Both the position numbers and the translations under genes were made by a program. A stretch of 64,000 nucleotides of DNA from Balneola sp. Its GTDB lineage: Bacteria; Bacteroidota; Rhodothermia; Balneolales; Balneolaceae. The notes beneath the pieces are model-generated. The model did not search any database. It had not been told where the DNA came from and saw only the letters and a list, made by a program, of their open reading frames with translations. The stretch is from assembly GCA_002694685.1 (NCBI GenBank), contig NZMW01000004.1, positions 430,632 to 494,631 of the forward strand, read 5' to 3'. Below are positions 1 to 64,000 of this stretch, piece by piece (the first letter of the stretch is position 1; each line of letters begins with the position of its first letter).

Positions 1-323
1 CTGATACTGTTGAAGGTCTGCACGCTACGACAGCTCAAATGTTTACAGAAGAATTTCAGACGGCTTTCATCTTCAAATACCTGGAGGTTATGGAACCAAG
101 AGAATTTGTTGCAGGTGCTCATGTTTGGAACTTCGCTGATTTCATGACCCCTCAGCATTTCAGAAGGGTAGTTCTAAATAAGAAAGGCGTATTTACTCGC
201 GACCGTCACCCAAAAAGTGTGGCATTCAAGTTAAGAGACCACTGGAATTCATTGGAAAGAATCCAAGATGATCACCGCCCTAAGAAACCTAAGTCAGGTT
301 TTCTTGTCTCTGATATAAAATAA
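1..323 (+). CDS. Beta-glucuronidase (GH2), C-terminal end, 5' partial
   Basis: The gene enters from the left edge; the reading frame is open from base 3 to the TAA at 321-323. About 106 residues remain. They match the end of the GH2 beta-glucuronidase TIM barrel: GLHATTAQMFTEEFQ, then GAHVWNFADF, then NKKGVFTRDRHPK, the segment that in UidA-type enzymes carries the nucleophile-side end of the barrel and the Asn-x-Lys sequence that recognises glucuronate. The NKKGVFTR sequence argues for a true glucuronidase rather than a galactosidase. It would release terminal glucuronic acid from oligosaccharides. The signal peptide, if any, is outside the window. It is followed 34 bp later by the rest of the glycan-use operon, which fits this role. 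Confidence 0.85.
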   Translation, partial: DTVEGLHATTAQMFTEEFQTAFIFKYLEVMEPREFVAGAHVWNFADFMTPQHFRRVVLNKKGVFTRDRHPKSVAFKLRDHWNSLERIQDDHRPKKPKSGFLVSDIK

Positions 324-357
324 ATAGCAGTTACAGAAACAAATCATTATTAGAAGT

Positions 358-1155
358 ATGAGTTCCGATCGATTAACCATCTGGCATGTTGGAAACTGGT
401 GTATTCACATAGGCCAAACGTATGTTGAGTCTCCATTTGAGGCACCAAGTAAAGACGTAGAAGTACTGAATTATGCGAAGCCATTCGTAGATACGCTCCG
501 CAAAATTCCGAAAGCAGAAGTAATAACCCAACCTTCCTGGGAACTGTATCACATGTCTCCCGAAGAGTTTGATGAGCGTCTGGATTGGGCCGATATCATC
601 ATCTTTGCAGATGTAGAAACCAAATGCCTGATGTTACATCCCGACTTCTTTAACCGCACCAAGTGGGAAGATTCCTATGTCACCTTCCCGGACCGGTTTG
701 ATCTGCTGAGGGAATGGGTGGAAAAGGGCGGTCATTTTCATATGAATGGAGGCTGGCTAAGTTTTTCTGGCGAACTTGGGAAAGGCGGCTGGGGAAGATC
801 CCGATTCAAGAATGTTCTTCCTGTTGATTGCCTCCCGGGAGATGATCTGATAGAGTCAACATCCAGCTACAAAGTAAGAACGGTAGAGGATAGCCATCGA
901 GCTGTTAAAGGGCTCGACTGGGATACAGTGCCTCCCATCCTAGGCTTCAACGAAACAAAACTTAAGTCTTCTGCTACTGCTATTGTTGAAATTGAAAACA
1001 TGGGAGAATGGCATCCGCTGCTGGCTGAACATGATTACGGCAAAGGCCGGGTTTCAACGTGGATGACAGGCGCTAGTCCACACTGGGGAATTAACTTCAT
1101 GAAGTGGGAACAATACCAACAATTTTGGACACAACTGTTTAACCCTGAGGCATGA
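358..1155 (+). CDS. GATase1-like (DUF1355/PF07090-type) protein
   Basis: 265 residues without a signal peptide. The sequence (IWHVGNWCIHIGQTYVESPFEA near the start, WADIIIFADVETKC in the middle, GGHFHMNGGWLSFSG, then HDYGKGRVSTWMTGASPHWG) resembles the class I glutamine-amidotransferase-like family PF07090, a flavodoxin-like fold related to ThuA. ThuA-like proteins are often found in sugar-catabolic operons, but no reaction has been firmly assigned to this branch. The stop overlaps the ATG of the following symporter (ATGA at 1152-1155), so translation is probably coupled. A role in processing or sensing the imported sugar is an inference from context only. Confidence 0.7.
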   Translation: MSSDRLTIWHVGNWCIHIGQTYVESPFEAPSKDVEVLNYAKPFVDTLRKIPKAEVITQPSWELYHMSPEEFDERLDWADIIIFADVETKCLMLHPDFFNRTKWEDSYVTFPDRFDLLREWVEKGGHFHMNGGWLSFSGELGKGGWGRSRFKNVLPVDCLPGDDLIESTSSYKVRTVEDSHRAVKGLDWDTVPPILGFNETKLKSSATAIVEIENMGEWHPLLAEHDYGKGRVSTWMTGASPHWGINFMKWEQYQQFWTQLFNPEA

Positions 1156-2645
1156 ATTTTACTCCAATAGATTGGATAATACTTATCACTTATCTGATAG
1201 TTACCGTTTATGTGGGTATCTGGGTGAAGAGGTATGTTCAGAATCTAAGCGGCTATATGGTCGCTGGACGAAAGATCAAAGTTTCCTTAGGTGTTGCCAC
1301 TTTTACCGCTACTGAATTAGGGACGGTAACCTTTGTCTATTTTGGAGAACTTGGATATGTGACGGGCTTTTCCTGTTTCATCATTGGTATTTTAGCGATG
1401 ATCGCATATACAACAGTAGGGAAAACCGGGTTTATCATAGAAAAACTTCGCTACTATGGTATGATGACCATCCCCGAATTCTACGAACTGAGATTCAATA
1501 AAAAAGTTCGGGTAACTGGCGGTTTGATTCTGTTTGTTGGCGGAGTATTGAATATGGGGATATTTCTGAAGTTCGATGGAATTTTCTTATCTGAGGTGAT
1601 GGGATTTGGCCCTCAGGCACTTGGCTTTATCATGACGTTAATGCTGATTGTTGTTATGTCTTACACCATTCTGGGAGGAATGTTTTCCGTGGTTATCACT
1701 GACTTTATGCAGTATGTAGTGCTTTCCTTTGCCATGCTAGCGACAACTATTATTGTTCTTTTGGAAGTTGATCTTAGCCTGATTTCAGAATCCGTTATGT
1801 CTGGTTTTGGAAATGGAGGGTTTAACCCGATTGAAAATCCGAGGTTTGGCTGGAGCTTCATCATCTGGATTCTGGTAACCAATATTGCTGCCGCTGCACT
1901 ATGGCAGCCGGGTACGTCAAAGGCATTATCTTCTGAAAGTCCGGAAGTAGCAAAAAAAGTATTCTGGATCACCGGTCTAACTTTTGCAGGAAGGGCTATG
2001 ATTCCCATGTTCTGGGGAGTGGCAGCCTTCGCTTATTTTGGAGGAGGAGAAAATACTGCAGCTGCTATGCCCATGCTGCTTGGTGAATTAGTTCCTGTAG
2101 GTCTGCTTGGCTTGCTGGTTGCCGGCTTGTTAGCCGCTTCAATGAGCACTTACAGTTCCTATGTATTGGCATGGAGTTCAGTAATTACACTGGATGTTAT
2201 TTCTATTCTGAAGCCTGGAGGATTTAGCGAGCAAACCAAGATGATGATATCCAGATTCATTTCAGGACTAATCGGGCTTTTCTTGCTCATATTCGGGCTT
2301 TGGTATCAAATTCCAGAAACGGCTTTTCAATACATTTTTATAACAGGAACCATGTATACCGCCGGTGCTTTAGGCACGGTCACGGCCGGTTTATATTGGA
2401 AAAAGGCAAATGATGTAGGAGCCCAGGCAGCATTGATTTTAGGAGCGGTCACTCCGGCAGCATTTCTGCTTTTGGAAAAGTTCTCCTCTTCTCTACCCGC
2501 ATGGTTGGCTTTTGCTACTGATGTAAATACTGCAGGATTTTTGAGTTTTATACTGGCTGCACTGGGAATGATAGTCGGCTCTTTAGCTACCCAGAAGAAA
2601 TACCCGGCCAAAATAATTAACGAAGCGGAGATCAGTTATGAATGA
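1152..2645 (+). CDS. Sodium:solute symporter, SSS family
   Basis: 497 residues, almost entirely hydrophobic segments (about 13 predicted membrane spans). The N-terminus has the SSS signature: a first helix (WIILITYLIVTVYVGIWV), then a GYMVAGRKIKV loop that resembles the conserved YFLAGR. The family couples sodium to uptake of sugars, sugar acids or other small molecules. It overlaps the upstream gene by 4 bp and the downstream small membrane-protein gene by 8 bp. Because no SusC/SusD pair is visible, this and the symporter at 9675 are the evident importers of the locus. Substrate is inferred (uronic acid, hexosamine or short oligosaccharide). Confidence 0.85.
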   Translation: MNFTPIDWIILITYLIVTVYVGIWVKRYVQNLSGYMVAGRKIKVSLGVATFTATELGTVTFVYFGELGYVTGFSCFIIGILAMIAYTTVGKTGFIIEKLRYYGMMTIPEFYELRFNKKVRVTGGLILFVGGVLNMGIFLKFDGIFLSEVMGFGPQALGFIMTLMLIVVMSYTILGGMFSVVITDFMQYVVLSFAMLATTIIVLLEVDLSLISESVMSGFGNGGFNPIENPRFGWSFIIWILVTNIAAAALWQPGTSKALSSESPEVAKKVFWITGLTFAGRAMIPMFWGVAAFAYFGGGENTAAAMPMLLGELVPVGLLGLLVAGLLAASMSTYSSYVLAWSSVITLDVISILKPGGFSEQTKMMISRFISGLIGLFLLIFGLWYQIPETAFQYIFITGTMYTAGALGTVTAGLYWKKANDVGAQAALILGAVTPAAFLLLEKFSSSLPAWLAFATDVNTAGFLSFILAALGMIVGSLATQKKYPAKIINEAEISYE

Positions 2646-2781
2646 CGGGACTTTGATTTGGATGATCTTATTTGGTGTGTTCGCAACTATCTTTTTTGTG
2701 ATTGCTGCGGTTATTTCAATTAGAGGAGTAGCCGAGATAAAAGAACTTTTTAACGATCCAGACTTACAGAATGATGATTAA
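2638..2781 (+). CDS. Small single-span membrane protein, symporter-associated
   Basis: A 47-residue reading frame: ATG at 2638-2640, TAA at 2779-2781. Its start overlaps the symporter end by 8 bp and its end overlaps the next gene by 11 bp, so it fills what would otherwise be a 125-bp gap and has the layout of a real gene. Residues 4-30 form one hydrophobic helix (WMILFGVFATIFFVIAAVIS), followed by a short acidic tail (ELFNDPDLQNDD). I do not recognise the family. An accessory subunit of the symporter, like other tiny proteins coupled to transporters, is an inference from position. Confidence 0.65.
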   Translation: MNDGTLIWMILFGVFATIFFVIAAVISIRGVAEIKELFNDPDLQNDD

Positions 2782-3673
2782 CTCCAGAATTTCGTGTGCT
2801 TATTTGTATACCATCAGTAAGTATGGCTACCCGCCACCCGCTGAGGATACCCTCCAGTATTTGGAGGAATTTAAAGCTTTGGGCTTTCAGTCGGTTGAGC
2901 TGGAAGGAATCCGCGAAAACCATCTTACTAAGGTGTATGAGATGAAGAACCACATCGCCCAAAAAATAAGTGAACTTGATTTAGAAGTACCTTATTTCTG
3001 TGCGGTTTTGCCCGGACTTTCATCTACCGATGAAAAGGAAAGAGAACACAATCTCCAATTGTTTGAGAAAGGCTGTGAAGTTGCCTCAGCGTTTGGGGCT
3101 TTAGGGATTTTGGATAATGCCCCCCTGCCACCTTATCAGTTTCCGGAAGATATCCCTGTTGTGCGTCATTACCATGAAGATGTGATTCTCTCTGCCAAGT
3201 TCCCTGATGATTTAAACTGGAAGAAGTACTGGGAGCAACTCACTGCAACCTATAGAGAAGCTTGTGATATTGCCGCAAACTATGGCTTAACCTATCAAAT
3301 GCATCCGGCCCTTGGTGTTTTGGCTTCTACAACCGATGCCTTTCTGCATTTTCATGATGCCGTTGGGCGAGATAATCTTCGCTTCAATTTCGATACCGCT
3401 AACCAATACTTCCTGAAAGATAACCTCCAGCTTTCACTCAGAAGACTGAAAGACTACATCGATTACATCCACATTTCAGACAACCGAGGACAGCAAGTTG
3501 AACACCTGGCCATTGGAGATGGCATAATTCGTTGGGATGACTTTTTTGAGACCTTGGATGTCATTGACTTTAAAGGTCACTTTGGGATCGACATTGGAGG
3601 AGCAGAATCGGGTGTAGCCAATTTAGATTCAGCTTACACCCAAGCAGCAAAATTTATTCAAGAAAAATTATAG
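2771..3673 (+). CDS. Sugar phosphate isomerase/epimerase-like TIM barrel
   Basis: 300 residues. The pattern of the xylose-isomerase-like/AP-endonuclease-2 family (PF01261) is clear: FQSVELEGI early, YQMHPALGV, RFNFDTANQYF, IHISDNRGQ and GHFGIDIGG, which supply the metal-binding Glu, His, Asp and Asp/His positions at the barrel mouth. Members isomerise or epimerise sugars and keto-sugars in the cytoplasm. ATG at 2771 or the adjacent ATG at 2774 could start it; both are just inside the end of the 47-aa gene. Only 3 bp separate it from the GH20 gene. The substrate is unknown, but a uronate or hexosamine intermediate would fit the operon. Confidence 0.8.
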   Translation: MMINSRISCAYLYTISKYGYPPPAEDTLQYLEEFKALGFQSVELEGIRENHLTKVYEMKNHIAQKISELDLEVPYFCAVLPGLSSTDEKEREHNLQLFEKGCEVASAFGALGILDNAPLPPYQFPEDIPVVRHYHEDVILSAKFPDDLNWKKYWEQLTATYREACDIAANYGLTYQMHPALGVLASTTDAFLHFHDAVGRDNLRFNFDTANQYFLKDNLQLSLRRLKDYIDYIHISDNRGQQVEHLAIGDGIIRWDDFFETLDVIDFKGHFGIDIGGAESGVANLDSAYTQAAKFIQEKL

Positions 3674-3676
3674 ACT

Positions 3677-6241
3677 ATGAAAGCAATCCGAAACATTATA
3701 TTTGCAGTTCTACTTACCACATTATGGTTGAGTACAGCAGTAGCTCAACAGAACATAAATCTGGTTCCAAATCCCCAGCAGGTTGAATACAAGCAAGGCG
3801 CATTTTCTCTTTCTGGTGATATTTCAATTGAATTTCATCTAAGCGATACTGGAGAAGAAGCTTTTCTAAAAGAGCAATTATCTAAAGAATTCCAGCAAAG
3901 TTTGGGTAAGGAAATTTCTGCAAAAGCGAATCGGAAAATTGTGGTTGGGGTTCATGGTGAAAGCAATAAATTTGATCGACTAGCCAAAACGAATAGTGTA
4001 AGTAGAAATGACCAAATTGGAGATGAAGGCTACCAGCTATTGGTGTCTAAAGATCTGGTCTTGATTTCTGCGAATACCAAAAAAGGTGCTTTTTACGGAG
4101 TTCAAACCCTTAAACAGCTGCTGAGAACCAAGCGAGCAGAAGAAGAAATTCCTGCCATGAAGATTACCGATTGGCCGGATCTTGAAATCCGTGGAATGAT
4201 GGATGATATCAGCCGGGGACCGGTTCCTACTAAAGAATATATGCACCAGCAGATTGAGCGAATGGCAGAGATGAAAATCAATATGCTGACCTATTACACA
4301 GAGAATGTGGTTGAGACAGAAAGCCATCCAGCATTTGCTCCTCCCGGAGGTGCGCTGGATATCCAGGAATGGGCTGAGTTAGCCGATTATGCAAAAAAAT
4401 ATCATATAGATCTGGTTGGGAATTTTCAGTCTTTTGGACACTTCGATCAAATCCTTCAGCATCCTGAATACGCCCACTTAGGTGAAAGTGGAATGCTGCT
4501 TTCTCCTGCTTTTGAGGAAAGCTATGAATTGCTGGAAGATATTTACTCTGAAATGATTCCCGCTTTTCACTCTGATTATTTCCACATCAATTCCGATGAG
4601 ACTTTTGATTTGGGGACCGGCGCTTCCAAAGCAATGGTAGACAGTTTAGGGATGGAAGTGGTTTATGCTAATCACATCAAAAGAATCCACAAGATTATCA
4701 CAGGTATGGGTAAGAAGATGATGATGTGGGGCGATATTGCTTTGGATCACCCAAAGCTTCTTGAGTTGCTCCCAAAGGATATCATTTTGATTACCTGGGG
4801 TTACGATATTTTTGATGACTACTCCCATAGAATCATCCCATTTAAAGAAGCCGGTTTCACACAGCTGGTTTCAACCGGGATTTTAAATTCCTACAGCACT
4901 ATTCCTGATTTTAATGTAGCAAGAGGAAATATTGGTGGGTTCATGGAAGAATCAGTCAAACAAGGTGTCTGGGGTATGCTGAATACGGTTTGGGATGATG
5001 GCGGTTTTGCACTGTTCTCCAGAGACTGGTACGGAGTAGCTTACGCGGCTGACCAAAGCTGGCACAGTAATTTCGATGATGATACTTACGACACTCGATT
5101 TAATCGGGTGGTATATGGAGCAGATGGAAATGGACTCTCTGAAGCCATTCATTCCCTAAACGAGTTGGCAAATTTGAAGTCAACGGAGAAGATGAATGAA
5201 GATATTATTTGGGCTAAAGTAGTTCCTGAAAAAGGAGAGACCGTTCTGATGAATATTCAGGACTGGCCTAAGGTGATGGAAATTGTGGAGAAAGCAGAGC
5301 GTCATTTGCAAAACTACACTCCTCTGATTTATGAAGAAGATATTTTATATATCCAGCATATCATCGATTTGTATAAGTTTATTGCTACAAGCAGACCCGG
5401 TTTGGTGAAAGCTTCATCTAACTATTCCGAAGCAGTATCTATTCAGGATGAAGATAGAATGGCAACACGTGCAAAATTGGTAGAGGCATATGGTCTGATT
5501 TCACAAGCCTACGCTAATTTGGTTGAGCTGAAGACCCGAAATCAATACCTATGGTCTATGGAAAACAGAGTATACGCCTTAGATCGAGTAATTGAGAAGT
5601 ATGATGCTCAGATTGCAAACCTATCTGAATTACGAGACTCTGTTTTAAGCGTAACTTATGATTTTGATAAGGGTGAAAAACTGCCCCCGCCATCAGAAAT
5701 CCGTCTTGATATCCAGGAGAGTAAAGGGTGGTACTTCCAGGGGTGGCTGATGATTGAGCCAATTCCCAATCCTGATGGTTTTAAAGATCCGGGTGTAGAT
5801 CATCTGGAAGATATGAGCGGTATTGAAGCAACCTTCCCAAATGTGACGGAAGAGTTTTTCTATGATGATGTGAAGTACCGCTGGAGAAGGGTTAATACCC
5901 CATACTTTGCAAAAGTTGATCTCGACGAACTTCATAATCCTGACGAAAATGTTGTGATGTATGCCTTCGCACATATTGATATTCAGGAAGATCGGAAAGT
6001 ACGGGCATTAGCCGGAAGTAGCGATGGAATCGAAGTATATCTAAACGGAGAATCGGTTCATGAAAACTATGTGGAACGACCTTTTACTCTTGATGAAGAT
6101 GAACTATACCTACCGCTAAAGGAGGGCAGAAATCATTTAATGATTCGAATTACTCAAGGTGATGGAGACTGGGCTTTTAGCTTTCGCTTACCTGATTCTG
6201 AAATGCGCAGTTATAAGAACCGATATAAAATCATCGAATAG
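3677..6241 (+). CDS. Secreted GH20 beta-N-acetylhexosaminidase
   Basis: 854 residues with a signal peptide (IIFAVLLTTLWLSTAVAQ). Residues about 25-165 are the GH20 zincin-like N-domain (LVPNPQQVEY ... GVQTLKQLL); about 165-480 are the GH20 barrel, starting LEIRGMMDDISRGPVP. D307-E308 in HINSDETFDLG match the GH20 Asp-Glu pair used for substrate-assisted hydrolysis, although the usual HxGGDE is HINSDE. A long helical stretch follows (about 500-680), and the last 170 residues look like a galactose-binding-type sandwich (SSDGIEVYLNGE). It should remove terminal GlcNAc or GalNAc outside the cytoplasm. The protein is much longer than the common 500-700-aa enzymes. Confidence 0.85.
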   Translation: MKAIRNIIFAVLLTTLWLSTAVAQQNINLVPNPQQVEYKQGAFSLSGDISIEFHLSDTGEEAFLKEQLSKEFQQSLGKEISAKANRKIVVGVHGESNKFDRLAKTNSVSRNDQIGDEGYQLLVSKDLVLISANTKKGAFYGVQTLKQLLRTKRAEEEIPAMKITDWPDLEIRGMMDDISRGPVPTKEYMHQQIERMAEMKINMLTYYTENVVETESHPAFAPPGGALDIQEWAELADYAKKYHIDLVGNFQSFGHFDQILQHPEYAHLGESGMLLSPAFEESYELLEDIYSEMIPAFHSDYFHINSDETFDLGTGASKAMVDSLGMEVVYANHIKRIHKIITGMGKKMMMWGDIALDHPKLLELLPKDIILITWGYDIFDDYSHRIIPFKEAGFTQLVSTGILNSYSTIPDFNVARGNIGGFMEESVKQGVWGMLNTVWDDGGFALFSRDWYGVAYAADQSWHSNFDDDTYDTRFNRVVYGADGNGLSEAIHSLNELANLKSTEKMNEDIIWAKVVPEKGETVLMNIQDWPKVMEIVEKAERHLQNYTPLIYEEDILYIQHIIDLYKFIATSRPGLVKASSNYSEAVSIQDEDRMATRAKLVEAYGLISQAYANLVELKTRNQYLWSMENRVYALDRVIEKYDAQIANLSELRDSVLSVTYDFDKGEKLPPPSEIRLDIQESKGWYFQGWLMIEPIPNPDGFKDPGVDHLEDMSGIEATFPNVTEEFFYDDVKYRWRRVNTPYFAKVDLDELHNPDENVVMYAFAHIDIQEDRKVRALAGSSDGIEVYLNGESVHENYVERPFTLDEDELYLPLKEGRNHLMIRITQGDGDWAFSFRLPDSEMRSYKNRYKIIE

Positions 6242-6254
6242 AAAGAATACGATT

Positions 6255-7016
6255 GTGAGTACTATTAAAAAATATATAGCTGGAAAATTAAAGGTCTTTT
6301 TCTTTGAAAGCCGCCAAAGTCTTGGGGAACAAGCTGCTCAGGATGTTGCTGAAAGAATTAAAAAAGTTTCTGATGAGAAAGAATCAGTTCGGATGGTATT
6401 TGCCGCGGCTGTTTCTCAAAAAGAATTCTTGGAAGAGTTGCTCAAGATTGAAGATATCCCTTGGCAAAAAATCACTGCTTTTCACATGGATGAATATCAT
6501 ACCATCCCGAATGAAGCCCCTCAACGTTTTGGGAATTTTTTGAAAGAACATCTTTTCCAGCATAAACCATTTGGCGCAGTACATTATATGCAAAGTGATT
6601 TTGAGGCTTACTCTAATCTCATCGATGAAGCTAATATCGATATTATCTGTTTGGGAATTGGAGAAAATGGGCACCTTGCTTTTAATGACCCCCCTGTCGC
6701 TGATTTTAAGGACCCAAAAGTACTTAAAGAAGTGGAGCTGGATCAAATCTGCAGACAACAACAGGTAAATGATGGACAATTCAAAACGCTGGAAGATGTG
6801 CCGGAAACTGCAGTTACTCTAACTATTCCAACTTTGATGAAAGCTGATTACTTATCCGTTGTAGTGCCGGGATCAGCCAAAGCCGTTGCGGCATCAAAAA
6901 CCTTGTTTCATCCTGTCTCAGAAGAATGTCCATCTACAGTTTTGCGCCTTCATCCAGATGCAAAACTTTACTTAGATAATCACTCAGCAAAAAATATCAT
7001 AGAGAAAATATCATGA
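6255..7016 (+). CDS. NagB-like glucosamine-6-phosphate deaminase/isomerase
   Basis: 254 residues from a GTG start at 6255; the frame is open further upstream but that part is inside the GH20 gene and does not look like NagB. Signatures are FHMDEYH (D79, the ring-opening/proton-transfer Asp of NagB) and GIGENGHLAFNDP. Compared with E. coli NagB the active-site Asp141 is Asn138 here, as in some Gram-positive enzymes, His143 is kept (H140), and Glu148 is Asp145. The expected reaction is GlcN6P to Fru6P plus ammonia, but a related sugar-phosphate could be the substrate. Its end overlaps the PhyH gene (ATGA). Confidence 0.8.
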   Translation: MSTIKKYIAGKLKVFFFESRQSLGEQAAQDVAERIKKVSDEKESVRMVFAAAVSQKEFLEELLKIEDIPWQKITAFHMDEYHTIPNEAPQRFGNFLKEHLFQHKPFGAVHYMQSDFEAYSNLIDEANIDIICLGIGENGHLAFNDPPVADFKDPKVLKEVELDQICRQQQVNDGQFKTLEDVPETAVTLTIPTLMKADYLSVVVPGSAKAVAASKTLFHPVSEECPSTVLRLHPDAKLYLDNHSAKNIIEKIS

Positions 7017-7843
7017 ATAAAATCGAGCAAAAATTAAACGAACCCTATGAATTGAAACCTGAAGACATCGAATATTATCAGGAGAATGGATTTATAAAGC
7101 TAAAACAGGTACTGGATGAGGAAACGCTGGATTATTTTAATCATGAGATTACAAAAGTAGTTCACGAGAAAAATCCATTACTCAAAAAACCAATGGAAGA
7201 GCGCTCGACCTTCGAAAAAGCATTCATCCAGATCGGTAATCTCTTTAAGACTAACGAAACGATAAAAAAACTAGTAATGAGTAAGCGGCTTGGTAAACTG
7301 GCTGCAGACTTAATGCAGGTAGAAGGTGTAAGGTTATATCATGATCAGGCATTGTACAAAGAACCAAGCGGAGAGAAAGTCCAGAATATCACACCCTGGC
7401 ATGCGGATCAATTTTACTGGCCTCTGGAAACGGATAATACAATAACCGCCTGGATTCCCCTTCAGAAAACAACTTCTGATATGGGACCACTCGCGTTCAG
7501 TAAGAAAAGTCACAAGTATGATTTCGGCAGGGATCTGGAAATCAGCGATGAAAGCGAAGAGAGAATTAGAAAAGCATTGTCTGATGCTAATTTGGAGTTG
7601 GTAGATGAAGGCTTCGATGCCGGAGAAATCAGTTTTCACGGAGGATGGACTTTCCATCGTGCCAGTGCAAATATTTCTGATCAGGTTCGTGCTGTTATGA
7701 CTATCATTTACATGGAAGACGGGGTGAAAGTAAGTGAATTTACAAATTCCGCCCATCCTGATGATAGAGACGCATTTCTTCCCGGACTTGAGCCTGGCGA
7801 TGTTGCTGCCACAGACTTAAACCCACTTATTTATAAACGATAA
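7013..7843 (+). CDS. Phytanoyl-CoA dioxygenase (PhyH) family protein
   Basis: 276 residues, cytoplasmic. This is the Fe(II)/2-oxoglutarate dioxygenase fold of PF05721: iron ligands H130 and D132 in TPWHADQFYW, probable distal His215 in GWTFHRASAN, and R226 as the likely 2-oxoglutarate contact. All key residues are present, so it should be active. PhyH members hydroxylate very different small molecules; the substrate here is unknown. It overlaps the NagB-like gene by 4 bp, so it belongs to the sugar operon, where it might oxidise or demethylate a modified sugar. That role is inference. Confidence 0.85.
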   Translation: MNKIEQKLNEPYELKPEDIEYYQENGFIKLKQVLDEETLDYFNHEITKVVHEKNPLLKKPMEERSTFEKAFIQIGNLFKTNETIKKLVMSKRLGKLAADLMQVEGVRLYHDQALYKEPSGEKVQNITPWHADQFYWPLETDNTITAWIPLQKTTSDMGPLAFSKKSHKYDFGRDLEISDESEERIRKALSDANLELVDEGFDAGEISFHGGWTFHRASANISDQVRAVMTIIYMEDGVKVSEFTNSAHPDDRDAFLPGLEPGDVAATDLNPLIYKR

Positions 7844-7875
7844 ATCAACGATTTCTCATCTGAAACCGACCAATT

Positions 7876-9672
7876 ATGAATACCCTTAAATATTTTTCTC
7901 TGTTAACTGCTTTTGTCACCGTTACAATATTCGCAGGCTGCGGCCAGCAATCTGAACCAGCGATGACTCCAGAAGAGTTTGCCCGTCACGTTTCGGATGT
8001 AATTGTGAATGGAACCGAATTCCATTTCGAACCCGCCGTTCAGGAGTTTGAACAGGATGGAGTCTTTATGGTAGAGTTTCCTGCTGGAGAGCAAGGTGTT
8101 TACTACGCTCGGTCAGTGATTACAGTAGAAGGAGTTGAAGATTATGATTTTGGATCCCAGTTTGCTCTGACTTATCCAGCTGGTACAATCAAAGTTCAAC
8201 TAAATGGCGAAGCCATCTACTCTGAATCTTCCAATTCCGCGGGACATTTTGATAATATCGATTATGGACTGTTTGAATATGAAGATCGTTTTTCGGTTGA
8301 TCTTGAGGATGGAGAACACCAGCTGTCGATTAAATTCACCCCGAGAAACACAGATGTTCCAAATCGAATTTATTTTAATGTGGTTCGCTCGGATAATGGG
8401 TTAAGTCACCCTGCTGTGGAGGCACAAGCCCCATCAACGGAAGAAGAACTAGCAGGCTATGGATATTGGTGGGTTGGCCCTGTTCAAGAAAGGGTAGAAG
8501 AGATGGAGTTTATGAATCCATTATTGAGCCCAAAGGAGTTGGTGACGGCTGAGTTCACATCAGTAAATGGAGAGTCGGTGCGATGGGATCTTCCCAAAAA
8601 ACATTTGGTTAAATCTTTGCCGGGCTGGCTAACCTATCAAAACTGGCACTATTCCGGGGGAACATTTCTGGATGCTATGAACAATGTATCCAATGAATTC
8701 TCTTCTTTGGATTACAGTGATTACATCAACCAGCATATGGACTTCTTGCTCAACAATATTGAAGATATTGAAGCGATGAGAGAGGACTATGGATTGATAG
8801 AAAGTCCATTCGGGCACTATTTCCGTTTTTCCTTACTTGATGATATGGGCATGCAGACGGTGCCTTATGTAAATCGGTTGATCGCTCAAGATGAAGTTGA
8901 CACCGATTCAGAGGAATACAAGCTGGCTAGTCGTGTTACTGATTACATTATGAATGATGCTTCACGGATGCCGGATGGCACCTTTGCTCGCTTTACTCCC
9001 GACACGATGTCGGTTTGGGCTGATGATCTTTTTATGGCAAGCATTGTCCTATTGAAGATGCATGAACTAACCGGCGAAGCAAAATATATGGACGAAGTAG
9101 TTGACCAGGTTATTAAGTTTGATAAATATCTTTTGGATGAATTCTCGAATATCTACTGGCACGGTTACTTTTCGGAGAATGGAGAACATTCGTCCACAAA
9201 GTGGGGAAGGGCCAACGGCTGGACCATGATGGCTAAGACAGAACTACTGTTGGCCATGCCCGAGGATCACCCTCAAAAAGAAGAAATACAGGAGATTTTT
9301 ACTCGTCACTCGGAAGGGCTGCTAGCTGTACAGTCTGAAGATGGGAGATGGCATCAGGTACTGGATGACCCATCAACTTATTTGGAAACATCAGCCACAG
9401 CTATGTTCGTTAGGGCATTTGCGACAGGTGTAACCGAAGGTTGGCTGGATCGAGCTACTTATGATGAAGCAATTAATAAAGGCTGGGCATCACTTACTCG
9501 GCAAATCAATGAGGAAGGAGATGTAGTTGGTATTGTACGTGGTACACCTATCTTCTTTTCGGATGAGGAATATGCAAATTGGGGAACCCGAAGAAGCGAT
9601 CCCCGAGGATTGGGAGCTCTGTTGTATGCAGCCATTTCTGTAGAAAGATATCTAGACGGAGCAGGGGAATAA
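7876..9672 (+). CDS. Lipoprotein GH105/GH88-type unsaturated uronyl hydrolase
   Basis: 598 residues. The N-terminus is a lipoprotein signal (TIFAGC, Cys at about 22), placing the protein at a membrane. Residues about 30-200 form a beta-rich domain without a clear family. The C-terminal 370 residues are the alpha/alpha-barrel of GH88/GH105: ADDLFMASIVLLKMHELTG, KWGRANGWTMMAKTELL and YLETSATAMFVRAFATGV. GH105 enzymes hydrate the 4,5-unsaturated uronic acid left by polysaccharide lyases. The ADD near 370 is where the catalytic Asp is expected. A glycan first cut by a lyase (not in this window) is implied. It starts 32 bp after the PhyH gene. Confidence 0.8.
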   Translation: MNTLKYFSLLTAFVTVTIFAGCGQQSEPAMTPEEFARHVSDVIVNGTEFHFEPAVQEFEQDGVFMVEFPAGEQGVYYARSVITVEGVEDYDFGSQFALTYPAGTIKVQLNGEAIYSESSNSAGHFDNIDYGLFEYEDRFSVDLEDGEHQLSIKFTPRNTDVPNRIYFNVVRSDNGLSHPAVEAQAPSTEEELAGYGYWWVGPVQERVEEMEFMNPLLSPKELVTAEFTSVNGESVRWDLPKKHLVKSLPGWLTYQNWHYSGGTFLDAMNNVSNEFSSLDYSDYINQHMDFLLNNIEDIEAMREDYGLIESPFGHYFRFSLLDDMGMQTVPYVNRLIAQDEVDTDSEEYKLASRVTDYIMNDASRMPDGTFARFTPDTMSVWADDLFMASIVLLKMHELTGEAKYMDEVVDQVIKFDKYLLDEFSNIYWHGYFSENGEHSSTKWGRANGWTMMAKTELLLAMPEDHPQKEEIQEIFTRHSEGLLAVQSEDGRWHQVLDDPSTYLETSATAMFVRAFATGVTEGWLDRATYDEAINKGWASLTRQINEEGDVVGIVRGTPIFFSDEEYANWGTRRSDPRGLGALLYAAISVERYLDGAGE

Positions 9673-9674
9673 TC

Positions 9675-11447
9675 ATGGATAATGTATTTCTGGGAATCAC
9701 CCTTTTAGATTGGACTGTAATTGCCGGCTATATTGTGTTAATCACAGCTATCGGCTGGTATTCAAATAAAGCCGTTAAATCCACCGGCGATTATTTCATG
9801 GGAGGCCGGCGGTTTGGGAAATTACTGATGATAGCCCAGGCATTTGGGGCAGGCACGAGGGCTGACCAAGCCGTTGCAGTTATTGGTGCGTCCTCACAGA
9901 TTGGTCTCGCTGGAATTTGGTACCAGTGGTTGTATCTATTTTCTACTCCCTTTTATTGGTTGATTTCTCCGATTTATCGACGGCTTCGCTATATAACTAT
10001 TGGTGATTTTTTCGAAGAACGTTATGGCACCAGTATGGGAGCAGCCTATGCTTTTGTTGGTTTAGCATGGTTTGCTGCCAATATTGGTGTCGTATTAAAA
10101 GGTACAGGCGTGACCATTGAAGCTGTTAGTGGAGGAGTTATTTCCACTGAAATGGCGGTTTTTGGGATGGTTGCTTTCTTTGTTCTGTATGGATTATTGG
10201 GAGGATTAGTTGCCGCTGCAAGCACACAATTGATTCAGGGTTTCTTCATTATTCTACTTTCGTTTTTACTCATTCCATTTGCGCTGGAGCAAGCCGGTGG
10301 TATGGCGGCCGTTCACGAAGCTTTACCAGAAGATTGGTTTAGCCTGGTTGCCAATGAAGAGGTTACACTGTTTTTTATTGTGATGGCAGTACTTAATGGT
10401 TTGGTGGGTGTTGTAGTTCAGCCTCATCATATGTCGATTAATGGTTCAGGAAAAACAGAGATCAGCTGTAGAAGTGGTTGGACTTACGGAAACTTCCTGA
10501 AGCGTTTTGTAACTCTTGGATGGGTTTTTAGTGGGATTTTTATTGCAGTGGTATTTCCCTCTTTAATGATTGCAGATGTTTCTCAACGAGAGCAGGCTTT
10601 TGGCTTAGCCATTTTGGAGTTGCTGCCTACCGGATTTATTGGACTGATGATTGCGGCTATTGTTGCTGCCGTGGTAGCAGCCTGTAATAATTTTATGGTG
10701 AATGGATCGGCTTTGTTTACAAGAAATTTCTACCAGCGTTTTTTAAATAAAGGAGCTGATCAGGATCATTATTTAACTGTAGCCAGAGTTAGTTCCGTAG
10801 CTGTTGTAGCGGCTGGAGTTGGTATCGCACTTTATATTCCCTCGGTAGTTGAGGGATTATTCCTGATCTGGAAGATTATGGCATTCTTGGGTATTGCATT
10901 CTGGATGGGAATTTTCTGGAAAAAGGCGAATAGATACGGAGCTTGGTCTTCAATGATTATTACTGCCATTCTTGCTTTTACTACTGACTTTTATGGCTGG
11001 TCATTTCCGGAGCAAGTAGCGCTTTATCTCCCGATTGGTTTTGCAACAATGATCACAGTTAGCTACTTCACAAAACCAGAAGATGAGGATAAATTAAACG
11101 TATTCTATTCGCTGTTAAATACTCCTGTTGGACACGAAGACCGACTTAAAGAGGCTGGTATTAAAGTTTCTGACGTTGATGAAAGCGATCTGGATGATGC
11201 AACATTGATTCCTGATTCTGATGAAAGCGACGTTGCCGATGATATTCCTAAAGCAAAAGGAAAAACCAAGCTGTTAGATAACAATATGGCATTAAAAAAT
11301 GGGGAAGGTCTGCTACTTGTAGATTTACTTAATCTCCGTAAAACATTCAGCTTTAAAAATTATGAGGTTGATTTGAAAGGGTTCGGAATATCATGGATAA
11401 TTGTGATGGGCTACTTATTGCTAGCCTATTTACTAAGCTTTGTATAG
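9675..11447 (+). CDS. Sodium:solute symporter, SSS family, with C-terminal extension
   Basis: 590 residues from ATG at 9675, two bases after the GH105 stop. The frame is open back to 9579, but the family start (LDWTVIAGYIVLITAIGWY) lies right after this ATG. The loop STGDYFMGGRRFGKL is the SSS signature. About 12 spans are followed by a cytoplasmic acidic linker (DVDESDLDDATLIPDSDESD, residues about 495-520) and one more hydrophobic segment at the very end (ISWIIVMGYLLLAYLLSFV). The linker and extra span are unusual and could be a fused accessory helix. Substrate inferred: a uronic acid or its oligomer. Confidence 0.85.
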   Translation: MDNVFLGITLLDWTVIAGYIVLITAIGWYSNKAVKSTGDYFMGGRRFGKLLMIAQAFGAGTRADQAVAVIGASSQIGLAGIWYQWLYLFSTPFYWLISPIYRRLRYITIGDFFEERYGTSMGAAYAFVGLAWFAANIGVVLKGTGVTIEAVSGGVISTEMAVFGMVAFFVLYGLLGGLVAAASTQLIQGFFIILLSFLLIPFALEQAGGMAAVHEALPEDWFSLVANEEVTLFFIVMAVLNGLVGVVVQPHHMSINGSGKTEISCRSGWTYGNFLKRFVTLGWVFSGIFIAVVFPSLMIADVSQREQAFGLAILELLPTGFIGLMIAAIVAAVVAACNNFMVNGSALFTRNFYQRFLNKGADQDHYLTVARVSSVAVVAAGVGIALYIPSVVEGLFLIWKIMAFLGIAFWMGIFWKKANRYGAWSSMIITAILAFTTDFYGWSFPEQVALYLPIGFATMITVSYFTKPEDEDKLNVFYSLLNTPVGHEDRLKEAGIKVSDVDESDLDDATLIPDSDESDVADDIPKAKGKTKLLDNNMALKNGEGLLLVDLLNLRKTFSFKNYEVDLKGFGISWIIVMGYLLLAYLLSFV

Positions 11448-12794
11448 ATGAAGAAAACTTCTGTTTTATTTCTTCCGGTAGTGGCTCTGATCTGGATAAT
11501 AAGTTATACCACAGTCCAGGCTCAAACTACAGGTTGGCAGAAGGTTGATGAAATAGAGAAAACAATTACCTTGCCTGAGTTTCCTGAACGCAAGTTTTTG
11601 ATTACTGATTTCAAGTCTGATACTGCCAATGCCCTGCCTTCAATCCAGAAAGCCATAGAAAGAGCTAATTATGAGGGTGGAGGGAAGGTCATTATTCCTG
11701 AAGGTAGGTGGTATGTGAAGGGGCCTATTCACTTGAAAAGTAATGTCAACCTGCATATTTCAAAGGGTGCTGAGTTGGTTTTTAGTGACGACCCGGAAGA
11801 CTATTTGCCCCAAGTGCTAACCCGATGGGAGGGCACCGAGGCTTTTAACTTTTCTCCATTGATCTATGCTTATCAAGCGCACAATGTTGCTATTACAGGT
11901 GGGGGAACGCTTAATGGAAATGCTGAGCATGGCTTTGCAACATGGCGGGATAAACAAGATGAAGCACAAAACAGACTCAGACAAATGGGGGCAGAAGGTG
12001 TTCCTGTAAATGAGCGGGTTTTTGGTCTGGACGATTACCTCAGGCCTAGCTTTATTCAGTTTTTTTCTAGTACAAAGATTTTGGTGAAAGACATTACAAT
12101 TAAAAATTCACCCATGTGGGTTAATCACTTTATTTATAGCTCACAGATTACGTTAAGAAACGTAACGGTGAAAAGTTATCGGTTGAATAACGATGGGGTA
12201 GTCCTCGATTCTTCCACACTGGCTTTAATTGAAGGCAATAGTTTTTCGACAGGTGATGATAGTATTGTCATCAAGTCTGGTAGAGATCAGGATGGATGGC
12301 GGGTGGCAAAACCCAGTGAAAAGATTATTATTCGTGATAATTATATGGAAGGACATAATGCGCTGGCCGTTGGGAGTGAGATGTCGGGCGGAGTACAGAA
12401 TATATATATGGAGAGTAATAGGCTGGGAGAAGTAGCTTCAGCAATATATTTCAAATCAAATCTGGACCGTGGTGGCTACATACGCCATGTTTTTGTCAGA
12501 AACACAGAGGTGGAAAAAGCAGATATCTTATTACGCTTTCATATCAACTACCATTCTCATCGGGGAGGGAATTACCCGGCTGAATACGAACACTTTGTGA
12601 TTGAAAATGTAACCGCAAAGCAATCACGAGTTGGCATAGAAATTCTGGGGATTCAGCAAATGCCTGCAAGGAATATAAGAGTAGTTAATCTTGAGGTTCT
12701 TCAGGCAGATACTCCGCAGAATGTGGCATATGTTGAAGATCTCAGATATGAGAATGTCCGAATTAATGGTGAAAAGCTGGACGTACCAGAGTAG
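11448..12794 (+). CDS. Secreted GH28 polygalacturonase-like enzyme
   Basis: 448 residues with a signal peptide ending near VQAQ. It is a right-handed beta-helix of GH28. The catalytic motifs are NNDGVVLDSS (residues 247-256, for the NTDG motif) and STGDDSIVIKSG (for the GDD motif). The usual SHG is replaced by VGSEMSGGV, a form seen in exo-acting bacterial GH28 enzymes, and RFHINY stands where RIK is expected. It would hydrolyse galacturonate or a related alpha-linked uronide. The ATG follows directly on the TAG of the symporter. It is the last gene of the plus-strand operon and faces the regulator gene. Confidence 0.85.
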   Translation: MKKTSVLFLPVVALIWIISYTTVQAQTTGWQKVDEIEKTITLPEFPERKFLITDFKSDTANALPSIQKAIERANYEGGGKVIIPEGRWYVKGPIHLKSNVNLHISKGAELVFSDDPEDYLPQVLTRWEGTEAFNFSPLIYAYQAHNVAITGGGTLNGNAEHGFATWRDKQDEAQNRLRQMGAEGVPVNERVFGLDDYLRPSFIQFFSSTKILVKDITIKNSPMWVNHFIYSSQITLRNVTVKSYRLNNDGVVLDSSTLALIEGNSFSTGDDSIVIKSGRDQDGWRVAKPSEKIIIRDNYMEGHNALAVGSEMSGGVQNIYMESNRLGEVASAIYFKSNLDRGGYIRHVFVRNTEVEKADILLRFHINYHSHRGGNYPAEYEHFVIENVTAKQSRVGIEILGIQQMPARNIRVVNLEVLQADTPQNVAYVEDLRYENVRINGEKLDVPE

Positions 12795-12820
12795 ATTAAT
12801 TCAAATTTGTATTCAGCTAT

Positions 12821-13945
12821 TTAGCTTTGCTCTACTTTCTCATGTAGTTTAGCTCCACACGAATCCCTGACTACCAGGGTTGGCGGAAAAATGATACGAT
12901 GAGCATCCGCATCCTTGCCTTCAATTCTGCTGATTAATGTATCAATAGCTGCCGCTCCAATTTTTTCAACTGGCTGGTGAATAGTAGTTAAAGGTACATT
13001 GGCATAATCAGCTTGATCAATATCATCGAAACCAACTACAGCAACATCTTCGGGAACATTGTATCCCAGCTCCTGTATGCGTTTTATAAATCCAAGTGCG
13101 GTGAGATCGTTATACGAGAAATACGCTTCAGGCTTATTATCCATCTTATCAAAATCATCACCAAGTTTATAGCCGGTGTCAAAGCCACCCATTGAATTTG
13201 GAAAGGTAGGGCTAAGGTTTAGGCTTGAATCGTAAGGGACTCCGTTTTCTTTTAAAGCTCGCTTGAAGCCCTCATGTCTTACTTGCCCTAGAGCATTCTT
13301 TGTATGACTATTGATGTAACCAATTTTTTGGTATCCCAGATCTATAAGGTGTTTGGTTCCCATATGAGCACCGCCTTCATGGTCGGTTCCAACATACCAA
13401 ATGTCTTCATCAGCTACGTAAGAAACCATCACATAAGGGTATCCTTCATTGTGCAGGTTTCTGATAATTTCAGGTGCGTGGGGTTTTTTTCGGAAAGTTG
13501 CTATGATCAATCCCTTTACTCCCATTTCCTTAAAGTGTTTAATCTGACCCTCTTCCTTCTCAATTTTACTTGAGCTGTTAGATAGAAGCAGGTTATACTT
13601 TTTGGAGTAAGCGGTCTCTTCAACCATATGTGCTATTAGCGAAAAGAAAGGATTTTTGAGATCCTGAAGAACTAACCCTACTGAGTCGTGTTGAGAAATA
13701 GAATGCTTTTCTTCCTTTTTGGCAACAAAAGTCCCTTTTCCTACACGGCTAAATAAATAACCTTCATCAATTAATGAAGACAATGCACTTTTAACAGTGA
13801 TCAAACTCACATCATATTCTTTTGCAAGTTCTTTGTGCGTTTTTAACTGCTCCCCAATTTCAAGCTTGCCACTAGATATTTTAGTTTTGATGTCCTTAAC
13901 AATTTGAACATAGAGCGGGGTGGAATCCTGAAAATCTATAGCCAT
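12821..13945 (-). CDS. GntR-HTH/LacI-type sugar-binding transcription regulator
   Basis: 374 residues. Residues 5-75 are a GntR winged helix (PLYVQIVKDIKTKISSGKL, then HKELAKEYDVSLITVKSAL and GKGTFVAK). From about 85 on there is a periplasmic-binding-protein domain like LacI/GalR (VGLVLQDLKNPFF, FKEMGVKGLIIA, VAVVGFDDIDQADYANVPLTTI). This hybrid is the AraR-like arrangement, in which a sugar releases the protein from DNA. It lies convergent to the GH28 gene and just upstream (in its own direction) of nothing else, so it is a single gene. A likely operator is at 13976-13988. It is the best candidate for controlling the locus. Confidence 0.88.
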   Translation of the reverse strand: MAIDFQDSTPLYVQIVKDIKTKISSGKLEIGEQLKTHKELAKEYDVSLITVKSALSSLIDEGYLFSRVGKGTFVAKKEEKHSISQHDSVGLVLQDLKNPFFSLIAHMVEETAYSKKYNLLLSNSSSKIEKEEGQIKHFKEMGVKGLIIATFRKKPHAPEIIRNLHNEGYPYVMVSYVADEDIWYVGTDHEGGAHMGTKHLIDLGYQKIGYINSHTKNALGQVRHEGFKRALKENGVPYDSSLNLSPTFPNSMGGFDTGYKLGDDFDKMDNKPEAYFSYNDLTALGFIKRIQELGYNVPEDVAVVGFDDIDQADYANVPLTTIHQPVEKIGAAAIDTLISRIEGKDADAHRIIFPPTLVVRDSCGAKLHEKVEQS

Positions 13946-13975
13946 ATTTTCTGTATATGCTTTTCTTAATTATTC

Positions 13976-13988
13976 TATACCTAATATA
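13976..13988. promoter_or_regulatory. Candidate operator/promoter box TATACCTAATATA (upstream of the regulator)
   Basis: The 13-mer TATACCTAATATA is 31 bp upstream of the start codon of the GntR-LacI regulator and is repeated exactly 29 bp upstream of the NagB-PIG-L gene. The flanks TATA...TATA are inverted copies. An operator for the regulator, or a shared promoter core, would fit. Confidence 0.45.
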
Positions 13989-14106
13989 CCCAATAATCTT
14001 AATTTCTACTAATAGTCAGCTATTTTTATTCGAAAATTATTATCCATAAGTCTTTAAAAACTTATTTGCTAAGCTTATTAACAGATATGAAAGTGTATTT
14101 TTCACA

Positions 14107-16026
14107 TTAAATAAATTTGTGTCGCACAAAAGCTTCAATGGCTTCGTACTCTGCAAGTCCAAGCTGGTCATAAAGTTCGGCTGTTTTTTGATTTCTTTCT
14201 TCCGCCCGCTGCCAAAATTCTCTTTTATCCGTACCAGGAAAAAGAGGGCGGTCTTTTTGGGATTGATGCTTAAAGATTGCGCTACGTTTTCTGTTCTTCT
14301 CATATGGACTGAGTGGGACTGCCATCTCAATTTCGGAAATATCCCATTCCTGCCAGGCCCCGCGATATAACCACAGCCAACAGTCTTTCATCCAGCTTTT
14401 ATCTTTTAAAATGTTTACAGCTTTAAAGATGGCATCCAGGCATACGCGATGTGTCCCATGAGGATCAGAAAGATCTCCCGCAGCATAAATTTGATGGGGT
14501 TTAATTTCTTCAATCAACTCCTTCACGATTCTAATATCGTCTTTACCGATTGGTTTTTTTCGAATTCTACCCGTTTCATAAAAAGGGAGATTAAGGAAAT
14601 GAATCTGCTCATTGGGTATACCAATAAACCGACATGCGGCTTTGGCTTCTCCCTGGCGTATAAGCCCCTTAATGGTTTTGACTTTTTTGGAGTCTACTTC
14701 CCCGGATTCTTTCTGCTTTAAAAACGCTCGGATGTCTTCAAAAGTTTGAAGTACACTTTCATCTTTGAAATGAAAGGCATCATTATAATCAGTCACAAAA
14801 TCAGCAAACCTAAGTGCTTCATCATCAAAAACAGCAATATTACCGGATGTTTGATAGGCTACGTGAACTTCGTGCCCTTGGTCGGCTAACCGTATAAAAG
14901 TGCCTCCCATTGATATGACATCATCATCGGGGTGGGGACTGAAAATCAGCACTTTTTTTGGGTAAGGTTTTGCTCTTTCGGGACGGGTTGAATCATCAGC
15001 TTCAGGTTTACCTCCTGGCCAGCCCGTGATGGTATGCTGAATTTCATTAAAAATCCGAATATTGATAGAGTAGGAGTCCCCAAAATCAGTAAGGATATCA
15101 TTCATGCCGTTTTCACTATAATCCTGATCTGTGAGCTTTAAAATAGGCTTACCAAGCTTTAGGCTTAACCAAACAACAGCTTTTCTAATCAGAGCGTCGC
15201 TCCACTTGATAGGACCAACCAGCCAGGGAGTTTTGATTTTGGTAAGTTCTGCCGAGGCGGCTTGGTCAAGAATTACTTCCGCATTTTTGTGATGTTGAAG
15301 ATAAGTAGCAGGTACTTGTTCGGTTATTTCACCCTCAACCGTTCTCTTGATGATATCCGCCTTGCCTTCTCCCCAAGCCATGAGCAGTAAACGCTTGGCA
15401 TTCATGATGGTACCAACTCCCATTGTGATTGCCTGCTTAGGAACATTTTCAACCCCATAAAAACTACTAGCTGCATCCAATATTGTCAGGTTGTCCAGAG
15501 CTATAAGCCTGGTTTCAGAGTGAATGGAAGATCCGGGTTCGTTGAAGCCAATATGACCGGTTCTTCCGATCCCTAAAATTTGTATATCCAGCCCTCCTAA
15601 ATCCCTGATTTTTCTCTCATAAGACTTGCAAAAGGGAATCACCTGATTCTTATTAAGTGTTCCATCAGGAATGTTGATTTGCTCCTTTGGGATATTCACA
15701 TGGTCAAAGAAATACTCCTTCATGTAGGTCACATAACTCTGACGAGAATCTGGACTCATCGGGTAATACTCATCAAGATTAAAGGTGAAAACCCGGCTAA
15801 AATCTATTTCTTCTTCACGGTAAATTCTGACAAGTTCATCATATACTTTTACCGGGGTCGACCCTGTCGCTAAACCTAGAGCAGTATGCGTGTTATTCTT
15901 ATTATTCGCCTGAATGGTTGAAGCTATTTCTTGTGCGACAAAGGCTGATGCAAGTGAAGCATCTTCGAAAATACTGGTTGCTATTTTTTCAAATTCACGA
16001 TATTGAGTTGTGACTGGTGACTGCAT
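14107..16026 (-). CDS. nagB: NagB-PIG-L fusion: glucosamine-6-phosphate deaminase plus LmbE-like deacetylase
   Basis: 639 residues. Residues 1-270 are NagB: TFNLDEYYPM (D85) and GIGRTGHIGFNEPGSS (T156 in place of Asp141 of E. coli NagB, H158 and E163 kept). After a linker, residues about 355-639 are a PIG-L/LmbE deacetylase with its zinc motif HPDDD at 365-369 and a later GTHR (AAGDLSDPHGTHRVCL). The fusion is common in Bacteroidota. NagB makes Fru6P from GlcN6P; PIG-L enzymes remove N-acetyl groups from GlcNAc-containing substrates. No nagA is visible, so the second domain may supply the deacetylation step (inference). It is monocistronic, with a candidate operator 29 bp upstream. Confidence 0.88.
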   Translation of the reverse strand: MQSPVTTQYREFEKIATSIFEDASLASAFVAQEIASTIQANNKNNTHTALGLATGSTPVKVYDELVRIYREEEIDFSRVFTFNLDEYYPMSPDSRQSYVTYMKEYFFDHVNIPKEQINIPDGTLNKNQVIPFCKSYERKIRDLGGLDIQILGIGRTGHIGFNEPGSSIHSETRLIALDNLTILDAASSFYGVENVPKQAITMGVGTIMNAKRLLLMAWGEGKADIIKRTVEGEITEQVPATYLQHHKNAEVILDQAASAELTKIKTPWLVGPIKWSDALIRKAVVWLSLKLGKPILKLTDQDYSENGMNDILTDFGDSYSINIRIFNEIQHTITGWPGGKPEADDSTRPERAKPYPKKVLIFSPHPDDDVISMGGTFIRLADQGHEVHVAYQTSGNIAVFDDEALRFADFVTDYNDAFHFKDESVLQTFEDIRAFLKQKESGEVDSKKVKTIKGLIRQGEAKAACRFIGIPNEQIHFLNLPFYETGRIRKKPIGKDDIRIVKELIEEIKPHQIYAAGDLSDPHGTHRVCLDAIFKAVNILKDKSWMKDCWLWLYRGAWQEWDISEIEMAVPLSPYEKNRKRSAIFKHQSQKDRPLFPGTDKREFWQRAEERNQKTAELYDQLGLAEYEAIEAFVRHKFI

Positions 16027-16054
16027 AATAAAACTATCTAAATGTTATATAAAG

Positions 16055-16067
16055 TATACCTAATATA
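16055..16067. promoter_or_regulatory. Candidate operator/promoter box TATACCTAATATA (upstream of NagB-PIG-L)
   Basis: Second exact copy of the 13-mer at 13976-13988, in the same orientation and at almost the same distance from its gene start (29 versus 31 bp). It suggests common control of the two minus-strand genes. Confidence 0.45.
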
Positions 16068-16241
16068 TGTGATTAGTTTTACCTTGACCAGTGTATATTC
16101 TGGGAACTTGAGTAGTAACAAAAAATATTTTCTCATACTTGATTAAATAATCTAATTTTTTTGTTTTTTTAGCCTGAATTCCTGGAGTCAAAAATCGATA
16201 TAAAAAAATTCGACTTCTATTAATACCAATCAGCACCATTT

Positions 16242-17006
16242 TTGAACACCTTTTTTGATAATACAAACTTGTTTTTGCCTTATTCAGTTGAGCACTTTGT
16301 AGTGCTCGCTCTTTTTGTATTCTTTTGTGCCTGGTTTATTCCATTTATGAAAGGAAGGAGTCCCGAATATCAGCGTAAGGTTCTCTTGGCTATAGCATTG
16401 CTGATATCTTCATCTCAGCTTATGAAGATTCCCTTGAACATATACACAGGTACTTTTGATGTTACTCATGACATCCCTCTTCATATGTGTAATTTTCTTC
16501 CCTTTGTACTTGTGTGGGTGTATTTGAAAAGTGACAGAAATACATGGGCCATTATCTTCTTTTGGGTAGTACTGGGCGTGTCACAGGCAAATTTCACCCC
16601 TTCTATAGAATATTCCCTTTTCCATTATGATGCTATCCGCTATTGGTTGGTGCACCTTTTATTGGTGCTGGTGGCACTGTACCCAGCTATTGAGTGGAAG
16701 TGGGAGTTAGAAATTCGTGATGTTGGTCGTTCAGTCATTGCATTAAATATGGTGGCACTTTTTATTGGTGGAATTAATCTATTGTTGAGCAGTAACTACC
16801 TGTATGTTATGGGTAAGCCACCTGGAACTACCTTTTTCAGCCTGCTACCAGAATGGCCAACCTACTTGATTTTATTGGAGCTCATCTTCGTAGTTTGGGC
16901 ACTGATGGTGTACGGGATCTTCCGTTGGATAAAAAGAGGTGGAAAAGCTTCTGCCATATCAACCCAAAGTGAGGTTGCCAAAACCAATATGGATGGAAAG
17001 ATTTAG
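16242..17006 (+). CDS. YwaF/TIGR02206-family integral membrane protein
   Basis: 254 residues starting with TTG; the first in-frame ATG is about 35 codons further on and would remove the first helix. There are six or seven hydrophobic helices. DIPLHMCNFLPFVLVWVYL and FHYDAIRYWLVHLLLV are typical of the TIGR02206 (YwaF) family of membrane proteins, whose function is not known. It stands alone, divergent from the NagB-PIG-L gene across a 215-bp spacer. Confidence 0.75.
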   Translation: MNTFFDNTNLFLPYSVEHFVVLALFVFFCAWFIPFMKGRSPEYQRKVLLAIALLISSSQLMKIPLNIYTGTFDVTHDIPLHMCNFLPFVLVWVYLKSDRNTWAIIFFWVVLGVSQANFTPSIEYSLFHYDAIRYWLVHLLLVLVALYPAIEWKWELEIRDVGRSVIALNMVALFIGGINLLLSSNYLYVMGKPPGTTFFSLLPEWPTYLILLELIFVVWALMVYGIFRWIKRGGKASAISTQSEVAKTNMDGKI

Positions 17007-17120
17007 AGAAGACTACACCGAAGTCTGTTCCCTTTCTTGAAAATTTTAAGAGTTGAAAACTATCAACCATTGTTGATTCAGTAAAACTACTTTTGTTTGC
17101 AAAAAATGGTGTGGGTTAAT

Positions 17121-17801
17121 CTAAGGGCGATAGCTTACTCCGAGCTTAAATGAAGACCTTAGAATATTATTATTAATACTGTCTTGAGGTTGAACTTTCT
17201 TAGTAGTTGGGGTGAAGTTATAGTCTAACGAGATGCCGGTATATAATTTAATTTTTTCTGAAAGATGGTACTTCACTCCAAGGTTCGAACGGGTACTCAA
17301 ATAGTTTCTCCATCGAAAAATATCAATGGAATCGAATTCAGGCTCCTCACTTATTTCTTTGATAAAAGTATTCAACACCAGGTATGTTGAAAGTTCAATA
17401 TTCAAGCTCTTAAAGAATTTTGGGGTGTTGTATCCAGCTCCAGCTCCGGTACTCAAAAAAAGTGCCCGATAACTGTAGGTGCTTTCATCAAATTCGGGAA
17501 CTATTAATCGATTTGAAAGGTGTCCATTATCTACCCACCCAACACGACCAGATAGAAAAAACGATCGGCTTAAATGGTAATTAATTCCAATTTGTATCGA
17601 AGGTCTGAATTCTGTCCGGGAATGATATTCAATCTCTGAATTGGTTTTGAAGATGTTAAAGTCGTAGGTAGAACGACCTGGATTTGAATATTCAATATTA
17701 AAAACTATTTCCCACGGGTTAAATTTCTTGTCTTGAGTAAAGGCCATTTCAGGTAACAAGGATATTAGAAAGAGTAGATATGGTAGAAATTTCAATGACA
17801 T
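17121..17801 (-). CDS. Probable outer-membrane beta-barrel protein, unknown function
   Basis: 226 residues from the ATG at 17801-17799, chosen because the signal peptide (FLPYLLFLISLLPEMAFTQ) begins there; the frame is open 31 codons further but that part is not peptide-like. After cleavage the chain alternates polar and aromatic residues in strands (GINYHLSRSFFLSGRVGWVDNG, GVKYHLSEKIKLYTGISLDYN), and ends in FKLGVSYRP, which looks like a barrel-closing last strand. No family was recognised. It is divergent from the AraC gene at 17935, with a shared motif between them. Confidence 0.6.
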   Translation of the reverse strand: MSLKFLPYLLFLISLLPEMAFTQDKKFNPWEIVFNIEYSNPGRSTYDFNIFKTNSEIEYHSRTEFRPSIQIGINYHLSRSFFLSGRVGWVDNGHLSNRLIVPEFDESTYSYRALFLSTGAGAGYNTPKFFKSLNIELSTYLVLNTFIKEISEEPEFDSIDIFRWRNYLSTRSNLGVKYHLSEKIKLYTGISLDYNFTPTTKKVQPQDSINNNILRSSFKLGVSYRP

Positions 17802-17855
17802 TGGAGTCAGTTTTGAGATCGATTTACCTGAACTTAAAAGCAATTCCACAGAGGT

Positions 17856-17873
17856 AATTGTATAAAACAGACA
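17856..17873 (-). promoter_or_regulatory. AraC-associated motif, site 1
   Basis: On the minus strand the sequence is TGTCTGTTTTATACAATT, in the spacer between the divergent barrel and AraC genes. It differs at one base from site 2 (22657) and shares TGTC-N9-CAATT with sites 3-5. TTGT and ACAA are inverted arms. Confidence 0.5.
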
Positions 17874-17934
17874 ATTCGTATTGTTGCAAACCAATGCTGT
17901 ATTTTGAGCGTCCGACTAAAGCTATAAGGGGAAA

Positions 17935-18750
17935 ATGATTTATAAAGAGTTTGAACCCAGTGATGATTTAAAATCTATCCTGAAATGTTATTGGGTGCTG
18001 GAAGGCACAAGTGAAGAGATTAATGAAAAGCAGACCATTGTTCCCGATGGATGCATGGAAATGATCTTTCATTATGGAGATTTTTATTACCAATACCTGC
18101 CGGATGGAAGCAAGATCAAGCAACCGCGATGTTTCGTTTTTGGGCAACTGACTCAGAAGCTTGAGATTGAACCTTCAGGCGATTCCGGAATGTTTGCTGT
18201 CAGGTTCAAACCGGAGGGCTTACAACCCATATCACAAATGGCAGCTAAAGAATTTCAGGATTCTGCGGTACCATTGGATAAGGTTTTAGGGCCTGAAGGA
18301 TTATCTCTTGGATCCAAAATTCTGGATGCTTCAACCAGTGAGGAGCGAATAAAGCTTATTGAACATTACCTGACGGCTACGTTTGAATCTTCTGCAATTG
18401 CAGATTCTATTGTCAATGATGCCGTGAATACAATTATTTCAAGTCAGGGTAGACAGAAAATCAATGAGCTTCCTATAGAAAGCTCGGTAAGCAGACGTAC
18501 TCTGGAGCGGAGGTTTACGGATACTGTAGGTGTAAATCTCAAACAACTGTCAAAGATCATCAGGTTGAAAACAGCAGTACATAAGATGATCAACAAAGAA
18601 TATAATACACTTACTGAGCTTGCGTATGATAACGGATACTACGACCAAGCCCATTTTATTAAGGATTTTAAAAAGTATACCGGACTTACTCCAAAGGATT
18701 TCTTTGATTCTAATTTCAGTTTCACTCATCTCTTCTACGAAAACGGATAA
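17935..18750 (+). CDS. AraC-family regulator with DUF6597-type N-domain
   Basis: 271 residues. The N-terminal half begins YKEFEPSDDLKSILKCYWVLEG and contains VPDGCMEMIFHYG, typical of the cupin-like DUF6597 domain of AraC proteins. Residues about 165-262 are two helix-turn-helix motifs: SVSRRTLERRFTDTVGVNLKQL, then LTELAYDNGYYDQAHFIKDFKK and the closing TGLTPKDFF. Such regulators usually answer small hydrophobic or stress signals; the ligand here is unknown. The gene is divergent from the barrel protein and lies 61 bp from motif site 1. Confidence 0.85.
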   Translation: MIYKEFEPSDDLKSILKCYWVLEGTSEEINEKQTIVPDGCMEMIFHYGDFYYQYLPDGSKIKQPRCFVFGQLTQKLEIEPSGDSGMFAVRFKPEGLQPISQMAAKEFQDSAVPLDKVLGPEGLSLGSKILDASTSEERIKLIEHYLTATFESSAIADSIVNDAVNTIISSQGRQKINELPIESSVSRRTLERRFTDTVGVNLKQLSKIIRLKTAVHKMINKEYNTLTELAYDNGYYDQAHFIKDFKKYTGLTPKDFFDSNFSFTHLFYENG

Positions 18751-18772
18751 GATTGGTAAAAGATAAGCTATC

Positions 18773-19240
18773 CTACTTCTGGGCTTCCATAATAATCATG
18801 GAGTTCTTGTCGGGATCGAGAATACCGACACTTCGAATTCCATCCTGAACGGTAACCTCTCCTAATAATGATCCCCCAAATTGCTGCACATTTTCTATAA
18901 TAAGATCAAAATCAGTTACGGCGATATCTAACTGATGCCGTGTTTGTTGGGCCGTATTTTGTGCAAATTCAGCGGGACAGATTAATAAATTCAATCCTAA
19001 CCACTCACCCTCAAATAGGGTAAATCCTTGTATGGTTTTTTCAGAAAAATCGACATTAAAAACCTTTCTATAAAATTCGACCATGTTTGGCATATCATGA
19101 GCAGCAATGGTAAAGCCCAGAACTGTACCAATACTATGGTAGGTTAAACCTTCAGGATTATATTGTTTTTGTGCTTTTTGAGCACAGACATTTAATGAAT
19201 TTAAAAGCCCTAATAGTAATACGATCTTAATTATTCTCAT
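18773..19240 (-). CDS. Exported VOC/glyoxalase-like protein
   Basis: 155 residues with a signal peptide (IKIVLLLGLLNSLNVCAQK). The body is a VOC-fold pair of beta-alpha-beta-beta-beta modules: LGFTIAAHDMPNMVEFYRKVFNVDF at the start, and a second half ending VGILDPDKNSMIIME. The position of the metal ligands is partly kept (H near the start of the first strand, final E). Most VOC proteins are cytoplasmic, so export is uncommon. Three bases separate it from the DUF6265 gene upstream, so the two are probably one transcript. Confidence 0.75.
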   Translation of the reverse strand: MRIIKIVLLLGLLNSLNVCAQKAQKQYNPEGLTYHSIGTVLGFTIAAHDMPNMVEFYRKVFNVDFSEKTIQGFTLFEGEWLGLNLLICPAEFAQNTAQQTRHQLDIAVTDFDLIIENVQQFGGSLLGEVTVQDGIRSVGILDPDKNSMIIMEAQK

Positions 19241-19242
19241 AG

Positions 19243-19695
19243 CTATTTTAACTCCATTTTAGTCCAAGACCACTGCATTCCTTTTTCTCCACTTTCATCT
19301 TCAATTCTGGCTGTCAGTTTATCTCCGGCACGGCTGTAAATAATACGTTGTGGGAAGTCGTGGCTAAGATTCTCAAAAACCACTTTTTCTGAAGTCAATT
19401 CCGACAATGTGAACTCAGTAGGTTCTTTTCCAGAAGGAGATGCAAGGTATACAATGGTGCCGTCGTCTTTTGTTGTGATACGCAGGAATTCAAAGCCAGA
19501 ATTTTCTCCAACAACATCGCGGTGTACGCCCAAGATCATATTTCCGGCTACGGGAGTCCAGAGTTCTTCCATGGCAACTCCCTGGGTATTTCCTGTCCAG
19601 TAACCACTGATCCAGTTAAGGTCTTGTAAATTTTGACTGATTACTGAGGTTGATGTACTTAGTACAAATAATAAAAGCAGGACTAGGTTTTTCAT
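19243..19695 (-). CDS. Exported DUF6265-like protein
   Basis: 150 residues with a signal peptide (LLLLFVLSTSTSVISQ). The mature part starts LQDLNWISGYWTG and continues MEELWTPVAGNMILGVHRDV and FENLSHDFPQRIIYSR, which is the DUF6265 pattern, a small lipocalin-like beta-barrel of unknown function. It is first in a two-gene unit with the VOC gene. A weaker copy of the AraC-associated motif is 55 bp upstream of its start. Confidence 0.75.
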   Translation of the reverse strand: MKNLVLLLLFVLSTSTSVISQNLQDLNWISGYWTGNTQGVAMEELWTPVAGNMILGVHRDVVGENSGFEFLRITTKDDGTIVYLASPSGKEPTEFTLSELTSEKVVFENLSHDFPQRIIYSRAGDKLTARIEDESGEKGMQWSWTKMELK

Positions 19696-19749
19696 GAACT
19701 TATATTAGGTTGATAATTTGAACCAAATTAAAAGTCAGAACCCAAAGCA

Positions 19750-19768
19750 AATTGGAAAAAAACGACAA
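19750..19768 (-). promoter_or_regulatory. AraC-associated motif, site 5 (weak)
   Basis: On the minus strand TTGTCGTTTTTTTCCAATT, upstream of the DUF6265 gene. It keeps TTGTCG and CAATT at the same spacing as the other sites, with C in place of A before CAATT. Confidence 0.35.
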
Positions 19769-19785
19769 TTTTGAAATCAACATAA

Positions 19786-20997
19786 TTAATAGTGCTTTTC
19801 TACAGAAGAATCATCAGGCATGATTACGATATAGTCGTAATTGATGATCTCCCGAACCTCAAATTTTGAACCTGTGAGCTCTTTATTAAGAATTTTTTTT
19901 CGAAGCGGTCTTACATCAATAAGTGCCCACCGATCTTTACTTCCAACACTCATAAAATTTCCAGAGAGCGAATAATTCTTATTATCCATCATATCTTCGC
20001 CATCGATATAACGATTTAGAAAACGCAGATATAACGCCTTACTTCCTAAGCTGTCAGATAGATGCTGTATATGATTACCCATATCAAGATAGTTAAGTGG
20101 GCTTCGCTCTCTTCCCGAATGATAACTGCCCATCTTAAGGATTACTTTGGGCTCGGAGTCTTCGTCTAGCGCTTGAGCAAACTTATTATCAAAATTGGAT
20201 TTAAAATATGCTATTCGAGTTCGGTTGCTAAGATTATAACTACCTTCTTCATATAAGCAGTAGATGTTGAGGCTTTCCTGTATGGAATCAATAATCATCA
20301 AAATCTGGGCATCATTTTTTTCAAGAGAGTCAAGGTAGGAGTTCAAGAGCTCTGATTTTTTGAGGTTACATGCTAAGGCATAACTTCTGAAAATCTGTGC
20401 CCGTAATTGTTTCCGGTTAATCTTCCTATGTAGCTTTCTCAAAAGTTTTTGTTGATCAGGTGTTAGTTCACCGGCTTGGGCTGCAAGTTCATCTAGTAAG
20501 TATGGAATTGCGAAAGAGAACTCTTGATCAATCCCCCATAAATCATATCCATTTTTGTTAGCCACTTCCAGCATTTTCAGATCAGCTTTTCCTGTAAAAA
20601 AGGGAATAGGGTAAATGTTGAATAGATTCTTGGAATATTCATCATAGAATTCTGAAACCCTGTCAGGATCTTCTTCTATCAGGTTCTCCAATTTATCGGC
20701 CGCATATGGTCCTGTTTCAACTGCGAAATAACTAAATCCAAAAGAGGTCGCAGTATCCAGTAAAGCGGAAGTAAATAGACTTAATTGAACACGATTATGT
20801 AACTCGCCTAATGAGAGAAACTGGCTTTCTGAAACTTCCAGGATTAAAGAATCTGCCCCGTTAATTACTCCAGCTTCAATTTCAAAGTATGTTGTGTAAG
20901 GCTGAAAATGCTCTGGTTGAAGCCGCTGTGCATTTTGGGCAGCAAGATCAGTGATCAGAAAAAAAGAGAATAGAAAAATGGCCGTTCTGCAAAACAT
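19786..20997 (-). CDS. Exported erythromycin-esterase/ChaN-like protein, function unknown
   Basis: 403 residues with a signal peptide (AIFLFSFFLITDLAAQ). After it comes FLSLGELHNRVQLS with FSYFAVETGPYAADKL, and near residue 290 KMGSYHSGRERSP. The order Glu-His ... Glu ... His matches the layout of the erythromycin-esterase (EreA)/TIKI-like hydrolase superfamily. Overall similarity is weak, so an antibiotic-resistance role should not be assumed; an exported hydrolase is the most that can be said. It is followed 38 bp before by the metallo-beta-lactamase-fold gene on the same strand. Confidence 0.5.
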   Translation of the reverse strand: MFCRTAIFLFSFFLITDLAAQNAQRLQPEHFQPYTTYFEIEAGVINGADSLILEVSESQFLSLGELHNRVQLSLFTSALLDTATSFGFSYFAVETGPYAADKLENLIEEDPDRVSEFYDEYSKNLFNIYPIPFFTGKADLKMLEVANKNGYDLWGIDQEFSFAIPYLLDELAAQAGELTPDQQKLLRKLHRKINRKQLRAQIFRSYALACNLKKSELLNSYLDSLEKNDAQILMIIDSIQESLNIYCLYEEGSYNLSNRTRIAYFKSNFDNKFAQALDEDSEPKVILKMGSYHSGRERSPLNYLDMGNHIQHLSDSLGSKALYLRFLNRYIDGEDMMDNKNYSLSGNFMSVGSKDRWALIDVRPLRKKILNKELTGSKFEVREIINYDYIVIMPDDSSVEKHY

Positions 20998-21038
20998 AGC
21001 TTGGATGTCAAGATTTTATTTTGGTTTGGCTCAACAAG

Positions 21039-22568
21039 CTATTGAGCGCTACTGAAGTCCATTAAAAAAGTTTCAACAGATTGCCACGGAATAGGTGGTG
21101 TATGGAGTGCATAAACCGTTTCAACGTTAAGCTGATTACGTTCAATCACATCTTTTACTTCAGTAAGATATTGGGGCATAAAAAAAGAGCCATTCGGAAT
21201 TTTCTGAATCAAATCAGCAGCATATAATAGTTTTTCATTCTTTAGATAAACAAACAGCATGCGGGCACCCCCTTCGCCTTCAACAGGATAGATTTCAATT
21301 CGGTCATTTAATTTCATCTTGGTTTTAACGGGCGCAACAGTAGGCAGGTGAGAGACTTCCGATAGCACATCCGGATGTTTTGAGTAATTCGCCTCGAATA
21401 ATTCTTCGATCAATTCCTGATTCCGGTAAGAACTGTAAACAGGGATATTTTTTGCAGCATAGGTTCTCAGACCAGCGATATGGGGATGAGCATCTGATGC
21501 ATTAATAACAGCAGATATGGTTTTATTAGGATAGGTAGATGACAAATAATCAATGACACTTGAGCTGTATGAAGAACTGATTGGCGCTTCAATAACTACG
21601 ATCTCGTTCTCATGTATAATCCAGCTGACAAACCAGGCTCCGGGTAACAAAAACACACCATCGGCTATTTCCTGAATAGAAGAAAAATCTGCTTTTTTAT
21701 CGTGTATTGAGCCGGTATCAAAAAGTTGCTGATCAGTAATAAATAAGCTGTCCGGGACTTCAGGCTTAAAATCGATATCCAGAATTGTTGATGACTTCCA
21801 CTTCAGATCCCTGCGGTAAATATCCCACTGCATAGGGTACCTAACCCCATTTTCGAAAAAGTTATAAAGAGAGAATTTCACGTTCGTTTTAAAACTTCCC
21901 CAGAGGGCATAAAACTGATCATTGGGAAGGGTAGTTATAAAGTCAATTTCTGAGATCAGGTAGGTGTCTTGGCTGATATACAACCTGTGCAAACTTTCAT
22001 CAAAGGTAGCATCAATCACGAAATGAGGTATATCATCAATAATTACATCCGGTTTCTTTTGAAGAGAATTTGATTTAAGGAGTTTTTGAACAACAGTAAC
22101 CGGATCGTACCGAATCCACTCTAAAAATTCACCGGAGTAACTTGTAGGCATAGGATAATTGCGTTCTCCGAATTTCATGTAGCCAGAATTTCCGGCTATC
22201 AGGGAAACACTTTCAACAGGTTGCTTAAACTGAAACTGGGTGACTGACAACTCCTGATGAATCTTATCTTCCTGAAGAGCCCTCACTTCGGTAGCTCTTT
22301 CATAAGAAGTGATAAAAGGCCCTTTTGGATTTTCAGATTGTTCGATCCAGTGCTTATGCCCAACATGAGTGGATTTGATAAACTGGATTGGTGCAAGGGT
22401 TTCAATACCTCCCATTTCAGCAGCCATTTGTTGAATGATTTGGTCAGCTGTTTGAGCTTGAATACTATCAAGAAGTAGAAAAGGAAGGATTAGAAACAGG
22501 AGTAGAGAATATTTTTTTGATGATATTGCTGATGGGATTCTAAAAGACATAAAATGTGAGAACTTCAT
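21039..22568 (-). CDS. Exported metallo-beta-lactamase-fold protein with lost metal ligands
   Basis: 509 residues; ATG at 22568 or at 22550, both before a signal peptide (LLFLILPFLLLDSIQAQ). Residues 28-270 form an N-terminal domain (QMAAEMGGIETLAPIQF ... YLISEIDFIT) of the type found before periplasmic MBL proteins. From 290 the MBL fold is clear: GVFLLPGAWFVSWIIHENEIVVIEAP. The usual THxHxDHxGG is INASDAHPHIAG and the next ligand region is PVEGEGGARMLFVYL, so most zinc ligands are missing, while YAADL and LHTPPIPW remain. It is probably not a hydrolase of the usual kind, perhaps a binding protein. Confidence 0.7.
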   Translation of the reverse strand: MKFSHFMSFRIPSAISSKKYSLLLFLILPFLLLDSIQAQTADQIIQQMAAEMGGIETLAPIQFIKSTHVGHKHWIEQSENPKGPFITSYERATEVRALQEDKIHQELSVTQFQFKQPVESVSLIAGNSGYMKFGERNYPMPTSYSGEFLEWIRYDPVTVVQKLLKSNSLQKKPDVIIDDIPHFVIDATFDESLHRLYISQDTYLISEIDFITTLPNDQFYALWGSFKTNVKFSLYNFFENGVRYPMQWDIYRRDLKWKSSTILDIDFKPEVPDSLFITDQQLFDTGSIHDKKADFSSIQEIADGVFLLPGAWFVSWIIHENEIVVIEAPISSSYSSSVIDYLSSTYPNKTISAVINASDAHPHIAGLRTYAAKNIPVYSSYRNQELIEELFEANYSKHPDVLSEVSHLPTVAPVKTKMKLNDRIEIYPVEGEGGARMLFVYLKNEKLLYAADLIQKIPNGSFFMPQYLTEVKDVIERNQLNVETVYALHTPPIPWQSVETFLMDFSSAQ

Positions 22569-22656
22569 TTCAATTTATTAAAGCACTATTTGGCTGTTAC
22601 AATAGTTTAAGTTCGCCAGATAGAGTTCAATAAACTATCAGGATTGCCCGAGCTTA

Positions 22657-22674
22657 AATTGTAAAAAACAGACA
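22657..22674 (-). promoter_or_regulatory. AraC-associated motif, site 2
   Basis: Minus-strand sequence TGTCTGTTTTTTACAATT, 89 bp upstream of the metallo-beta-lactamase-fold gene and just downstream of the AraC gene at 22741. It is 17/18 identical to site 1. Confidence 0.5.
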
Positions 22675-22740
22675 GAACCAGATTATGGAATGTGAAAGGG
22701 AAATTTTGGCCAAAGAATGACTTAGTTCTCGCAGAAATTG

Positions 22741-23553
22741 TCAGCCTTTATTGATGTGTTCTAATATCAAATCATTGGTGGTAAAAGGCATATCAGAAAA
22801 GAATTCTTTAGGAGGCATACCGGTTATTTTTCGGCATTCTTTCACAAAGTGGGACTGATCATAATAGCCAAATGATAAAGCTTCGACCAGATTGGTGGAG
22901 GGATTCTTCTTCAGGTGTGAAGTTGTCAAATCAAACCTGATTACATCTTTGAGCTGTTTTGGAGAAAGTGAAAAATGTTTCTTTACAAATCGATAGAGGC
23001 TTTTGGTTGTCATAAAAAGGGACTGTGAAATTGACCCTATATCTTCATTGTTAAGGTCTGTGAATTCCTCCAGTACTTTTAAAATTTTCCCTTCTTTGGG
23101 GATAGGAGATAGTATTCTTTTAAATAGAGCGTCTAACCATTCTGTTTCAAATCCTTCCTGTCGATTGGCTAAGTGTTTTCTGATTTCATCCTGGACTTCA
23201 GGACTGAAAGGGAAAGAAAAGGGGATCAGAAGTTTGTTGGTTTTGGGAAGTTTAAACTCAGGGTGACCCAACACTGAGATCTTCATTTTAATATTTATGC
23301 ACTTCATTCCCGCATCAATACGAAGTAGAGAAGAATCATTACTGGCAAAGAATAGCCCTGTATTGGGAGCTTTTTTAAAAGTGCCATCACATTGATCAAG
23401 TACCGAAAAGCTACCCTCTAAAATAAAGTAAACATCAAATTTACCATTAGGCACTGTTTTCAGGTAGGCCGGTTTACTAAAATCATAAAACTGGTATCTG
23501 TCAATATGTAATGCAACCGAATGGTCTTGAGGTATTTTCTCTATCGGAATCAA
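22741..23553 (-). CDS. AraC-family regulator
   Basis: 270 residues from a TTG start at 23553; no ATG is available nearby. The N-terminal part is cupin-like (GKFDVYFILEGSFSVLD). Residues about 165-260 hold the AraC DNA-binding domain: ISQSLFMTTKSLYRFVKKHFSLSPKQL, then LVEALSFGYYDQSHFVKECRK and the ending TGMPPKEFF. It resembles the regulator at 17935 in layout but not closely in sequence. Motif site 3 begins 2 bp upstream of the start codon, which suggests self-control. Confidence 0.82.
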   Translation of the reverse strand: MIPIEKIPQDHSVALHIDRYQFYDFSKPAYLKTVPNGKFDVYFILEGSFSVLDQCDGTFKKAPNTGLFFASNDSSLLRIDAGMKCINIKMKISVLGHPEFKLPKTNKLLIPFSFPFSPEVQDEIRKHLANRQEGFETEWLDALFKRILSPIPKEGKILKVLEEFTDLNNEDIGSISQSLFMTTKSLYRFVKKHFSLSPKQLKDVIRFDLTTSHLKKNPSTNLVEALSFGYYDQSHFVKECRKITGMPPKEFFSDMPFTTNDLILEHINKG

Positions 23554-23555
23554 AG

Positions 23556-23575
23556 TGTCGGATATTTACAATTAA
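23556..23575 (+). promoter_or_regulatory. AraC-associated motif, site 3
   Basis: TGTCGGATATTTACAATTAA lies 2 bp upstream of the start of the AraC gene at 23553. An identical 20-mer occurs at 24229 (site 4). Its position at the start of the gene would allow autorepression. Confidence 0.55.
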
Positions 23576-23699
23576 ACGCCTAATTATTTAGATAAACTCA
23601 TATCACCGGAGAAATACGGATCAAACTTTAAAAAGTTATCATGGTGTTAACGGTATAAAAATAGTACAAACATAAATACTAGACTGAATTGGATTAGTG

Positions 23700-24188
23700 A
23701 TGAGAAAAATAATTGTAACCTTGATCATATTGATATCCACAGTGTATATGAACCATGATGTCACTGCTCAGAAAAACCTATCGCAACACTTTATAGGCAG
23801 CTGGCAGGGTACGGGCAATTTAATGGGCTCCGAAGCTACCTTCGATATGCGTTGGGAAAAGGAGCTGGGTGGGCAATTCTTAAAGCTTACATTCCAAAAT
23901 AGCAGAACCCCTGAGAATAGCAGTCCTGTCACATTTAATGCTATCGCAATGTATCGTCCGGGAGAAAAGGGATGGACCGGTACCTGGTTTGATGTAAGAG
24001 GGATAAGTTTTCCCCTCAAAGGTCAGGTTGAAGGCAATACGTTAAGCGTAGATTGGGGCAGATCTGATACCGAGCAAGGCCGAACGGTTTACGCTTTACA
24101 GAACGATGGCAGTATGATAGTAACCGATTTTATTCAGCAACAAGGAATTTATACCCAGTTTGCAAAAGCGACTTATAACAAAAAATGA
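23700..24188 (+). CDS. Exported DUF1579-like small protein
   Basis: 162 residues from the ATG at 23700 (a GTG directly before it could also serve). A signal peptide (IIVTLIILISTVYMNHDVTAQ) precedes a lipocalin-like body: HFIGSWQGTGNLMGSEATFDMRW, FLKLTFQNSR and FIQQQGIYTQFAKATY. The GxWxGxG opening resembles DUF1579/THAP4-type beta-barrels, which bind small ligands. No catalytic residues are apparent. The gene is flanked by motif sites 3 and 4. Confidence 0.6.
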   Translation: MRKIIVTLIILISTVYMNHDVTAQKNLSQHFIGSWQGTGNLMGSEATFDMRWEKELGGQFLKLTFQNSRTPENSSPVTFNAIAMYRPGEKGWTGTWFDVRGISFPLKGQVEGNTLSVDWGRSDTEQGRTVYALQNDGSMIVTDFIQQQGIYTQFAKATYNKK

Positions 24189-24228
24189 TCAGGCATTTGG
24201 AAAGAGTTTTCCTTGATCTATCCGAGAT

Positions 24229-24248
24229 TGTCGGATATTTACAATTAA
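24229..24248 (+). promoter_or_regulatory. AraC-associated motif, site 4
   Basis: Second exact copy of the 20-mer TGTCGGATATTTACAATTAA, 60 bp upstream of the alpha/beta-hydrolase start at 24308. A T before it makes a TTGT-N9-ACAA inverted pair. Confidence 0.55.
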
Positions 24249-24307
24249 TGCGTCTTTCATTTGCTTAGAATATGATTTCAATAAATCATTTAAGACGTGC
24301 AAGTATT

Positions 24308-25135
24308 ATGAAGCGTATTCTTTTAGTATTGATTTCTCTTTTTTTGGGGACCCAGGTATTAGCTCAAGATGTAGTTTTAAGCAATGGAGTAAAAGGACAA
24401 AGTTTTGAATTTAAAACTCAGCATTCCACCTTACACTATGAAAAATTTGGATCAGGCAATCCTTTGTTAGTTCTCCATGGCAACGGAGGTTCCACAAAAA
24501 GTGTGTATCGTTTACTCCCCGAGCTGGTATCAGAATACGAAGTGATAGCGGTTGACAGCCCTTGCCACGGCCAAAGCTCTTGCAATGAAAACCTATTGAG
24601 CTATGAATTCATTACCAAAGAGTTAACAGCCTTAATTAATGAACTTGGCTATGAAAAGATCAGAATATGGGGGCATAGTGATGGAGGAATAGTTGGCTTG
24701 ATGTTAGGCTATACCATCCCTCAAAAAATTGACCGCATGTTAATATCCGGTGCAAATACACGACTGGACACCACGGCGATGTTACCTGAAATCGTGGGGA
24801 TGGTAAATCGATATGAAGAAATCCCCATTCCTGATATGCGGCTACAAGTAAAGCTGATGGCGGAGCAAAAAGCAATTCCTGATTCCAAAATCACAGAGGT
24901 TTCTATGCCGGTAACGCTTATGGTAGGAGACCGTGACGCTGTCAAAATCGAGCATACGCTTGAGTTATTTAAGCTACTTCCGAATGCAAACCTCAACGTA
25001 CTACCAGGAACCAGCCATTTTTTGGAAAATCCTGAATATGTGATTACCCAGCTAAAAATGATGAATAAGCCTTTTAAGTCACCTTCTACACTCGATATAG
25101 TTCAACAAATATCAGATCAGATATTTCAGAATTAA
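24308..25135 (+). CDS. Exported alpha/beta hydrolase
   Basis: 275 residues from the ATG at 24308, where a signal peptide starts (RILLVLISLFLGTQVLAQ); the frame is open 12 codons further upstream. The alpha/beta-hydrolase core is complete: PLLVLHGNGGSTKS (oxyanion HGN), IRIWGHSDGGIVGLML (nucleophile Ser in GHSDGG), MLVGDRDAVKIEHT (acid) and LPGTSHFLENPE (His). It is likely an esterase or lactonase acting in the periplasm. The substrate is unknown. It is probably cotranscribed with the esterase and protease genes that follow. Confidence 0.85.
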   Translation: MKRILLVLISLFLGTQVLAQDVVLSNGVKGQSFEFKTQHSTLHYEKFGSGNPLLVLHGNGGSTKSVYRLLPELVSEYEVIAVDSPCHGQSSCNENLLSYEFITKELTALINELGYEKIRIWGHSDGGIVGLMLGYTIPQKIDRMLISGANTRLDTTAMLPEIVGMVNRYEEIPIPDMRLQVKLMAEQKAIPDSKITEVSMPVTLMVGDRDAVKIEHTLELFKLLPNANLNVLPGTSHFLENPEYVITQLKMMNKPFKSPSTLDIVQQISDQIFQN

Positions 25136-25153
25136 ATTTAGGTCAATGTTCAG

Positions 25154-26416
25154 ATGATTAGTAAAAGACTAGTTCAGAATATATGCTTACTTGGAATATT
25201 AGTAGCTCTGTTATTCTCGGATATCGCCCACTCACAGGATCTTATTTTAGAAAAGATACCTTCCTGGCGATCATTCCCCGATTGTTCAGAATCAATTGAT
25301 AGCGATAAAACAGCCTGCCGAATCACGCAGAATCCCTCATTAGATGAGGCTCGAGCTTACCTTGACTCAAGTAATTATTCGATATGGAGTAATGGAAACA
25401 CGTGGTCGGCAGCCTACCGTCTTGATGATGAATCTATACAAAGTCTACAGCTAATGGGTGGAATACAGCTACCGCTTTCAAGATTTGAAAACACAGATAT
25501 CTGGGCTATTTCTCTTAACATACCCGGCTTGGATACAGCCCTGATTTCCACAAGTATTTCCTATCAAAAGGGCGCTTCATTTGTCACGGATGATGAAACC
25601 ATTCGTATATGGCGGGGCAAAAATGCCGAGGCTAAACAGGAAATTACTGAAGATCTAAACGGTATCATTAAAATCGATTCTATATGGAGTGATACGCTGA
25701 AGGAATGGCGAAAAATTTCCATTTATAAACCGAGTAAAGCACCTGAAAATGGAACATATCCGGTAGTATATTTTGCAGATGGACAAGGAGTTGGGAAATA
25801 TGCACAAATTATAGATCCACTGATTAAGTCTGGAGAGCTGCCTCCCGTTATATTAGTAGGAATATGGGGGCGACGAGGGCTGGTTAATAGTAATAAACCC
25901 TATAACCCAACCAATGATTACAGAACGGTCGAATATCATGAAGGGGTTGGTGAGTATCCGGGTGCAGACAGCCTTTTAGTTGTTAATCATCATCTGGCTC
26001 ATAAGTATTATTTTACTCATGAGGTCCCGGCAATAATAGAAGCAGAATATAATGCATCTAAAGACAGGACGTTGAGAGCGATACATGGGGTTTCAAGCGG
26101 TGCAAATTTCGCACTTCTTATTGGGCGTGAAATGCCGGATAAATTTGGCCTAATAATAGCTAATTCTTTGGGGCCTGAGACCGTAAAAAAGGAACCTGTT
26201 AAAGGATGGGAAAATGCTGCCATGCACTACCTCAGTGTTGGTCTGCTTGAGCAACAACCCATGAGATCTAATCTTGCGTCACTGTATAATTCTCTAAAAG
26301 AAAACGGAATACCTTCAATATTGAATGTATTCCCCAGCGGTCATGACTCAGCTGTTTGGGTTGCATCTTTTCCGGAAACATTAAAGTGGTGGATGAAAGA
26401 GATTAAAGATCAATAG
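25154..26416 (+). CDS. Exported esterase, enterochelin-esterase/esterase-D-like
   Basis: 420 residues with a signal peptide (LLGILVALLFSDIAHSQ). Residues 25-160 make a beta-sandwich N-domain. The C-terminal half is a PF00756-type esterase: YPVVYFADGQGVGKYAQIID, PPVILVGIWGRRG, the nucleophile elbow IHGVSSGANFALL (Ser in GVSSG) and a closing FPSGHDSAVW with the catalytic His. Such enzymes cleave siderophore, acyl or xylan-linked esters. The gene lies 18 bp after the previous hydrolase and 2 bp before the protease gene. Confidence 0.8.
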   Translation: MISKRLVQNICLLGILVALLFSDIAHSQDLILEKIPSWRSFPDCSESIDSDKTACRITQNPSLDEARAYLDSSNYSIWSNGNTWSAAYRLDDESIQSLQLMGGIQLPLSRFENTDIWAISLNIPGLDTALISTSISYQKGASFVTDDETIRIWRGKNAEAKQEITEDLNGIIKIDSIWSDTLKEWRKISIYKPSKAPENGTYPVVYFADGQGVGKYAQIIDPLIKSGELPPVILVGIWGRRGLVNSNKPYNPTNDYRTVEYHEGVGEYPGADSLLVVNHHLAHKYYFTHEVPAIIEAEYNASKDRTLRAIHGVSSGANFALLIGREMPDKFGLIIANSLGPETVKKEPVKGWENAAMHYLSVGLLEQQPMRSNLASLYNSLKENGIPSILNVFPSGHDSAVWVASFPETLKWWMKEIKDQ

Positions 26417-26418
26417 AT

Positions 26419-27630
26419 ATGTTAAGGCTAATTATTTCTGTTTTATTATTGGGTCTTTTCTCAGGGTGTGATCTGATTGATAGCGGACCTAAGAAAAATC
26501 CGGAGCCCCGTATCAGTCACCTTGATATCGAGGCTTCCGAATTACTAAGTGTAGCGGGGAATCTCATACCGATAGAAATTAGTGTGACGGGTAAATTGGA
26601 TAACGGAGAGCAGGCACAAATAGGAACCAGTTATACGTTGTATTCAAATGGCGAAGTAGTAAGTACTCCAAAAAAATTCAGTTCAGAAGTACCTGGATAT
26701 TATAGAATTCATGCTGAGTATGAAGGCATAAGTTCAGATACGTTACTTATAGAAGTGCGTCGACAACAAAAGCTTACCGAAGTAGAATTCAATATCATTT
26801 TTCACATTGTTCATGATGGTGAAGAAATAGGTGATGGATATAATGTTTCTCAGGATGTTATTGATAACCAATTGAATAAGTTAAGGCAGGTATTTAGCAA
26901 TGAATCTCTGAGTTATACTCCAAATTCTACTCCTGCTGCGATGTCTTTTAAACTTGCTACAGTCAACCCGAAAGGGGAAGAACTTGAGGAGCCTGGTATT
27001 AATAGGATCCAAAGGCCTGGTACCGAATATTCTATTTTATTTGAAGACTGGATGTGGGATCATTACTGGGATCCTGACTTCTACATCAATGTATGGATTG
27101 GAGATACAAAGAATGGATACAGTTGGGGAATTTACCCAAGGCTTAGTTGTGATAGTAACCTAGGAGGTTTGGAGTGTACCGATGATGAAACCCCTCTCAG
27201 CATTGAAGGCATTGCTCTGGAACTCGATAATCTTTGGGAAGGAAATTGGGTTTTTCCTCATGAGGTTGGTCATTACTTTGGGTTATTTCATGTATTTGGA
27301 CCCACTGCTTGTGACTCAGACACTGATTTTGCAAGCGACACAAAAGTATATGATCGGGAAGTATATGAATCAGGTTCACAAAGCACTAATCGTACATCTT
27401 GTTCTGGACAAAATTTTGTGAGCTACAACGTTATGGATTATTGGAATCAGCCGAAAGGAGGGAGGGACATAACCCATGATCAAGTAGACAGAATTAGGTA
27501 TGTAATAGAACGAGGTCGGTTCAGAGCTAGCCAAGATCCAGAAACTGGTCAGCCAAGAACTATGACTCCACCAAAGGAAAAGACTGAGAAAGTTTTACCC
27601 AAATTTCACCATAATAAAATAGCCCAGTAA
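26419..27630 (+). CDS. Lipoprotein pappalysin-like (M43) metalloprotease
   Basis: 403 residues. The lipobox LFSGC places the Cys at about residue 16. After a beta-sandwich region (about 30-120) comes an M43 cytophagalysin/pappalysin domain: NIIFHIVHDGEE, DFYINVWIGD and the zinc motif HEVGHYFGLFH (His281, Glu282, His285, His291), then a methionine turn NVMDYW. All zinc ligands are present. It is a cell-surface protease. The stop codon lies inside the left arm of the terminator that follows, and the integrated element starts just beyond. Confidence 0.88.
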   Translation: MLRLIISVLLLGLFSGCDLIDSGPKKNPEPRISHLDIEASELLSVAGNLIPIEISVTGKLDNGEQAQIGTSYTLYSNGEVVSTPKKFSSEVPGYYRIHAEYEGISSDTLLIEVRRQQKLTEVEFNIIFHIVHDGEEIGDGYNVSQDVIDNQLNKLRQVFSNESLSYTPNSTPAAMSFKLATVNPKGEELEEPGINRIQRPGTEYSILFEDWMWDHYWDPDFYINVWIGDTKNGYSWGIYPRLSCDSNLGGLECTDDETPLSIEGIALELDNLWEGNWVFPHEVGHYFGLFHVFGPTACDSDTDFASDTKVYDREVYESGSQSTNRTSCSGQNFVSYNVMDYWNQPKGGRDITHDQVDRIRYVIERGRFRASQDPETGQPRTMTPPKEKTEKVLPKFHHNKIAQ

Positions 27631-27654
27631 AAACAATGCTTTACTGGGCTATTT
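27617..27654 (+). terminator. Strong hairpin after the M43 protease gene
   Basis: Perfect 15-bp arms (27617-27631 and 27640-27654) with an 8-base loop. The left arm contains the end of the protease gene, and the right arm ends one base before the 17-bp attachment repeat. A and T tracts at both ends allow two-way termination. Confidence 0.8.
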
Positions 27655-27671
27655 GTACCCGAGAGAGGACT
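27655..27671. repeat. Left attachment site (17-bp direct repeat)
   Basis: GTACCCGAGAGAGGACT, identical to 38422-38438. Here it is not part of a full tRNA gene; it is the displaced copy of the tRNA-Leu 3' end and follows a host terminator. Confidence 0.85.
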
Positions 27672-27784
27672 CAAACAATTGAAAAGCCCTGATTAGCTTT
27701 GCCCCATTAAATAACTTCTCAACCCTCTCATAAGGCATTTATGTAATTTAATACTTTCATAAGACGTAATATTATCCCTATATT

Positions 27785-27805
27785 GTTGGTAACAAAGTTG
27801 GTAAC
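27785..27805 (+). repeat. Pair of GTTGGTAAC boxes, left end of element
   Basis: GTTGGTAAC at 27785-27793 and again at 27797-27805, exactly 12 bp apart. A similar pair is near the right end (38357) and an inverted one inside (33382). Candidate integrase arm sites or regulator sites. Confidence 0.5.
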
Positions 27806-27832
27806 ATTTGATATTCACCACACACCACCAAT

Positions 27833-28186
27833 ATGAAATACTATCACATTACAGACAGGGATATACTTTTAGTTGAGAAGATATTGGGGGAGGGGTTAAA
27901 GGCTAATGATGAAGGCCAGATCTTCCTATTTGAGAATGTAGCATTTAAAGTAAATGATGTAGTGAATAAGGTATCTGATCACATAGCAGTGAATCAGGTT
28001 TATTTAGATGAGTACGCTATTCTTGAAATAGACAGCAAAGGTTTTAAAACTGAGCTTATCCAGGACAATGTTGGAGAATTTTCAGCACGCTGGCAGTGGA
28101 TACTAGAGCAGGATTCAATTGATCCTGAATACATAGAACTTCATGGAATAGCTGAAGCCAATTATAAACCACCTTTCTACAAATAA
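27833..28186 (+). CDS. Small element protein, ADP-ribosyltransferase-like N-terminus, unknown
   Basis: 117 residues. The opening YYHITDRDILLVEKILGEGLKAND looks like the His-x-Thr start of ART-like proteins (KptA, DarT and RES domains share YH(I/V)T ... GL). The rest (DHIAVNQVYLDEYAILEIDS, GEFSARWQWILEQDSIDPEYIELHGIAE) gives no family I can name. It lies between the left attachment site and the integrase, where defence or accessory genes are often found, and ends 11 bp before the integrase. A role in NAD-dependent or RNA modification is only a suggestion. Confidence 0.5.
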   Translation: MKYYHITDRDILLVEKILGEGLKANDEGQIFLFENVAFKVNDVVNKVSDHIAVNQVYLDEYAILEIDSKGFKTELIQDNVGEFSARWQWILEQDSIDPEYIELHGIAEANYKPPFYK

Positions 28187-28197
28187 CACCACACCAC

Positions 28198-29445
28198 ATG
28201 AAAACCACTATCACGCCTTACCTACTGAAGAGAAGAAAAACAGCCGATGGCCTTTATCCTGTTTATTTAAGGATCACTCAAAACAGATCTTACTCACTCT
28301 ATTCTACTGAGATTTACATTGAGGCAAAGAGCTGGAATAAAAAAGGTAATTATACCAAACGGAACTGGATCAAAGATCATCCTTCAGCTGATGCCTGGAA
28401 TAACAAAATATTTCAAATCTGGAATGAGATAAACAGGATTATTGATGAGAATGAAGGTATTGGCAGAAAAGAGATTGTGGAAAAACTCAATGAAACTGAT
28501 GAGGCCAGCTCAATCAAAGTACATGGGTATGCTTATCAATATTCAGAGAAGCTAAAGGATGATGGAAAATTTAATCCCTATAAACAGACCAGGACTTCAG
28601 CGAATAAGTTCAAAGATTATGCTGGAGATGTTTCTTTTGATGAAGTAACACCTTACATGTTGAATGATTTTCAAACATGGCTGGCTAAAGATAAGAAGCA
28701 GGAAGATGGAACCATTGAAAAGGGCAATCATCCCAACACAATAGCCAGCAATATGGTGAAGCTAAAGGCCGTATTTAAGCAAGCTCACAGAGAGGGTATA
28801 ATTGAAGAAAATCCTTTCGATCATTCTATTTATGAACAAACAAAAGAAGTAACAACAAAGAAAAAAGCCTTATCTATTGAGCAAATTCAGAACATTGAGG
28901 CGCTTGAATTGGATGAAGGCTCACAGCTTTGGCATGTAAAAAACTACTTCATGTTTTCTTTCTGGAATGCTGGAATCAGGTTTACAGATTTAGCTCACTT
29001 GAAATGGGAAAATATCAAAGATGGCAGGTTGACCTATACAATGGGAAAGACCCGAAGAGCAAAGGATATACTTCTCACAGAACCAGCAAAGCAGATCCTG
29101 AGCCATTACGAAGATGAATCAAATAAAGATAAGGACTTCATTTTCCCAATACTTCCTGATATGAATATGACTGTTTCCGGTTATAAGAAAAAGGCTAACT
29201 CTCAGAATGTAATTGTAAACAGAAAGCTAAAGGATCTTCAAAAGATGGCTGGAATAGATACAAATATCAGTTTTCACATATCCCGGCATTCATTCGCACG
29301 CTGGGCAAAGGCTAAAGGATTGAGCCTTGATTTTATAGGTAAGGCATTAGCTCACAGTAAGAGAGCCACTACAGAGCAATATCTGGATTCACTCAGTGAA
29401 TATGATGCTGACAAAGAATTGAAAGAACTTGTTCAATCAAGATAA
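28198..29445 (+). CDS. int: Tyrosine-recombinase integrase, Bacteroidota type
   Basis: 415 residues. The first 90 residues form an arm-binding domain (TPYLLKRRKTADGLYPVYLRI ... TEIYIEAKSWNKK); about 105-210 is the SAM-like core-binding domain; the rest is catalytic. Key residues are R261 (NAGIRFTDLAHLKW), H360 and R363 (HISRHSFARWAK), H386 (KALAHSKRAT) and Y395 (EQYLDS). The set is complete, so it should be active in inserting the element into, and cutting it out of, the tRNA-Leu gene. It is placed next to the left attachment site, as is usual. Confidence 0.93.
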   Translation: MKTTITPYLLKRRKTADGLYPVYLRITQNRSYSLYSTEIYIEAKSWNKKGNYTKRNWIKDHPSADAWNNKIFQIWNEINRIIDENEGIGRKEIVEKLNETDEASSIKVHGYAYQYSEKLKDDGKFNPYKQTRTSANKFKDYAGDVSFDEVTPYMLNDFQTWLAKDKKQEDGTIEKGNHPNTIASNMVKLKAVFKQAHREGIIEENPFDHSIYEQTKEVTTKKKALSIEQIQNIEALELDEGSQLWHVKNYFMFSFWNAGIRFTDLAHLKWENIKDGRLTYTMGKTRRAKDILLTEPAKQILSHYEDESNKDKDFIFPILPDMNMTVSGYKKKANSQNVIVNRKLKDLQKMAGIDTNISFHISRHSFARWAKAKGLSLDFIGKALAHSKRATTEQYLDSLSEYDADKELKELVQSR

Positions 29446-29462
29446 TAATACTAACAAAAACA

Positions 29463-29501
29463 GAAGCCCCAGGCCAGTCGCAAAACATATCCTGAGGCTT
29501 C
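29463..29501 (+). terminator. Hairpin after the integrase gene
   Basis: Arms GAAGCCCCAGG (29463-29473) and CCTGAGGCTTC (29491-29501) pair with one mismatch. There is no long T-run, so it may be weak. Confidence 0.5.
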
Positions 29502-29529
29502 ATCATTAACCTAAAAAAGTAGATTAACA

Positions 29530-30018
29530 ATGGAAACTAAAGAAAAAGCACCAAAAAAGTTACAGCAAGTAAAAGAAGACCTTAATTCATTTGTAGAGGG
29601 CTTAAAATCACTTTCTAATGAAATGAGTGAAACTGAATTCGATAATTTCCTGGAAGAAATCATCCCCCCAATACTGGAAGACAAAACAGTATTTAGCACT
29701 TCAGTTTGGAATAAAATGGAAGTCGTTAAAATAGTGGTATTTGATTCCATACTTGATGAAAGAGGGTTAAATATAGAAGACTGCATCCGCAGCATGAGCG
29801 CTGGAGCAATCTGTTATGTGCATAATTTGCTCTACACAATGGGTGAATCTATTGACCTCATGAAGACTTACACCCCGATGGAGCCAGATCACAAAAGAAC
29901 CATTGAAAGCCTTGAGGCCAAAAAGGAAGAGTTAATGGAGTTTCTTCACAATGATTCATTTGAACGCATTCAGGATTACACATTCGAAATCAAAAAACTG
30001 AGAAAGTTAGAAGCTTAA
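29530..30018 (+). CDS. Element protein of unknown function, helical
   Basis: 162 residues, rich in Glu and Lys and predicted mostly helical (KEKAPKKLQQVKEDLNSFVEG ... TFEIKKLRKLEA), with no signal peptide or motif recognised. It starts 84 bp after the integrase and ends just before a terminator-like hairpin, so it seems to be its own unit. A DNA- or protein-binding helper protein is possible, but nothing in the sequence shows it. Confidence 0.6.
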   Translation: METKEKAPKKLQQVKEDLNSFVEGLKSLSNEMSETEFDNFLEEIIPPILEDKTVFSTSVWNKMEVVKIVVFDSILDERGLNIEDCIRSMSAGAICYVHNLLYTMGESIDLMKTYTPMEPDHKRTIESLEAKKEELMEFLHNDSFERIQDYTFEIKKLRKLEA

Positions 30019-30023
30019 TCTAA

Positions 30024-30056
30024 ATCCCCGGTACAATAGCCGGGGTTTCTTTTTAT
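30024..30056 (+). terminator. GC-rich hairpin with T-tract
   Basis: CCCCGG (30026-30031) and CCGGGG (30040-30045) close an 8-base loop, followed by TTTCTTTTT. It ends the helical-protein gene. Confidence 0.75.
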
Positions 30057-30082
30057 CAAAAAATAAATGTTTTCTCATACCA

Positions 30083-30109
30083 CCACTTTTACCACTTTCA
30101 CCACTTTTT
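30083..30109 (+). repeat. CCACTTTT iterons, left copy
   Basis: Three tandem CCACTTT-like units with a period of about 9-10 bp. The inverted equivalent is at 38268-38295, near the right end. With the helicase and primase-like genes nearby, a replication origin or partition site is a fair guess. Confidence 0.5.
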
Positions 30110-30227
30110 AAAGAGTATAGTATGTTCTAAAGGGTAAGGAGGTCGGCTTTAATATTTTAAGCCAAGTTTCTCAATGTCTATCCATAGCTTTCTATTGATG
30201 TCATTAATCAGAACAAAAGAACTAGAT

Positions 30228-30434
30228 ATGAACGAAGAAAGCCGTACTCAAAATGATAGAATTTTAAGACCTCAAGAAGCAGCAGATAAGCTGAATATAT
30301 CTTTAGCCTCTTTTTACAGGAGAATGAAAGATCCAGATTTTCCTAATAAGATAGATTTGGGACCAAGAACAGTTGGATATTTTGAATCAGATCTTGATGA
30401 GTGGGCACGCAGCAGGCAAGAGCACGCAGCATAA
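30228..30434 (+). CDS. AlpA-like excisionase/regulator
   Basis: 68 residues from the ATG at 30228; in-frame ATGs at 30174 and 30198 would add an extension without similarity. The core, RPQEAADKLNISLASFYRRMKDPDFPNKIDLGPRTVGY, is the short MerR-like HTH of AlpA/excisionase proteins, followed by a DLDEWARSRQ helix. Such proteins bend DNA for excision or activate the integrase gene. This makes it one of two excisionase-like proteins of the element. Confidence 0.8.
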   Translation: MNEESRTQNDRILRPQEAADKLNISLASFYRRMKDPDFPNKIDLGPRTVGYFESDLDEWARSRQEHAA

Positions 30435-30502
30435 GTGCTTAACACTTTGCCATATAAATATGCCTTATACAGGCTGCCACTTTAAATATATCGCATCAAG
30501 AA

Positions 30503-30808
30503 ATGGAAGATAATATTAACACAGATAATACAGTAATTGTAACAACCGAAAGCGCCTTAGAGAAGGTGTTTAGTAAGCTCTTTGACAAGAAAGTAAATGA
30601 ATCTCTTCCTGAGTTGGTGAAGGAAGCCACAGCAAAGCCCTGGCTAACAAAAGAAGAGTTGATCGACCTTACCGGGTGGAGTTCAAGAACCATTCAGCAC
30701 ATGCGGGATTCTAACCAAATCCCATATTCAAAACATGGTAGAAAAATTCTTTACCCACGTAAGGGAATCATGGAATTTTTAGAGGATCACCACATAAAGC
30801 CCTCTTAA
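30503..30808 (+). CDS. HTH_17/excisionase-like DNA-binding protein
   Basis: 101 residues. The first 45 are an acidic helical lead (TVIVTTESALEKVFSKLFD). Residues about 50-95 are an HTH_17 domain: WLTKEELIDLTGWSSRTIQHMRDSNQIPYSK, then HGRKILYPRKGIMEFLE. This type is common in Bacteroidota mobile elements directly upstream of a primase/helicase gene, as here (28 bp). Excisionase or repressor function is inferred. Confidence 0.78.
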   Translation: MEDNINTDNTVIVTTESALEKVFSKLFDKKVNESLPELVKEATAKPWLTKEELIDLTGWSSRTIQHMRDSNQIPYSKHGRKILYPRKGIMEFLEDHHIKPS

Positions 30809-30836
30809 ATAACAATCGAAATAAACTACTCAAATA

Positions 30837-32351
30837 ATGATATCACCAGATGAAATAATTGATGAAGCCCAAAGACTGGCTAGCCCAAAGCCGGTTCAGA
30901 AAGATGCTTCTTTTGTACTTAAAAACTTATTGGCACAAGTTGAAGAAATAGACTTTGATAAAGAAGCATATCCTAAAGTTGAAAAACTCAGAGCCAAGCA
31001 AAAAGATATTCATGATCCTGATGAATTAAGTGAGATTCAAAAAAAGCTGGACTCATTTAAGCTTTATCAGAAGCATTATCTGATTATAACCATAGAAAAG
31101 CTTTTAGAGGTTGCAAGGGCTAATGAATGGGATCTATGCCAAAGATTAGCAGATTATTACGTCTATAACGGCGAATATTGGCATGTACTTAATAAAGAAG
31201 AGTTGGCAGCATTCTTAGGAAATGTAGCCGAGAAGATGGGAGTTCCGAAATTCGACTCCAGGTATTACGAGTTTAAGGATAAGCTGTTCAAACAGTTTGA
31301 ATCTTCAGCGCACCTTCCGGAGCCTGAAATTGATGGAAACACTGCATTAGTTAACCTTCAAAACGGAACCTTTGAGATAACCCCTAAAGGACAGAATCTG
31401 AGGGAGTTTGATCCAGATGATTTTATGACTTACCAGCTTCCTTTTAAATACACCCCGGAGGCTTCAGCACCACTTTTTGAGAGATACCTTTCTGAAGTGT
31501 TACCAGATCAGGAGAGCCAAACTGTATTGGCTGAGTTTATGGGGTATATTTTTCTAAGAAATCTGAAACTTGAAAAAGTTCTCTTTCTTTATGGATCTGG
31601 TAGGAACGGAAAAAGCGTGATGTTTGACATCATAAAGGCTATGCTGGGAGAGAATAATATCAGTTTCTATGGCCTTCAGAACCTAACTGACGATACAAAT
31701 TATACCCGAGCCAAATTAGTAAATAAGTTGATTAATTGGGCTTCAGATGTAGGTGATAAGCTTCAAAGTAATACCTTTAAACAGCTTGCTTCAGGTGAAC
31801 CGATTGAGGCAAGACTTCCATACAAAGAGCCATTTATACTGAGGAACGTATGTAAATTTGCCTTTAACACAAATAAACTTCCTGCTGATGTTGAGCATAC
31901 AGACGCTTTCTTTGAGCGCTTCCTAATCATTCCCTTTGATCAATACATTGAGCCTGAGAGAAGAGATCCCAAGCTGGCTGAGAAAATCATATCCAATGAG
32001 CTGCCGGGTGTATTTAATTGGGTGCTGGCTGGCCTGAATAGACTGATTGAACAGGAAGGCTTTTCACATTGTGAGGCTTCAGATCAAGTTTTAAAGGACT
32101 TCAGAAAAGAATCTGACTCAGTGGCTTTATTTATGGATGATTTAGGCTATAAAGCAGATCCGGAAAGCTGGACACAGGCTAAACCAGTCTATCAGTCTTA
32201 CCGTGAATGGTGCTTTAGTGAAGGATTGAAACCACTCTCCAAAAAGAACATGCTTAAGCGCTGCGATACCTTAGGGCTTTTCACTAGTACCAAGAATGTT
32301 GGAAAGGTTATTCATATCAAAAAACACCAGGTGAATGGCCATGCTCACTAA
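30837..32351 (+). CDS. P4/D5-type primase-helicase (SF3 ATPase domain)
   Basis: 504 residues. The D5_N-like part runs to about 220 (ENDEWDLCQRLADYYVYNGE region, LVNLQNGTFEI). The SF3 ATPase follows, with Walker A GSGRNGKS (residues 253-260), the acidic NWASDVGD segment and the sensor FAFNTNKLP. The ending ERFLIIPFDQYI and a winged-helix tail (YREWCFSEGLKPLSKKNMLKR) are as in phage P4-family helicases. It would unwind the origin of the element. No primase domain is seen in it; the next gene may supply that part. Confidence 0.9.
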   Translation: MISPDEIIDEAQRLASPKPVQKDASFVLKNLLAQVEEIDFDKEAYPKVEKLRAKQKDIHDPDELSEIQKKLDSFKLYQKHYLIITIEKLLEVARANEWDLCQRLADYYVYNGEYWHVLNKEELAAFLGNVAEKMGVPKFDSRYYEFKDKLFKQFESSAHLPEPEIDGNTALVNLQNGTFEITPKGQNLREFDPDDFMTYQLPFKYTPEASAPLFERYLSEVLPDQESQTVLAEFMGYIFLRNLKLEKVLFLYGSGRNGKSVMFDIIKAMLGENNISFYGLQNLTDDTNYTRAKLVNKLINWASDVGDKLQSNTFKQLASGEPIEARLPYKEPFILRNVCKFAFNTNKLPADVEHTDAFFERFLIIPFDQYIEPERRDPKLAEKIISNELPGVFNWVLAGLNRLIEQEGFSHCEASDQVLKDFRKESDSVALFMDDLGYKADPESWTQAKPVYQSYREWCFSEGLKPLSKKNMLKRCDTLGLFTSTKNVGKVIHIKKHQVNGHAH

Positions 32352-33321
32352 AGAATACAGATATCAATTAGATCCAAGCTCAAAGAAGTTCCGATGTCCA
32401 GCATGTGAGTGCAAAAGATTTGTGAGATACGTTGACCAAGATAATGGAAGCTATCTTCCAGATGATGTTGGAAGGTGCGACAGAGAGCAAAGTTGTGGCT
32501 ATCACAAACCACCACGCCAAGCAGATGGAATTGAGCTTACTAACATGCTTTACAGTAGATCTGAGCCAACCAAAGCACCTAAAGCCAGTACATTGCCAGA
32601 TAAGTATTTGAAGCATTCTCAGGGCAATTATGAAGCCAACACACTTTTATCTTGGATGGCCTCTCTTCCAGGCTGGAGTTGGGAAATCGCCTCTTCAGTT
32701 GCTGAGCTTTATAAAGTAGGTACTTCCAAAGATGGCTGGGCAATATTCTGGCAGATTGATGAAGCTGGAAAGGTGCGATCAGGCAAAATGATGGCATATT
32801 CTGAAGATGGCCACAGATTGAAAACAGGCTATACTCAGGACTGGATACATAGCAAATTAAAGAGAACCGGCCACCTGGAAACCTTTGAGCTTGTTCAATG
32901 TTTTTACGGCCTTCACATTGTAGATGATACCAAACCAGTAGCCATTGTAGAAAGTGAGAAAACAGCTCTTATTGCCTCTCAATATCTGCCTCAGTTCCAT
33001 TGGATTGCTTCAGGCCAGCTTCATGGGATCAGTGAATATAAAATGAAGCCTTTGGCAGGAAGATCAATCACATTGTTTCCAGATATCGGGGTTTATGATC
33101 AATGGAAGGTAAAGGCTGAAGAGTTGAAGGATGTGGCCTCAATTAAGGTATCCACTTTACTGGAAACAAAAGCATCTGAGAGGCATTCGGGATATGATAT
33201 TGCAGATTATTTGATTCAATATGATCTGAGAGATTTTTCACCATACGGATGGAACCCCTGGACTGAAGAGGTTTTCGACTCGAGAGGGTATCCAAAAGAA
33301 TGGGATGATTTGAGTGTTTGA
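32335..33321 (+). CDS. DUF6371/Toprim primase-like protein
   Basis: 328 residues; its start overlaps the helicase end by 17 bp. Near the N-terminus CPACECKRF and GRCDREQSCGY give four cysteines in the spacing of a primase zinc ribbon. The centre contains VAIVESEKTALIASQYL and GRSITLFPDIGVYDQW, which have the Glu and Asp positions of a Toprim domain. This is the DUF6371 type known from Bacteroidota elements. Together with the previous gene it makes a split primase-helicase. Confidence 0.82.
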   Translation: MAMLTKEYRYQLDPSSKKFRCPACECKRFVRYVDQDNGSYLPDDVGRCDREQSCGYHKPPRQADGIELTNMLYSRSEPTKAPKASTLPDKYLKHSQGNYEANTLLSWMASLPGWSWEIASSVAELYKVGTSKDGWAIFWQIDEAGKVRSGKMMAYSEDGHRLKTGYTQDWIHSKLKRTGHLETFELVQCFYGLHIVDDTKPVAIVESEKTALIASQYLPQFHWIASGQLHGISEYKMKPLAGRSITLFPDIGVYDQWKVKAEELKDVASIKVSTLLETKASERHSGYDIADYLIQYDLRDFSPYGWNPWTEEVFDSRGYPKEWDDLSV

Positions 33322-33381
33322 GTCGTTCAACGAGCACAATAATTTTTATAAATTCAATAAAAACAATAGAAATTTAATTTT

Positions 33382-33402
33382 GTTACCAACAATGTTACCA
33401 CG
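33382..33402 (-). repeat. Inverted GTTGGTAAC box pair, internal
   Basis: GTTACCAAC at 33382-33390 and GTTACCACG at 33394-33402, 12 bp apart, opposite in direction to the pairs at the two ends. It lies 66 bp upstream of the small gene at 33468. Confidence 0.45.
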
Positions 33403-33467
33403 AATAAGCAATTTTGTAGCGTTTACAATAATCAAATCACTGAAACAATAACTAAACAAATAAAACC

Positions 33468-33638
33468 ATGAGCAAAGAAGTGATTACCACCGAGACAGAA
33501 TTAAGACGGGTTCTTAATAGCCCTTTGATCATCCCTAACAGTCCAGACCGGGCGAGACTATCCAGGCTTTACGAAGGCCGTAAAGACACTAAAGTTGAAA
33601 TAAAAGTAACACTTAAAGAGGAAAAAAAAGAGGACTAA
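33468..33638 (+). CDS. Small element protein, 56 residues, unknown
   Basis: ATG at 33468-33470, TAA at 33636-33638, two bases before the next ATG. The product (SKEVITTETELRRVLNSPLI ... VTLKEEKKED) has a strongly charged C-terminus and no known motif. The tight spacing to the next gene and an AAAACC leader support it as a real gene; it begins the right-hand module of the element. Confidence 0.5.
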   Translation: MSKEVITTETELRRVLNSPLIIPNSPDRARLSRLYEGRKDTKVEIKVTLKEEKKED

Positions 33639-33640
33639 CC

Positions 33641-34186
33641 ATGTCAACACTCAATCAGATTAGAGAAAGCATTTCAGAACAGAACGCAGCACTTAATAAA
33701 AGTGGTGAAGATTACCGGAACCAAACTAAAGAAGTAAAGGAAAGTTCAGACTTAACAGAGGGCGCTAAGAACAGGCGAGTTAATGAGCTTGAATTAGAAA
33801 GAGATCGAGAGTATAAAAAGCTTCAGGAACAGAAAGCCAATATCATTAACAACGGTATTAAATCACTTGGTAAGCGAGTTTATTCCGGTAGTGAAGTAAG
33901 CAATCCTATTGCCTTTGATCAGGCTGTTCAATCCTTCGCAAATAGCAGCGATGAGGACTTGATACGGATGCTGAAAACAGATCCAAGTGAGGAAACAAAG
34001 AGAGCTATTTATAAAGCTTCTGTTATTTCTGATAACCCCAAGTTTAAGGTTTTGGCAGAGGCTTCAGAAGTATTCCCGAAAGACAAAGAAAAGATCTCAG
34101 ATTATTTTGAGCTGCAGCAGGATTTCGGAAAATTAGAGCCAAGAACTCAAAAACTTTCAAGACGTTTATTTGGTGAAACCGCATAG
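33641..34186 (+). CDS. Element protein with N-terminal coiled coil, unknown
   Basis: 181 residues. Residues about 1-70 form a charged coiled coil (SISEQNAALNKSGEDYRNQ ... ERDREYKKLQEQKANII), then a compact helical region (IAFDQAVQSFANSSDEDLIRML). No signal peptide. The layout resembles a phage scaffold or minor structural protein but no family was recognised. It is followed by a weak terminator-like hairpin. Confidence 0.55.
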   Translation: MSTLNQIRESISEQNAALNKSGEDYRNQTKEVKESSDLTEGAKNRRVNELELERDREYKKLQEQKANIINNGIKSLGKRVYSGSEVSNPIAFDQAVQSFANSSDEDLIRMLKTDPSEETKRAIYKASVISDNPKFKVLAEASEVFPKDKEKISDYFELQQDFGKLEPRTQKLSRRLFGETA

Positions 34187-34208
34187 GCAATACTTACTGA
34201 GTGAAAGC

Positions 34209-34233
34209 ACTGGCCGGGTGCCGGGTTTTTGCT
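34209..34233 (+). terminator. Weak hairpin with T-tract
   Basis: ACTGGC (34209-34214) pairs with GCCGGGT (34219-34225) with one G-T pair, then TTTTT. It separates the coiled-coil gene from the tail-fibre-like gene. Confidence 0.45.
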
Positions 34234-34275
34234 CTCTAAGTTCAATTTAAAATCATTAGATGTAAAAATAGAAAT

Positions 34276-35229
34276 ATGAAAAGACACACAAACCATATTG
34301 ATTCAAAGCAAATCATTTTTACTCCTGATCATTACCAACTGAATGTTGGGGGGCTTAATATTGATTCAGGCGATAAAGAAATTTGGATTACTAAGGATTC
34401 TTTTAAAGCTATCAGGTTTGGTGATTTTACAGCCTCAATCCCTGACACAGTAGAGACAATTGAGTCTGGAATTATTGGAAATGCTGATTTTGAAACAGGC
34501 AACCCACAGGTAGATACATCTGGAACCTATGATTGGGTTGATCCGCTTGGTGGGTCTGGAACCGGAAGCTTTGACAGAAGCAGTGAGTCACATTCAGGAA
34601 CGTATAGCTTGAGAATTAACCGAGGGACTGTAGGTGCAGACTACTACCTGTTTAAGAGATTCTATCAAGAGTTTGACCTTAGTAGCTATCAGGGAAAAAC
34701 AGTAACGGTAAGGGCTAGGGCAAAGTTAAGCTCTGATCCGTTTGATAGAGTGCCTGAAGTTGTATTTAAGCTTTATAAAGGAGCGTGGGGGAGCATAGAA
34801 TCTGTTTTGGCTACCATAGATATTTTTAATGATACCTATCTTCTCACTCAACAAAATGTAACCGTTCCGGATGGTGATGATATTGGTGATCGGGGTGTGT
34901 GGCATACAGTGTCATGTACTTTTGTTGTTCCAGAAGATGCCTCAACGCATCATTTAAGATTTGACTTAGGAGCCTCTCAAGATTCAACAGACATCCTATT
35001 GACTTATATCGACAATGTTGAAGTCATTACATACAAACCTCAAACCTTGTTGGGAAATAATGGCATGATAGCTTATGAGTCTCCCATCAGCTACTTGGAT
35101 ATGACCACCGGGGGAAAGGGAGTTAAATCAAATACGATAGAATTTATGGGCATTAAGAACGGCAACTTGTATTGCAAGCTTCCTGATGGCTCAAAAGCAG
35201 AATTAGAAATTGTAACCAGAGAAACCTAA
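34276..35229 (+). CDS. Tail-fibre-like protein with carbohydrate-binding-type domain
   Basis: 317 residues, no signal peptide. Residues about 70-255 look like a jelly-roll of the CBM4/9 type (IIGNADFETGNPQVDTSGTY, SSESHSGTYSLRINRG, KTVTVRARAKLS, TYIDNVEV). The last 45 residues (TGGKGVKSNTIEFMGIKNGN, then LYCKLPDGSK) resemble the tip of a phage tail fibre. Lack of a signal peptide argues against a secreted enzyme. It is 8 bp before the Ntn-hydrolase gene. Host-surface glycan binding is an inference. Confidence 0.55.
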   Translation: MKRHTNHIDSKQIIFTPDHYQLNVGGLNIDSGDKEIWITKDSFKAIRFGDFTASIPDTVETIESGIIGNADFETGNPQVDTSGTYDWVDPLGGSGTGSFDRSSESHSGTYSLRINRGTVGADYYLFKRFYQEFDLSSYQGKTVTVRARAKLSSDPFDRVPEVVFKLYKGAWGSIESVLATIDIFNDTYLLTQQNVTVPDGDDIGDRGVWHTVSCTFVVPEDASTHHLRFDLGASQDSTDILLTYIDNVEVITYKPQTLLGNNGMIAYESPISYLDMTTGGKGVKSNTIEFMGIKNGNLYCKLPDGSKAELEIVTRET

Positions 35230-35237
35230 GAATAATT

Positions 35238-35882
35238 ATGTCAGTAATAGCATACGCCTGCCTTCCAGATAAAATATTGCTTGCCTCAGATGGGGCTGCT
35301 TTTTTCAATAACGAAATCACTAGCACAAACAACAATAAAATAATCCAAGTCAATTCTCAGGTTGGAATGCTTTGGCTTGGTAATATGCATTCAGTCAAGC
35401 CTATCATTATGAAAAGGTTGGAAGAAGCTGGCGCCAAGTATCCAGAAGAGGTCGCAAAAATCACAGGATTAGTTTTAAAGGAAACTGTAGATGAATTTCT
35501 AAAGCAAATGAAGGATAAACACAATTTCGAGCCAGAGGTTCTCTACAATATCAACACAATTGGTTTTAACCAGGAGGGAAAGCCAGAGCTTTGGAGGCTA
35601 AACAATAGCAAAGAAGACAATCGACATGCCTTCGATCCTGAAAAAGGTCAAATAGTTGTTGGTGGCATTGGTTGCGGTGGATATGATGGGGTTTATACGG
35701 ATCGATTTGGTTCCTTACTTAAACAAGAGCTACCGACATATTCCGGTAAGCCCGGAGAGGCTGAAGACGCAGTATCAATAGCTTTCTTTAGGCTGGTAGA
35801 ACAGTTAAAAAAAGAAGAGAAGCTGGTCGGTGGTAAATTATACCTTGCTTCAATTCAGCATCAACCAAACTCACATGTTTGA
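35238..35882 (+). CDS. Proteasome/HslV-like Ntn hydrolase on the element
   Basis: 214 residues. After loss of the initiator Met the chain starts SVIAYACLPDKILLASDGAA. Numbered from that Ser1, Asp17 and Lys33 fall at exactly the positions of Thr1, Asp17 and Lys33 of proteasome beta subunits and HslV, with Ser1 in place of Thr1. GNMHSV and VGGIGCGGYDG are further Ntn-type glycine-rich segments. There is no ATPase partner nearby. It might cut a structural or regulatory protein; it lies directly after the tail-fibre-like gene. Assignment to the fold is good, the substrate is unknown. Confidence 0.75.
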   Translation: MSVIAYACLPDKILLASDGAAFFNNEITSTNNNKIIQVNSQVGMLWLGNMHSVKPIIMKRLEEAGAKYPEEVAKITGLVLKETVDEFLKQMKDKHNFEPEVLYNINTIGFNQEGKPELWRLNNSKEDNRHAFDPEKGQIVVGGIGCGGYDGVYTDRFGSLLKQELPTYSGKPGEAEDAVSIAFFRLVEQLKKEEKLVGGKLYLASIQHQPNSHV

Positions 35883-36009
35883 AATGAACTATTCTTTGAG
35901 AGAAAATTAAGTCCAAAAGTATTGAGTGTTATAAATCGAAGTAAGAAAAATTCCTTAAAAATCTAAAACCGATATAATTACTAGAAACAATCACTCAAAA
36001 ATTAAAAAA

Positions 36010-36462
36010 ATGAATACAGACTTATTTACATATCGACATTATGACTACGTAACAGGCTTTGGGTTCCCCTTTGTCTTTGTAACCTTAACCAGTATGCACG
36101 GCCAAGAAACGAAAGCCGAAATTATCAGGCTTCTTTTGAATTATGAAAAGGATGCTCCATTAACATTAACAAAACGTTCCAGTGTAGATGTTACAGCGCT
36201 TAAATCTGAAGGCTGGGAGAACGACCAGATATTTGATTTTCTACTTGAACACTTTGAAAATCATTTTTCCGGTAAGGTTATGAATGAAGGAACCGAGCTT
36301 TCAAAACAATGCCTGCCACTGAAGCAGAGAAGCTTAAAAATTGATGCCCTGTACCATTTAACCATGGTAGGTGACTTTGAACGAATAAAGGAAAAGGTTT
36401 CTTCAGATACCGTTTCTAACGGACTGAAAAACAGATTATCACAGCTAAAGCCACTCATTTAA
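36010..36462 (+). CDS. Element protein of unknown function
   Basis: 150 residues, no signal peptide and no family recognised. It begins NTDLFTYRHYDYVTGFGFPF, contains a helical middle (QIFDFLLEHFENHFSGKV) and ends in a basic helix (NGLKNRLSQLKPLI). A 127-bp spacer separates it from the Ntn-hydrolase gene, so it may start a second transcript that includes the pseudokinase. Confidence 0.5.
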   Translation: MNTDLFTYRHYDYVTGFGFPFVFVTLTSMHGQETKAEIIRLLLNYEKDAPLTLTKRSSVDVTALKSEGWENDQIFDFLLEHFENHFSGKVMNEGTELSKQCLPLKQRSLKIDALYHLTMVGDFERIKEKVSSDTVSNGLKNRLSQLKPLI

Positions 36463-36515
36463 TCCGAAGCATAACTTACAAAAACTAAAACTGACGACTA
36501 ATTTGAAAGGTTTAA

Positions 36516-37112
36516 ATGATGGATAACTTTGGGAAATGGAGCGTGCAAAAAAAGAAACATGGAATCTCGACATCTCCAGGCATGGAGGGAGAATATCATA
36601 GGGTACGCAAAGATGGGGATTCTAAAGACTATTTACTAAAAGTGCCCAAGGATTTTAATAGACAGGAATTTGAAATAGAAATTTCAATTCTAAGCTCCCT
36701 TAAACATCCCGGCCTTCCTACCTGCTATGATTATACTGAGAATTATATCGTCATGGACTTTCCGGATGGTAGTATTTACCACGAAAAGTTTCACAAAATA
36801 GATTTGCGTAAGAAGATGGAAATATTTGAATCCATGTGTGATGTTATCGGGTACCTTCACCGGAATAGCTATTCAAACTTTCATCCGGGCTTATTTAACT
36901 TCTACAAGGGAGAGAATGGAAAACCCGTATTGTATGGCTTCAGTGATGTTAGGGATGCCAGAGATGAAGATGGTCTTACCTATGGGTTATTTGGTGACCA
37001 GTTGAATCTTTGCTATGCCTTCTATTCAATGATACATGGAAAAAAAGAAAAGAGTGCGCTTAATAGAAAGATTTATAAAGCTTATACCCAGTATCGAGCA
37101 GAACAACACTGA
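36516..37112 (+). CDS. Protein-kinase-fold protein lacking catalytic residues (pseudokinase)
   Basis: 198 residues; ATG at 36516 or 36519. The small lobe has K42 (YLLKVPKDF) for the ATP-lysine and an alpha-C-like helix ending at LKHPGLPTCYDY; NYIVMDFPDG is the hinge. The segment YLHRNSYSNFHPGLFN aligns without gaps with the kinase catalytic loop: HRD becomes N121-F122-H123, the catalytic Lys becomes G125, while the metal-side Asn128 stays. DFG becomes G141-F142-S143. It is also short, ending after a reduced C-lobe. It is probably inactive and may bind or regulate a partner. Confidence 0.7.
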   Translation: MMDNFGKWSVQKKKHGISTSPGMEGEYHRVRKDGDSKDYLLKVPKDFNRQEFEIEISILSSLKHPGLPTCYDYTENYIVMDFPDGSIYHEKFHKIDLRKKMEIFESMCDVIGYLHRNSYSNFHPGLFNFYKGENGKPVLYGFSDVRDARDEDGLTYGLFGDQLNLCYAFYSMIHGKKEKSALNRKIYKAYTQYRAEQH

Positions 37113-37159
37113 AAAATAGACTATAAAAACTAAGAGAACTCATTTAAACCAATACTAAT

Positions 37160-37702
37160 ATGTCCAACGTAGCAAAGAAAGAAAAAAAGCCCCTTCAGTT
37201 TCTTAAAGGTGAAGATGGTAGCATGAAAATCAATCAAGAGGATGGTTTTAGTAAGCTATTAAAGATGTTCGGGCTTTCTGAGAATGCTTCAATTGAATTA
37301 TCCTCTGAGATAATCAAAGAACAGATGAGTTGCCTAATCAGGCATGGAAGCAATGAAGGGGAAACAGACCGTCAATTTAATATGATAATGGCTCAAATGG
37401 ATGCTTGCAGTCCAGAGGATCCAATTGAGGCTATGCTAACTATGCAGATCATTGGCGTTCACAATGCTATGCTAAAATCATTAGCCTCAGTGGACTCAAA
37501 TAAAAAAGAAGGATTCTTAGAAGCTCAGAAAACCTATATCAATGCAGTGAATAAACTTAGTGGCAGTTCATCTAAATTAGTTAATGCTTTAGCTAATCAC
37601 AGAAAGAAAGGAAAGCAGGAAGTAATTGTAAAGCATGTTCACGTGCATGAAGGTGGTAAAGCTGCTATAGGAACCTTCAACGGTAAGGGGGAGGGGGATT
37701 AG
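37160..37702 (+). CDS. Element protein with C-terminal HVHVHEGG tail
   Basis: 180 residues. The middle is helical (AMLTMQIIGVHNAMLKSLAS ... FLEAQKTYINAVNKLSG). The end is basic and then EVIVKHVHVHEGGKAAIGTF, a tail form that I associate with small phage and prophage proteins paired with HGGxTG-type genes. That association is from memory and could be checked. It lies 6 bp before the HGG gene. The function is unknown; DNA packaging or DNA binding is possible. Confidence 0.6.
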   Translation: MSNVAKKEKKPLQFLKGEDGSMKINQEDGFSKLLKMFGLSENASIELSSEIIKEQMSCLIRHGSNEGETDRQFNMIMAQMDACSPEDPIEAMLTMQIIGVHNAMLKSLASVDSNKKEGFLEAQKTYINAVNKLSGSSSKLVNALANHRKKGKQEVIVKHVHVHEGGKAAIGTFNGKGEGD

Positions 37703-37708
37703 TTATAA

Positions 37709-37975
37709 ATGGAAGAACAACCCCATGAATCGGGAAACCCTTTTGATAAACTCCCAAAATGTGGAGCTAAGACTAGATCCGGTACTCCCTGTAAGCGACC
37801 AGGCACAAAGAGAAACGGACGTTGTAGATTGCATGGGGGTGCTGAGGGTGTTGGAGCGCCTAAAGGAAACCAGAACGCTTTTAAGCATGGCCTCTATACA
37901 AAAGAATCCATAGCATTCAGGAAGCGAATTAGGAAGCTAGCCAAAAGCACTGATAACTTATTATCCAATCTTTGA
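37709..37975 (+). CDS. HGGxxG-type phage protein
   Basis: 88 residues. CGAKTRSGTPCKRPG, then GRCRLHGGAEGVGAPKGNQNA and FKHGLYTKE make the typical HGGxTG protein of prophages, with Cys-Cys-Cys-His spaced like a small zinc-binding site. The C-terminus is basic. Such proteins are found near integrase-end or terminase modules in many phages, but their role is not settled. It is the last gene of the element and ends just before a terminator. Confidence 0.78.
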   Translation: MEEQPHESGNPFDKLPKCGAKTRSGTPCKRPGTKRNGRCRLHGGAEGVGAPKGNQNAFKHGLYTKESIAFRKRIRKLAKSTDNLLSNL

Positions 37976-38267
37976 TCATTTTATTTCATCCGGTTAAGCC
38001 TCTCAGTTAGTAGCTGAGGGGTTTTTTTATGAATGCCATACCATTAACCAGGAAGAGAGAAAGCCTCACAATTGAAATATGAAAGCCGTTTCTGAGGCTT
38101 TAGGGCTATTTTTGAGAAAAGAGGGTTATGATCAAAAAAAAGGAGCCAGTTCCTTCACCACAAAGGAAACTGGCTCTCGAAATAAACTACCTATTGTTTG
38201 ATAGCACCACACCATCAATATAGGCATTATTGACAGGTGATATAAACCACCTGATCAATTTCATATC
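37976..38267. other. Non-coding right end of element with three hairpins
   Basis: No gene is visible. The stretch holds a terminator (37999-38028), an AAAGCCTCA/TGAGGCTTT inverted pair (38060-38068 and 38093-38101), and a near-perfect 13-bp hairpin at 38143-38176 (GAGCCAGTTCCTT with its complement and one bulge). The rest shows nothing. Confidence 0.6.
37999..38028 (+). terminator. Rho-independent terminator after the HGGxxG gene
   Basis: CCTCTCAG (37999-38006) pairs with CTGAGGGG (38014-38021) with one G-T pair; then a T-tract of 7. Confidence 0.8.
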
Positions 38268-38295
38268 AAAAAGTGGTGTAAGTGGTAAAAGTGGC
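38268..38295 (-). repeat. CCACTTTT iterons, right copy (inverted)
   Basis: The minus strand reads as a chain of CCACTTTT / CCACTTAC / CCACTTTTT, almost the same as 30083-30109. The two copies are inverted about 8.2 kb apart. Confidence 0.5.
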
Positions 38296-38356
38296 AGTTC
38301 AACAAAACATATTATTTTTTGCCTTAACCACTCAAAAAGCTGAAAAGCACCTTATT

Positions 38357-38377
38357 TGTGGTAACACAGTTGGTAAC
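38357..38377 (+). repeat. Pair of GTTGGTAAC-like boxes, right end of element
   Basis: TGTGGTAAC at 38357-38365 and GTTGGTAAC at 38369-38377, again 12 bp apart and 45 bp from the right attachment site. Confidence 0.5.
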
Positions 38378-38421
38378 AAGATTTTTCAGCTCTTGTTTTT
38401 ACTATACTTACATTAAATTAA

Positions 38422-38438
38422 GTACCCGAGAGAGGACT
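38422..38438. repeat. Right attachment site (17-bp direct repeat) inside tRNA-Leu
   Basis: Copy of 27655-27671. On the minus strand it covers the T-arm end and acceptor stem of the tRNA-Leu gene, so the element rebuilds the tRNA on insertion. Confidence 0.85.
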
Positions 38439-38504
38439 TGAACCTCCACGTCCGAAGACATACGCACCTGAAGCGCACGCGTCTACCAATTCCGCCACTC
38501 GGGC
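38423..38504 (-). tRNA. tRNA-Leu (anticodon CAG)
   Basis: 82 nt. The minus strand starts GCCCGAGTGGCGGAATTGG and the acceptor stem is GCCCGAG/CTCGGGT (with a G-U last pair). The D-loop is typical for Leu tRNAs. The anticodon loop is TTCAGGT, giving anticodon CAG. A short variable arm with a UUCG loop (TGTCTTCGGACG) and a T-arm GGTTCAAGTCC follow. CCA is not encoded. It is the integration target of the element. Confidence 0.95.
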
Positions 38505-38564
38505 ATTCATTATCGAATCAAAGTTAAATAGAATTCTGCTTTATTACATAAATCAGATAACAAA

Positions 38565-38592
38565 AAAAGCTCGGTTATTTGGCCGAGCTTTT
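38565..38592. terminator. Bidirectional terminator between tRNA-Leu and the secreted protease
   Basis: AAAAGCTCGG (38565-38574) and CCGAGCTTTT (38583-38592) are perfect inverted arms around 8 bases, with A and T tracts on both sides. Confidence 0.8.
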
Positions 38593-38619
38593 GAAAAGAA
38601 TAAAGAGGTAAATAAATAT

Positions 38620-40932
38620 TTATTTCATCAACACCATCTTTTTGGTTTGAGTGAAGTCTCCGGCTACTAATCTATAAATATAGAGTCCGGATGCCATGTC
38701 CTGAGCATTCCAGGTTACAGAATGACTTCCGGCCGGCATGGAGGAATTGACCAAAGTTGCTACCTCTTGTCCAAGCGCATTATATACCTGGATTTCGACA
38801 TCCATAGCTTGTGGAAGTGCGAAGTCAATATTCGTAGTTGGGTTAAATGGATTCGGGTAGTTTTGGCTAAGCTGAAAGCTTTCAGGTTGAGTAAATCCTA
38901 GTTCTTCTGTGTCAGTGATAACCGCATCAGCAAGAATAAGCCGGTTCCATACTCCATGTTGGCCATTGGTATCGGTATCGTTAAACATATCTGCAAATTC
39001 ATCCGGTCCGGTTACAACATGGGTTACATTTTGTACACCGGTTCCATCATCCAAACGAAGTGGGATAGAGTTCACATCCCGGTCTAAAGTGGGAACAATA
39101 ATTTCATACACAATATGAATGTTAGTGCCTTGTTCGAGTACCACGTCCCAATCTGTGACATTAAACGTCTGCCATCCGGAACCTATTTGTGAAAAGTCGA
39201 TAGAATCGGCAGCAATGACTTCTCCAGGTTCCCCATTTTGATCGGTGTACGCTGCAAGGCGAAGGGTTCCATTTCCTTTCACTCCAATTTGTTCACCATC
39301 GGCGCCTTGGCCGGAAGTTATATAAAGTTCCAGAGAGTGGATCAAAGCATCAGAATCGATGGTGTATTGATTACTGAACCCTAACCTTCCAACACCTGAA
39401 TCATTCTCGTACGGTACCGGCCAGTAAAACTTAATATTTTCCTCAAAGGTGCTGACGGTAGTCAGGTTGTAAGACTGTTCTCCATTAGCAGAGACGGTAA
39501 ACTCTAAAGGCTCGTTTTCTGTAGTGGAGGTGTTTACCAAAACGATATAGACCTGATCGTATGATTGCTCTGCTGGTGTTGTGAATGTGGAGCCGCTGCT
39601 CAGTGTGTTCACTTCCACATCGCCGGCTAAATTCGTAACAATCCTGATTTCACTAACGCCAGTGTTTGCGGATGAGATAGAGATTTCGAGATTCTTAACC
39701 TGCTGAAACCCAATGTATTGACTCGCTCCATTTTCAACTTTAATAGTTTGCTCATCAATATTGGGCTCATTGAATCTTACCGAGGCCTCTAAATTAGTCA
39801 AAAAGGGATGATCGTATCCATAGAGGCTACTGATATTCTTGTCGTTAATAAGATTGGCAATACTCCAGTTCACCAAGAATTCTTCAAAAGTAAAGGGTGC
39901 GTCAAGGCCGGTGAATGTAGAGGTAATACCGGCTCTTCCACTTAGCGGATTTTGAGTCAGCGATCCGGAATTTTCAAAACCAAGCTGATCCCACATATAG
40001 CTGGCAAAAGAAGCGGCACGACCATAGTCGACCAAAACGTCATTGCCGGAACTCCACTGAAAAAGGGGGATATTAGTATCCGCTAAATAGCCTCCATAGC
40101 TTGAGTGCGGAAAATACCCACTTAGTAAAGAAGCAAAGTTAGACTGCGCTTCGTTAATGAAGGTTATTTCGCTTTGTGCTCCACTATTGTAGTTATAATG
40201 AATCAGGTGCTGGTACTCATGAGAAAGAGTTGCTAAAGGGCGTAGGGGGTTGATTTCTTCCCCATTCGAAATTCCTGGATAAGAATCGATATACAAAACA
40301 TCCCGCTCATTCGACCGGAAACTTCCTCCGGCACCGGGATCCGTGTTTTGATCCACGCCATAGAAAAATCCACCAGTATAGCCGCCACCTGTTTCAGGAC
40401 TCCAGCCATCTTTAATATCTGTAATCAGAAAATCAACGACGCCATCTCCGTCATAATTGGGAGGATCTCCCAGGTATTCGTTACTCAGTTCAATAATTCC
40501 TTTGTTTGGGTTGAAGGAAAACTGATTCGATTTTTCCTCCAGATACTTGAACATGCTATCGGCTACAGCCGTGTTTAAATGCCCATTATCAATTTCATCA
40601 ATTTCAAACCAAATTTGAGTAAGGGCACCCTTTCTGACGAGTCTGAATTCGACTGGTGTGAAATTTTCAGTGTTGAAATCATACACGAAGAAAAACCTTT
40701 CGTCTCCTTCATCATCAATAACAAGCATTGATTTACTTCTGCTTGAAGAAGTACTCGGATTGGCTCTCAACCTTTGCATAAGCTCACTATTATTTAGCTT
40801 ATCACTTACGTGGATGGGATAGCTTTTTTTGACTCCCTCTTTCTGGGATTCAGGAAGCTGTACATCCTGAGCCAAAAGTCCCGAAGTGGAAAAGATTAGT
40901 ACAAACAGTGGAAGTAATAATAATTTCTTCAT
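38620..40932 (-). CDS. Secreted HExxH metalloprotease with type IX sorting domain
   Basis: 770 residues with a signal peptide (LLLPLFVLIFSTSGLLAQ). About residue 238, SHEYQHLIHYNY has HExxH, followed 20 residues on by NEAQSNFASLL, where a third ligand is expected; this resembles M30-like peptidases. A beta-sandwich of about 200 residues follows. The C-terminus, from SQNYPNPFNPTTNIDFALP to KKMVLMK, is the type IX (Por) sorting domain. It is exported to the surface and cut there. It is the second gene after the small lipoprotein upstream, 5 bp apart. Confidence 0.85.
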   Translation of the reverse strand: MKKLLLLPLFVLIFSTSGLLAQDVQLPESQKEGVKKSYPIHVSDKLNNSELMQRLRANPSTSSSRSKSMLVIDDEGDERFFFVYDFNTENFTPVEFRLVRKGALTQIWFEIDEIDNGHLNTAVADSMFKYLEEKSNQFSFNPNKGIIELSNEYLGDPPNYDGDGVVDFLITDIKDGWSPETGGGYTGGFFYGVDQNTDPGAGGSFRSNERDVLYIDSYPGISNGEEINPLRPLATLSHEYQHLIHYNYNSGAQSEITFINEAQSNFASLLSGYFPHSSYGGYLADTNIPLFQWSSGNDVLVDYGRAASFASYMWDQLGFENSGSLTQNPLSGRAGITSTFTGLDAPFTFEEFLVNWSIANLINDKNISSLYGYDHPFLTNLEASVRFNEPNIDEQTIKVENGASQYIGFQQVKNLEISISSANTGVSEIRIVTNLAGDVEVNTLSSGSTFTTPAEQSYDQVYIVLVNTSTTENEPLEFTVSANGEQSYNLTTVSTFEENIKFYWPVPYENDSGVGRLGFSNQYTIDSDALIHSLELYITSGQGADGEQIGVKGNGTLRLAAYTDQNGEPGEVIAADSIDFSQIGSGWQTFNVTDWDVVLEQGTNIHIVYEIIVPTLDRDVNSIPLRLDDGTGVQNVTHVVTGPDEFADMFNDTDTNGQHGVWNRLILADAVITDTEELGFTQPESFQLSQNYPNPFNPTTNIDFALPQAMDVEIQVYNALGQEVATLVNSSMPAGSHSVTWNAQDMASGLYIYRLVAGDFTQTKKMVLMK

Positions 40933-40937
40933 AGGTC

Positions 40938-41351
40938 TTAATTTTCAATTAATTCATAATAGTGGACTTCCAAAAGAGTAGAAGTCTCAGATTCTACCAT
41001 TTTGCCATAAACCGTAACGGTTTTGCCCGACAGGCTATCAAAGGTTTCCTTCATAAAGGTTTCATCACCAGTAAGCCTGTAGGTGGGGCCTCCATTGGAT
41101 ACAAACAAGGCAGCCTCAGTAAAGGGTTCATTACCGGTATAGTTGAACTGACCGGAGAAGGAAGTTAGTTCAGAAGTGTCAGCTTCTAAGGAATAAGGCT
41201 GAGTTACCAACACAGAATCCTGCACAGCAGAGCTAGACTCAGATACCGATTCTGAATTTTGTGGTGTTTCCGTGTCGTTTGATTTCTTTTTGGAAAAGGA
41301 ACATCCCATAAATAGAGATGTAGCCAGAATTAAAATAGCGTAGCTTTTCAA
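40938..41351 (-). CDS. Small lipoprotein, unknown
   Basis: 137 residues. The signal LATSLFMGCSFSKKK has a lipobox with Cys at about 17. A Ser/Thr-rich spacer (NDTETPQNSESVSESS) leads to a beta-rich region (SFSGQFNYTGNEPF ... GKTVTVYGKMVES). No family recognised, though the strand pattern could be OB-like. It is upstream of the metalloprotease gene and probably cotranscribed. Confidence 0.6.
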   Translation of the reverse strand: MKSYAILILATSLFMGCSFSKKKSNDTETPQNSESVSESSSAVQDSVLVTQPYSLEADTSELTSFSGQFNYTGNEPFTEAALFVSNGGPTYRLTGDETFMKETFDSLSGKTVTVYGKMVESETSTLLEVHYYELIEN

Positions 41352-41454
41352 AACGGGAGAGTTTATTAAAATTAGATTCAGGCTGAATGTAATGATTTCG
41401 CTTTTTTAATGAATACGAAAAAAGACTCAGCCTGTATTGCTTCTAACTGATGTT

Positions 41455-42261
41455 TTAAAGTTCATTCAATATAGAAACTAACCGATCCCACGATTTATTT
41501 CGTGCCATAACGTTAGGATCGTCAGAGGGTGCCTCAGGGTCATCTCCCCGGCGCATGAAAGCGTGGCCGGCGCCCTCGTAAATTTCGTATTGGTAGGTTT
41601 TGTTGAATGAATTCATCGCTTCTTCTGATGACTCAATGGTGGAATTCACGCGCTGATCGTCTCCACCGTAGAACCCATAAACCGGAACTTCAACGCTGCT
41701 GTAAGCTTCCTGATCTCCGGGGCCTGTTCCATAGAAAACGAAAGCCGCATCAATAGCATCACCGGCATTGGTAGCGAAACGAAATGACTGAGAGCCTCCC
41801 CAGCAAAATCCGGCAACAGCAAAGGTTCCATCTCCCGCCTTGATGGTTTTGGCGTATTCTAGAACGTTCATTAAATCTTTGGTAACGAAGTCAGCTTCTA
41901 ACCCATAAATAGCCTGACGAGCGGCATCAGAAGTTTCAAAGTCACTGGTTTTCTTAATGCCATCAACCGTATTCGAGATAAGATCGGGAGCTACGGCAAT
42001 AAACCCTTTTCCGGCTAGCTGGTCTGCGAAACTGCGAGCCCAGTCATTTAAGCCCCGGTTTTCATGAATTACAATAACCACAGGAGCAGGCTCAGAAGTC
42101 TCCGGGTACACTACAAAATTGTGAAGCGTTCGGTCATTTGATTCTATCGTCACCCATTCGTGATGGCGGGGAGAATCCTCGAGCTGCTGGATGGCATAAT
42201 CCTGTGCCAAAGCAGAAGCTGATATAAATAGAGTGAAAATAAAAACTAGGGCTGATTTCAT
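41455..42261 (-). CDS. Exported dienelactone hydrolase family protein
   Basis: 268 residues with a signal peptide (LVFIFTLFISASALAQ). The alpha/beta-hydrolase of this family: VIVIHENRGLNDW, FAVAGFCWGGSQS (nucleophile Cys in GFCWGG), PVYGFYGGDDQRV (Asp) and YEGAGHAFM (His). The Cys-His-Asp triad is complete. Export suggests an esterase or lactonase role outside the cytoplasm rather than aromatic breakdown. The gene stands alone. Confidence 0.88.
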   Translation of the reverse strand: MKSALVFIFTLFISASALAQDYAIQQLEDSPRHHEWVTIESNDRTLHNFVVYPETSEPAPVVIVIHENRGLNDWARSFADQLAGKGFIAVAPDLISNTVDGIKKTSDFETSDAARQAIYGLEADFVTKDLMNVLEYAKTIKAGDGTFAVAGFCWGGSQSFRFATNAGDAIDAAFVFYGTGPGDQEAYSSVEVPVYGFYGGDDQRVNSTIESSEEAMNSFNKTYQYEIYEGAGHAFMRRGDDPEAPSDDPNVMARNKSWDRLVSILNEL

Positions 42262-42313
42262 AAGATTTGGAGTTAGTTAAACTATTACTAAATCAACCTA
42301 TAAATAAAGCCTA

Positions 42314-45300
42314 TCATTTCACAAGAATCATTTTCCGGGTTTGAACATAGTCTCCGGTAACAATTCTATAGATATACATACCACTTGAAAGGTGAGAGGC
42401 ATCGAAATTTACCTTATGGTAGCCGGCTTTCATTTTTTCATTTGCTAAAGTAGCTACCTTTTGCCCAAGCAGGTTGAATACTTCCAAACGAACATCTACA
42501 GCTTCTTTTAAGCCAAAACGAATGGTTGTTGTTGGATTGAAGGGGTTGGGGTAGTTTTGACTGAGTTCAAATTCTTTTGGAATACCGGCAAGTAACTCAT
42601 TGGCAGTGCCTATGTATTTTTCTTTAACTGCAAATACAAAATCTGAAAACGATGTTAAACCCGTAACTAAGAATGTGTTTTCTACGGAATCAATGCGAAT
42701 ATTTGCCCCCAGATCTTCAATGCTTATCCATGATGAATCTTCATTTGCTCTTTTAAGCACGGTTAGATCCGAATAATTCACGGTATCTAACTCAAATCCT
42801 TCCAGGTCGAATGTTATACTATATTCAAAGTTAAGAGGATCATCGGATGCGGATTGCACCTCTGCTGACCAATAAAAATCCCCCATCAACGTGGATATGC
42901 TATCCGGAAGTTGCTGATCTTCATCTATAAACTTTTTGCTAAATGTTAAATCAAATACACTTCCGGAATTATCATTAATTATATAGAGGTATATACCTAA
43001 TGATTCCAAAATGTATCCTACGGCCCCTTTATCCACAGAAATTGTTTCAGAAGCTATAAATTCAATTTCGATCTGTTTAATTAATGAATCTGTTCCGCCT
43101 TCATTGTCTGTGACTTTAAGAAGTACATTATACGTTCCTTCTTCAGTAAATAATAAGGAGGGTTCCCTTTCTGTTGAAACGGAATCATTACCAAAATCCC
43201 AGTACCACTCACTTATGCCTCCAAATGGATCTTTATGGTCGGATGAAGAGTCAGAAAATTGCACCTGTAAACCACTGGCTGAAAGTTCTTTATCTGAGAC
43301 TCCAAAGTTTGGTATAGGAAGATCATTTACCGCTTCGACAATAATTTCAACGGTGTCTGTTGCAGCGTATCCATCTTTATCTCTCGCTGTGAGATACAAT
43401 GTTGTTGAACCGCTTGAGTCGGGGGTAGGGTATAAATAGAGTGTACTTCCCTTTAAAGTGTCTGTCAGGGCTATTCCCGTACGGCGTACATCATAGGTAA
43501 GGCTGTCATCTATAGCTATATCTTCATCAGTAAAAAGAGTATCAAGGTCTGCATACTCGAAAGAAGGAAAGTCTTCCTGCAGCGATTCGGTTTCAGGTAA
43601 TCGAAATGTACTGACCGGGAAGTCAATAGTATATGAAACTTCAAGTATCACATTGATGGATGCCGAGCTTCCATTGCCATCAGATGCCGTTAATACCAAT
43701 TCGTAGGTTGCCACATCACTTTGGCTTGGGGTTCCGGATAAGGTTAGTGAATCAGCATCGAAAGTAAGCCATTCCGGTAAACTTTCTCCCGCTTTCGTAC
43801 TCATTTCGTAGGAGAGAGAGTCACCATCTGAATCAGAAAAGAGCGATATCGGAAATTCTACATTTTTCTCAACGTCTTCTTCTGCTGTGATATAGAACGT
43901 TTCTGATGTGGCTGTTACGTCATCATTAGTGTTTATAACAGTAATGATAAATTCATCAGTGGCTGTATATTGGCCATCGCTGGCTTCAGCAACAATGGTT
44001 ACGGTACCAACGTGAAGGTTTTCGGGGGTCCCGGAAAGTGTTAAATTTTCATCATCAAACGACAGCCACTGGGGTAAGCTACTGATGCCTTTTTTATGAA
44101 CTTCGTAGATGAGATTTTTGTCATCTTCATCAAAGAATACCGAGCTGATACCCAGGGTAAATAAATCATCTTCTATGGCTGTGGTGTCAGGAATTGGGCT
44201 TACCACTTCCACCGAATCATTGACGTTGTTCACATATAGTTTAAATGAACTTGTAGCACTGTATTCACCGTCAGAGGCGGTTACTTCAATTTCAAACTGA
44301 TAGATATCTACCTGCTCTTGCCGGGCTATGCCACTGAAGGTGTTTGTTTGTGGGTCAAAATTTAGCCATTCGGGCAAATCCGTTTTCCCTTGTTCTGTTG
44401 CTGTATATGTAAACGGTTCTCCATCCGGGTCGTAAAAATTGGTGGTATCCAGAGGGAAAGAAAATGCCGAATCTTCAATCACATGTTCAGGATTTATATC
44501 ACCAAGGAGTATGATATCATCATTAATATTATTCACCTTAAGGAAAAGAGTATCTGTAACAGATGCTCCTGAAGTATCTGTAGCTGTAACAGGAATAAGA
44601 AAGTTTCCAAAGTAATTAGTGAAAACAGTTATTTTTAGCTCAGTCTCATCATTTGAATTCGTCTGAATACTGGTGCTTAGAGTATCTTCAACCGTTCCTG
44701 CCGTGTAAGTTAATTCATCAGGAGTAAACGAAGCATCTGAAGGAACAACCTGATCAACATTATAATCGGAAAAGATTGTATCCAGTTGAACAGCTACAAA
44801 TTGAGGAGAGTCTTCATCGACTGTTATGGTGTCTATTTTATTGGATAGCTGAGGTTCATAACTGATCAGTCTTCCATCATAAAAATCCCAGTCGTCATTA
44901 TTGATGATATCAACTTTTTCGTCATATCCGGCCAATGTATGTTGAATCCCGGTTGCCCTGAAATCTATATTATCCTGTAAGTCTAATGCGGACCAACCAA
45001 TGAGCAAAGAATCATAATTTGCTGTTGAAATGTTGGATTCAGAAATGAAATATCCGAATACCGTTACATTCGAAACATCCCAGCTTCCCAAATTCTGGTT
45101 GAAAGATTCCGCCTGATCAAACATGTTAGCCATGGTTTGAGCAGAACTTACATTCCAACTGCTTAGGTCTTGATTAAATGAAGCGGCGCCGGCAAACATG
45201 GTGTTAAAATTTTCGACTGAAGAAACATCCCAGCTACCGATATTCTGATTGAAAGCCCCTGCGCCAAAGAACATCTCAAACATATTTGTTACTCCGGAAA

Positions 45301-48300
45301 CATCCCATGCGCTGATGTCTACATTGAACAGATCAGCTCCTTTAAATAGTGAATTCATGGAGGTTACATTCGGAAACGACCAGTTACTGATATCGCCGTT
45401 GAAACTCGTTGCTCCGTTAAACATAGAATTTAGAGTGGTAATGGTATTAAGTGTCCAGTTTGGTATATCCTGATTAAATGCAGTCGCATTTAGAAACATC
45501 CATTTTATATCGGTGACATTACTCATATCCCATTGATCGATGGGACTGTTAAAGGCTGTATTATCTCTAAACATCCCCACCATACTTGCAGGGCCAATAT
45601 TCCAACCATTCAGGCTTTGATTGAATATGTCATTGTAAGCAAACATGTAATCCATATTGGTTACAGAGGAAACGTTCCAGCTGCTGATATCCTGGTTAAA
45701 AGCGACCGTGCCCCAAAACATCTCAGACATATTTGTCACAACTGATACATTCCAGCTACTGATATCCTGATTAAAAGCCTCGGATTCCCGGAACATGCCT
45801 TTCATATTAGTTACTGACGATACATCCCAGCTGCTGATGTCTTGATTAAAAACCTGAGCTTTCTGAAACATATAACTCATATCCGTGACGGAAGAAATAT
45901 TCCAGGAACTAATATCCTGATTGAAAGCTGAGGTGCTGTAGAACATATGGTCCATATCCTCCGCACTGGCTACATTCCAGCTTCCTATGTTCTGGTTAAA
46001 AGCATCATTATTAGCGAACATGTACCAGAACTTTGTAACGGAAGATACATCCCAACTACTGATATCCTGGTTGAATGAGTCAGCATTCTGAAACATTGAA
46101 GACATGTTGGTAACATTTGAAACATCCCAAGAACCGATATCCTGGTTAAATAATGAAGCTCCGGCGAACATTCCACTCATGCTTTTTACTGAAGAAACAT
46201 TCCAGCTACTTATGTCTTGGTTGAAAGAGGAAGCACCAGAAAACATAGAGCTAGCGAATTCTAAATTACTCATATTCCAAGTTGTAATATCTCCGTTAAA
46301 AGATTCTGCACTATGGAACATCCCAGACATATTTGTGATGGTTGACACATTCCAGTTGCTTAAATCACCGTCAAAAAGTGTTGCCCCTCTAAACATATTA
46401 TCAAGACTTGTAACCAATGTTAAGTTAGGAGCATCCGTAGCATTATAAACCATGTTTTCAGCTCCTTGGAATGCTTTTTCGAAACTCTCCCAGGGAACCC
46501 CACCCCATTGCTCAATTGACTTGAGCTGAGCCGATTGGGAATTGAGTAGTACATGTTTAGGAAAGATCCCTGAAATTTTCACAGTATATGTACCAGCTGA
46601 AGAATAAGTGTTGCTAATAATAGGGTTCACACCGGAAACAGTTTGATACTTTTCTACCGTGCCATCCCCCCAGTCGATGGTAAATTCATAATCGAAGTTT
46701 TCATCAGTTTCCATTTCCAGATAAAGATTAGAAGCAGGAATCTCCCATGTTGTGATGAAAGGTTCAGGACAAACCTTTTTATCTCCGGAAATGGTCCAGT
46801 TGTAGTTGTCAATTAAAGACTGCCTTGCGGATTCACTTTCACAGTACCAAACACCGGAGCTTCCGGTACCACCGGAAGCTGATCCAAGGGAGACATTACT
46901 TTGAAGAGAGGGTAAGCTATTCCAACCTATTAATGTTGAATCATAATTTGCCTGAGACATACCCATGTTTTCAAGCATCAAATACATATCATTTACAGAA
47001 GAGACATCCCAATTTCCTAAATTTTGATCAAAAACATCGGCCCCCCTGAACATCAAAGCCATGCTTGTTACCTCTGACACATTCCAGCTGCTAATATCTT
47101 GATTAAAGGCATCTGCAAAATAAAACATTGCAGTCATATCCGTAACCGAAGAGACATCCCAACCTCCAATGTTCTGGTTAAAGACACCGGCCCCATGAAA
47201 TGTGTAACTCATATTAGTTACAGAAGATACATCCCAACTGCTAATATCTTGATTAAAAGTATCAGCAGAATAAAACAATCTAGTCATATCCGTAACCGAA
47301 GAGACATTCCAGGCTCCTATATCTTGATTAAAAATAGTGGCATCTGCGAACATGTTTGCCATGTTGGCTACGGAGGATACATCCCAACTACTAATGTCTT
47401 GATTATAGTTACTGGCATTACTAAACATATAGCTCATGCTTTTTACTGAAGAAACATTCCAGCTACTTATGTCTTGGTTGAAAGTATGAGCTCCATAAAA
47501 CATTTTACTCATATTTATAACGTTACTGACATCCCAACTACTAATATTGCCATTAAATGCACCGGCATTCTCAAACATTTGACTCATGCTATTAGCAGAT
47601 GAAACAATCCAGCTATTTAAATTCATATTGAATGAATCATTATCCTTAAACATCCCAATGAAGTCAGAGACACTTGAAACATCCCAGGAACTGATATCCT
47701 GATTAAATGAATCTGCATTCTGAAACATATAGCTCATAAAGGTGACTGAAGAGACATCCCAGCTACTTATATCTTGATTAAAAGCAATTGCATCTGTAAA
47801 CATATATCTCATGTTGGTTACGGAAGAGACATCCCACCCAGAAATATCCTGGTTAAAGGATTTGGCTCCATAGAACATTTGCGACATATTGGTAATAGTT
47901 GATACATCCCAATTACTAATATCAGCATTCATAGATTCAGCCCCATAAAACATTGACGCTAGTGACTGAACCCCAGATAAATCAGGGGCATCAGTAGCAT
48001 TAATGGTTAGGTTTTTGGCATCCCTGAACGCATATTCTAATGAGCTCCATGAATAATCACCCCATTGTTCAATGGTTATGAGTTTCTCAGGATTTGTATT
48101 GGAAAAATAATCGATGTTCGGAAAGGCACCCGTTATTTCTACGCTATATGTACCAGCTGAGGGAAACGTTATGGTCACATCTCCTGTAAGTGATGAAAGT
48201 GAATCTTTATTACTGCTATTACCAACTTCCTCCCAGTAGATATCGTAATTATAAAACTGGCCATTGGTGTTAATAAAGATCTGTGTGTTACTGGTATTTC

Positions 48301-48415
48301 CAGGATTATCAGTCTTCCAGGTAGTAACAAAAGCGTTTTGTGCTTTTAGGTTGGTTCCAAACAGCAGTAAAAGTTGGGTGATAATGATAGTAGCAAATGT
48401 TTTATATGCAGACAT
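42314..48415 (-). CDS. Giant BspA-like surface protein with DUF285 repeats
   Basis: 2033 residues. A signal peptide (residues 1-26) is followed by a PKD-like head (27-150), 13 DUF285 repeats of 25 residues (153-477), a second head of the same kind (550-670), 18 more repeats (672-1120), cadherin/Ig-like domains of the PEWLxFD type (four or so, 1200-1640), a PKD domain (about 1720-1790, EWYWDFGNDS), and a type IX sorting domain (SQNYPNPFNPTTTIRFGL to RKMILVK). The repeat core is MFxxAxxFNQDISSWDVSSVTNM. BspA-like proteins bind host or particle surfaces. It stands alone. Confidence 0.92.
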   Translation of the reverse strand: MSAYKTFATIIITQLLLLFGTNLKAQNAFVTTWKTDNPGNTSNTQIFINTNGQFYNYDIYWEEVGNSSNKDSLSSLTGDVTITFPSAGTYSVEITGAFPNIDYFSNTNPEKLITIEQWGDYSWSSLEYAFRDAKNLTINATDAPDLSGVQSLASMFYGAESMNADISNWDVSTITNMSQMFYGAKSFNQDISGWDVSSVTNMRYMFTDAIAFNQDISSWDVSSVTFMSYMFQNADSFNQDISSWDVSSVSDFIGMFKDNDSFNMNLNSWIVSSANSMSQMFENAGAFNGNISSWDVSNVINMSKMFYGAHTFNQDISSWNVSSVKSMSYMFSNASNYNQDISSWDVSSVANMANMFADATIFNQDIGAWNVSSVTDMTRLFYSADTFNQDISSWDVSSVTNMSYTFHGAGVFNQNIGGWDVSSVTDMTAMFYFADAFNQDISSWNVSEVTSMALMFRGADVFDQNLGNWDVSSVNDMYLMLENMGMSQANYDSTLIGWNSLPSLQSNVSLGSASGGTGSSGVWYCESESARQSLIDNYNWTISGDKKVCPEPFITTWEIPASNLYLEMETDENFDYEFTIDWGDGTVEKYQTVSGVNPIISNTYSSAGTYTVKISGIFPKHVLLNSQSAQLKSIEQWGGVPWESFEKAFQGAENMVYNATDAPNLTLVTSLDNMFRGATLFDGDLSNWNVSTITNMSGMFHSAESFNGDITTWNMSNLEFASSMFSGASSFNQDISSWNVSSVKSMSGMFAGASLFNQDIGSWDVSNVTNMSSMFQNADSFNQDISSWDVSSVTKFWYMFANNDAFNQNIGSWNVASAEDMDHMFYSTSAFNQDISSWNISSVTDMSYMFQKAQVFNQDISSWDVSSVTNMKGMFRESEAFNQDISSWNVSVVTNMSEMFWGTVAFNQDISSWNVSSVTNMDYMFAYNDIFNQSLNGWNIGPASMVGMFRDNTAFNSPIDQWDMSNVTDIKWMFLNATAFNQDIPNWTLNTITTLNSMFNGATSFNGDISNWSFPNVTSMNSLFKGADLFNVDISAWDVSGVTNMFEMFFGAGAFNQNIGSWDVSSVENFNTMFAGAASFNQDLSSWNVSSAQTMANMFDQAESFNQNLGSWDVSNVTVFGYFISESNISTANYDSLLIGWSALDLQDNIDFRATGIQHTLAGYDEKVDIINNDDWDFYDGRLISYEPQLSNKIDTITVDEDSPQFVAVQLDTIFSDYNVDQVVPSDASFTPDELTYTAGTVEDTLSTSIQTNSNDETELKITVFTNYFGNFLIPVTATDTSGASVTDTLFLKVNNINDDIILLGDINPEHVIEDSAFSFPLDTTNFYDPDGEPFTYTATEQGKTDLPEWLNFDPQTNTFSGIARQEQVDIYQFEIEVTASDGEYSATSSFKLYVNNVNDSVEVVSPIPDTTAIEDDLFTLGISSVFFDEDDKNLIYEVHKKGISSLPQWLSFDDENLTLSGTPENLHVGTVTIVAEASDGQYTATDEFIITVINTNDDVTATSETFYITAEEDVEKNVEFPISLFSDSDGDSLSYEMSTKAGESLPEWLTFDADSLTLSGTPSQSDVATYELVLTASDGNGSSASINVILEVSYTIDFPVSTFRLPETESLQEDFPSFEYADLDTLFTDEDIAIDDSLTYDVRRTGIALTDTLKGSTLYLYPTPDSSGSTTLYLTARDKDGYAATDTVEIIVEAVNDLPIPNFGVSDKELSASGLQVQFSDSSSDHKDPFGGISEWYWDFGNDSVSTEREPSLLFTEEGTYNVLLKVTDNEGGTDSLIKQIEIEFIASETISVDKGAVGYILESLGIYLYIINDNSGSVFDLTFSKKFIDEDQQLPDSISTLMGDFYWSAEVQSASDDPLNFEYSITFDLEGFELDTVNYSDLTVLKRANEDSSWISIEDLGANIRIDSVENTFLVTGLTSFSDFVFAVKEKYIGTANELLAGIPKEFELSQNYPNPFNPTTTIRFGLKEAVDVRLEVFNLLGQKVATLANEKMKAGYHKVNFDASHLSSGMYIYRIVTGDYVQTRKMILVK
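45056..46402 (-). repeat. DUF285 repeat tract 2 (18 units, 75 bp period)
   Basis: Eighteen units of 25 codons, one of 24. They are preceded by a second copy of the head domain that also precedes tract 1, so the whole head-plus-tract block appears to have been duplicated. Confidence 0.85.
46985..47959 (-). repeat. DUF285 repeat tract 1 (13 units, 75 bp period)
   Basis: Thirteen consecutive 25-codon units in frame. FNQDIS/SWDVSS is nearly unchanged from unit to unit, whereas the MF-x-x-A part varies. Such repeats can recombine. Confidence 0.85.
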
Positions 48416-48901
48416 GGTATAGGTATTATGTAACTTGAAAAAAGAATGCCAAATGCATCTTGAAGAGAAGTGTTAGTAAGTAGCAAGCACGAGCTCCACT
48501 ATAGAAAATGAAGGCTGTCTTAAGATGACATTTATATCCGTCTAACCAGATTGTGATCCCAACGCCTGTCTATCAATAACCCAAATAATCAGGATGAATT
48601 GGAAATTTAGAAAGTCCCAAAAAGATTGTACCCCGAAAACCCAAACCCTTTTCGGTTGCCAATTATGTTGATATACTAAGAGCGTTATAAAACGAACCTT
48701 GCAATATTTTTGGCAGGTATTCCTAATAGATTATCAATAATTGCTTTACTTCTTGGTAAACCTTCTTTAAACAGTAAGATTGATAGGCGTATTATATGTT
48801 TGTTTTAGAGAAGAAGGAGGCTTGAAAAGCCTGATTTTTGCAAACGACCAGGTTCAGGGCATGAACATGGTTCTAATATTCGTGAACAACACTTTGATAC
48901 C
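48416..48901. other. 486-bp spacer without a gene
   Basis: It lies between the giant surface protein and the sensor kinase. No reading frame with a fair start, no RNA gene and no strong hairpin is seen. It should hold the promoter of the giant gene at its lower end. Confidence 0.5.
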
Positions 48902-50749
48902 CTAAAATTGAGGCAGGAGAGATATAGTTACTGTTACGTGATAGCCGGCTTCATCTTTTTTTGTGTCCATGCTGCCCGATTCGCCCAGCAGAGTTCGAAT
49001 GATTGTTTGCCCAAATCCTTCACCAGAAGATTCTTCTATGGCGCCGGTTCCGTTATCACTTAACAACAAAATGAGCTGGTTCTTACGCTTTTCAATATTG
49101 AGTTTCATTTGCGGATTTTGGTTGCCGAGAAAAGCATACTTGATACAGTTGGTTACAAGCTCGTTGAGTATTAACCCGATAGGAATGATTTTTTCAATAT
49201 CCATTTTCAGAGAGGGCACTTCCATGATGGTGTGCACTTCTTTCCCTTTATGAAGAGTTTGCAGCAGTATATCGATCAATTCTTTTACATAGTCCTCCAA
49301 ATCTATTTTGGATAAATACTCCTGTTTGTACAAATGTTCGTGAATCAAACCAATTGATTTAACCCGGTTTCTGGTTTGAACCAATACCTCCTGAGCGGCA
49401 TTATCTTCAATTCTCCTATGATGCATGTTTAAAATGCTGGAAATGATTTGAAGGGTGTTTTTCACCCGATGATGAATTTCGGCGGTACGCTCCGACACCT
49501 TTTTTTCCAGTACTCTATTTTGGTTTTGGATAATCGAAAGTTTTTCAGCCTGTATTTCTTCTTTCTCTCTTTTCAGGGTATTGAACCGGTCGGCAAGGGC
49601 GAGAGAAAACATAAATACTTCAATCGCGGTACCAAAATAAATCGCATTTCGGGTTACAATATTGTAGGGAAGCCAGCCATCCAGAGTCATGAAGAATAAG
49701 AGGAAACTTAGGTTAGCAAACGTCCAGCCCAGCACATAAAAGCGGGCATTTTTATGCCCTTTGAAAAGCAAATAGATTCCGGACCAAAGCAGCGACAGAT
49801 ATAGCGAAACAACCCCAATTTGATAGTAAGGAACAGCTATTACATGGGAAGGCACTCCAAGCAATGTCAAAATGGGGATTACAAAACTCAAAAATACTGT
49901 GATCACCCACACTGAAATATTTAAGTAAGGTGCCTGATTTTGCAAATCCAGGTATTTTGTGGAAAACAGGCTGGCAAAGAAATGGAAGATACTTCCCCAC
50001 AAAAAGTAGTTTTCTAACCAAAACGGGTTGTTCGAAAAAGGATAATGATTGGAAAAAGTAATCGTGATTGTCATCGTAATCAGGTAGGCAATGTAGTAAA
50101 CATAAATGCGATCTTGTGTGGCCAGGCCAAGGAAAAGATTATACAAGATCATGATGATCATTAAACCTATGTAACCGGCTGTCAAAAAATCATGTTTTTC
50201 TTTTTTCTTAACAAGGGCAGCTAATGTGCCTGCATAGAATGGCAGCTCTACGCTTAACCCGGAAGCAAAGCGAAGGTAGTAGGTTTGAGCTTTACTGGTT
50301 TGTTCATCAGCAAGCCTGAGCCAGTAAAAGTTAACAGGAAACTCTTTAGTTGTTTTTGGCCGCATAGACCCCGTTAGAACAGAGTCGACATGATTTCCGG
50401 CGCTGTCCGGCCGAAAGAAATCAAGTTGATAACTGGCATTTGCACCAGCCTCTATCCAAATTGGTTCTGTAGTTTCGTTCTGGATAGTAAACTTAAACCA
50501 GATAGCATAATCATTTGATGGAAGTGTGAATACTTGTTTATCATGGGGTTTGAATTTTTTCTGATTTTCTGATTTTAAAATCTCAGAGATTGGTAGTGAT
50601 GCACTTGAGTCGATAAGAAAGGACACATCACGGCCAATATTTATTAGTTTGCCCGGATCTGATATGGTAATGACTTCCTGACTACTGGACTGACCAACAG
50701 CAACACAAGGTATAAGTATCAGAAAAAAAAGAGCCCGAATATTCCCCAA
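48902..50749 (-). CDS. 7TMR-DISM sensor histidine kinase (HisKA_2)
   Basis: 615 residues with a signal peptide (LFFLILIPCVAVGQS). Residues about 25-180 are the extracellular 7TMR-DISMED2 domain (NDYAIWFKFTIQNETTEPIW). Seven membrane spans follow to about 385, then a coiled coil and HisKA_2 with the phosphate-accepting His in IHHRVKNTLQIISS. The ATPase has its N-box in NELVTNCIKYAF and DNGTG. It would answer an outside ligand and phosphorylate the LytTR regulator encoded 27 bp upstream. The first gene of the pair is the regulator. Confidence 0.9.
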   Translation of the reverse strand: MGNIRALFFLILIPCVAVGQSSSQEVITISDPGKLINIGRDVSFLIDSSASLPISEILKSENQKKFKPHDKQVFTLPSNDYAIWFKFTIQNETTEPIWIEAGANASYQLDFFRPDSAGNHVDSVLTGSMRPKTTKEFPVNFYWLRLADEQTSKAQTYYLRFASGLSVELPFYAGTLAALVKKKEKHDFLTAGYIGLMIIMILYNLFLGLATQDRIYVYYIAYLITMTITITFSNHYPFSNNPFWLENYFLWGSIFHFFASLFSTKYLDLQNQAPYLNISVWVITVFLSFVIPILTLLGVPSHVIAVPYYQIGVVSLYLSLLWSGIYLLFKGHKNARFYVLGWTFANLSFLLFFMTLDGWLPYNIVTRNAIYFGTAIEVFMFSLALADRFNTLKREKEEIQAEKLSIIQNQNRVLEKKVSERTAEIHHRVKNTLQIISSILNMHHRRIEDNAAQEVLVQTRNRVKSIGLIHEHLYKQEYLSKIDLEDYVKELIDILLQTLHKGKEVHTIMEVPSLKMDIEKIIPIGLILNELVTNCIKYAFLGNQNPQMKLNIEKRKNQLILLLSDNGTGAIEESSGEGFGQTIIRTLLGESGSMDTKKDEAGYHVTVTISLLPQF

Positions 50750-50776
50750 AATAGTTTGATTTATCGGTTATGCTGA

Positions 50777-51499
50777 CTATATAAAATAGTCGCTTAGATC
50801 ATTTAAATTTTCTTTATAGGCCCTGCCAATCGGAATGGCTTTAGAATCGATAAAGACATGCTTCGAATCAATTTTTGAAATGCAATTCAGATTTACTGCA
50901 TAGGAACGATGTACCCGAATAAATTTATCTTCTCCCAGGTGTTCTGAAAAATAGCTTAGGTTTTTTGCTGAAAGATGAAATTTTTCCTTTGTGTATACCT
51001 TGGTATAACTACCATCAGCTTCCAGATACAGGATCTTTTCCAGTTCAATTTTTTCAAATTTATTCCCGGTTTTTAAAAAAATGAAACCGCCAGACGAGGA
51101 AGGAACAGACTTTTTTTCTTGGTAAGTCTGTGCAAGGTGTTTATTAAAGGCTAGTTCAATGGCAATAATCAAATCTTTCTCGTCAAAAGGTTTAGTCAAA
51201 AAAGAAGATGGGGTGGTCGCGTAAGCCTTTTTGAGTGTTTCGGCATCTGAGTTGGCCGAAAGGTATACAACCGGGATGTGGTGAGAGTTGAAGTCTTTTA
51301 CAAATGAAATTCCATCTTCCTCACCTTTTAGTTTTATGTCAACTAAAATTACATCCGGCTTTTGGGAAAGGAAGAGTGAACGTGCCTTTTCTGCACTTTG
51401 TGCAACTCCCAAAACTTCCATTCCATTCTGAGTTAACACCTCTGTTAGATCCCTTGATGTGATTAGGTCATCCTCTAAAATCAAAACTTGAAGCTTCAT
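50777..51499 (-). CDS. LytTR-family response regulator
   Basis: 240 residues. The receiver domain (1-120) has the acidic pair ED at 9-10, the phosphate-accepting Asp54 (ILVDIKLKG) and K in LTKPFDE. The LytTR DNA-binding domain (135-235) runs from FIFLKTGNKFEKIEL to VNLNCISKIDSKHVFIDSKAIPIGRA. LytTR regulators bind direct repeats near promoters of surface or secretion genes. It forms a two-gene unit with the histidine kinase. Confidence 0.92.
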   Translation of the reverse strand: MKLQVLILEDDLITSRDLTEVLTQNGMEVLGVAQSAEKARSLFLSQKPDVILVDIKLKGEEDGISFVKDFNSHHIPVVYLSANSDAETLKKAYATTPSSFLTKPFDEKDLIIAIELAFNKHLAQTYQEKKSVPSSSGGFIFLKTGNKFEKIELEKILYLEADGSYTKVYTKEKFHLSAKNLSYFSEHLGEDKFIRVHRSYAVNLNCISKIDSKHVFIDSKAIPIGRAYKENLNDLSDYFI

Positions 51500-51748
51500 C
51501 TAATCCTAACTGAATTTCTGTAAGAATCAATTTTACCATTTCACGACCCTGTAAAATGTTTAAACAAATACTAATCGCTACTTTAAGATTGAGATAATCT
51601 AAGCCCGGCAGTTAAGCAAATCAAATAAGGTTTTACTTAATCAGAAATCACCACATTTGACAATTAAAACCAAAATTGCTGGTAAATTTAGTGTTAGAAT
51701 AAATCTAAACTACAGTATGAGTGTCGATTTTATGGGATTAGTTGCTGA

Positions 51749-53170
51749 TCATTTCAACAGCAACATCTTTTTGGTCATAACTTGTCCCGCCGTCTCTAAA
51801 CGATAGAAATAAACCCCGGAAGCTAAGTTTCCAGCATCAAATGTAGCTTGGTAACTTCCAGCTGATTTCCGTTCCCCATTCACCAAAACTGCTACTTCTC
51901 TTCCGGTGGTATCAAATACTTCCAGTTGTACCAAGCTAGTTTCGTTTAACTGGTAGGAGATTGTGGTAGTTGGGTTGAAGGGATTAGGGTAGTTCTGATG
52001 AAGTGCTGTCGGCGTAGGGTAAATAGGTTGAGGCCGATTGAGGGGCGAAAGACGTTTCAAAGAAGTAGTCTCTTTAGATTCTGTATTTACCTCTAAGAGC
52101 TCTTTTCGGGTAAGAACATAAAGCAGATCAGATTCAGGTTTTTTGTAGAGACCGGTAATTTCATGTTCAGTAGTTATAAACTCTGAAAAAGAATCTCCAA
52201 AATTTTGGCTTATCAAAATGGTATCAAGTGTGGATAAGAATATTCTATTTGGTGAAAAAGGGTCTAAGCTAAAATTCATATAATTTCCTGACCAAAGGGT
52301 ATCTATTAAAATCTCATCGTCAGTTTCATGCAATTTCAATAAAAGTTGGTCAACGTTTGAGGAATCGTTGAAACTTAAGCCCAAAAAAGCTGATGGGATT
52401 TCATTATTAAATTGAAAGGTCCAAGATTGAGAAGTGCTAAAATTTACACCAACTAAAGAATCTTCATCTGAATTGCCTGAAGTAATGAATAGAGAGTCAT
52501 TACGATGGGCTATATAAGATCCTGTGTAAGAATTAACATCATAGATAATAAAAGGAAGGATTTTAGAATTATTGATTGTGTTTGAAGTAATACGCCCATC
52601 TCGATCTTCCCATGCTGAGTCCGAGAGAGAGACAAAAATAGATGAATTCAAGTCTGGATATAGTTCATGTATCAATCTTACAACTACGGATTGATTGATT
52701 TGATCGAATATAATTTTTTGGTAGCTATAATTATTTTCCACATAACCTGAATGTGAGTATAGGTCTACCTTATTATAATCTTGATCAGATAAAGAATAAT
52801 AACTGCTACCCATTCCAAAACCATATCCCAAATAGATAATGCTATCCGGGTTTGAGTTTATGAATATGTAATCAAGAATTTTGTCGTTGACCCGTTCACA
52901 TACCGCAACTGTTCCTTCAAGTCCGATAAATGATTCATTAAAGACCTTATTAGAATAATGGATAAAACTTTTAGTTATCAACTCAGAATCAGGATCAGAT
53001 GCACATTCAGATGGTTCTGAAATATTTTTTTTAAAAAATAAATGTGTAACCCCACTCGAATCTTCCATTCCTTTAAGCTCATGGAAATACTGCTCTAGAA
53101 TCGTGGTTTGGGCGAGGGGGAATGATGTTCACAAAAAGCATAGTGAAAAGATTAGTAGCAACTTCTTCAT
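51749..53170 (-). pseudogene. Sorting-domain protein with in-frame stop in the signal peptide
   Basis: From 53068 the frame encodes 439 residues and ends with a type IX sorting domain (HQNYPNPFNPTTTISYQL to KKMLLLK). Upstream and in frame, an ATG at 53170 begins a signal peptide (MKKLLLIFSLCFL, then SFPLAQT), but codon 14 is TGA (53129-53131). If TGA was TGG the peptide would be normal. Without it the protein could not be exported. The middle has beta strands typical of propeller proteins (GNSDEDSLVGV, IFLSTLDTILISQNFG); no enzyme signature. It is a recent nonsense mutation, a sequencing error, or a switched-off gene. Confidence 0.75.
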
Positions 53171-53331
53171 AAGTAATAGTCTTAACTTCATTTAATGTAA
53201 TGGAACTCAGCTAAATATGCATCTAAAATTTAAAGGGGAGAGGTTAATCCATTTTAGAATAAACTTTCAAAACTAACCGTCAACTTTAATATCTTTCAAG
53301 CTCTGAAAAATCCTGATAGACAAAATTTTTA

Positions 53332-54780
53332 ATGAGCACTATTGCCCACGAGAAGTACGAGGCGGTGATTGGCCTCGAAGTCCACGCCCAGTTATTAACG
53401 CAAAGCAAGGCTTTTGCACCGGTTACAATCGAGTATGGCGGATCTCCAAATACACAGGTTACCCCGCTTTGCTTAGGTCACCCCGGAACGCTTCCGGTTG
53501 TGAACGAAAACCTGGTTCGTTACATCATTAAGATGGGACTAGCCACCGGTTGTGATGTAGCTAAAAAATCTATTTTTGCCCGCAAGAATTATTTCTATCC
53601 TGATCTCCCTAAAGGCTACCAGATTTCTCAATTCGATACACCGATCTGCTTTGATGGTTTTGTGGATATCAGCCTGGAAGAATATGATAAGCGAATTGGG
53701 TTGACCCGCATCCATATGGAAGAAGATGCCGGGAAGTCCATTCACGATCAGGATCCCTATAATACACTGGTTGACTTAAACCGTGCCGGAACTCCATTGA
53801 TTGAAATAGTATCGGAACCTGATTTACGCACTCCACAGGAAGCTTATGCCTACCTTTCCAAGATCAAGCAGATTGTTCAGTATCTGGAAATCTGTGACGG
53901 AAATATGGAAGAGGGAAGTTTGCGTTGTGATGCCAACGTATCGGTACGTCCACGTGGACAAGAAAAATTAGGTACCCGAACGGAGCTCAAAAACATGAAC
54001 TCGTTCCGTAATGTTGAGCGAGCCATTCATTATGAAATTTATCGTCAGATTGAGCTGATTGAAGAGGGCGGGGAAGTTGTTCAGCAAACCCGTTTGTGGG
54101 ATACTTCCAAAGAGCAGACCCGTGCAATGCGTTCCAAAGAAGAGGCTCATGATTATCGGTACTTCCCTGAGCCTGATCTACCTCCTATTATTGTGACTGA
54201 TGAGATGCTCGCTGAAATAAAGGAAGAGCTTCCTGAGTTGGCAGATGTGCGTAGAACCCGATTTATCGAAGATTATGGAATGAGTGAAGATGATGCGGTC
54301 ACCATTACAGACAGCCGTTATCTCGCTGATTACTATGAGGAAGTAGTTGAATATCTCGGAAACCCGAAGTCTGCATCCAACATTGTGTTGAGTGAAGTAC
54401 TTAGAGTACTGAATGAAAAAAGCATCGATATTCGTGAGTTTAGTATCTCTGCAAAAAGAGTTTCTGAGTTGGTTAAACTCAAAGAAGGTGATAAAATTAA
54501 TTCTTCAGCTATGCAGGAAATTTTCAATGCGATGCTGAATGAAGATAAAGAGCCGGAAGAGCTTGCCAAAGAAATGAACCTGATTCAGGTTTCAGATTCC
54601 GGTTTCCTTGAGCCGATTGTAGATGAAATTATTGCGAATAATCCCGATGAGGTTTCACGGTATAAAGACGGTAAGAAACAATTGATTGTATTCTTCGTTG
54701 GTCAGGCTATGAAAGCCTCAAAAGGCAAAGCAAATCCAAAGTTGGTGAAAGATTTAATTTCTAAAAAATTAAACGACTGA
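53332..54780 (+). CDS. gatB: Asp/Glu-tRNA amidotransferase subunit B
   Basis: 482 residues. The opening YEAVIGLEVHAQL, the LGHPGTLPVVN motif and ARKNYFYPDLPKGYQISQ are the standard GatB catalytic region; RCDANVSVRP and the C-terminal tRNA-binding tail (GKANPKLVKDLISKKL) complete it. It transamidates Glu-tRNA(Gln) or Asp-tRNA(Asn) with GatA and GatC, which are not in the window. It begins a co-directional run with the TlpA-like, tpiA and purD genes. Confidence 0.96.
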   Translation: MSTIAHEKYEAVIGLEVHAQLLTQSKAFAPVTIEYGGSPNTQVTPLCLGHPGTLPVVNENLVRYIIKMGLATGCDVAKKSIFARKNYFYPDLPKGYQISQFDTPICFDGFVDISLEEYDKRIGLTRIHMEEDAGKSIHDQDPYNTLVDLNRAGTPLIEIVSEPDLRTPQEAYAYLSKIKQIVQYLEICDGNMEEGSLRCDANVSVRPRGQEKLGTRTELKNMNSFRNVERAIHYEIYRQIELIEEGGEVVQQTRLWDTSKEQTRAMRSKEEAHDYRYFPEPDLPPIIVTDEMLAEIKEELPELADVRRTRFIEDYGMSEDDAVTITDSRYLADYYEEVVEYLGNPKSASNIVLSEVLRVLNEKSIDIREFSISAKRVSELVKLKEGDKINSSAMQEIFNAMLNEDKEPEELAKEMNLIQVSDSGFLEPIVDEIIANNPDEVSRYKDGKKQLIVFFVGQAMKASKGKANPKLVKDLISKKLND

Positions 54781-54802
54781 AAAAACAGTCTTTAGGTTCA
54801 TA

Positions 54803-56161
54803 ATGAAACAATACATTCTACTTTTAACTGCTGCTTGTTTAATGACAGTAGCTTGTTCTAACGAACCAGAACCCCTCGAAACTGTGGTGAGCGGTTCTTT
54901 TACAGTTGCTGATTCCCTTGATGAAGACGGAGATTATTCCGGTGTCGGGTTCACTATTGTAACTCGCGATTCTTCAAATGCCATCTTAGACACTCTTTTC
55001 AATGAAGTCACGGATAAGTCCGGTAAGTTTGAAGGCACGGTTCAATTTCCAGAGAATAAATACTATGCGCTTTTTATAAGTCGTAATGATATTGATTTAG
55101 GAAACATTGGGGTAATTCTTGCTGACAATGATAGTCTTTTCATCAGTGGAGAACTTCCGAACTTAAACGAAACACTTACGCTAAGTTCTAACGAGCATGA
55201 TGCGATGAAAACACTGGCCCGGGTTGATAGAGGTTTCAACAGAGTCAGTGCTTTTGCGCGCAGTGGAGCTCTTGCGGATTCCCAAATATTGGATGAAGTG
55301 AAGAAGTGGACAGATTTGTACTGGGAAGTTTATAATAATCACGAAGGTACTATTGCTTCTTACCTTGCTGCTGAGAAATCGGCGGATCTGTTAAATCAAT
55401 GGAATAAGGATGAGATGCTTAAACGTATTGACGAAGCCCTTCCTGCAGAATACATGATTTCGGTTGCCTTGAATTTGGCTAAGCCATATATCGCCGAAAC
55501 AAAAGGTTTTGATGCTACTTCTAAGTATTTAGATTCCTTAGCCAGAATTAGCAATAGCGAGATAGCGTCTGAAGTCGTGAAGCGTGATAAAATCATGATG
55601 TATTTTGATAGCTCTCGGGTTAAGGAAGCGAAGGGACTTTTAGAAAACTATGAAGCCGATTATTCTTCACCTTCCTCAAAAAAATGGGCACGTAGAATTC
55701 GCTACGACCTGAATTATCTGGCGCCCGGAGTAACAGCTCCCGACTTTTCCTTTATTACCATGGAAGGTGACACCATTTCCAATGAGTCGCTAAAAGGTGA
55801 AGTGTTTATACTTGAAATCTCACCATTAGCTAATTCTGAGTATCAAAATGACTATGACCGGACCATGGTTATTCACGAGATTTACAAGAACTACGGATTA
55901 AAAATCTTCACTATTCCTCTAGACCAAAGCGAATTTACCGTAGAAGGATTTTTTGAAGCACGGCGTAAAGTATGGTCAGTGGCAAAATTAGGATCTTTTG
56001 ATGTACAGAATATCATTCAAAAATTTAATGTAGTTCAGATTCCCACCCGTTTTCTGATAGATAAAAACGGAACTCTGATTCGAAAGTATGAGCGTGGAGA
56101 ATTCGAAGAAGTAATTCAGGGACTCAATCAAGCCTTTAAAGACAATAACTCACCAAGCTAA
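54803..56161 (+). CDS. TlpA/DUF4369-like lipoprotein without CXXC
   Basis: 452 residues. The signal ends in a lipobox MTVACS. An N-terminal beta-sandwich of the DUF4369 type is followed by a helical region (150-300), and residues about 310-450 form a thioredoxin fold: APGVTAPDFSFITMEGD, then EVFILEISPLANSEYQ where WASWCxPC is expected, and the cis-Pro loop VVQIPTRFLID is kept. The two redox cysteines are absent, so it is not a disulphide reductase. It follows gatB by 22 bp. Confidence 0.8.
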   Translation: MKQYILLLTAACLMTVACSNEPEPLETVVSGSFTVADSLDEDGDYSGVGFTIVTRDSSNAILDTLFNEVTDKSGKFEGTVQFPENKYYALFISRNDIDLGNIGVILADNDSLFISGELPNLNETLTLSSNEHDAMKTLARVDRGFNRVSAFARSGALADSQILDEVKKWTDLYWEVYNNHEGTIASYLAAEKSADLLNQWNKDEMLKRIDEALPAEYMISVALNLAKPYIAETKGFDATSKYLDSLARISNSEIASEVVKRDKIMMYFDSSRVKEAKGLLENYEADYSSPSSKKWARRIRYDLNYLAPGVTAPDFSFITMEGDTISNESLKGEVFILEISPLANSEYQNDYDRTMVIHEIYKNYGLKIFTIPLDQSEFTVEGFFEARRKVWSVAKLGSFDVQNIIQKFNVVQIPTRFLIDKNGTLIRKYERGEFEEVIQGLNQAFKDNNSPS

Positions 56162-56174
56162 AAACTCACTCATT

Positions 56175-56942
56175 ATGCGAAGATTTTTAATAGCCGGTAA
56201 TTGGAAAATGAATTGTGGCCCATATGATGCGGCTGAACTACTCGAAGGACTGAAGGCTAAAAAAGCTGAAGTCAACGAAAATGTTGATGTCCTGGTTTGT
56301 CCTCCCTTTGTCTCCATTGGGATGGCCGTTAACTATCTGCACGATACCGACATTCAGGTGGGTGCTCAGAACCTTCACTTTGAAGAAAATGGCGCTTTCA
56401 CAGGAGAAATTAGTGGAAGTATGATCGCTGAAAGTGGCTGTAACTATGTAATTATTGGTCACTCTGAACGCCGACAGTATTTTGGCGAGACCGATACCAC
56501 GGTAAACAAGAGAACCCATAAAGCACTAGAGCATAAATTGGCTCCTATCGTTTGTGTAGGGGAAAGCCTTGATCAGCGTAAATCAGATAAACATTATGAG
56601 TTGGTTAAAAATCAGGTAACTGCTGCTCTTTTCAATATTTCTGAAGAAGACTTGTTGGATGTTGTGATAGCGTATGAGCCAATTTGGGCCATCGGAACAG
56701 GCGAAACAGCTTCTCCGGAACAGGCACAGGAAATGCATGAGCATATCCGTAAGATTATTGCTGAACTATATAGTCAGGATGCAGCCGATCAAGTTAACAT
56801 TCTGTATGGCGGGAGTATGAAACCTGCTAACGCTCATGAGCTCCTAAGTCAGCCTGATGTAGATGGCGGACTAATTGGTGGTGCAAGTTTAGATGCTGAC
56901 AGCTTTTCTGAAATCATCACAATTGCTGAAGAACTGGCCTAA
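56175..56942 (+). CDS. tpiA: Triose-phosphate isomerase
   Basis: 255 residues with all signatures: GNWKMN (Asn and Lys of the active site), IIGHSERRQYF (His), AYEPIWAIGTG (catalytic Glu) and LYGGSMKPAN (phosphate loop). It interconverts dihydroxyacetone phosphate and glyceraldehyde-3-phosphate. It lies 13 bp from the TlpA-like gene and 3 bp from purD. Confidence 0.97.
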   Translation: MRRFLIAGNWKMNCGPYDAAELLEGLKAKKAEVNENVDVLVCPPFVSIGMAVNYLHDTDIQVGAQNLHFEENGAFTGEISGSMIAESGCNYVIIGHSERRQYFGETDTTVNKRTHKALEHKLAPIVCVGESLDQRKSDKHYELVKNQVTAALFNISEEDLLDVVIAYEPIWAIGTGETASPEQAQEMHEHIRKIIAELYSQDAADQVNILYGGSMKPANAHELLSQPDVDGGLIGGASLDADSFSEIITIAEELA

Positions 56943-56945
56943 GCC

Positions 56946-58223
56946 ATGAAATACAATGTATTGTTACTGGGAAGTGGCGGACGAGAGCATGCGCTTGCGT
57001 GGTCCATTTCTCAATCTGCCCAGCTAAATAAACTATTTATCGCTCCCGGAAATCCCGGCACAGCTTCCATTGGAGATAATGTACAGTTATCTGCATCAGA
57101 CTTTGATCAGGTTTGGGAGTTCATAGAAGCTAATGATATCAACCTCACCGTTGTTGGGCCCGAGCAACCTTTAGTTGACGGAATAGTCAACTTTCTGGAA
57201 ACGAAGGATCACCCCGTTTTTGGACCCAAGCTCCAGGCAGCTATGCTGGAAGGGAGTAAGGAATTCGCTAAAGAATTCATGGAGCGTCACAACATTCCCA
57301 CCGCTGCATACAAAGTTTTTGATCAAGATGATTTTGATGAAGCAGCTGCCTATATCAAAAAACAGAATAAGTATCCGGTAGTATTAAAAGCGGATGGACT
57401 TGCGGGCGGTAAAGGGGTTTTTATTCCGGAATCAGAAGCTGAGGCTATGGAAGTTCTGGAAGAACTCAAGACCAGTAATTCACTGAAAGAGGCTGCCAGC
57501 CGTCTTGTCATTGAAGAATTTATGGTAGGAGAGGAAGCGTCCGTTTTTGCAATTTCAGATGGTGATTCCTATAGAATAATTGGAAATGCCCAAGATCATA
57601 AGAGAATCGGTGAAGGCGATACTGGACTCAACACCGGTGGAATGGGAGCTTATTCGCCGGCGCCTATTGTGACAGATGATATTCTTGATCGTGTAGAAAA
57701 AGAAATTATTGAACCTACCATCTCGGGGATGAAGGCGGAAGACAATCCGTATGCTGGAATTTTATATTGTGGATTGATGATCACCGAAGACGGTCCCAAA
57801 GTGGTAGAATATAACTGTCGATTTGGTGATCCCGAATGTCAGGTAATTCTTCCGAGACTTAAAGGCGATATGCTGCGGGTCATTGTTGCTTGTACACAAG
57901 CTTCCCTTGAAGAAGTCCCGATTGAGTTTGATGAAGAAGTGAAGTGCTGTGTGGTATTAGCTTCCGGTGGATATCCTGAATCCTATGAAAAAGGAAAAGT
58001 CATCACCGGTTTAGATGATGTTAAAGGAGCAATGATCTTTCACGCAGGAACCAGAGCAGAAGAGGAGCAGATACTAACGAACGGTGGACGAGTACTGAAC
58101 GTAGTTGGCTCAGGAAAAGATCTTCAAACAGCCATTGATAACACCTACGCTGAAGTCAAAAAAATAACCTTTGACAAAGCCTACTACCGAAGCGATATTG
58201 GGGCAAAAGGCCTCAAACATTAG
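56946..58223 (+). CDS. purD: Phosphoribosylamine-glycine ligase
   Basis: 425 residues: N-domain (LLLGSGGREHALAWSI), the ATP-grasp domain (VVLKADGLAGGKGVFI, LNTGGMGAYSPAP, VEYNCRFGDPECQ) and C-domain (ASGGYPESYEKGKVI). It catalyses the second step of purine biosynthesis. The stop TAG at 58221-58223 is followed at once by a heptad repeat. Confidence 0.97.
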   Translation: MKYNVLLLGSGGREHALAWSISQSAQLNKLFIAPGNPGTASIGDNVQLSASDFDQVWEFIEANDINLTVVGPEQPLVDGIVNFLETKDHPVFGPKLQAAMLEGSKEFAKEFMERHNIPTAAYKVFDQDDFDEAAAYIKKQNKYPVVLKADGLAGGKGVFIPESEAEAMEVLEELKTSNSLKEAASRLVIEEFMVGEEASVFAISDGDSYRIIGNAQDHKRIGEGDTGLNTGGMGAYSPAPIVTDDILDRVEKEIIEPTISGMKAEDNPYAGILYCGLMITEDGPKVVEYNCRFGDPECQVILPRLKGDMLRVIVACTQASLEEVPIEFDEEVKCCVVLASGGYPESYEKGKVITGLDDVKGAMIFHAGTRAEEEQILTNGGRVLNVVGSGKDLQTAIDNTYAEVKKITFDKAYYRSDIGAKGLKH

Positions 58224-59184
58224 AATATTGAATATTGAACCACGAACACTGAACATTGAATGTTATTCTCTACGAAAAAGTGTTCGTTGGTCTAAAGCAT
58301 TTCCATTAAAGGGTCCTCAGCTTCTACTCGACTTCCACTCGTTCCGACCGTTCTGCGTCGGAATTAACTGTTTTATCACTCTTACAGTCTTTACTGCAAT
58401 TCTTTTTCTGCAAAGCTATTCCTTGCAAGCGCAGTCCTTACAGGAGATTTACTCGGGCCTTGAAAACGCCACATCTTTGTATGTGACCCAGAATGAGATT
58501 TATGTAGTTGAACAAGGGAAGAATCGATTACTAAAGCTTGATCATACCGGAAAGTTACTTGAGACCATCGGTGGCAAAGGTTCCGGAAATTACCAGTTCA
58601 GCAAGCCCATTGATGTAGATGCTACCAATGGGTTAAAGGTATTTGTGACGGATTACAATAATCGAAGAGTACAGGTTTTTGATAAACGCGGGCAGTATTT
58701 GAGCAGCATAGCCGGCAAAGACACCTTTGGAAATACCCGCAGATATAATCCAACTCAGGTTTCAGTCAATGGACTAGGAGAAGTCTTTTTTGTAGATGAA
58801 TCCGAAAACTATATTCGCAGGTTTGACCTGGATTCTAATCTATTGGATGAATTTAAGATTCCGTCTGAGATAGAATCGGTAGATGAAATGAATGTGACTT
58901 CAAGAGAAATATTGATCTTAGATAAGAAGTCCGCCACTATTCATCGTTTAGCTTTGAACGGAAGTTACCAAGGGTTCTATTTAGCTGAAGGTGTACAAGC
59001 TTTTTACGCTCGTTCACAGGTAACATGGAAAGCATATTCCGGGTATGTAGAAGTCGAAAATTCTTCAAAGCAGATAAAGAAAATCCAATTAGATTCAGAA
59101 GTGATGGCCAGAGACCTAAAGGTCACCGACAACTTTGTCTACCTTCTTACGGAGAAAGAGTTATTCCGAATTTCAATTCAGTAG
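58171..59184 (+). CDS. Exported NHL-repeat protein, start uncertain
   Basis: The 337-codon frame starts inside purD at 58171, and the true start is unclear: the next possible one is TTG at 58228, inside the heptad repeat. A hydrophobic signal-like segment (CFITLTVFTAILFLQSYSLQAQ, split at the cleavage site) lies at residues 66-90. The rest is a beta-propeller with NHL units: SKPIDVDATNGLKVFVTDYNN, VQVFDKRGQYL, TQVSVNGLGEVFFVDESENY. It is probably a periplasmic or surface binding protein. It ends 2 bp before the LuxE-like gene. Confidence 0.65.
   Translation: MTKPTTEAILGQKASNIRILNIEPRTLNIECYSLRKSVRWSKAFPLKGPQLLLDFHSFRPFCVGINCFITLTVFTAILFLQSYSLQAQSLQEIYSGLENATSLYVTQNEIYVVEQGKNRLLKLDHTGKLLETIGGKGSGNYQFSKPIDVDATNGLKVFVTDYNNRRVQVFDKRGQYLSSIAGKDTFGNTRRYNPTQVSVNGLGEVFFVDESENYIRRFDLDSNLLDEFKIPSEIESVDEMNVTSREILILDKKSATIHRLALNGSYQGFYLAEGVQAFYARSQVTWKAYSGYVEVENSSKQIKKIQLDSEVMARDLKVTDNFVYLLTEKELFRISIQ
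58223..58264 (+). repeat. Six GAANNNT heptad repeats after purD
   Basis: Consecutive 7-mers GAATATT, GAATATT, GAACCAC, GAACACT, GAACATT, GAATGTT begin at the last base of the purD stop codon. Similar short repeats are found between genes in related bacteria. Confidence 0.75.
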
Positions 59185-59186
59185 GT

Positions 59187-60182
59187 ATGATCAGGTCGGA
59201 AGAAATCTTTAACGAAAGTCATTCTTTTGAGGAAAAAGCACTTCATGTCTTTGAGTTTCAACGATCCAATAATCCCGTTTATAAACGTTTCTGTAATGCT
59301 TTAGAGATGGGTGAAGTAAGTTCTATCTCAAAAATCCCGTTACTACCGATCCAAGCCTTTAAAGATGCTGAGGTGATAACTGCCACTGCTAATTCAAAAT
59401 CCAAAATCCAGAATTTAAAATTTCAAAGCAGCGGGACCTCAGGGATGAGCCGAAGCACACACATCGTTTCAGATCCAGAGCTATATCGGCAGTCAATCAT
59501 CAAGGGTATGAACCAGTTTTATGATCTGGATGAATACGTGATTTGGGCTTACACACCCGGGTATATTGAAAACCCAAATTCCTCATTAATCTGGATGTTG
59601 AATACTTTGATTGAACGAGAAAATTCCGGTATGAGTCGGTTTCTAAAACTTGATCAACATTTGGATAAACAAGAGTTAGATTTGGTTCAAAAGTCTGGAA
59701 AAAAACTCATGCTTTTTGGCGCAGCTTTTGGCCTGCTGGATATCTTAGCACGACAGGAAATTCAGCTACCCGAAGATTCTATAATTTTGGAAACGGGAGG
59801 GATGAAAACACATCGCAGAGAAATTACTAAAGAAGCTCTGCATCAGAAATTAGCTGAAGGATTTGGTCTTCCAAAAACACGGGTTCATTCTGAGTACGGA
59901 ATGGCGGAATTGCTGAGTCAGGCTTACAGTCAGGAAGGGCAATGGTTTAAATGTGTGCCGTGGATGAAGGTGAGTATCAGAAATCCCAAAAATCCAATGG
60001 AAGAGGTAGAGGTTGGAGAAGAAGGCTTGATAGGCGTGATGGATTTAGCCAACCTTTATTCCTGTTCATTTATACTCACAGGCGACAAGGGAATTCAAAG
60101 AGAAGATGGAAAATTCCAGGTGCTTGGAAGATGGAATCCTGAAAATCTTCGCGGCTGTAATTTCTTAATCGATCAGGATTGA
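59187..60182 (+). CDS. LuxE-like acyl-protein synthetase
   Basis: 331 residues from the ATG at 59187, 2 bp after the NHL gene; the open frame upstream of it lies inside that gene. The ANL-type P-loop FQSSGTSGMSRSTH is at about residue 78; VIWAYTPGYIENPNS, METGGMKTHRREIT region and HSEYGMAELLSQAYS follow, as in LuxE. The enzyme activates a fatty acid with ATP and passes it to a reductase. The next gene encodes a LuxC-like reductase, so the two probably act together. No luxAB is near. Confidence 0.82.
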   Translation: MIRSEEIFNESHSFEEKALHVFEFQRSNNPVYKRFCNALEMGEVSSISKIPLLPIQAFKDAEVITATANSKSKIQNLKFQSSGTSGMSRSTHIVSDPELYRQSIIKGMNQFYDLDEYVIWAYTPGYIENPNSSLIWMLNTLIERENSGMSRFLKLDQHLDKQELDLVQKSGKKLMLFGAAFGLLDILARQEIQLPEDSIILETGGMKTHRREITKEALHQKLAEGFGLPKTRVHSEYGMAELLSQAYSQEGQWFKCVPWMKVSIRNPKNPMEEVEVGEEGLIGVMDLANLYSCSFILTGDKGIQREDGKFQVLGRWNPENLRGCNFLIDQD

Positions 60183-60228
60183 GCTGATGTTTTATATAGC
60201 AAAAATGAAATTTCTAAAACTCGTTGTC

Positions 60229-60249
60229 ATGCTGAACTTGATTCAGCAT
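60229..60249. repeat. Palindromic ATGCTGAA...TTCAGCAT element
   Basis: A 21-bp palindrome (one mismatch each side of the centre) in the spacer between the LuxE- and LuxC-like genes. The form resembles dispersed repeats found in many Bacteroidota intergenic regions. Confidence 0.6.
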
Positions 60250-60272
60250 CTGATGCGGTTTGATAATTAGCA

Positions 60273-61334
60273 ATGACAGAAGTAAATCTGAACAAACATA
60301 TTTCCAAAATACAGAAGGCTGTAGAGGAATGGCTGAGTCAGGAGAATCAGGTTCTCTGGAAAGCCGTACAGCAAACTGTTGATGATGGATTGTTCAGTCA
60401 GCACGATATTGAATTCCAGTTATCTGTTCTGAGAGAAAATATCGCAAATGGAGATATACGGGAATGGGTGAATCGGTCAGAGTTGAGTGATGAGCAAAAT
60501 GCGAAAGGACAAAAAGTACTCTGCCTTCATGCCGGAAATTTGCCCTTGGTTGGATTTCAAACCGCGTTAGGAACCATCCTCTCCGGCGCTGAATATTATG
60601 GAAAGCTTTCCCGAAAAGACCCATACTTATTAGCATCGTTTCTGGATGAAATGGAAAATATCTTGCCTGAGCAAAAGATTCACTATTCAACAGATCTGGA
60701 AGAATTTGCAAACCTGAAAGCTGATAAAGTCATTTTTGCCGGATCTGAAGAATCGGTCTCTGAGGTAAAAGAAAAAGTTCGGGCTCTAAAAGCAGCTAAA
60801 GAGAATGCTGAATACATCATCCGCACAGCTAAATTTTCCATTGCTTATCTGGATGAATGGAATGAAGAAATAAAAGCAAAGCTGGTTGAAGCCATGCTGA
60901 GATACTGTGGCAAAGGCTGCCGATCAGTGGCAGTAGTAGTATCTAAATTTGGTTTGAAAGAGGTTAAAGAGGAGTTGGGCCATGCAATCCAGGAATTCTG
61001 GAAAGAAAACCCTCAGCATCAAAAACCGGCTCCCGATATAAAATACCAATATGCTTATAACGAGGCAGTTCAGAGAAATCAACTTTGGCTTGAAGACTTT
61101 TTAATACAAGAATCTGAAGAACTACCTGAGATTGATTTTACGGTGAACTGGGTGAAGGGAGGAGAGGATAAAGTCAAAGAGTTAAAGGCTTCTTTTGGTA
61201 AGAAACTACAGTCGGTTTATATAACTGGAGAAGATAGTGACGTTTCAGAAATCGAGGAGCTTTCAAAAGCTCAACGCCCGCCTATTTTCTGGAAGCCGGA
61301 TGGGGTGGATGTTATCAAAGAGCTAGTCAAGTAA
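60273..61334 (+). CDS. LuxC-like acyl-CoA/fatty acyl reductase
   Basis: 353 residues. VLCLHAGNLPLVGFQTALGTIL (NADP-binding and dehydrogenase core), KVIFAGSEESV, and YCGKGCRSVAVVV with the likely catalytic Cys match the LuxC family (PF05893). It should reduce an acyl thioester or acyl-enzyme to an aldehyde. With the LuxE-like gene before it, a fatty aldehyde-producing pair is formed; use in lipid modification or pigment synthesis would be an inference. Confidence 0.82.
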   Translation: MTEVNLNKHISKIQKAVEEWLSQENQVLWKAVQQTVDDGLFSQHDIEFQLSVLRENIANGDIREWVNRSELSDEQNAKGQKVLCLHAGNLPLVGFQTALGTILSGAEYYGKLSRKDPYLLASFLDEMENILPEQKIHYSTDLEEFANLKADKVIFAGSEESVSEVKEKVRALKAAKENAEYIIRTAKFSIAYLDEWNEEIKAKLVEAMLRYCGKGCRSVAVVVSKFGLKEVKEELGHAIQEFWKENPQHQKPAPDIKYQYAYNEAVQRNQLWLEDFLIQESEELPEIDFTVNWVKGGEDKVKELKASFGKKLQSVYITGEDSDVSEIEELSKAQRPPIFWKPDGVDVIKELVK

Positions 61335-61351
61335 ATCTTACCCATCCCATA

Positions 61352-61385
61352 AATCAAGGTTCAAAAAAAAAGTGGAACCTTGATT
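61352..61385. terminator. Hairpin between convergent LuxC-like and DUF885 genes
   Basis: AATCAAGGTTC (61352-61362) pairs fully with GAACCTTGATT (61375-61385) around a loop rich in A. It lies between two converging genes. Confidence 0.75.
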
Positions 61386-61416
61386 AGAAGGATTTTTGGA
61401 TTGCCATGATTGGTTT

Positions 61417-63135
61417 TTACATCCCCTCAATATAATCCCCAAACTTCCAGTTCGATTTGAAGTCGTTAGTGAGTCCCTGATCCGTCATTAATGCTTTCAC
61501 CATGGCAACAGGAATACTTCCATTTTGCAGGATAAAATCATGGAATTCTTTTTCACTCATTTCTCCTGATTCTACCAATTCCAGTCGCAAAGAATAAAAC
61601 TGCATGGCACCAACCATATAGGCGATTTGATACAGCGGTCCGTAGTTACCTTCAAAAGATCGGCGGACTTCAGCCTCCGCATTGGCATATTCATGGCCGA
61701 CTTTATCCACGAGGTAGTCAATACATTCCTGTGGGGACCAATTTCCTAAATGATAGTTCAGAGAAAAAACAATTCGGGCAGCCCGGTGCATTCTCCAGTA
61801 CAACATGCCAATTTTGTCTTCCGGATTATTGGGGAAATCTTTTTCCCAAAGAACAAATTCCCAATACAAAGCCCAGCCTTCGGTCCAGAAAGGGGTGCGA
61901 AAATTTTGGCGATGGGTTTCGTATCGGCGGTTCATAAACTGTTGCAGGTGGTGTCCGGGAATCAATTCATGATGAACAACGGCTTTCGAAAAGTGAGGGT
62001 TATTGCCACGCATACTCATCATTTTTTCATCATGAGTCATAGTATTTGTAGGGTAAGCAATACGCACAACTTCACCGCCTAAAAAGAAGGGGGCTATTTT
62101 CTGCCATTCCGGACTTAACATCACCATTCTCCAGCTTTCTTTTGCAACAGGAGGGATGGTTAACAGGTCTCTTTCTTCCAAAAAAGTAACGGCTTCCTCG
62201 GCAAGATCCTTAACAAGAGGCGGTTGCTCTCCGGCCGGCACATACGTTTTTTTGACGTGCTCCAAAGCTGCCTTCCAGTCATCGCCATACCCAATTTCGC
62301 GAGATGCTTTAAGCATTTCATTGTACGTCCAGGCATATTGCTCATTGGCGATATCAATCAGTTGCTGAGGATTGTAGGAAATCATCTCAAAACCTAATCG
62401 TCTGATAATTTCTTCTTCCCCAATCGGGCTTCCCACGATTCCGCTTTCATCGGTCTGCTCTTTCTCCTGATCAAAGTGATTCTGAACAGCCTCTTCATAT
62501 TCTTCGAGTGATGTTTCTAAGGCATTGAAAGGTTCTTCTACCCACCAGGTAAAGTCAGGATCGTAGCCATAATAGAATTCATAAGCCTCTTCGATGGCTT
62601 CTCTTCGTTCTTCAATGATATTGGCTAGAAAGCCCGCATCTTTTTTTGAGAAGACGGTGGTGTTTTTCAAAGCGGCATGTAGAGCTTCGGTTTCAGTATT
62701 CCACGCATTGAACCAGTTCGCTACTTGTTTGCCTTCCATAGAAACGCCGGATCTTCTTTGGGTAATGAAATCCATAACGGATTGGGGGGCAGGGATATAT
62801 TTTTTGAGTTCATTAAATCTCTTTTGATCTGCCTGAAGGAAATACTGAGAACGTTCGAGGTCGTTTTTTAAAAGGAGGTAGTCAACTTGAGAAGATCGAT
62901 CCAATTCGCGAAAATTGATTTCACCTAAGCGGTTCAGCCAATCACTATATAAATCAGAAAAGCGGGATATATACTGCTCTGAATGTTCAACGGCATACTT
63001 TCTTGAAAGAGCTCCGGCATCTTCACGATAGATGGTAATTAAGTCTTCCACTGAAGACGATACCTGAGCTGATAGCTCTTTTTGAGGAGTGAATGCCAGA
63101 ACGGCGGCGACTGAGAATAGAATTAAATTCTGCAT
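61417..63135 (-). CDS. Exported DUF885 metallopeptidase-like protein
   Basis: 572 residues with a signal peptide (ILFSVAAVLAFTPQKELSAQ). The zinc motif is in VVHHELIPGHHLQQFMNRR (HExxxGHH form), followed by FWTEGWALYWE with the third ligand. The N-terminal 350 residues are helical, as is usual for DUF885 (PF05960), a family of presumed carboxypeptidase-like enzymes. All ligands are present. It faces the LuxC-like gene. Confidence 0.85.
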   Translation of the reverse strand: MQNLILFSVAAVLAFTPQKELSAQVSSSVEDLITIYREDAGALSRKYAVEHSEQYISRFSDLYSDWLNRLGEINFRELDRSSQVDYLLLKNDLERSQYFLQADQKRFNELKKYIPAPQSVMDFITQRRSGVSMEGKQVANWFNAWNTETEALHAALKNTTVFSKKDAGFLANIIEERREAIEEAYEFYYGYDPDFTWWVEEPFNALETSLEEYEEAVQNHFDQEKEQTDESGIVGSPIGEEEIIRRLGFEMISYNPQQLIDIANEQYAWTYNEMLKASREIGYGDDWKAALEHVKKTYVPAGEQPPLVKDLAEEAVTFLEERDLLTIPPVAKESWRMVMLSPEWQKIAPFFLGGEVVRIAYPTNTMTHDEKMMSMRGNNPHFSKAVVHHELIPGHHLQQFMNRRYETHRQNFRTPFWTEGWALYWEFVLWEKDFPNNPEDKIGMLYWRMHRAARIVFSLNYHLGNWSPQECIDYLVDKVGHEYANAEAEVRRSFEGNYGPLYQIAYMVGAMQFYSLRLELVESGEMSEKEFHDFILQNGSIPVAMVKALMTDQGLTNDFKSNWKFGDYIEGM

Positions 63136-63441
63136 AGATAAATGATAGCTTGAAAATTGACTGATCTATATAAAGAAAAATATAGCAGAACTGCTATGGA
63201 TGGGTGTAAAATGATTTTTTTCAAAGAAAAGAAATTGAGGTAATCATTTAATCCTACCAATCAAGTTCAAATACCGTGTGTAAGAATTGTATCAGTTGTT
63301 GAACCATGATTTATTGGATTATAGGATATCCATGGTTATATCATTTACAACCTGCAATTATCCACAAAATCCATTTCAAAGGTTAGGTAGGATTGTCTTA
63401 TCTTTCAGGCTCCTAAAATTTTGAAATTCAAAAACGCTTAA
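63136..63441. other. 306-bp spacer between DUF885 and leuS
   Basis: The divergent spacer should hold both promoters. An inverted pair AACCATG (63302-63308) / CATGGTT (63331-63337) is present. No T-box or other leader RNA and no gene is seen. Confidence 0.5.
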
Positions 63442-64000
63442 ATGCACTCCTACAAACCGGAAAACATCGAGACCAAATGGCAAAAGTACTGGCTCGAGAA
63501 TAAGACCTTTGAAACACCTACCGACAAGTCGAAGCCTAAGTATTATGTGCTGGATATGTTCCCATATCCAAGTGGAGCGGGGCTGCATGTTGGTCACCCC
63601 GAAGGTTATACGGCTACGGATATTATTGCCCGTTACAAGCGTATGAAAGGCTTTAATGTGTTGCACCCGATTGGCTGGGATGCATTTGGATTGCCTGCGG
63701 AACAGTATGCGGTTAAAACCGGCACGCACCCGCGCATCACCACAGAGAAAAACGTCAATAAATTTCGGGAGCAACTACAGGCTATCGGCTTTAGTTATGA
63801 TTGGGATCGTGAAGTGAATACCACCGATCCGGATTACTACAAATGGACGCAGTGGATTTTCCTTCAGCTCTATAAAAAGGGATTGGCTTACGAAGATGAA
63901 GTAGCCGTAAACTGGTGTCCAGAGTTGGGAACCGTACTTGCCAATGAGGAAGTAATTGACGGGAAAAGCGAAGTCGGTGGTTATCCCGTTGTCCGCAAAC
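63442..64000 (+). CDS. leuS: Leucyl-tRNA synthetase, 3' partial
   Basis: The gene starts with ATG at 63442 and runs off the right edge (186 codons present). [17 protein letters not shown] at the start, the HIGH-type motif in [31 protein letters not shown] and [15 protein letters not shown] are those of LeuRS. It charges tRNA-Leu. The editing domain and KMSKS are outside the window. Confidence 0.97.

Follow-up and report, generated by a model that had tools for sequence, protein, structure and literature searches.

An open reading frame in the window (the whole stretch of 64,000 nucleotides of Balneola sp. DNA analysed here) raises two questions: whether its product is a genuine relative of proteasome beta subunits and HslV, and what such a protein would do on an integrated element. 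The frame (35238-35882, forward strand) is open throughout, and its ATG is the first ATG, GTG or TTG past the previous stop. Numbered after the initiator Met, the protein, hereafter P0001, carries Ser1, Asp17 and Lys33 exactly at the catalytic positions proposed in a first-pass annotation, and Gly47, on which that annotation was silent, fits the oxyanion position. The family survey by Fuchs, Alva and Lupas (2021, PMC8665760) gives Thr1 or Ser1, Asp17 and Lys33 as the catalytic triad and Gly47 as the oxyanion hole.

A three-residue motif by itself proves little, since Ser, Thr or Cys at position 2 together with Asp18 and Lys34 (Met counted) is expected by chance about 2.2 times per 3500 genes; with Gly48 added, the expectation is about 0.17 per 3500 genes (computed with the residue frequencies of 454 ORFs, each 150 aa or longer). 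The motif being insufficient alone, relatives and a fold were therefore needed to establish the family. Curated models are of limited help. P0001 falls below the cut-offs of PF00227 (E 0.017; 15.2 against 22.4 bits) and TIGR03634 (E 0.0046; 16.6 against 224 bits) and has no match in PHROGs; its Pfam matches to MavL (0.0011) and Sigma70_r2 (0.011), also below cut-off, were taken as chance. Pfam alone would have missed the family, because P0002 and P0005 are unmatched and P0003 has no match of note at the limits used.

A search of 296 genomes of the phylum with P0001 gave two near full-length relatives, one in the genus of the window host (G061, E 1.4e-7) and one in its family (G282, E 3.8e-5), namely Fodinibius salsisoli of the Balneolaceae. 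A third, in the genus of F. salsisoli (G296), was missed by P0001 alone and recovered with a three-row profile among 244 genomes of the class (E 6.8e-10). At E 0.02 the four-row profile matched 5 of the 244 class genomes, of which four hold true members; the fifth match (G454) is a short stretch inside a 1139-aa frame. No additional member came from a draw of 394 phylum genomes; the extra match there, a 186-aa ORF of G429, is unrelated. A DNA-pattern scan of the genome collection returned six stretches, the only true one being that on the F. salsisoli contig. Hence all four proteins come from one bacterial family, two from each of two genera.

The four proteins are 206-217 residues long and all start with Met-Ser, and the three relatives are 28, 24 and 27% identical to P0001. 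Their alignment has 16 invariant columns, including Met1, Ser2, Asp18, Lys34 and Gly48; the probability that all four catalytic positions would fall at random among the 15 non-Met invariant columns is 1.6e-5 (hypergeometric). The Asp, Lys and Gly columns are aligned and invariant in all four, Lys and Gly being shifted by insertions in the three relatives. The earlier remark that Ser stands in place of Thr at the nucleophile position holds for all four proteins.

Other candidates were rejected. Overlapping ORFs at 23 weak-profile loci (L008, L009, L033-L050, L056, L098, L099) were unrelated by eye, L045 having no ORF that satisfied the overlap rule, and the weak loci L004 and L005 are unrelated as well. 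Against phage records, tblastn with P0001 gave ten partial matches at chance level (E 1-6), which fall under portal, head-tail adaptor or connector genes (one is named just gp42); P0002 gave a single partial match (E 0.6) and P0003 none at E 1. Nine partial matches in plasmid records (E 6-10) were judged non-relatives. In IMG/VR, four protein or alignment scans yielded no confirmed relative, confirmation being by the first sequence only. DNA-pattern scans there, whose patterns demand specific codons, returned 3 and 41 stretches; no relative was seen by eye among the translated 3 and the 7 translations of at least 120 aa out of 42 from the 41.

The fold predicted for this family is that of proteasome-type Ntn hydrolases. 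The AlphaFold model of P0001 (three rows) is of moderate confidence, given its pLDDT of 62.5 and pTM of 0.63. In Foldseek, 20S proteasome chains rank first (E 6.6e-7, TM-score about 0.5); VIA-align gives a best Z of 12.3 (rmsd 3.9 over 174 residues, 20S proteasome), with Anbu and mycobacterial proteasome chains at 11.6. The model of the relative P0003 (four rows) is better (pLDDT 73.3, pTM 0.75; best Foldseek E 9.4e-9). It superposes on a 20S beta chain with Z 14.6 (rmsd 3.1 over 165 residues) and on T. maritima HslV with Z 14.5, where residues 2..203 of the model pair with 1..171 of the chain (rmsd 2.9 over 165). Many rows align model residue 2 with chain residue 1, so that Ser falls in the place of the catalytic Thr. 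Among the phage proteins that Foldseek retrieved from viral models, several in number, two bear the name HslV or proteasome subunit; folds missing from these fold tables are not thereby excluded. In addition, when the four-row profile was compared with PDB sequences, proteasome chains made up the first ten rows and 12 of the 18 at E up to 10, the best E being 0.0081, the sole value below 0.1, and the others at least 0.2. A model lacking the Ntn fold, or homologues in which Ser2, Asp18 and Lys34 vary, had been named as evidence that would speak against the assignment; we find instead the proteasome fold in the models of two members and all three residues conserved in four of four. It is conservation and fold, beyond the motif, that make the Ntn assignment real.

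The gene lies within 10.8 kb bounded by direct repeats. The features of this element are, from left to right:

27655..27676, no strand: attL-like direct repeat of 22 nt, with a 17-nt exact core in common with 38422
28198..29445, forward: tyrosine integrase (PF00589 1.2e-18; PHROG integrase 3.2e-36)
30837..32351, forward: D5-type replicative primase/helicase (PF08706, PF19263; PHROG DNA primase 1.2e-80)
32335..33321, forward: protein with zinc ribbon and DUF6371 (Pfam), with a probable role in replication
33641..34186, forward: coiled-coil-like protein by reading, without convincing family match
34276..35229, forward: fibre-like protein, the proposed substrate (CBM_4_9 below cut-off; 8-nt gap to the Ntn gene; role putative)
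35238..35882, forward: proteasome-like Ntn hydrolase of 214 aa, with Ser1, Asp17, Lys33 and Gly47 after Met removal
36010..36462, forward: 150-aa protein without convincing family match
36516..37112, forward: small protein resembling protein kinases (Pfam Pkinase match below cut-off, 0.0051)
37709..37975, forward: small-terminase-like fragment of 88 aa (PHROG 4.8e-8)
37996..38024, forward: terminator-like hairpin (13 pairs) with a T run behind it, 3' of the rightward genes (consensus scan only)
38422..38443, no strand: attR-like repeat in the 3'-terminal part of the reverse-strand tRNA-Leu(cag) gene (38422-38504)

The suggestion of an integrated element is thus borne out by imperfect 22-nt repeats, with two mismatches and an exact core of 17 nt, which occur at 27655 and in the 3'-terminal part of the tRNA-Leu gene (38422). 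The small terminase is reduced to an 88-aa piece, so the element may be partly degraded. As for the remark that no ATPase partner is near, it holds for an unfoldase among the ten other element proteins scanned; the ATP-using proteins recognised among them are the D5-type primase/helicase and the kinase-like protein, the latter below cut-off.

All four Ntn genes sit on elements of 8.7-10.8 kb bounded by att-like repeats. Those of G061 (9.3 kb, 17-nt repeats) and G282 (8.7 kb, 72-nt repeats) are at tRNA-Leu genes. The element of G296 (9.0 kb) has 13-nt repeats, and G282 carries one copy at the equivalent unoccupied site; ARAGORN detected no tRNA in the G296 stretches examined. The exact 72-nt att-like repeat that flanks the F. 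salsisoli element (G282:C1, 42561 and 51209) is unusually long. An integrase is recognised by Pfam in three of the four elements and by reading in G061. The search for homologues beside phage structural genes, proposed as a check, was fruitful: the element of G296 has genes for TerL and for a capsid protein of HK97 type (PF05065 1.5e-28, the match starting at residue 125), and that of G061 encodes TerL and a tail terminator (PF13554 6.7e-16). No packaging or capsid gene was recognised among the four ORFs besides the Ntn gene scanned in the G282 element, and the genome of the window host has no PF05065 capsid gene. The G296 element with its capsid and terminase genes (L052, G296:C15:129353-130465) has by reading neither portal nor prohead protease.

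Because of their size, integrase and packaging genes, the elements fit phage satellites. As comparison class we take PICI and capsid-forming PICI; the PICI-like combination of size (about 7-20 kb), integrase and att repeats describes all four. The likeness includes replication genes, a terminase in two elements and a capsid gene in one, whereas the present lineage does not occur among the literature matches listed. Among open-licence PMC papers, none was found that treats phage satellites together with the proteasome.

How do these proteins relate to known ones? Bacterial and phage homologues of the proteasome, among them PPH, AAH and CPH, were described in PMC8665760, and on this Ntn family the literature matches listed contained nothing beyond that paper. 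It lists Thr1 or Ser1 and, for the new homologues, reports no co-occurring AAA+ interactors, and it reports no genomic context or co-occurrence that would indicate a specific function. A Ser1 protein without an ATPase, singled out as noteworthy in the first-pass annotation, is indeed present here, but as a type it had already been described in that survey. The likeness to the homologues described there comprises the fold core, the residues Thr1/Ser1-Asp17-Lys33-Gly47, the lack of a recognised AAA+ partner and the location in phages or phage-derived islands. The differences are as follows. PPH, as defined in that survey, has about 140 residues and no helix H2, whereas the present proteins have 206-217 and the models of both members show at least two helices in the H2 region (54-63 and 69-95 in P0001; 55-64 and within 67-99 in P0003). 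A further difference is that the present genes are carried by satellite-like elements, where they follow a tail-like gene. VpV262 p41, with an hhalign probability of 0.5, was rejected as a near relative. A search for homologues of the VpV262 protein gave 322 phage records; in 25 the match spans 80% of its length or more, and among the best 40 of the 322 rows 9 are annotated as HslV.

With HslV the family shares the spacing of Asp17 and Lys33 and, in the case of the host enzyme, the SDG, Lys and Gly columns. In contrast, all four proteins have Ser where host HslV has Thr, they are longer and without a significant profile match to it, and no HslU gene stands beside the Ntn gene of the window, the host hslVU pair being elsewhere in the genome. 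A PF00227 search of the host genome found no second proteasome subunit gene besides HslV. The best structural matches are 20S proteasome beta chains, from which the family differs by Ser1, by the lack of a propeptide and by scores below the PF00227 and TIGR03634 cut-offs. Anbu, for which the criterion is a long C-terminal coiled-coil helix, scores within 1 Z unit of the best rows; that helix is short in the P0003 model and absent from that of P0001. Being neither PPH (length, helices) nor HslV (nucleophile, partner), the Ntn proteins are, in this comparison with PPH, HslV, 20S beta subunits and Anbu, a new, highly divergent branch among the already described phage proteasome homologues.

The setting of this branch recurs: its genes are carried by satellite-like elements, immediately after a tail-like gene. 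A fibre-like gene lies directly upstream of the Ntn gene in three of the four elements, with gaps of 8 nt in the window, 1 nt in G282 and 26 nt in G296; in G061, a 132-aa ORF without family match, itself downstream of the tail terminator gene, overlaps the Ntn start by 13 nt. The first-pass annotation had placed the gene after a tail-fibre-like one: the adjacency stands, while the label, mainly drawn from sequence character, is plausible but weak, for the upstream genes of the other elements as well. The window protein (34276-35229) reaches 24.6 bits for CBM_4_9 against a cut-off of 25.9; those of G282 and G296 have no Pfam match, and none of the three matches PHROG or, at E 1e-3, any of 50,697 phage records. 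The two fibre-like proteins of the Fodinibius genus share just a 29-residue match, and the window protein shows no convincing match to that of G296.

What, then, would the protein do? Its evidence consists of sequence, conservation, predicted fold, element anatomy and gene order, from which we infer activity, oligomeric state, substrate and role. The place of the gene hints at help in building or maturing a virus-like particle. Our main reading, with a probability of roughly 0.4, is that the Ntn protein is an ATP-independent Ser1 hydrolase of the late module of a satellite and acts on the adjacent tail-like protein. Removal of Met1 would expose Ser1 as the nucleophile, Asp17 and Lys33 serving as its charge partners and the amide of Gly47 forming the oxyanion hole, as in proteasome beta subunits and HslV. 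The protein, apparently having neither propeptide nor dedicated unfoldase, would act independently of ATP on a narrow, loosely folded or assembling substrate. Because of the gene order, this substrate would be the tail-like protein encoded directly upstream, which would be trimmed or helped to mature; at this position relative to the fibre gene, several phages have the gene of a tail-fibre chaperone of about 20 kDa (PMC7289586). If the link holds, it offers a testable substrate for a proteasome relative devoid of an unfoldase, a possible new way of maturing a virion protein and a proteasome-type enzyme employed by a parasite of phages. That Balneolaceae satellites use a dedicated proteasome-type peptidase, acting in trans, to mature a tail-tip or fibre protein of their own is a more specific claim, and a doubtful one; if true, the peptidase would be a new kind of virion-maturation enzyme, and gene order would hint at what an orphan proteasome homologue does.

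The tail-gene context comes from a small sample of four elements, two per genus, and is not general, since other phage proteasome homologues occupy varied places, near lysis, head-tail, terminase or replication genes among others. In six regions opened, two homologues lie by lysis genes (one also by a terminase gene), one between head-completion and head-closure genes and three elsewhere; the VpV262 p41 gene is outside the virion block. Moreover, the Gly-Ser-Gly stretch in the second half of HslV is not conserved in the four Ntn proteins, a loss that could mean altered or lost activity. Because of these varied places and of this loss, we considered roles in defence, as a chaperone or ligase, and in head maturation.

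First, the Ntn protein, perhaps with the kinase-like protein, might be accessory cargo that attacks a protein of a competing phage or of the host. In the window, one ORF separates the Ntn gene from a kinase-like gene further downstream (Pfam 0.0051); in G061 a kinase-like gene adjoins it (Pfam 5.3e-10). Kinase-type defence models give weak matches for both kinase-like proteins (mad6, 7.1e-8 and 6.3e-9; PD-T4-6), and satellites that carry anti-phage systems are described in PMC9122126. We nevertheless consider such cargo unlikely: none of the four Ntn sequences hits a PADLOC model, by BLASTP the two kinase-like proteins have at most 8 residues in common, and that of the window resembles generic kinases, 55 of the 92 genomes of the family having matches to it, most of them within larger frames. 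The other two elements have, by reading, no kinase-like gene, and in G061 and G296 the Ntn gene stands among particle genes. BLASTP did not support the kinase-like proteins, or the coiled-coil proteins, of the window and G061 as homologous pairs. With no normal HRD/DFG by eye, the kinase-like proteins (window 36516-37112; L019 8865-9404) are perhaps pseudokinases.

Second, the proteasome fold could have been retained without net hydrolysis of peptides, either in a chaperone or scaffold or in a transpeptidase or ligase similar to connectase. The unconserved Gly-Ser-Gly stretch would be in keeping with this, and the family as outlined in PMC8665760 includes the ligase connectase. The gene position is also that of fibre chaperones, which PMC7289586 places directly downstream of fibre genes: V22 gp27 (21.8 kDa), T4 gp38 (22.3 kDa) and Mu Tfa (20.3 kDa), proteins to which the likeness is one of gene position and size only. 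However, all four catalytic positions, like the Met-Ser start, are unchanged in relatives 24-28% identical to P0001, which argues for catalysis and makes this role quite unlikely.

Third, the Ntn protein could substitute for a missing prohead protease and cleave an N-terminal extension of the HK97-type capsid protein of the satellite or its helper. The G296 element has such a capsid gene and, by reading, no prohead protease; by eye, a gene like that of a classical prohead protease precedes a capsid gene 36% identical to it on another contig (G312:C281, L114). On the other hand, a capsid gene is recognised in only one of the four elements, where four genes separate it from the Ntn gene, and a helper could bring its own protease, so we hold head maturation to be improbable. 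Finally, it is very improbable that the protein is a satellite-encoded HslV borrowing the host HslU for protein degradation, for although host HslU adjoins host HslV and the P0003 model matches HslV in fold, a profile comparison with host HslV aligns 63 columns only (probability 1.3), and the Ntn protein has Ser for Thr, about 30 more residues and no HslU gene alongside.

Two further genes of the window, outside the element, deserve mention. At 42314-48415, a 2033-aa protein contains many near-identical repeats of the SSWDVSSVTNMSYMF type and presumably ends in a C-terminal sorting-type domain. At 14107-16026, close to what reads as an amino-sugar gene cluster (window 1-12 kb), a glucosamine-6-phosphate deaminase-like domain is, by reading, fused with a deacetylase-like domain.
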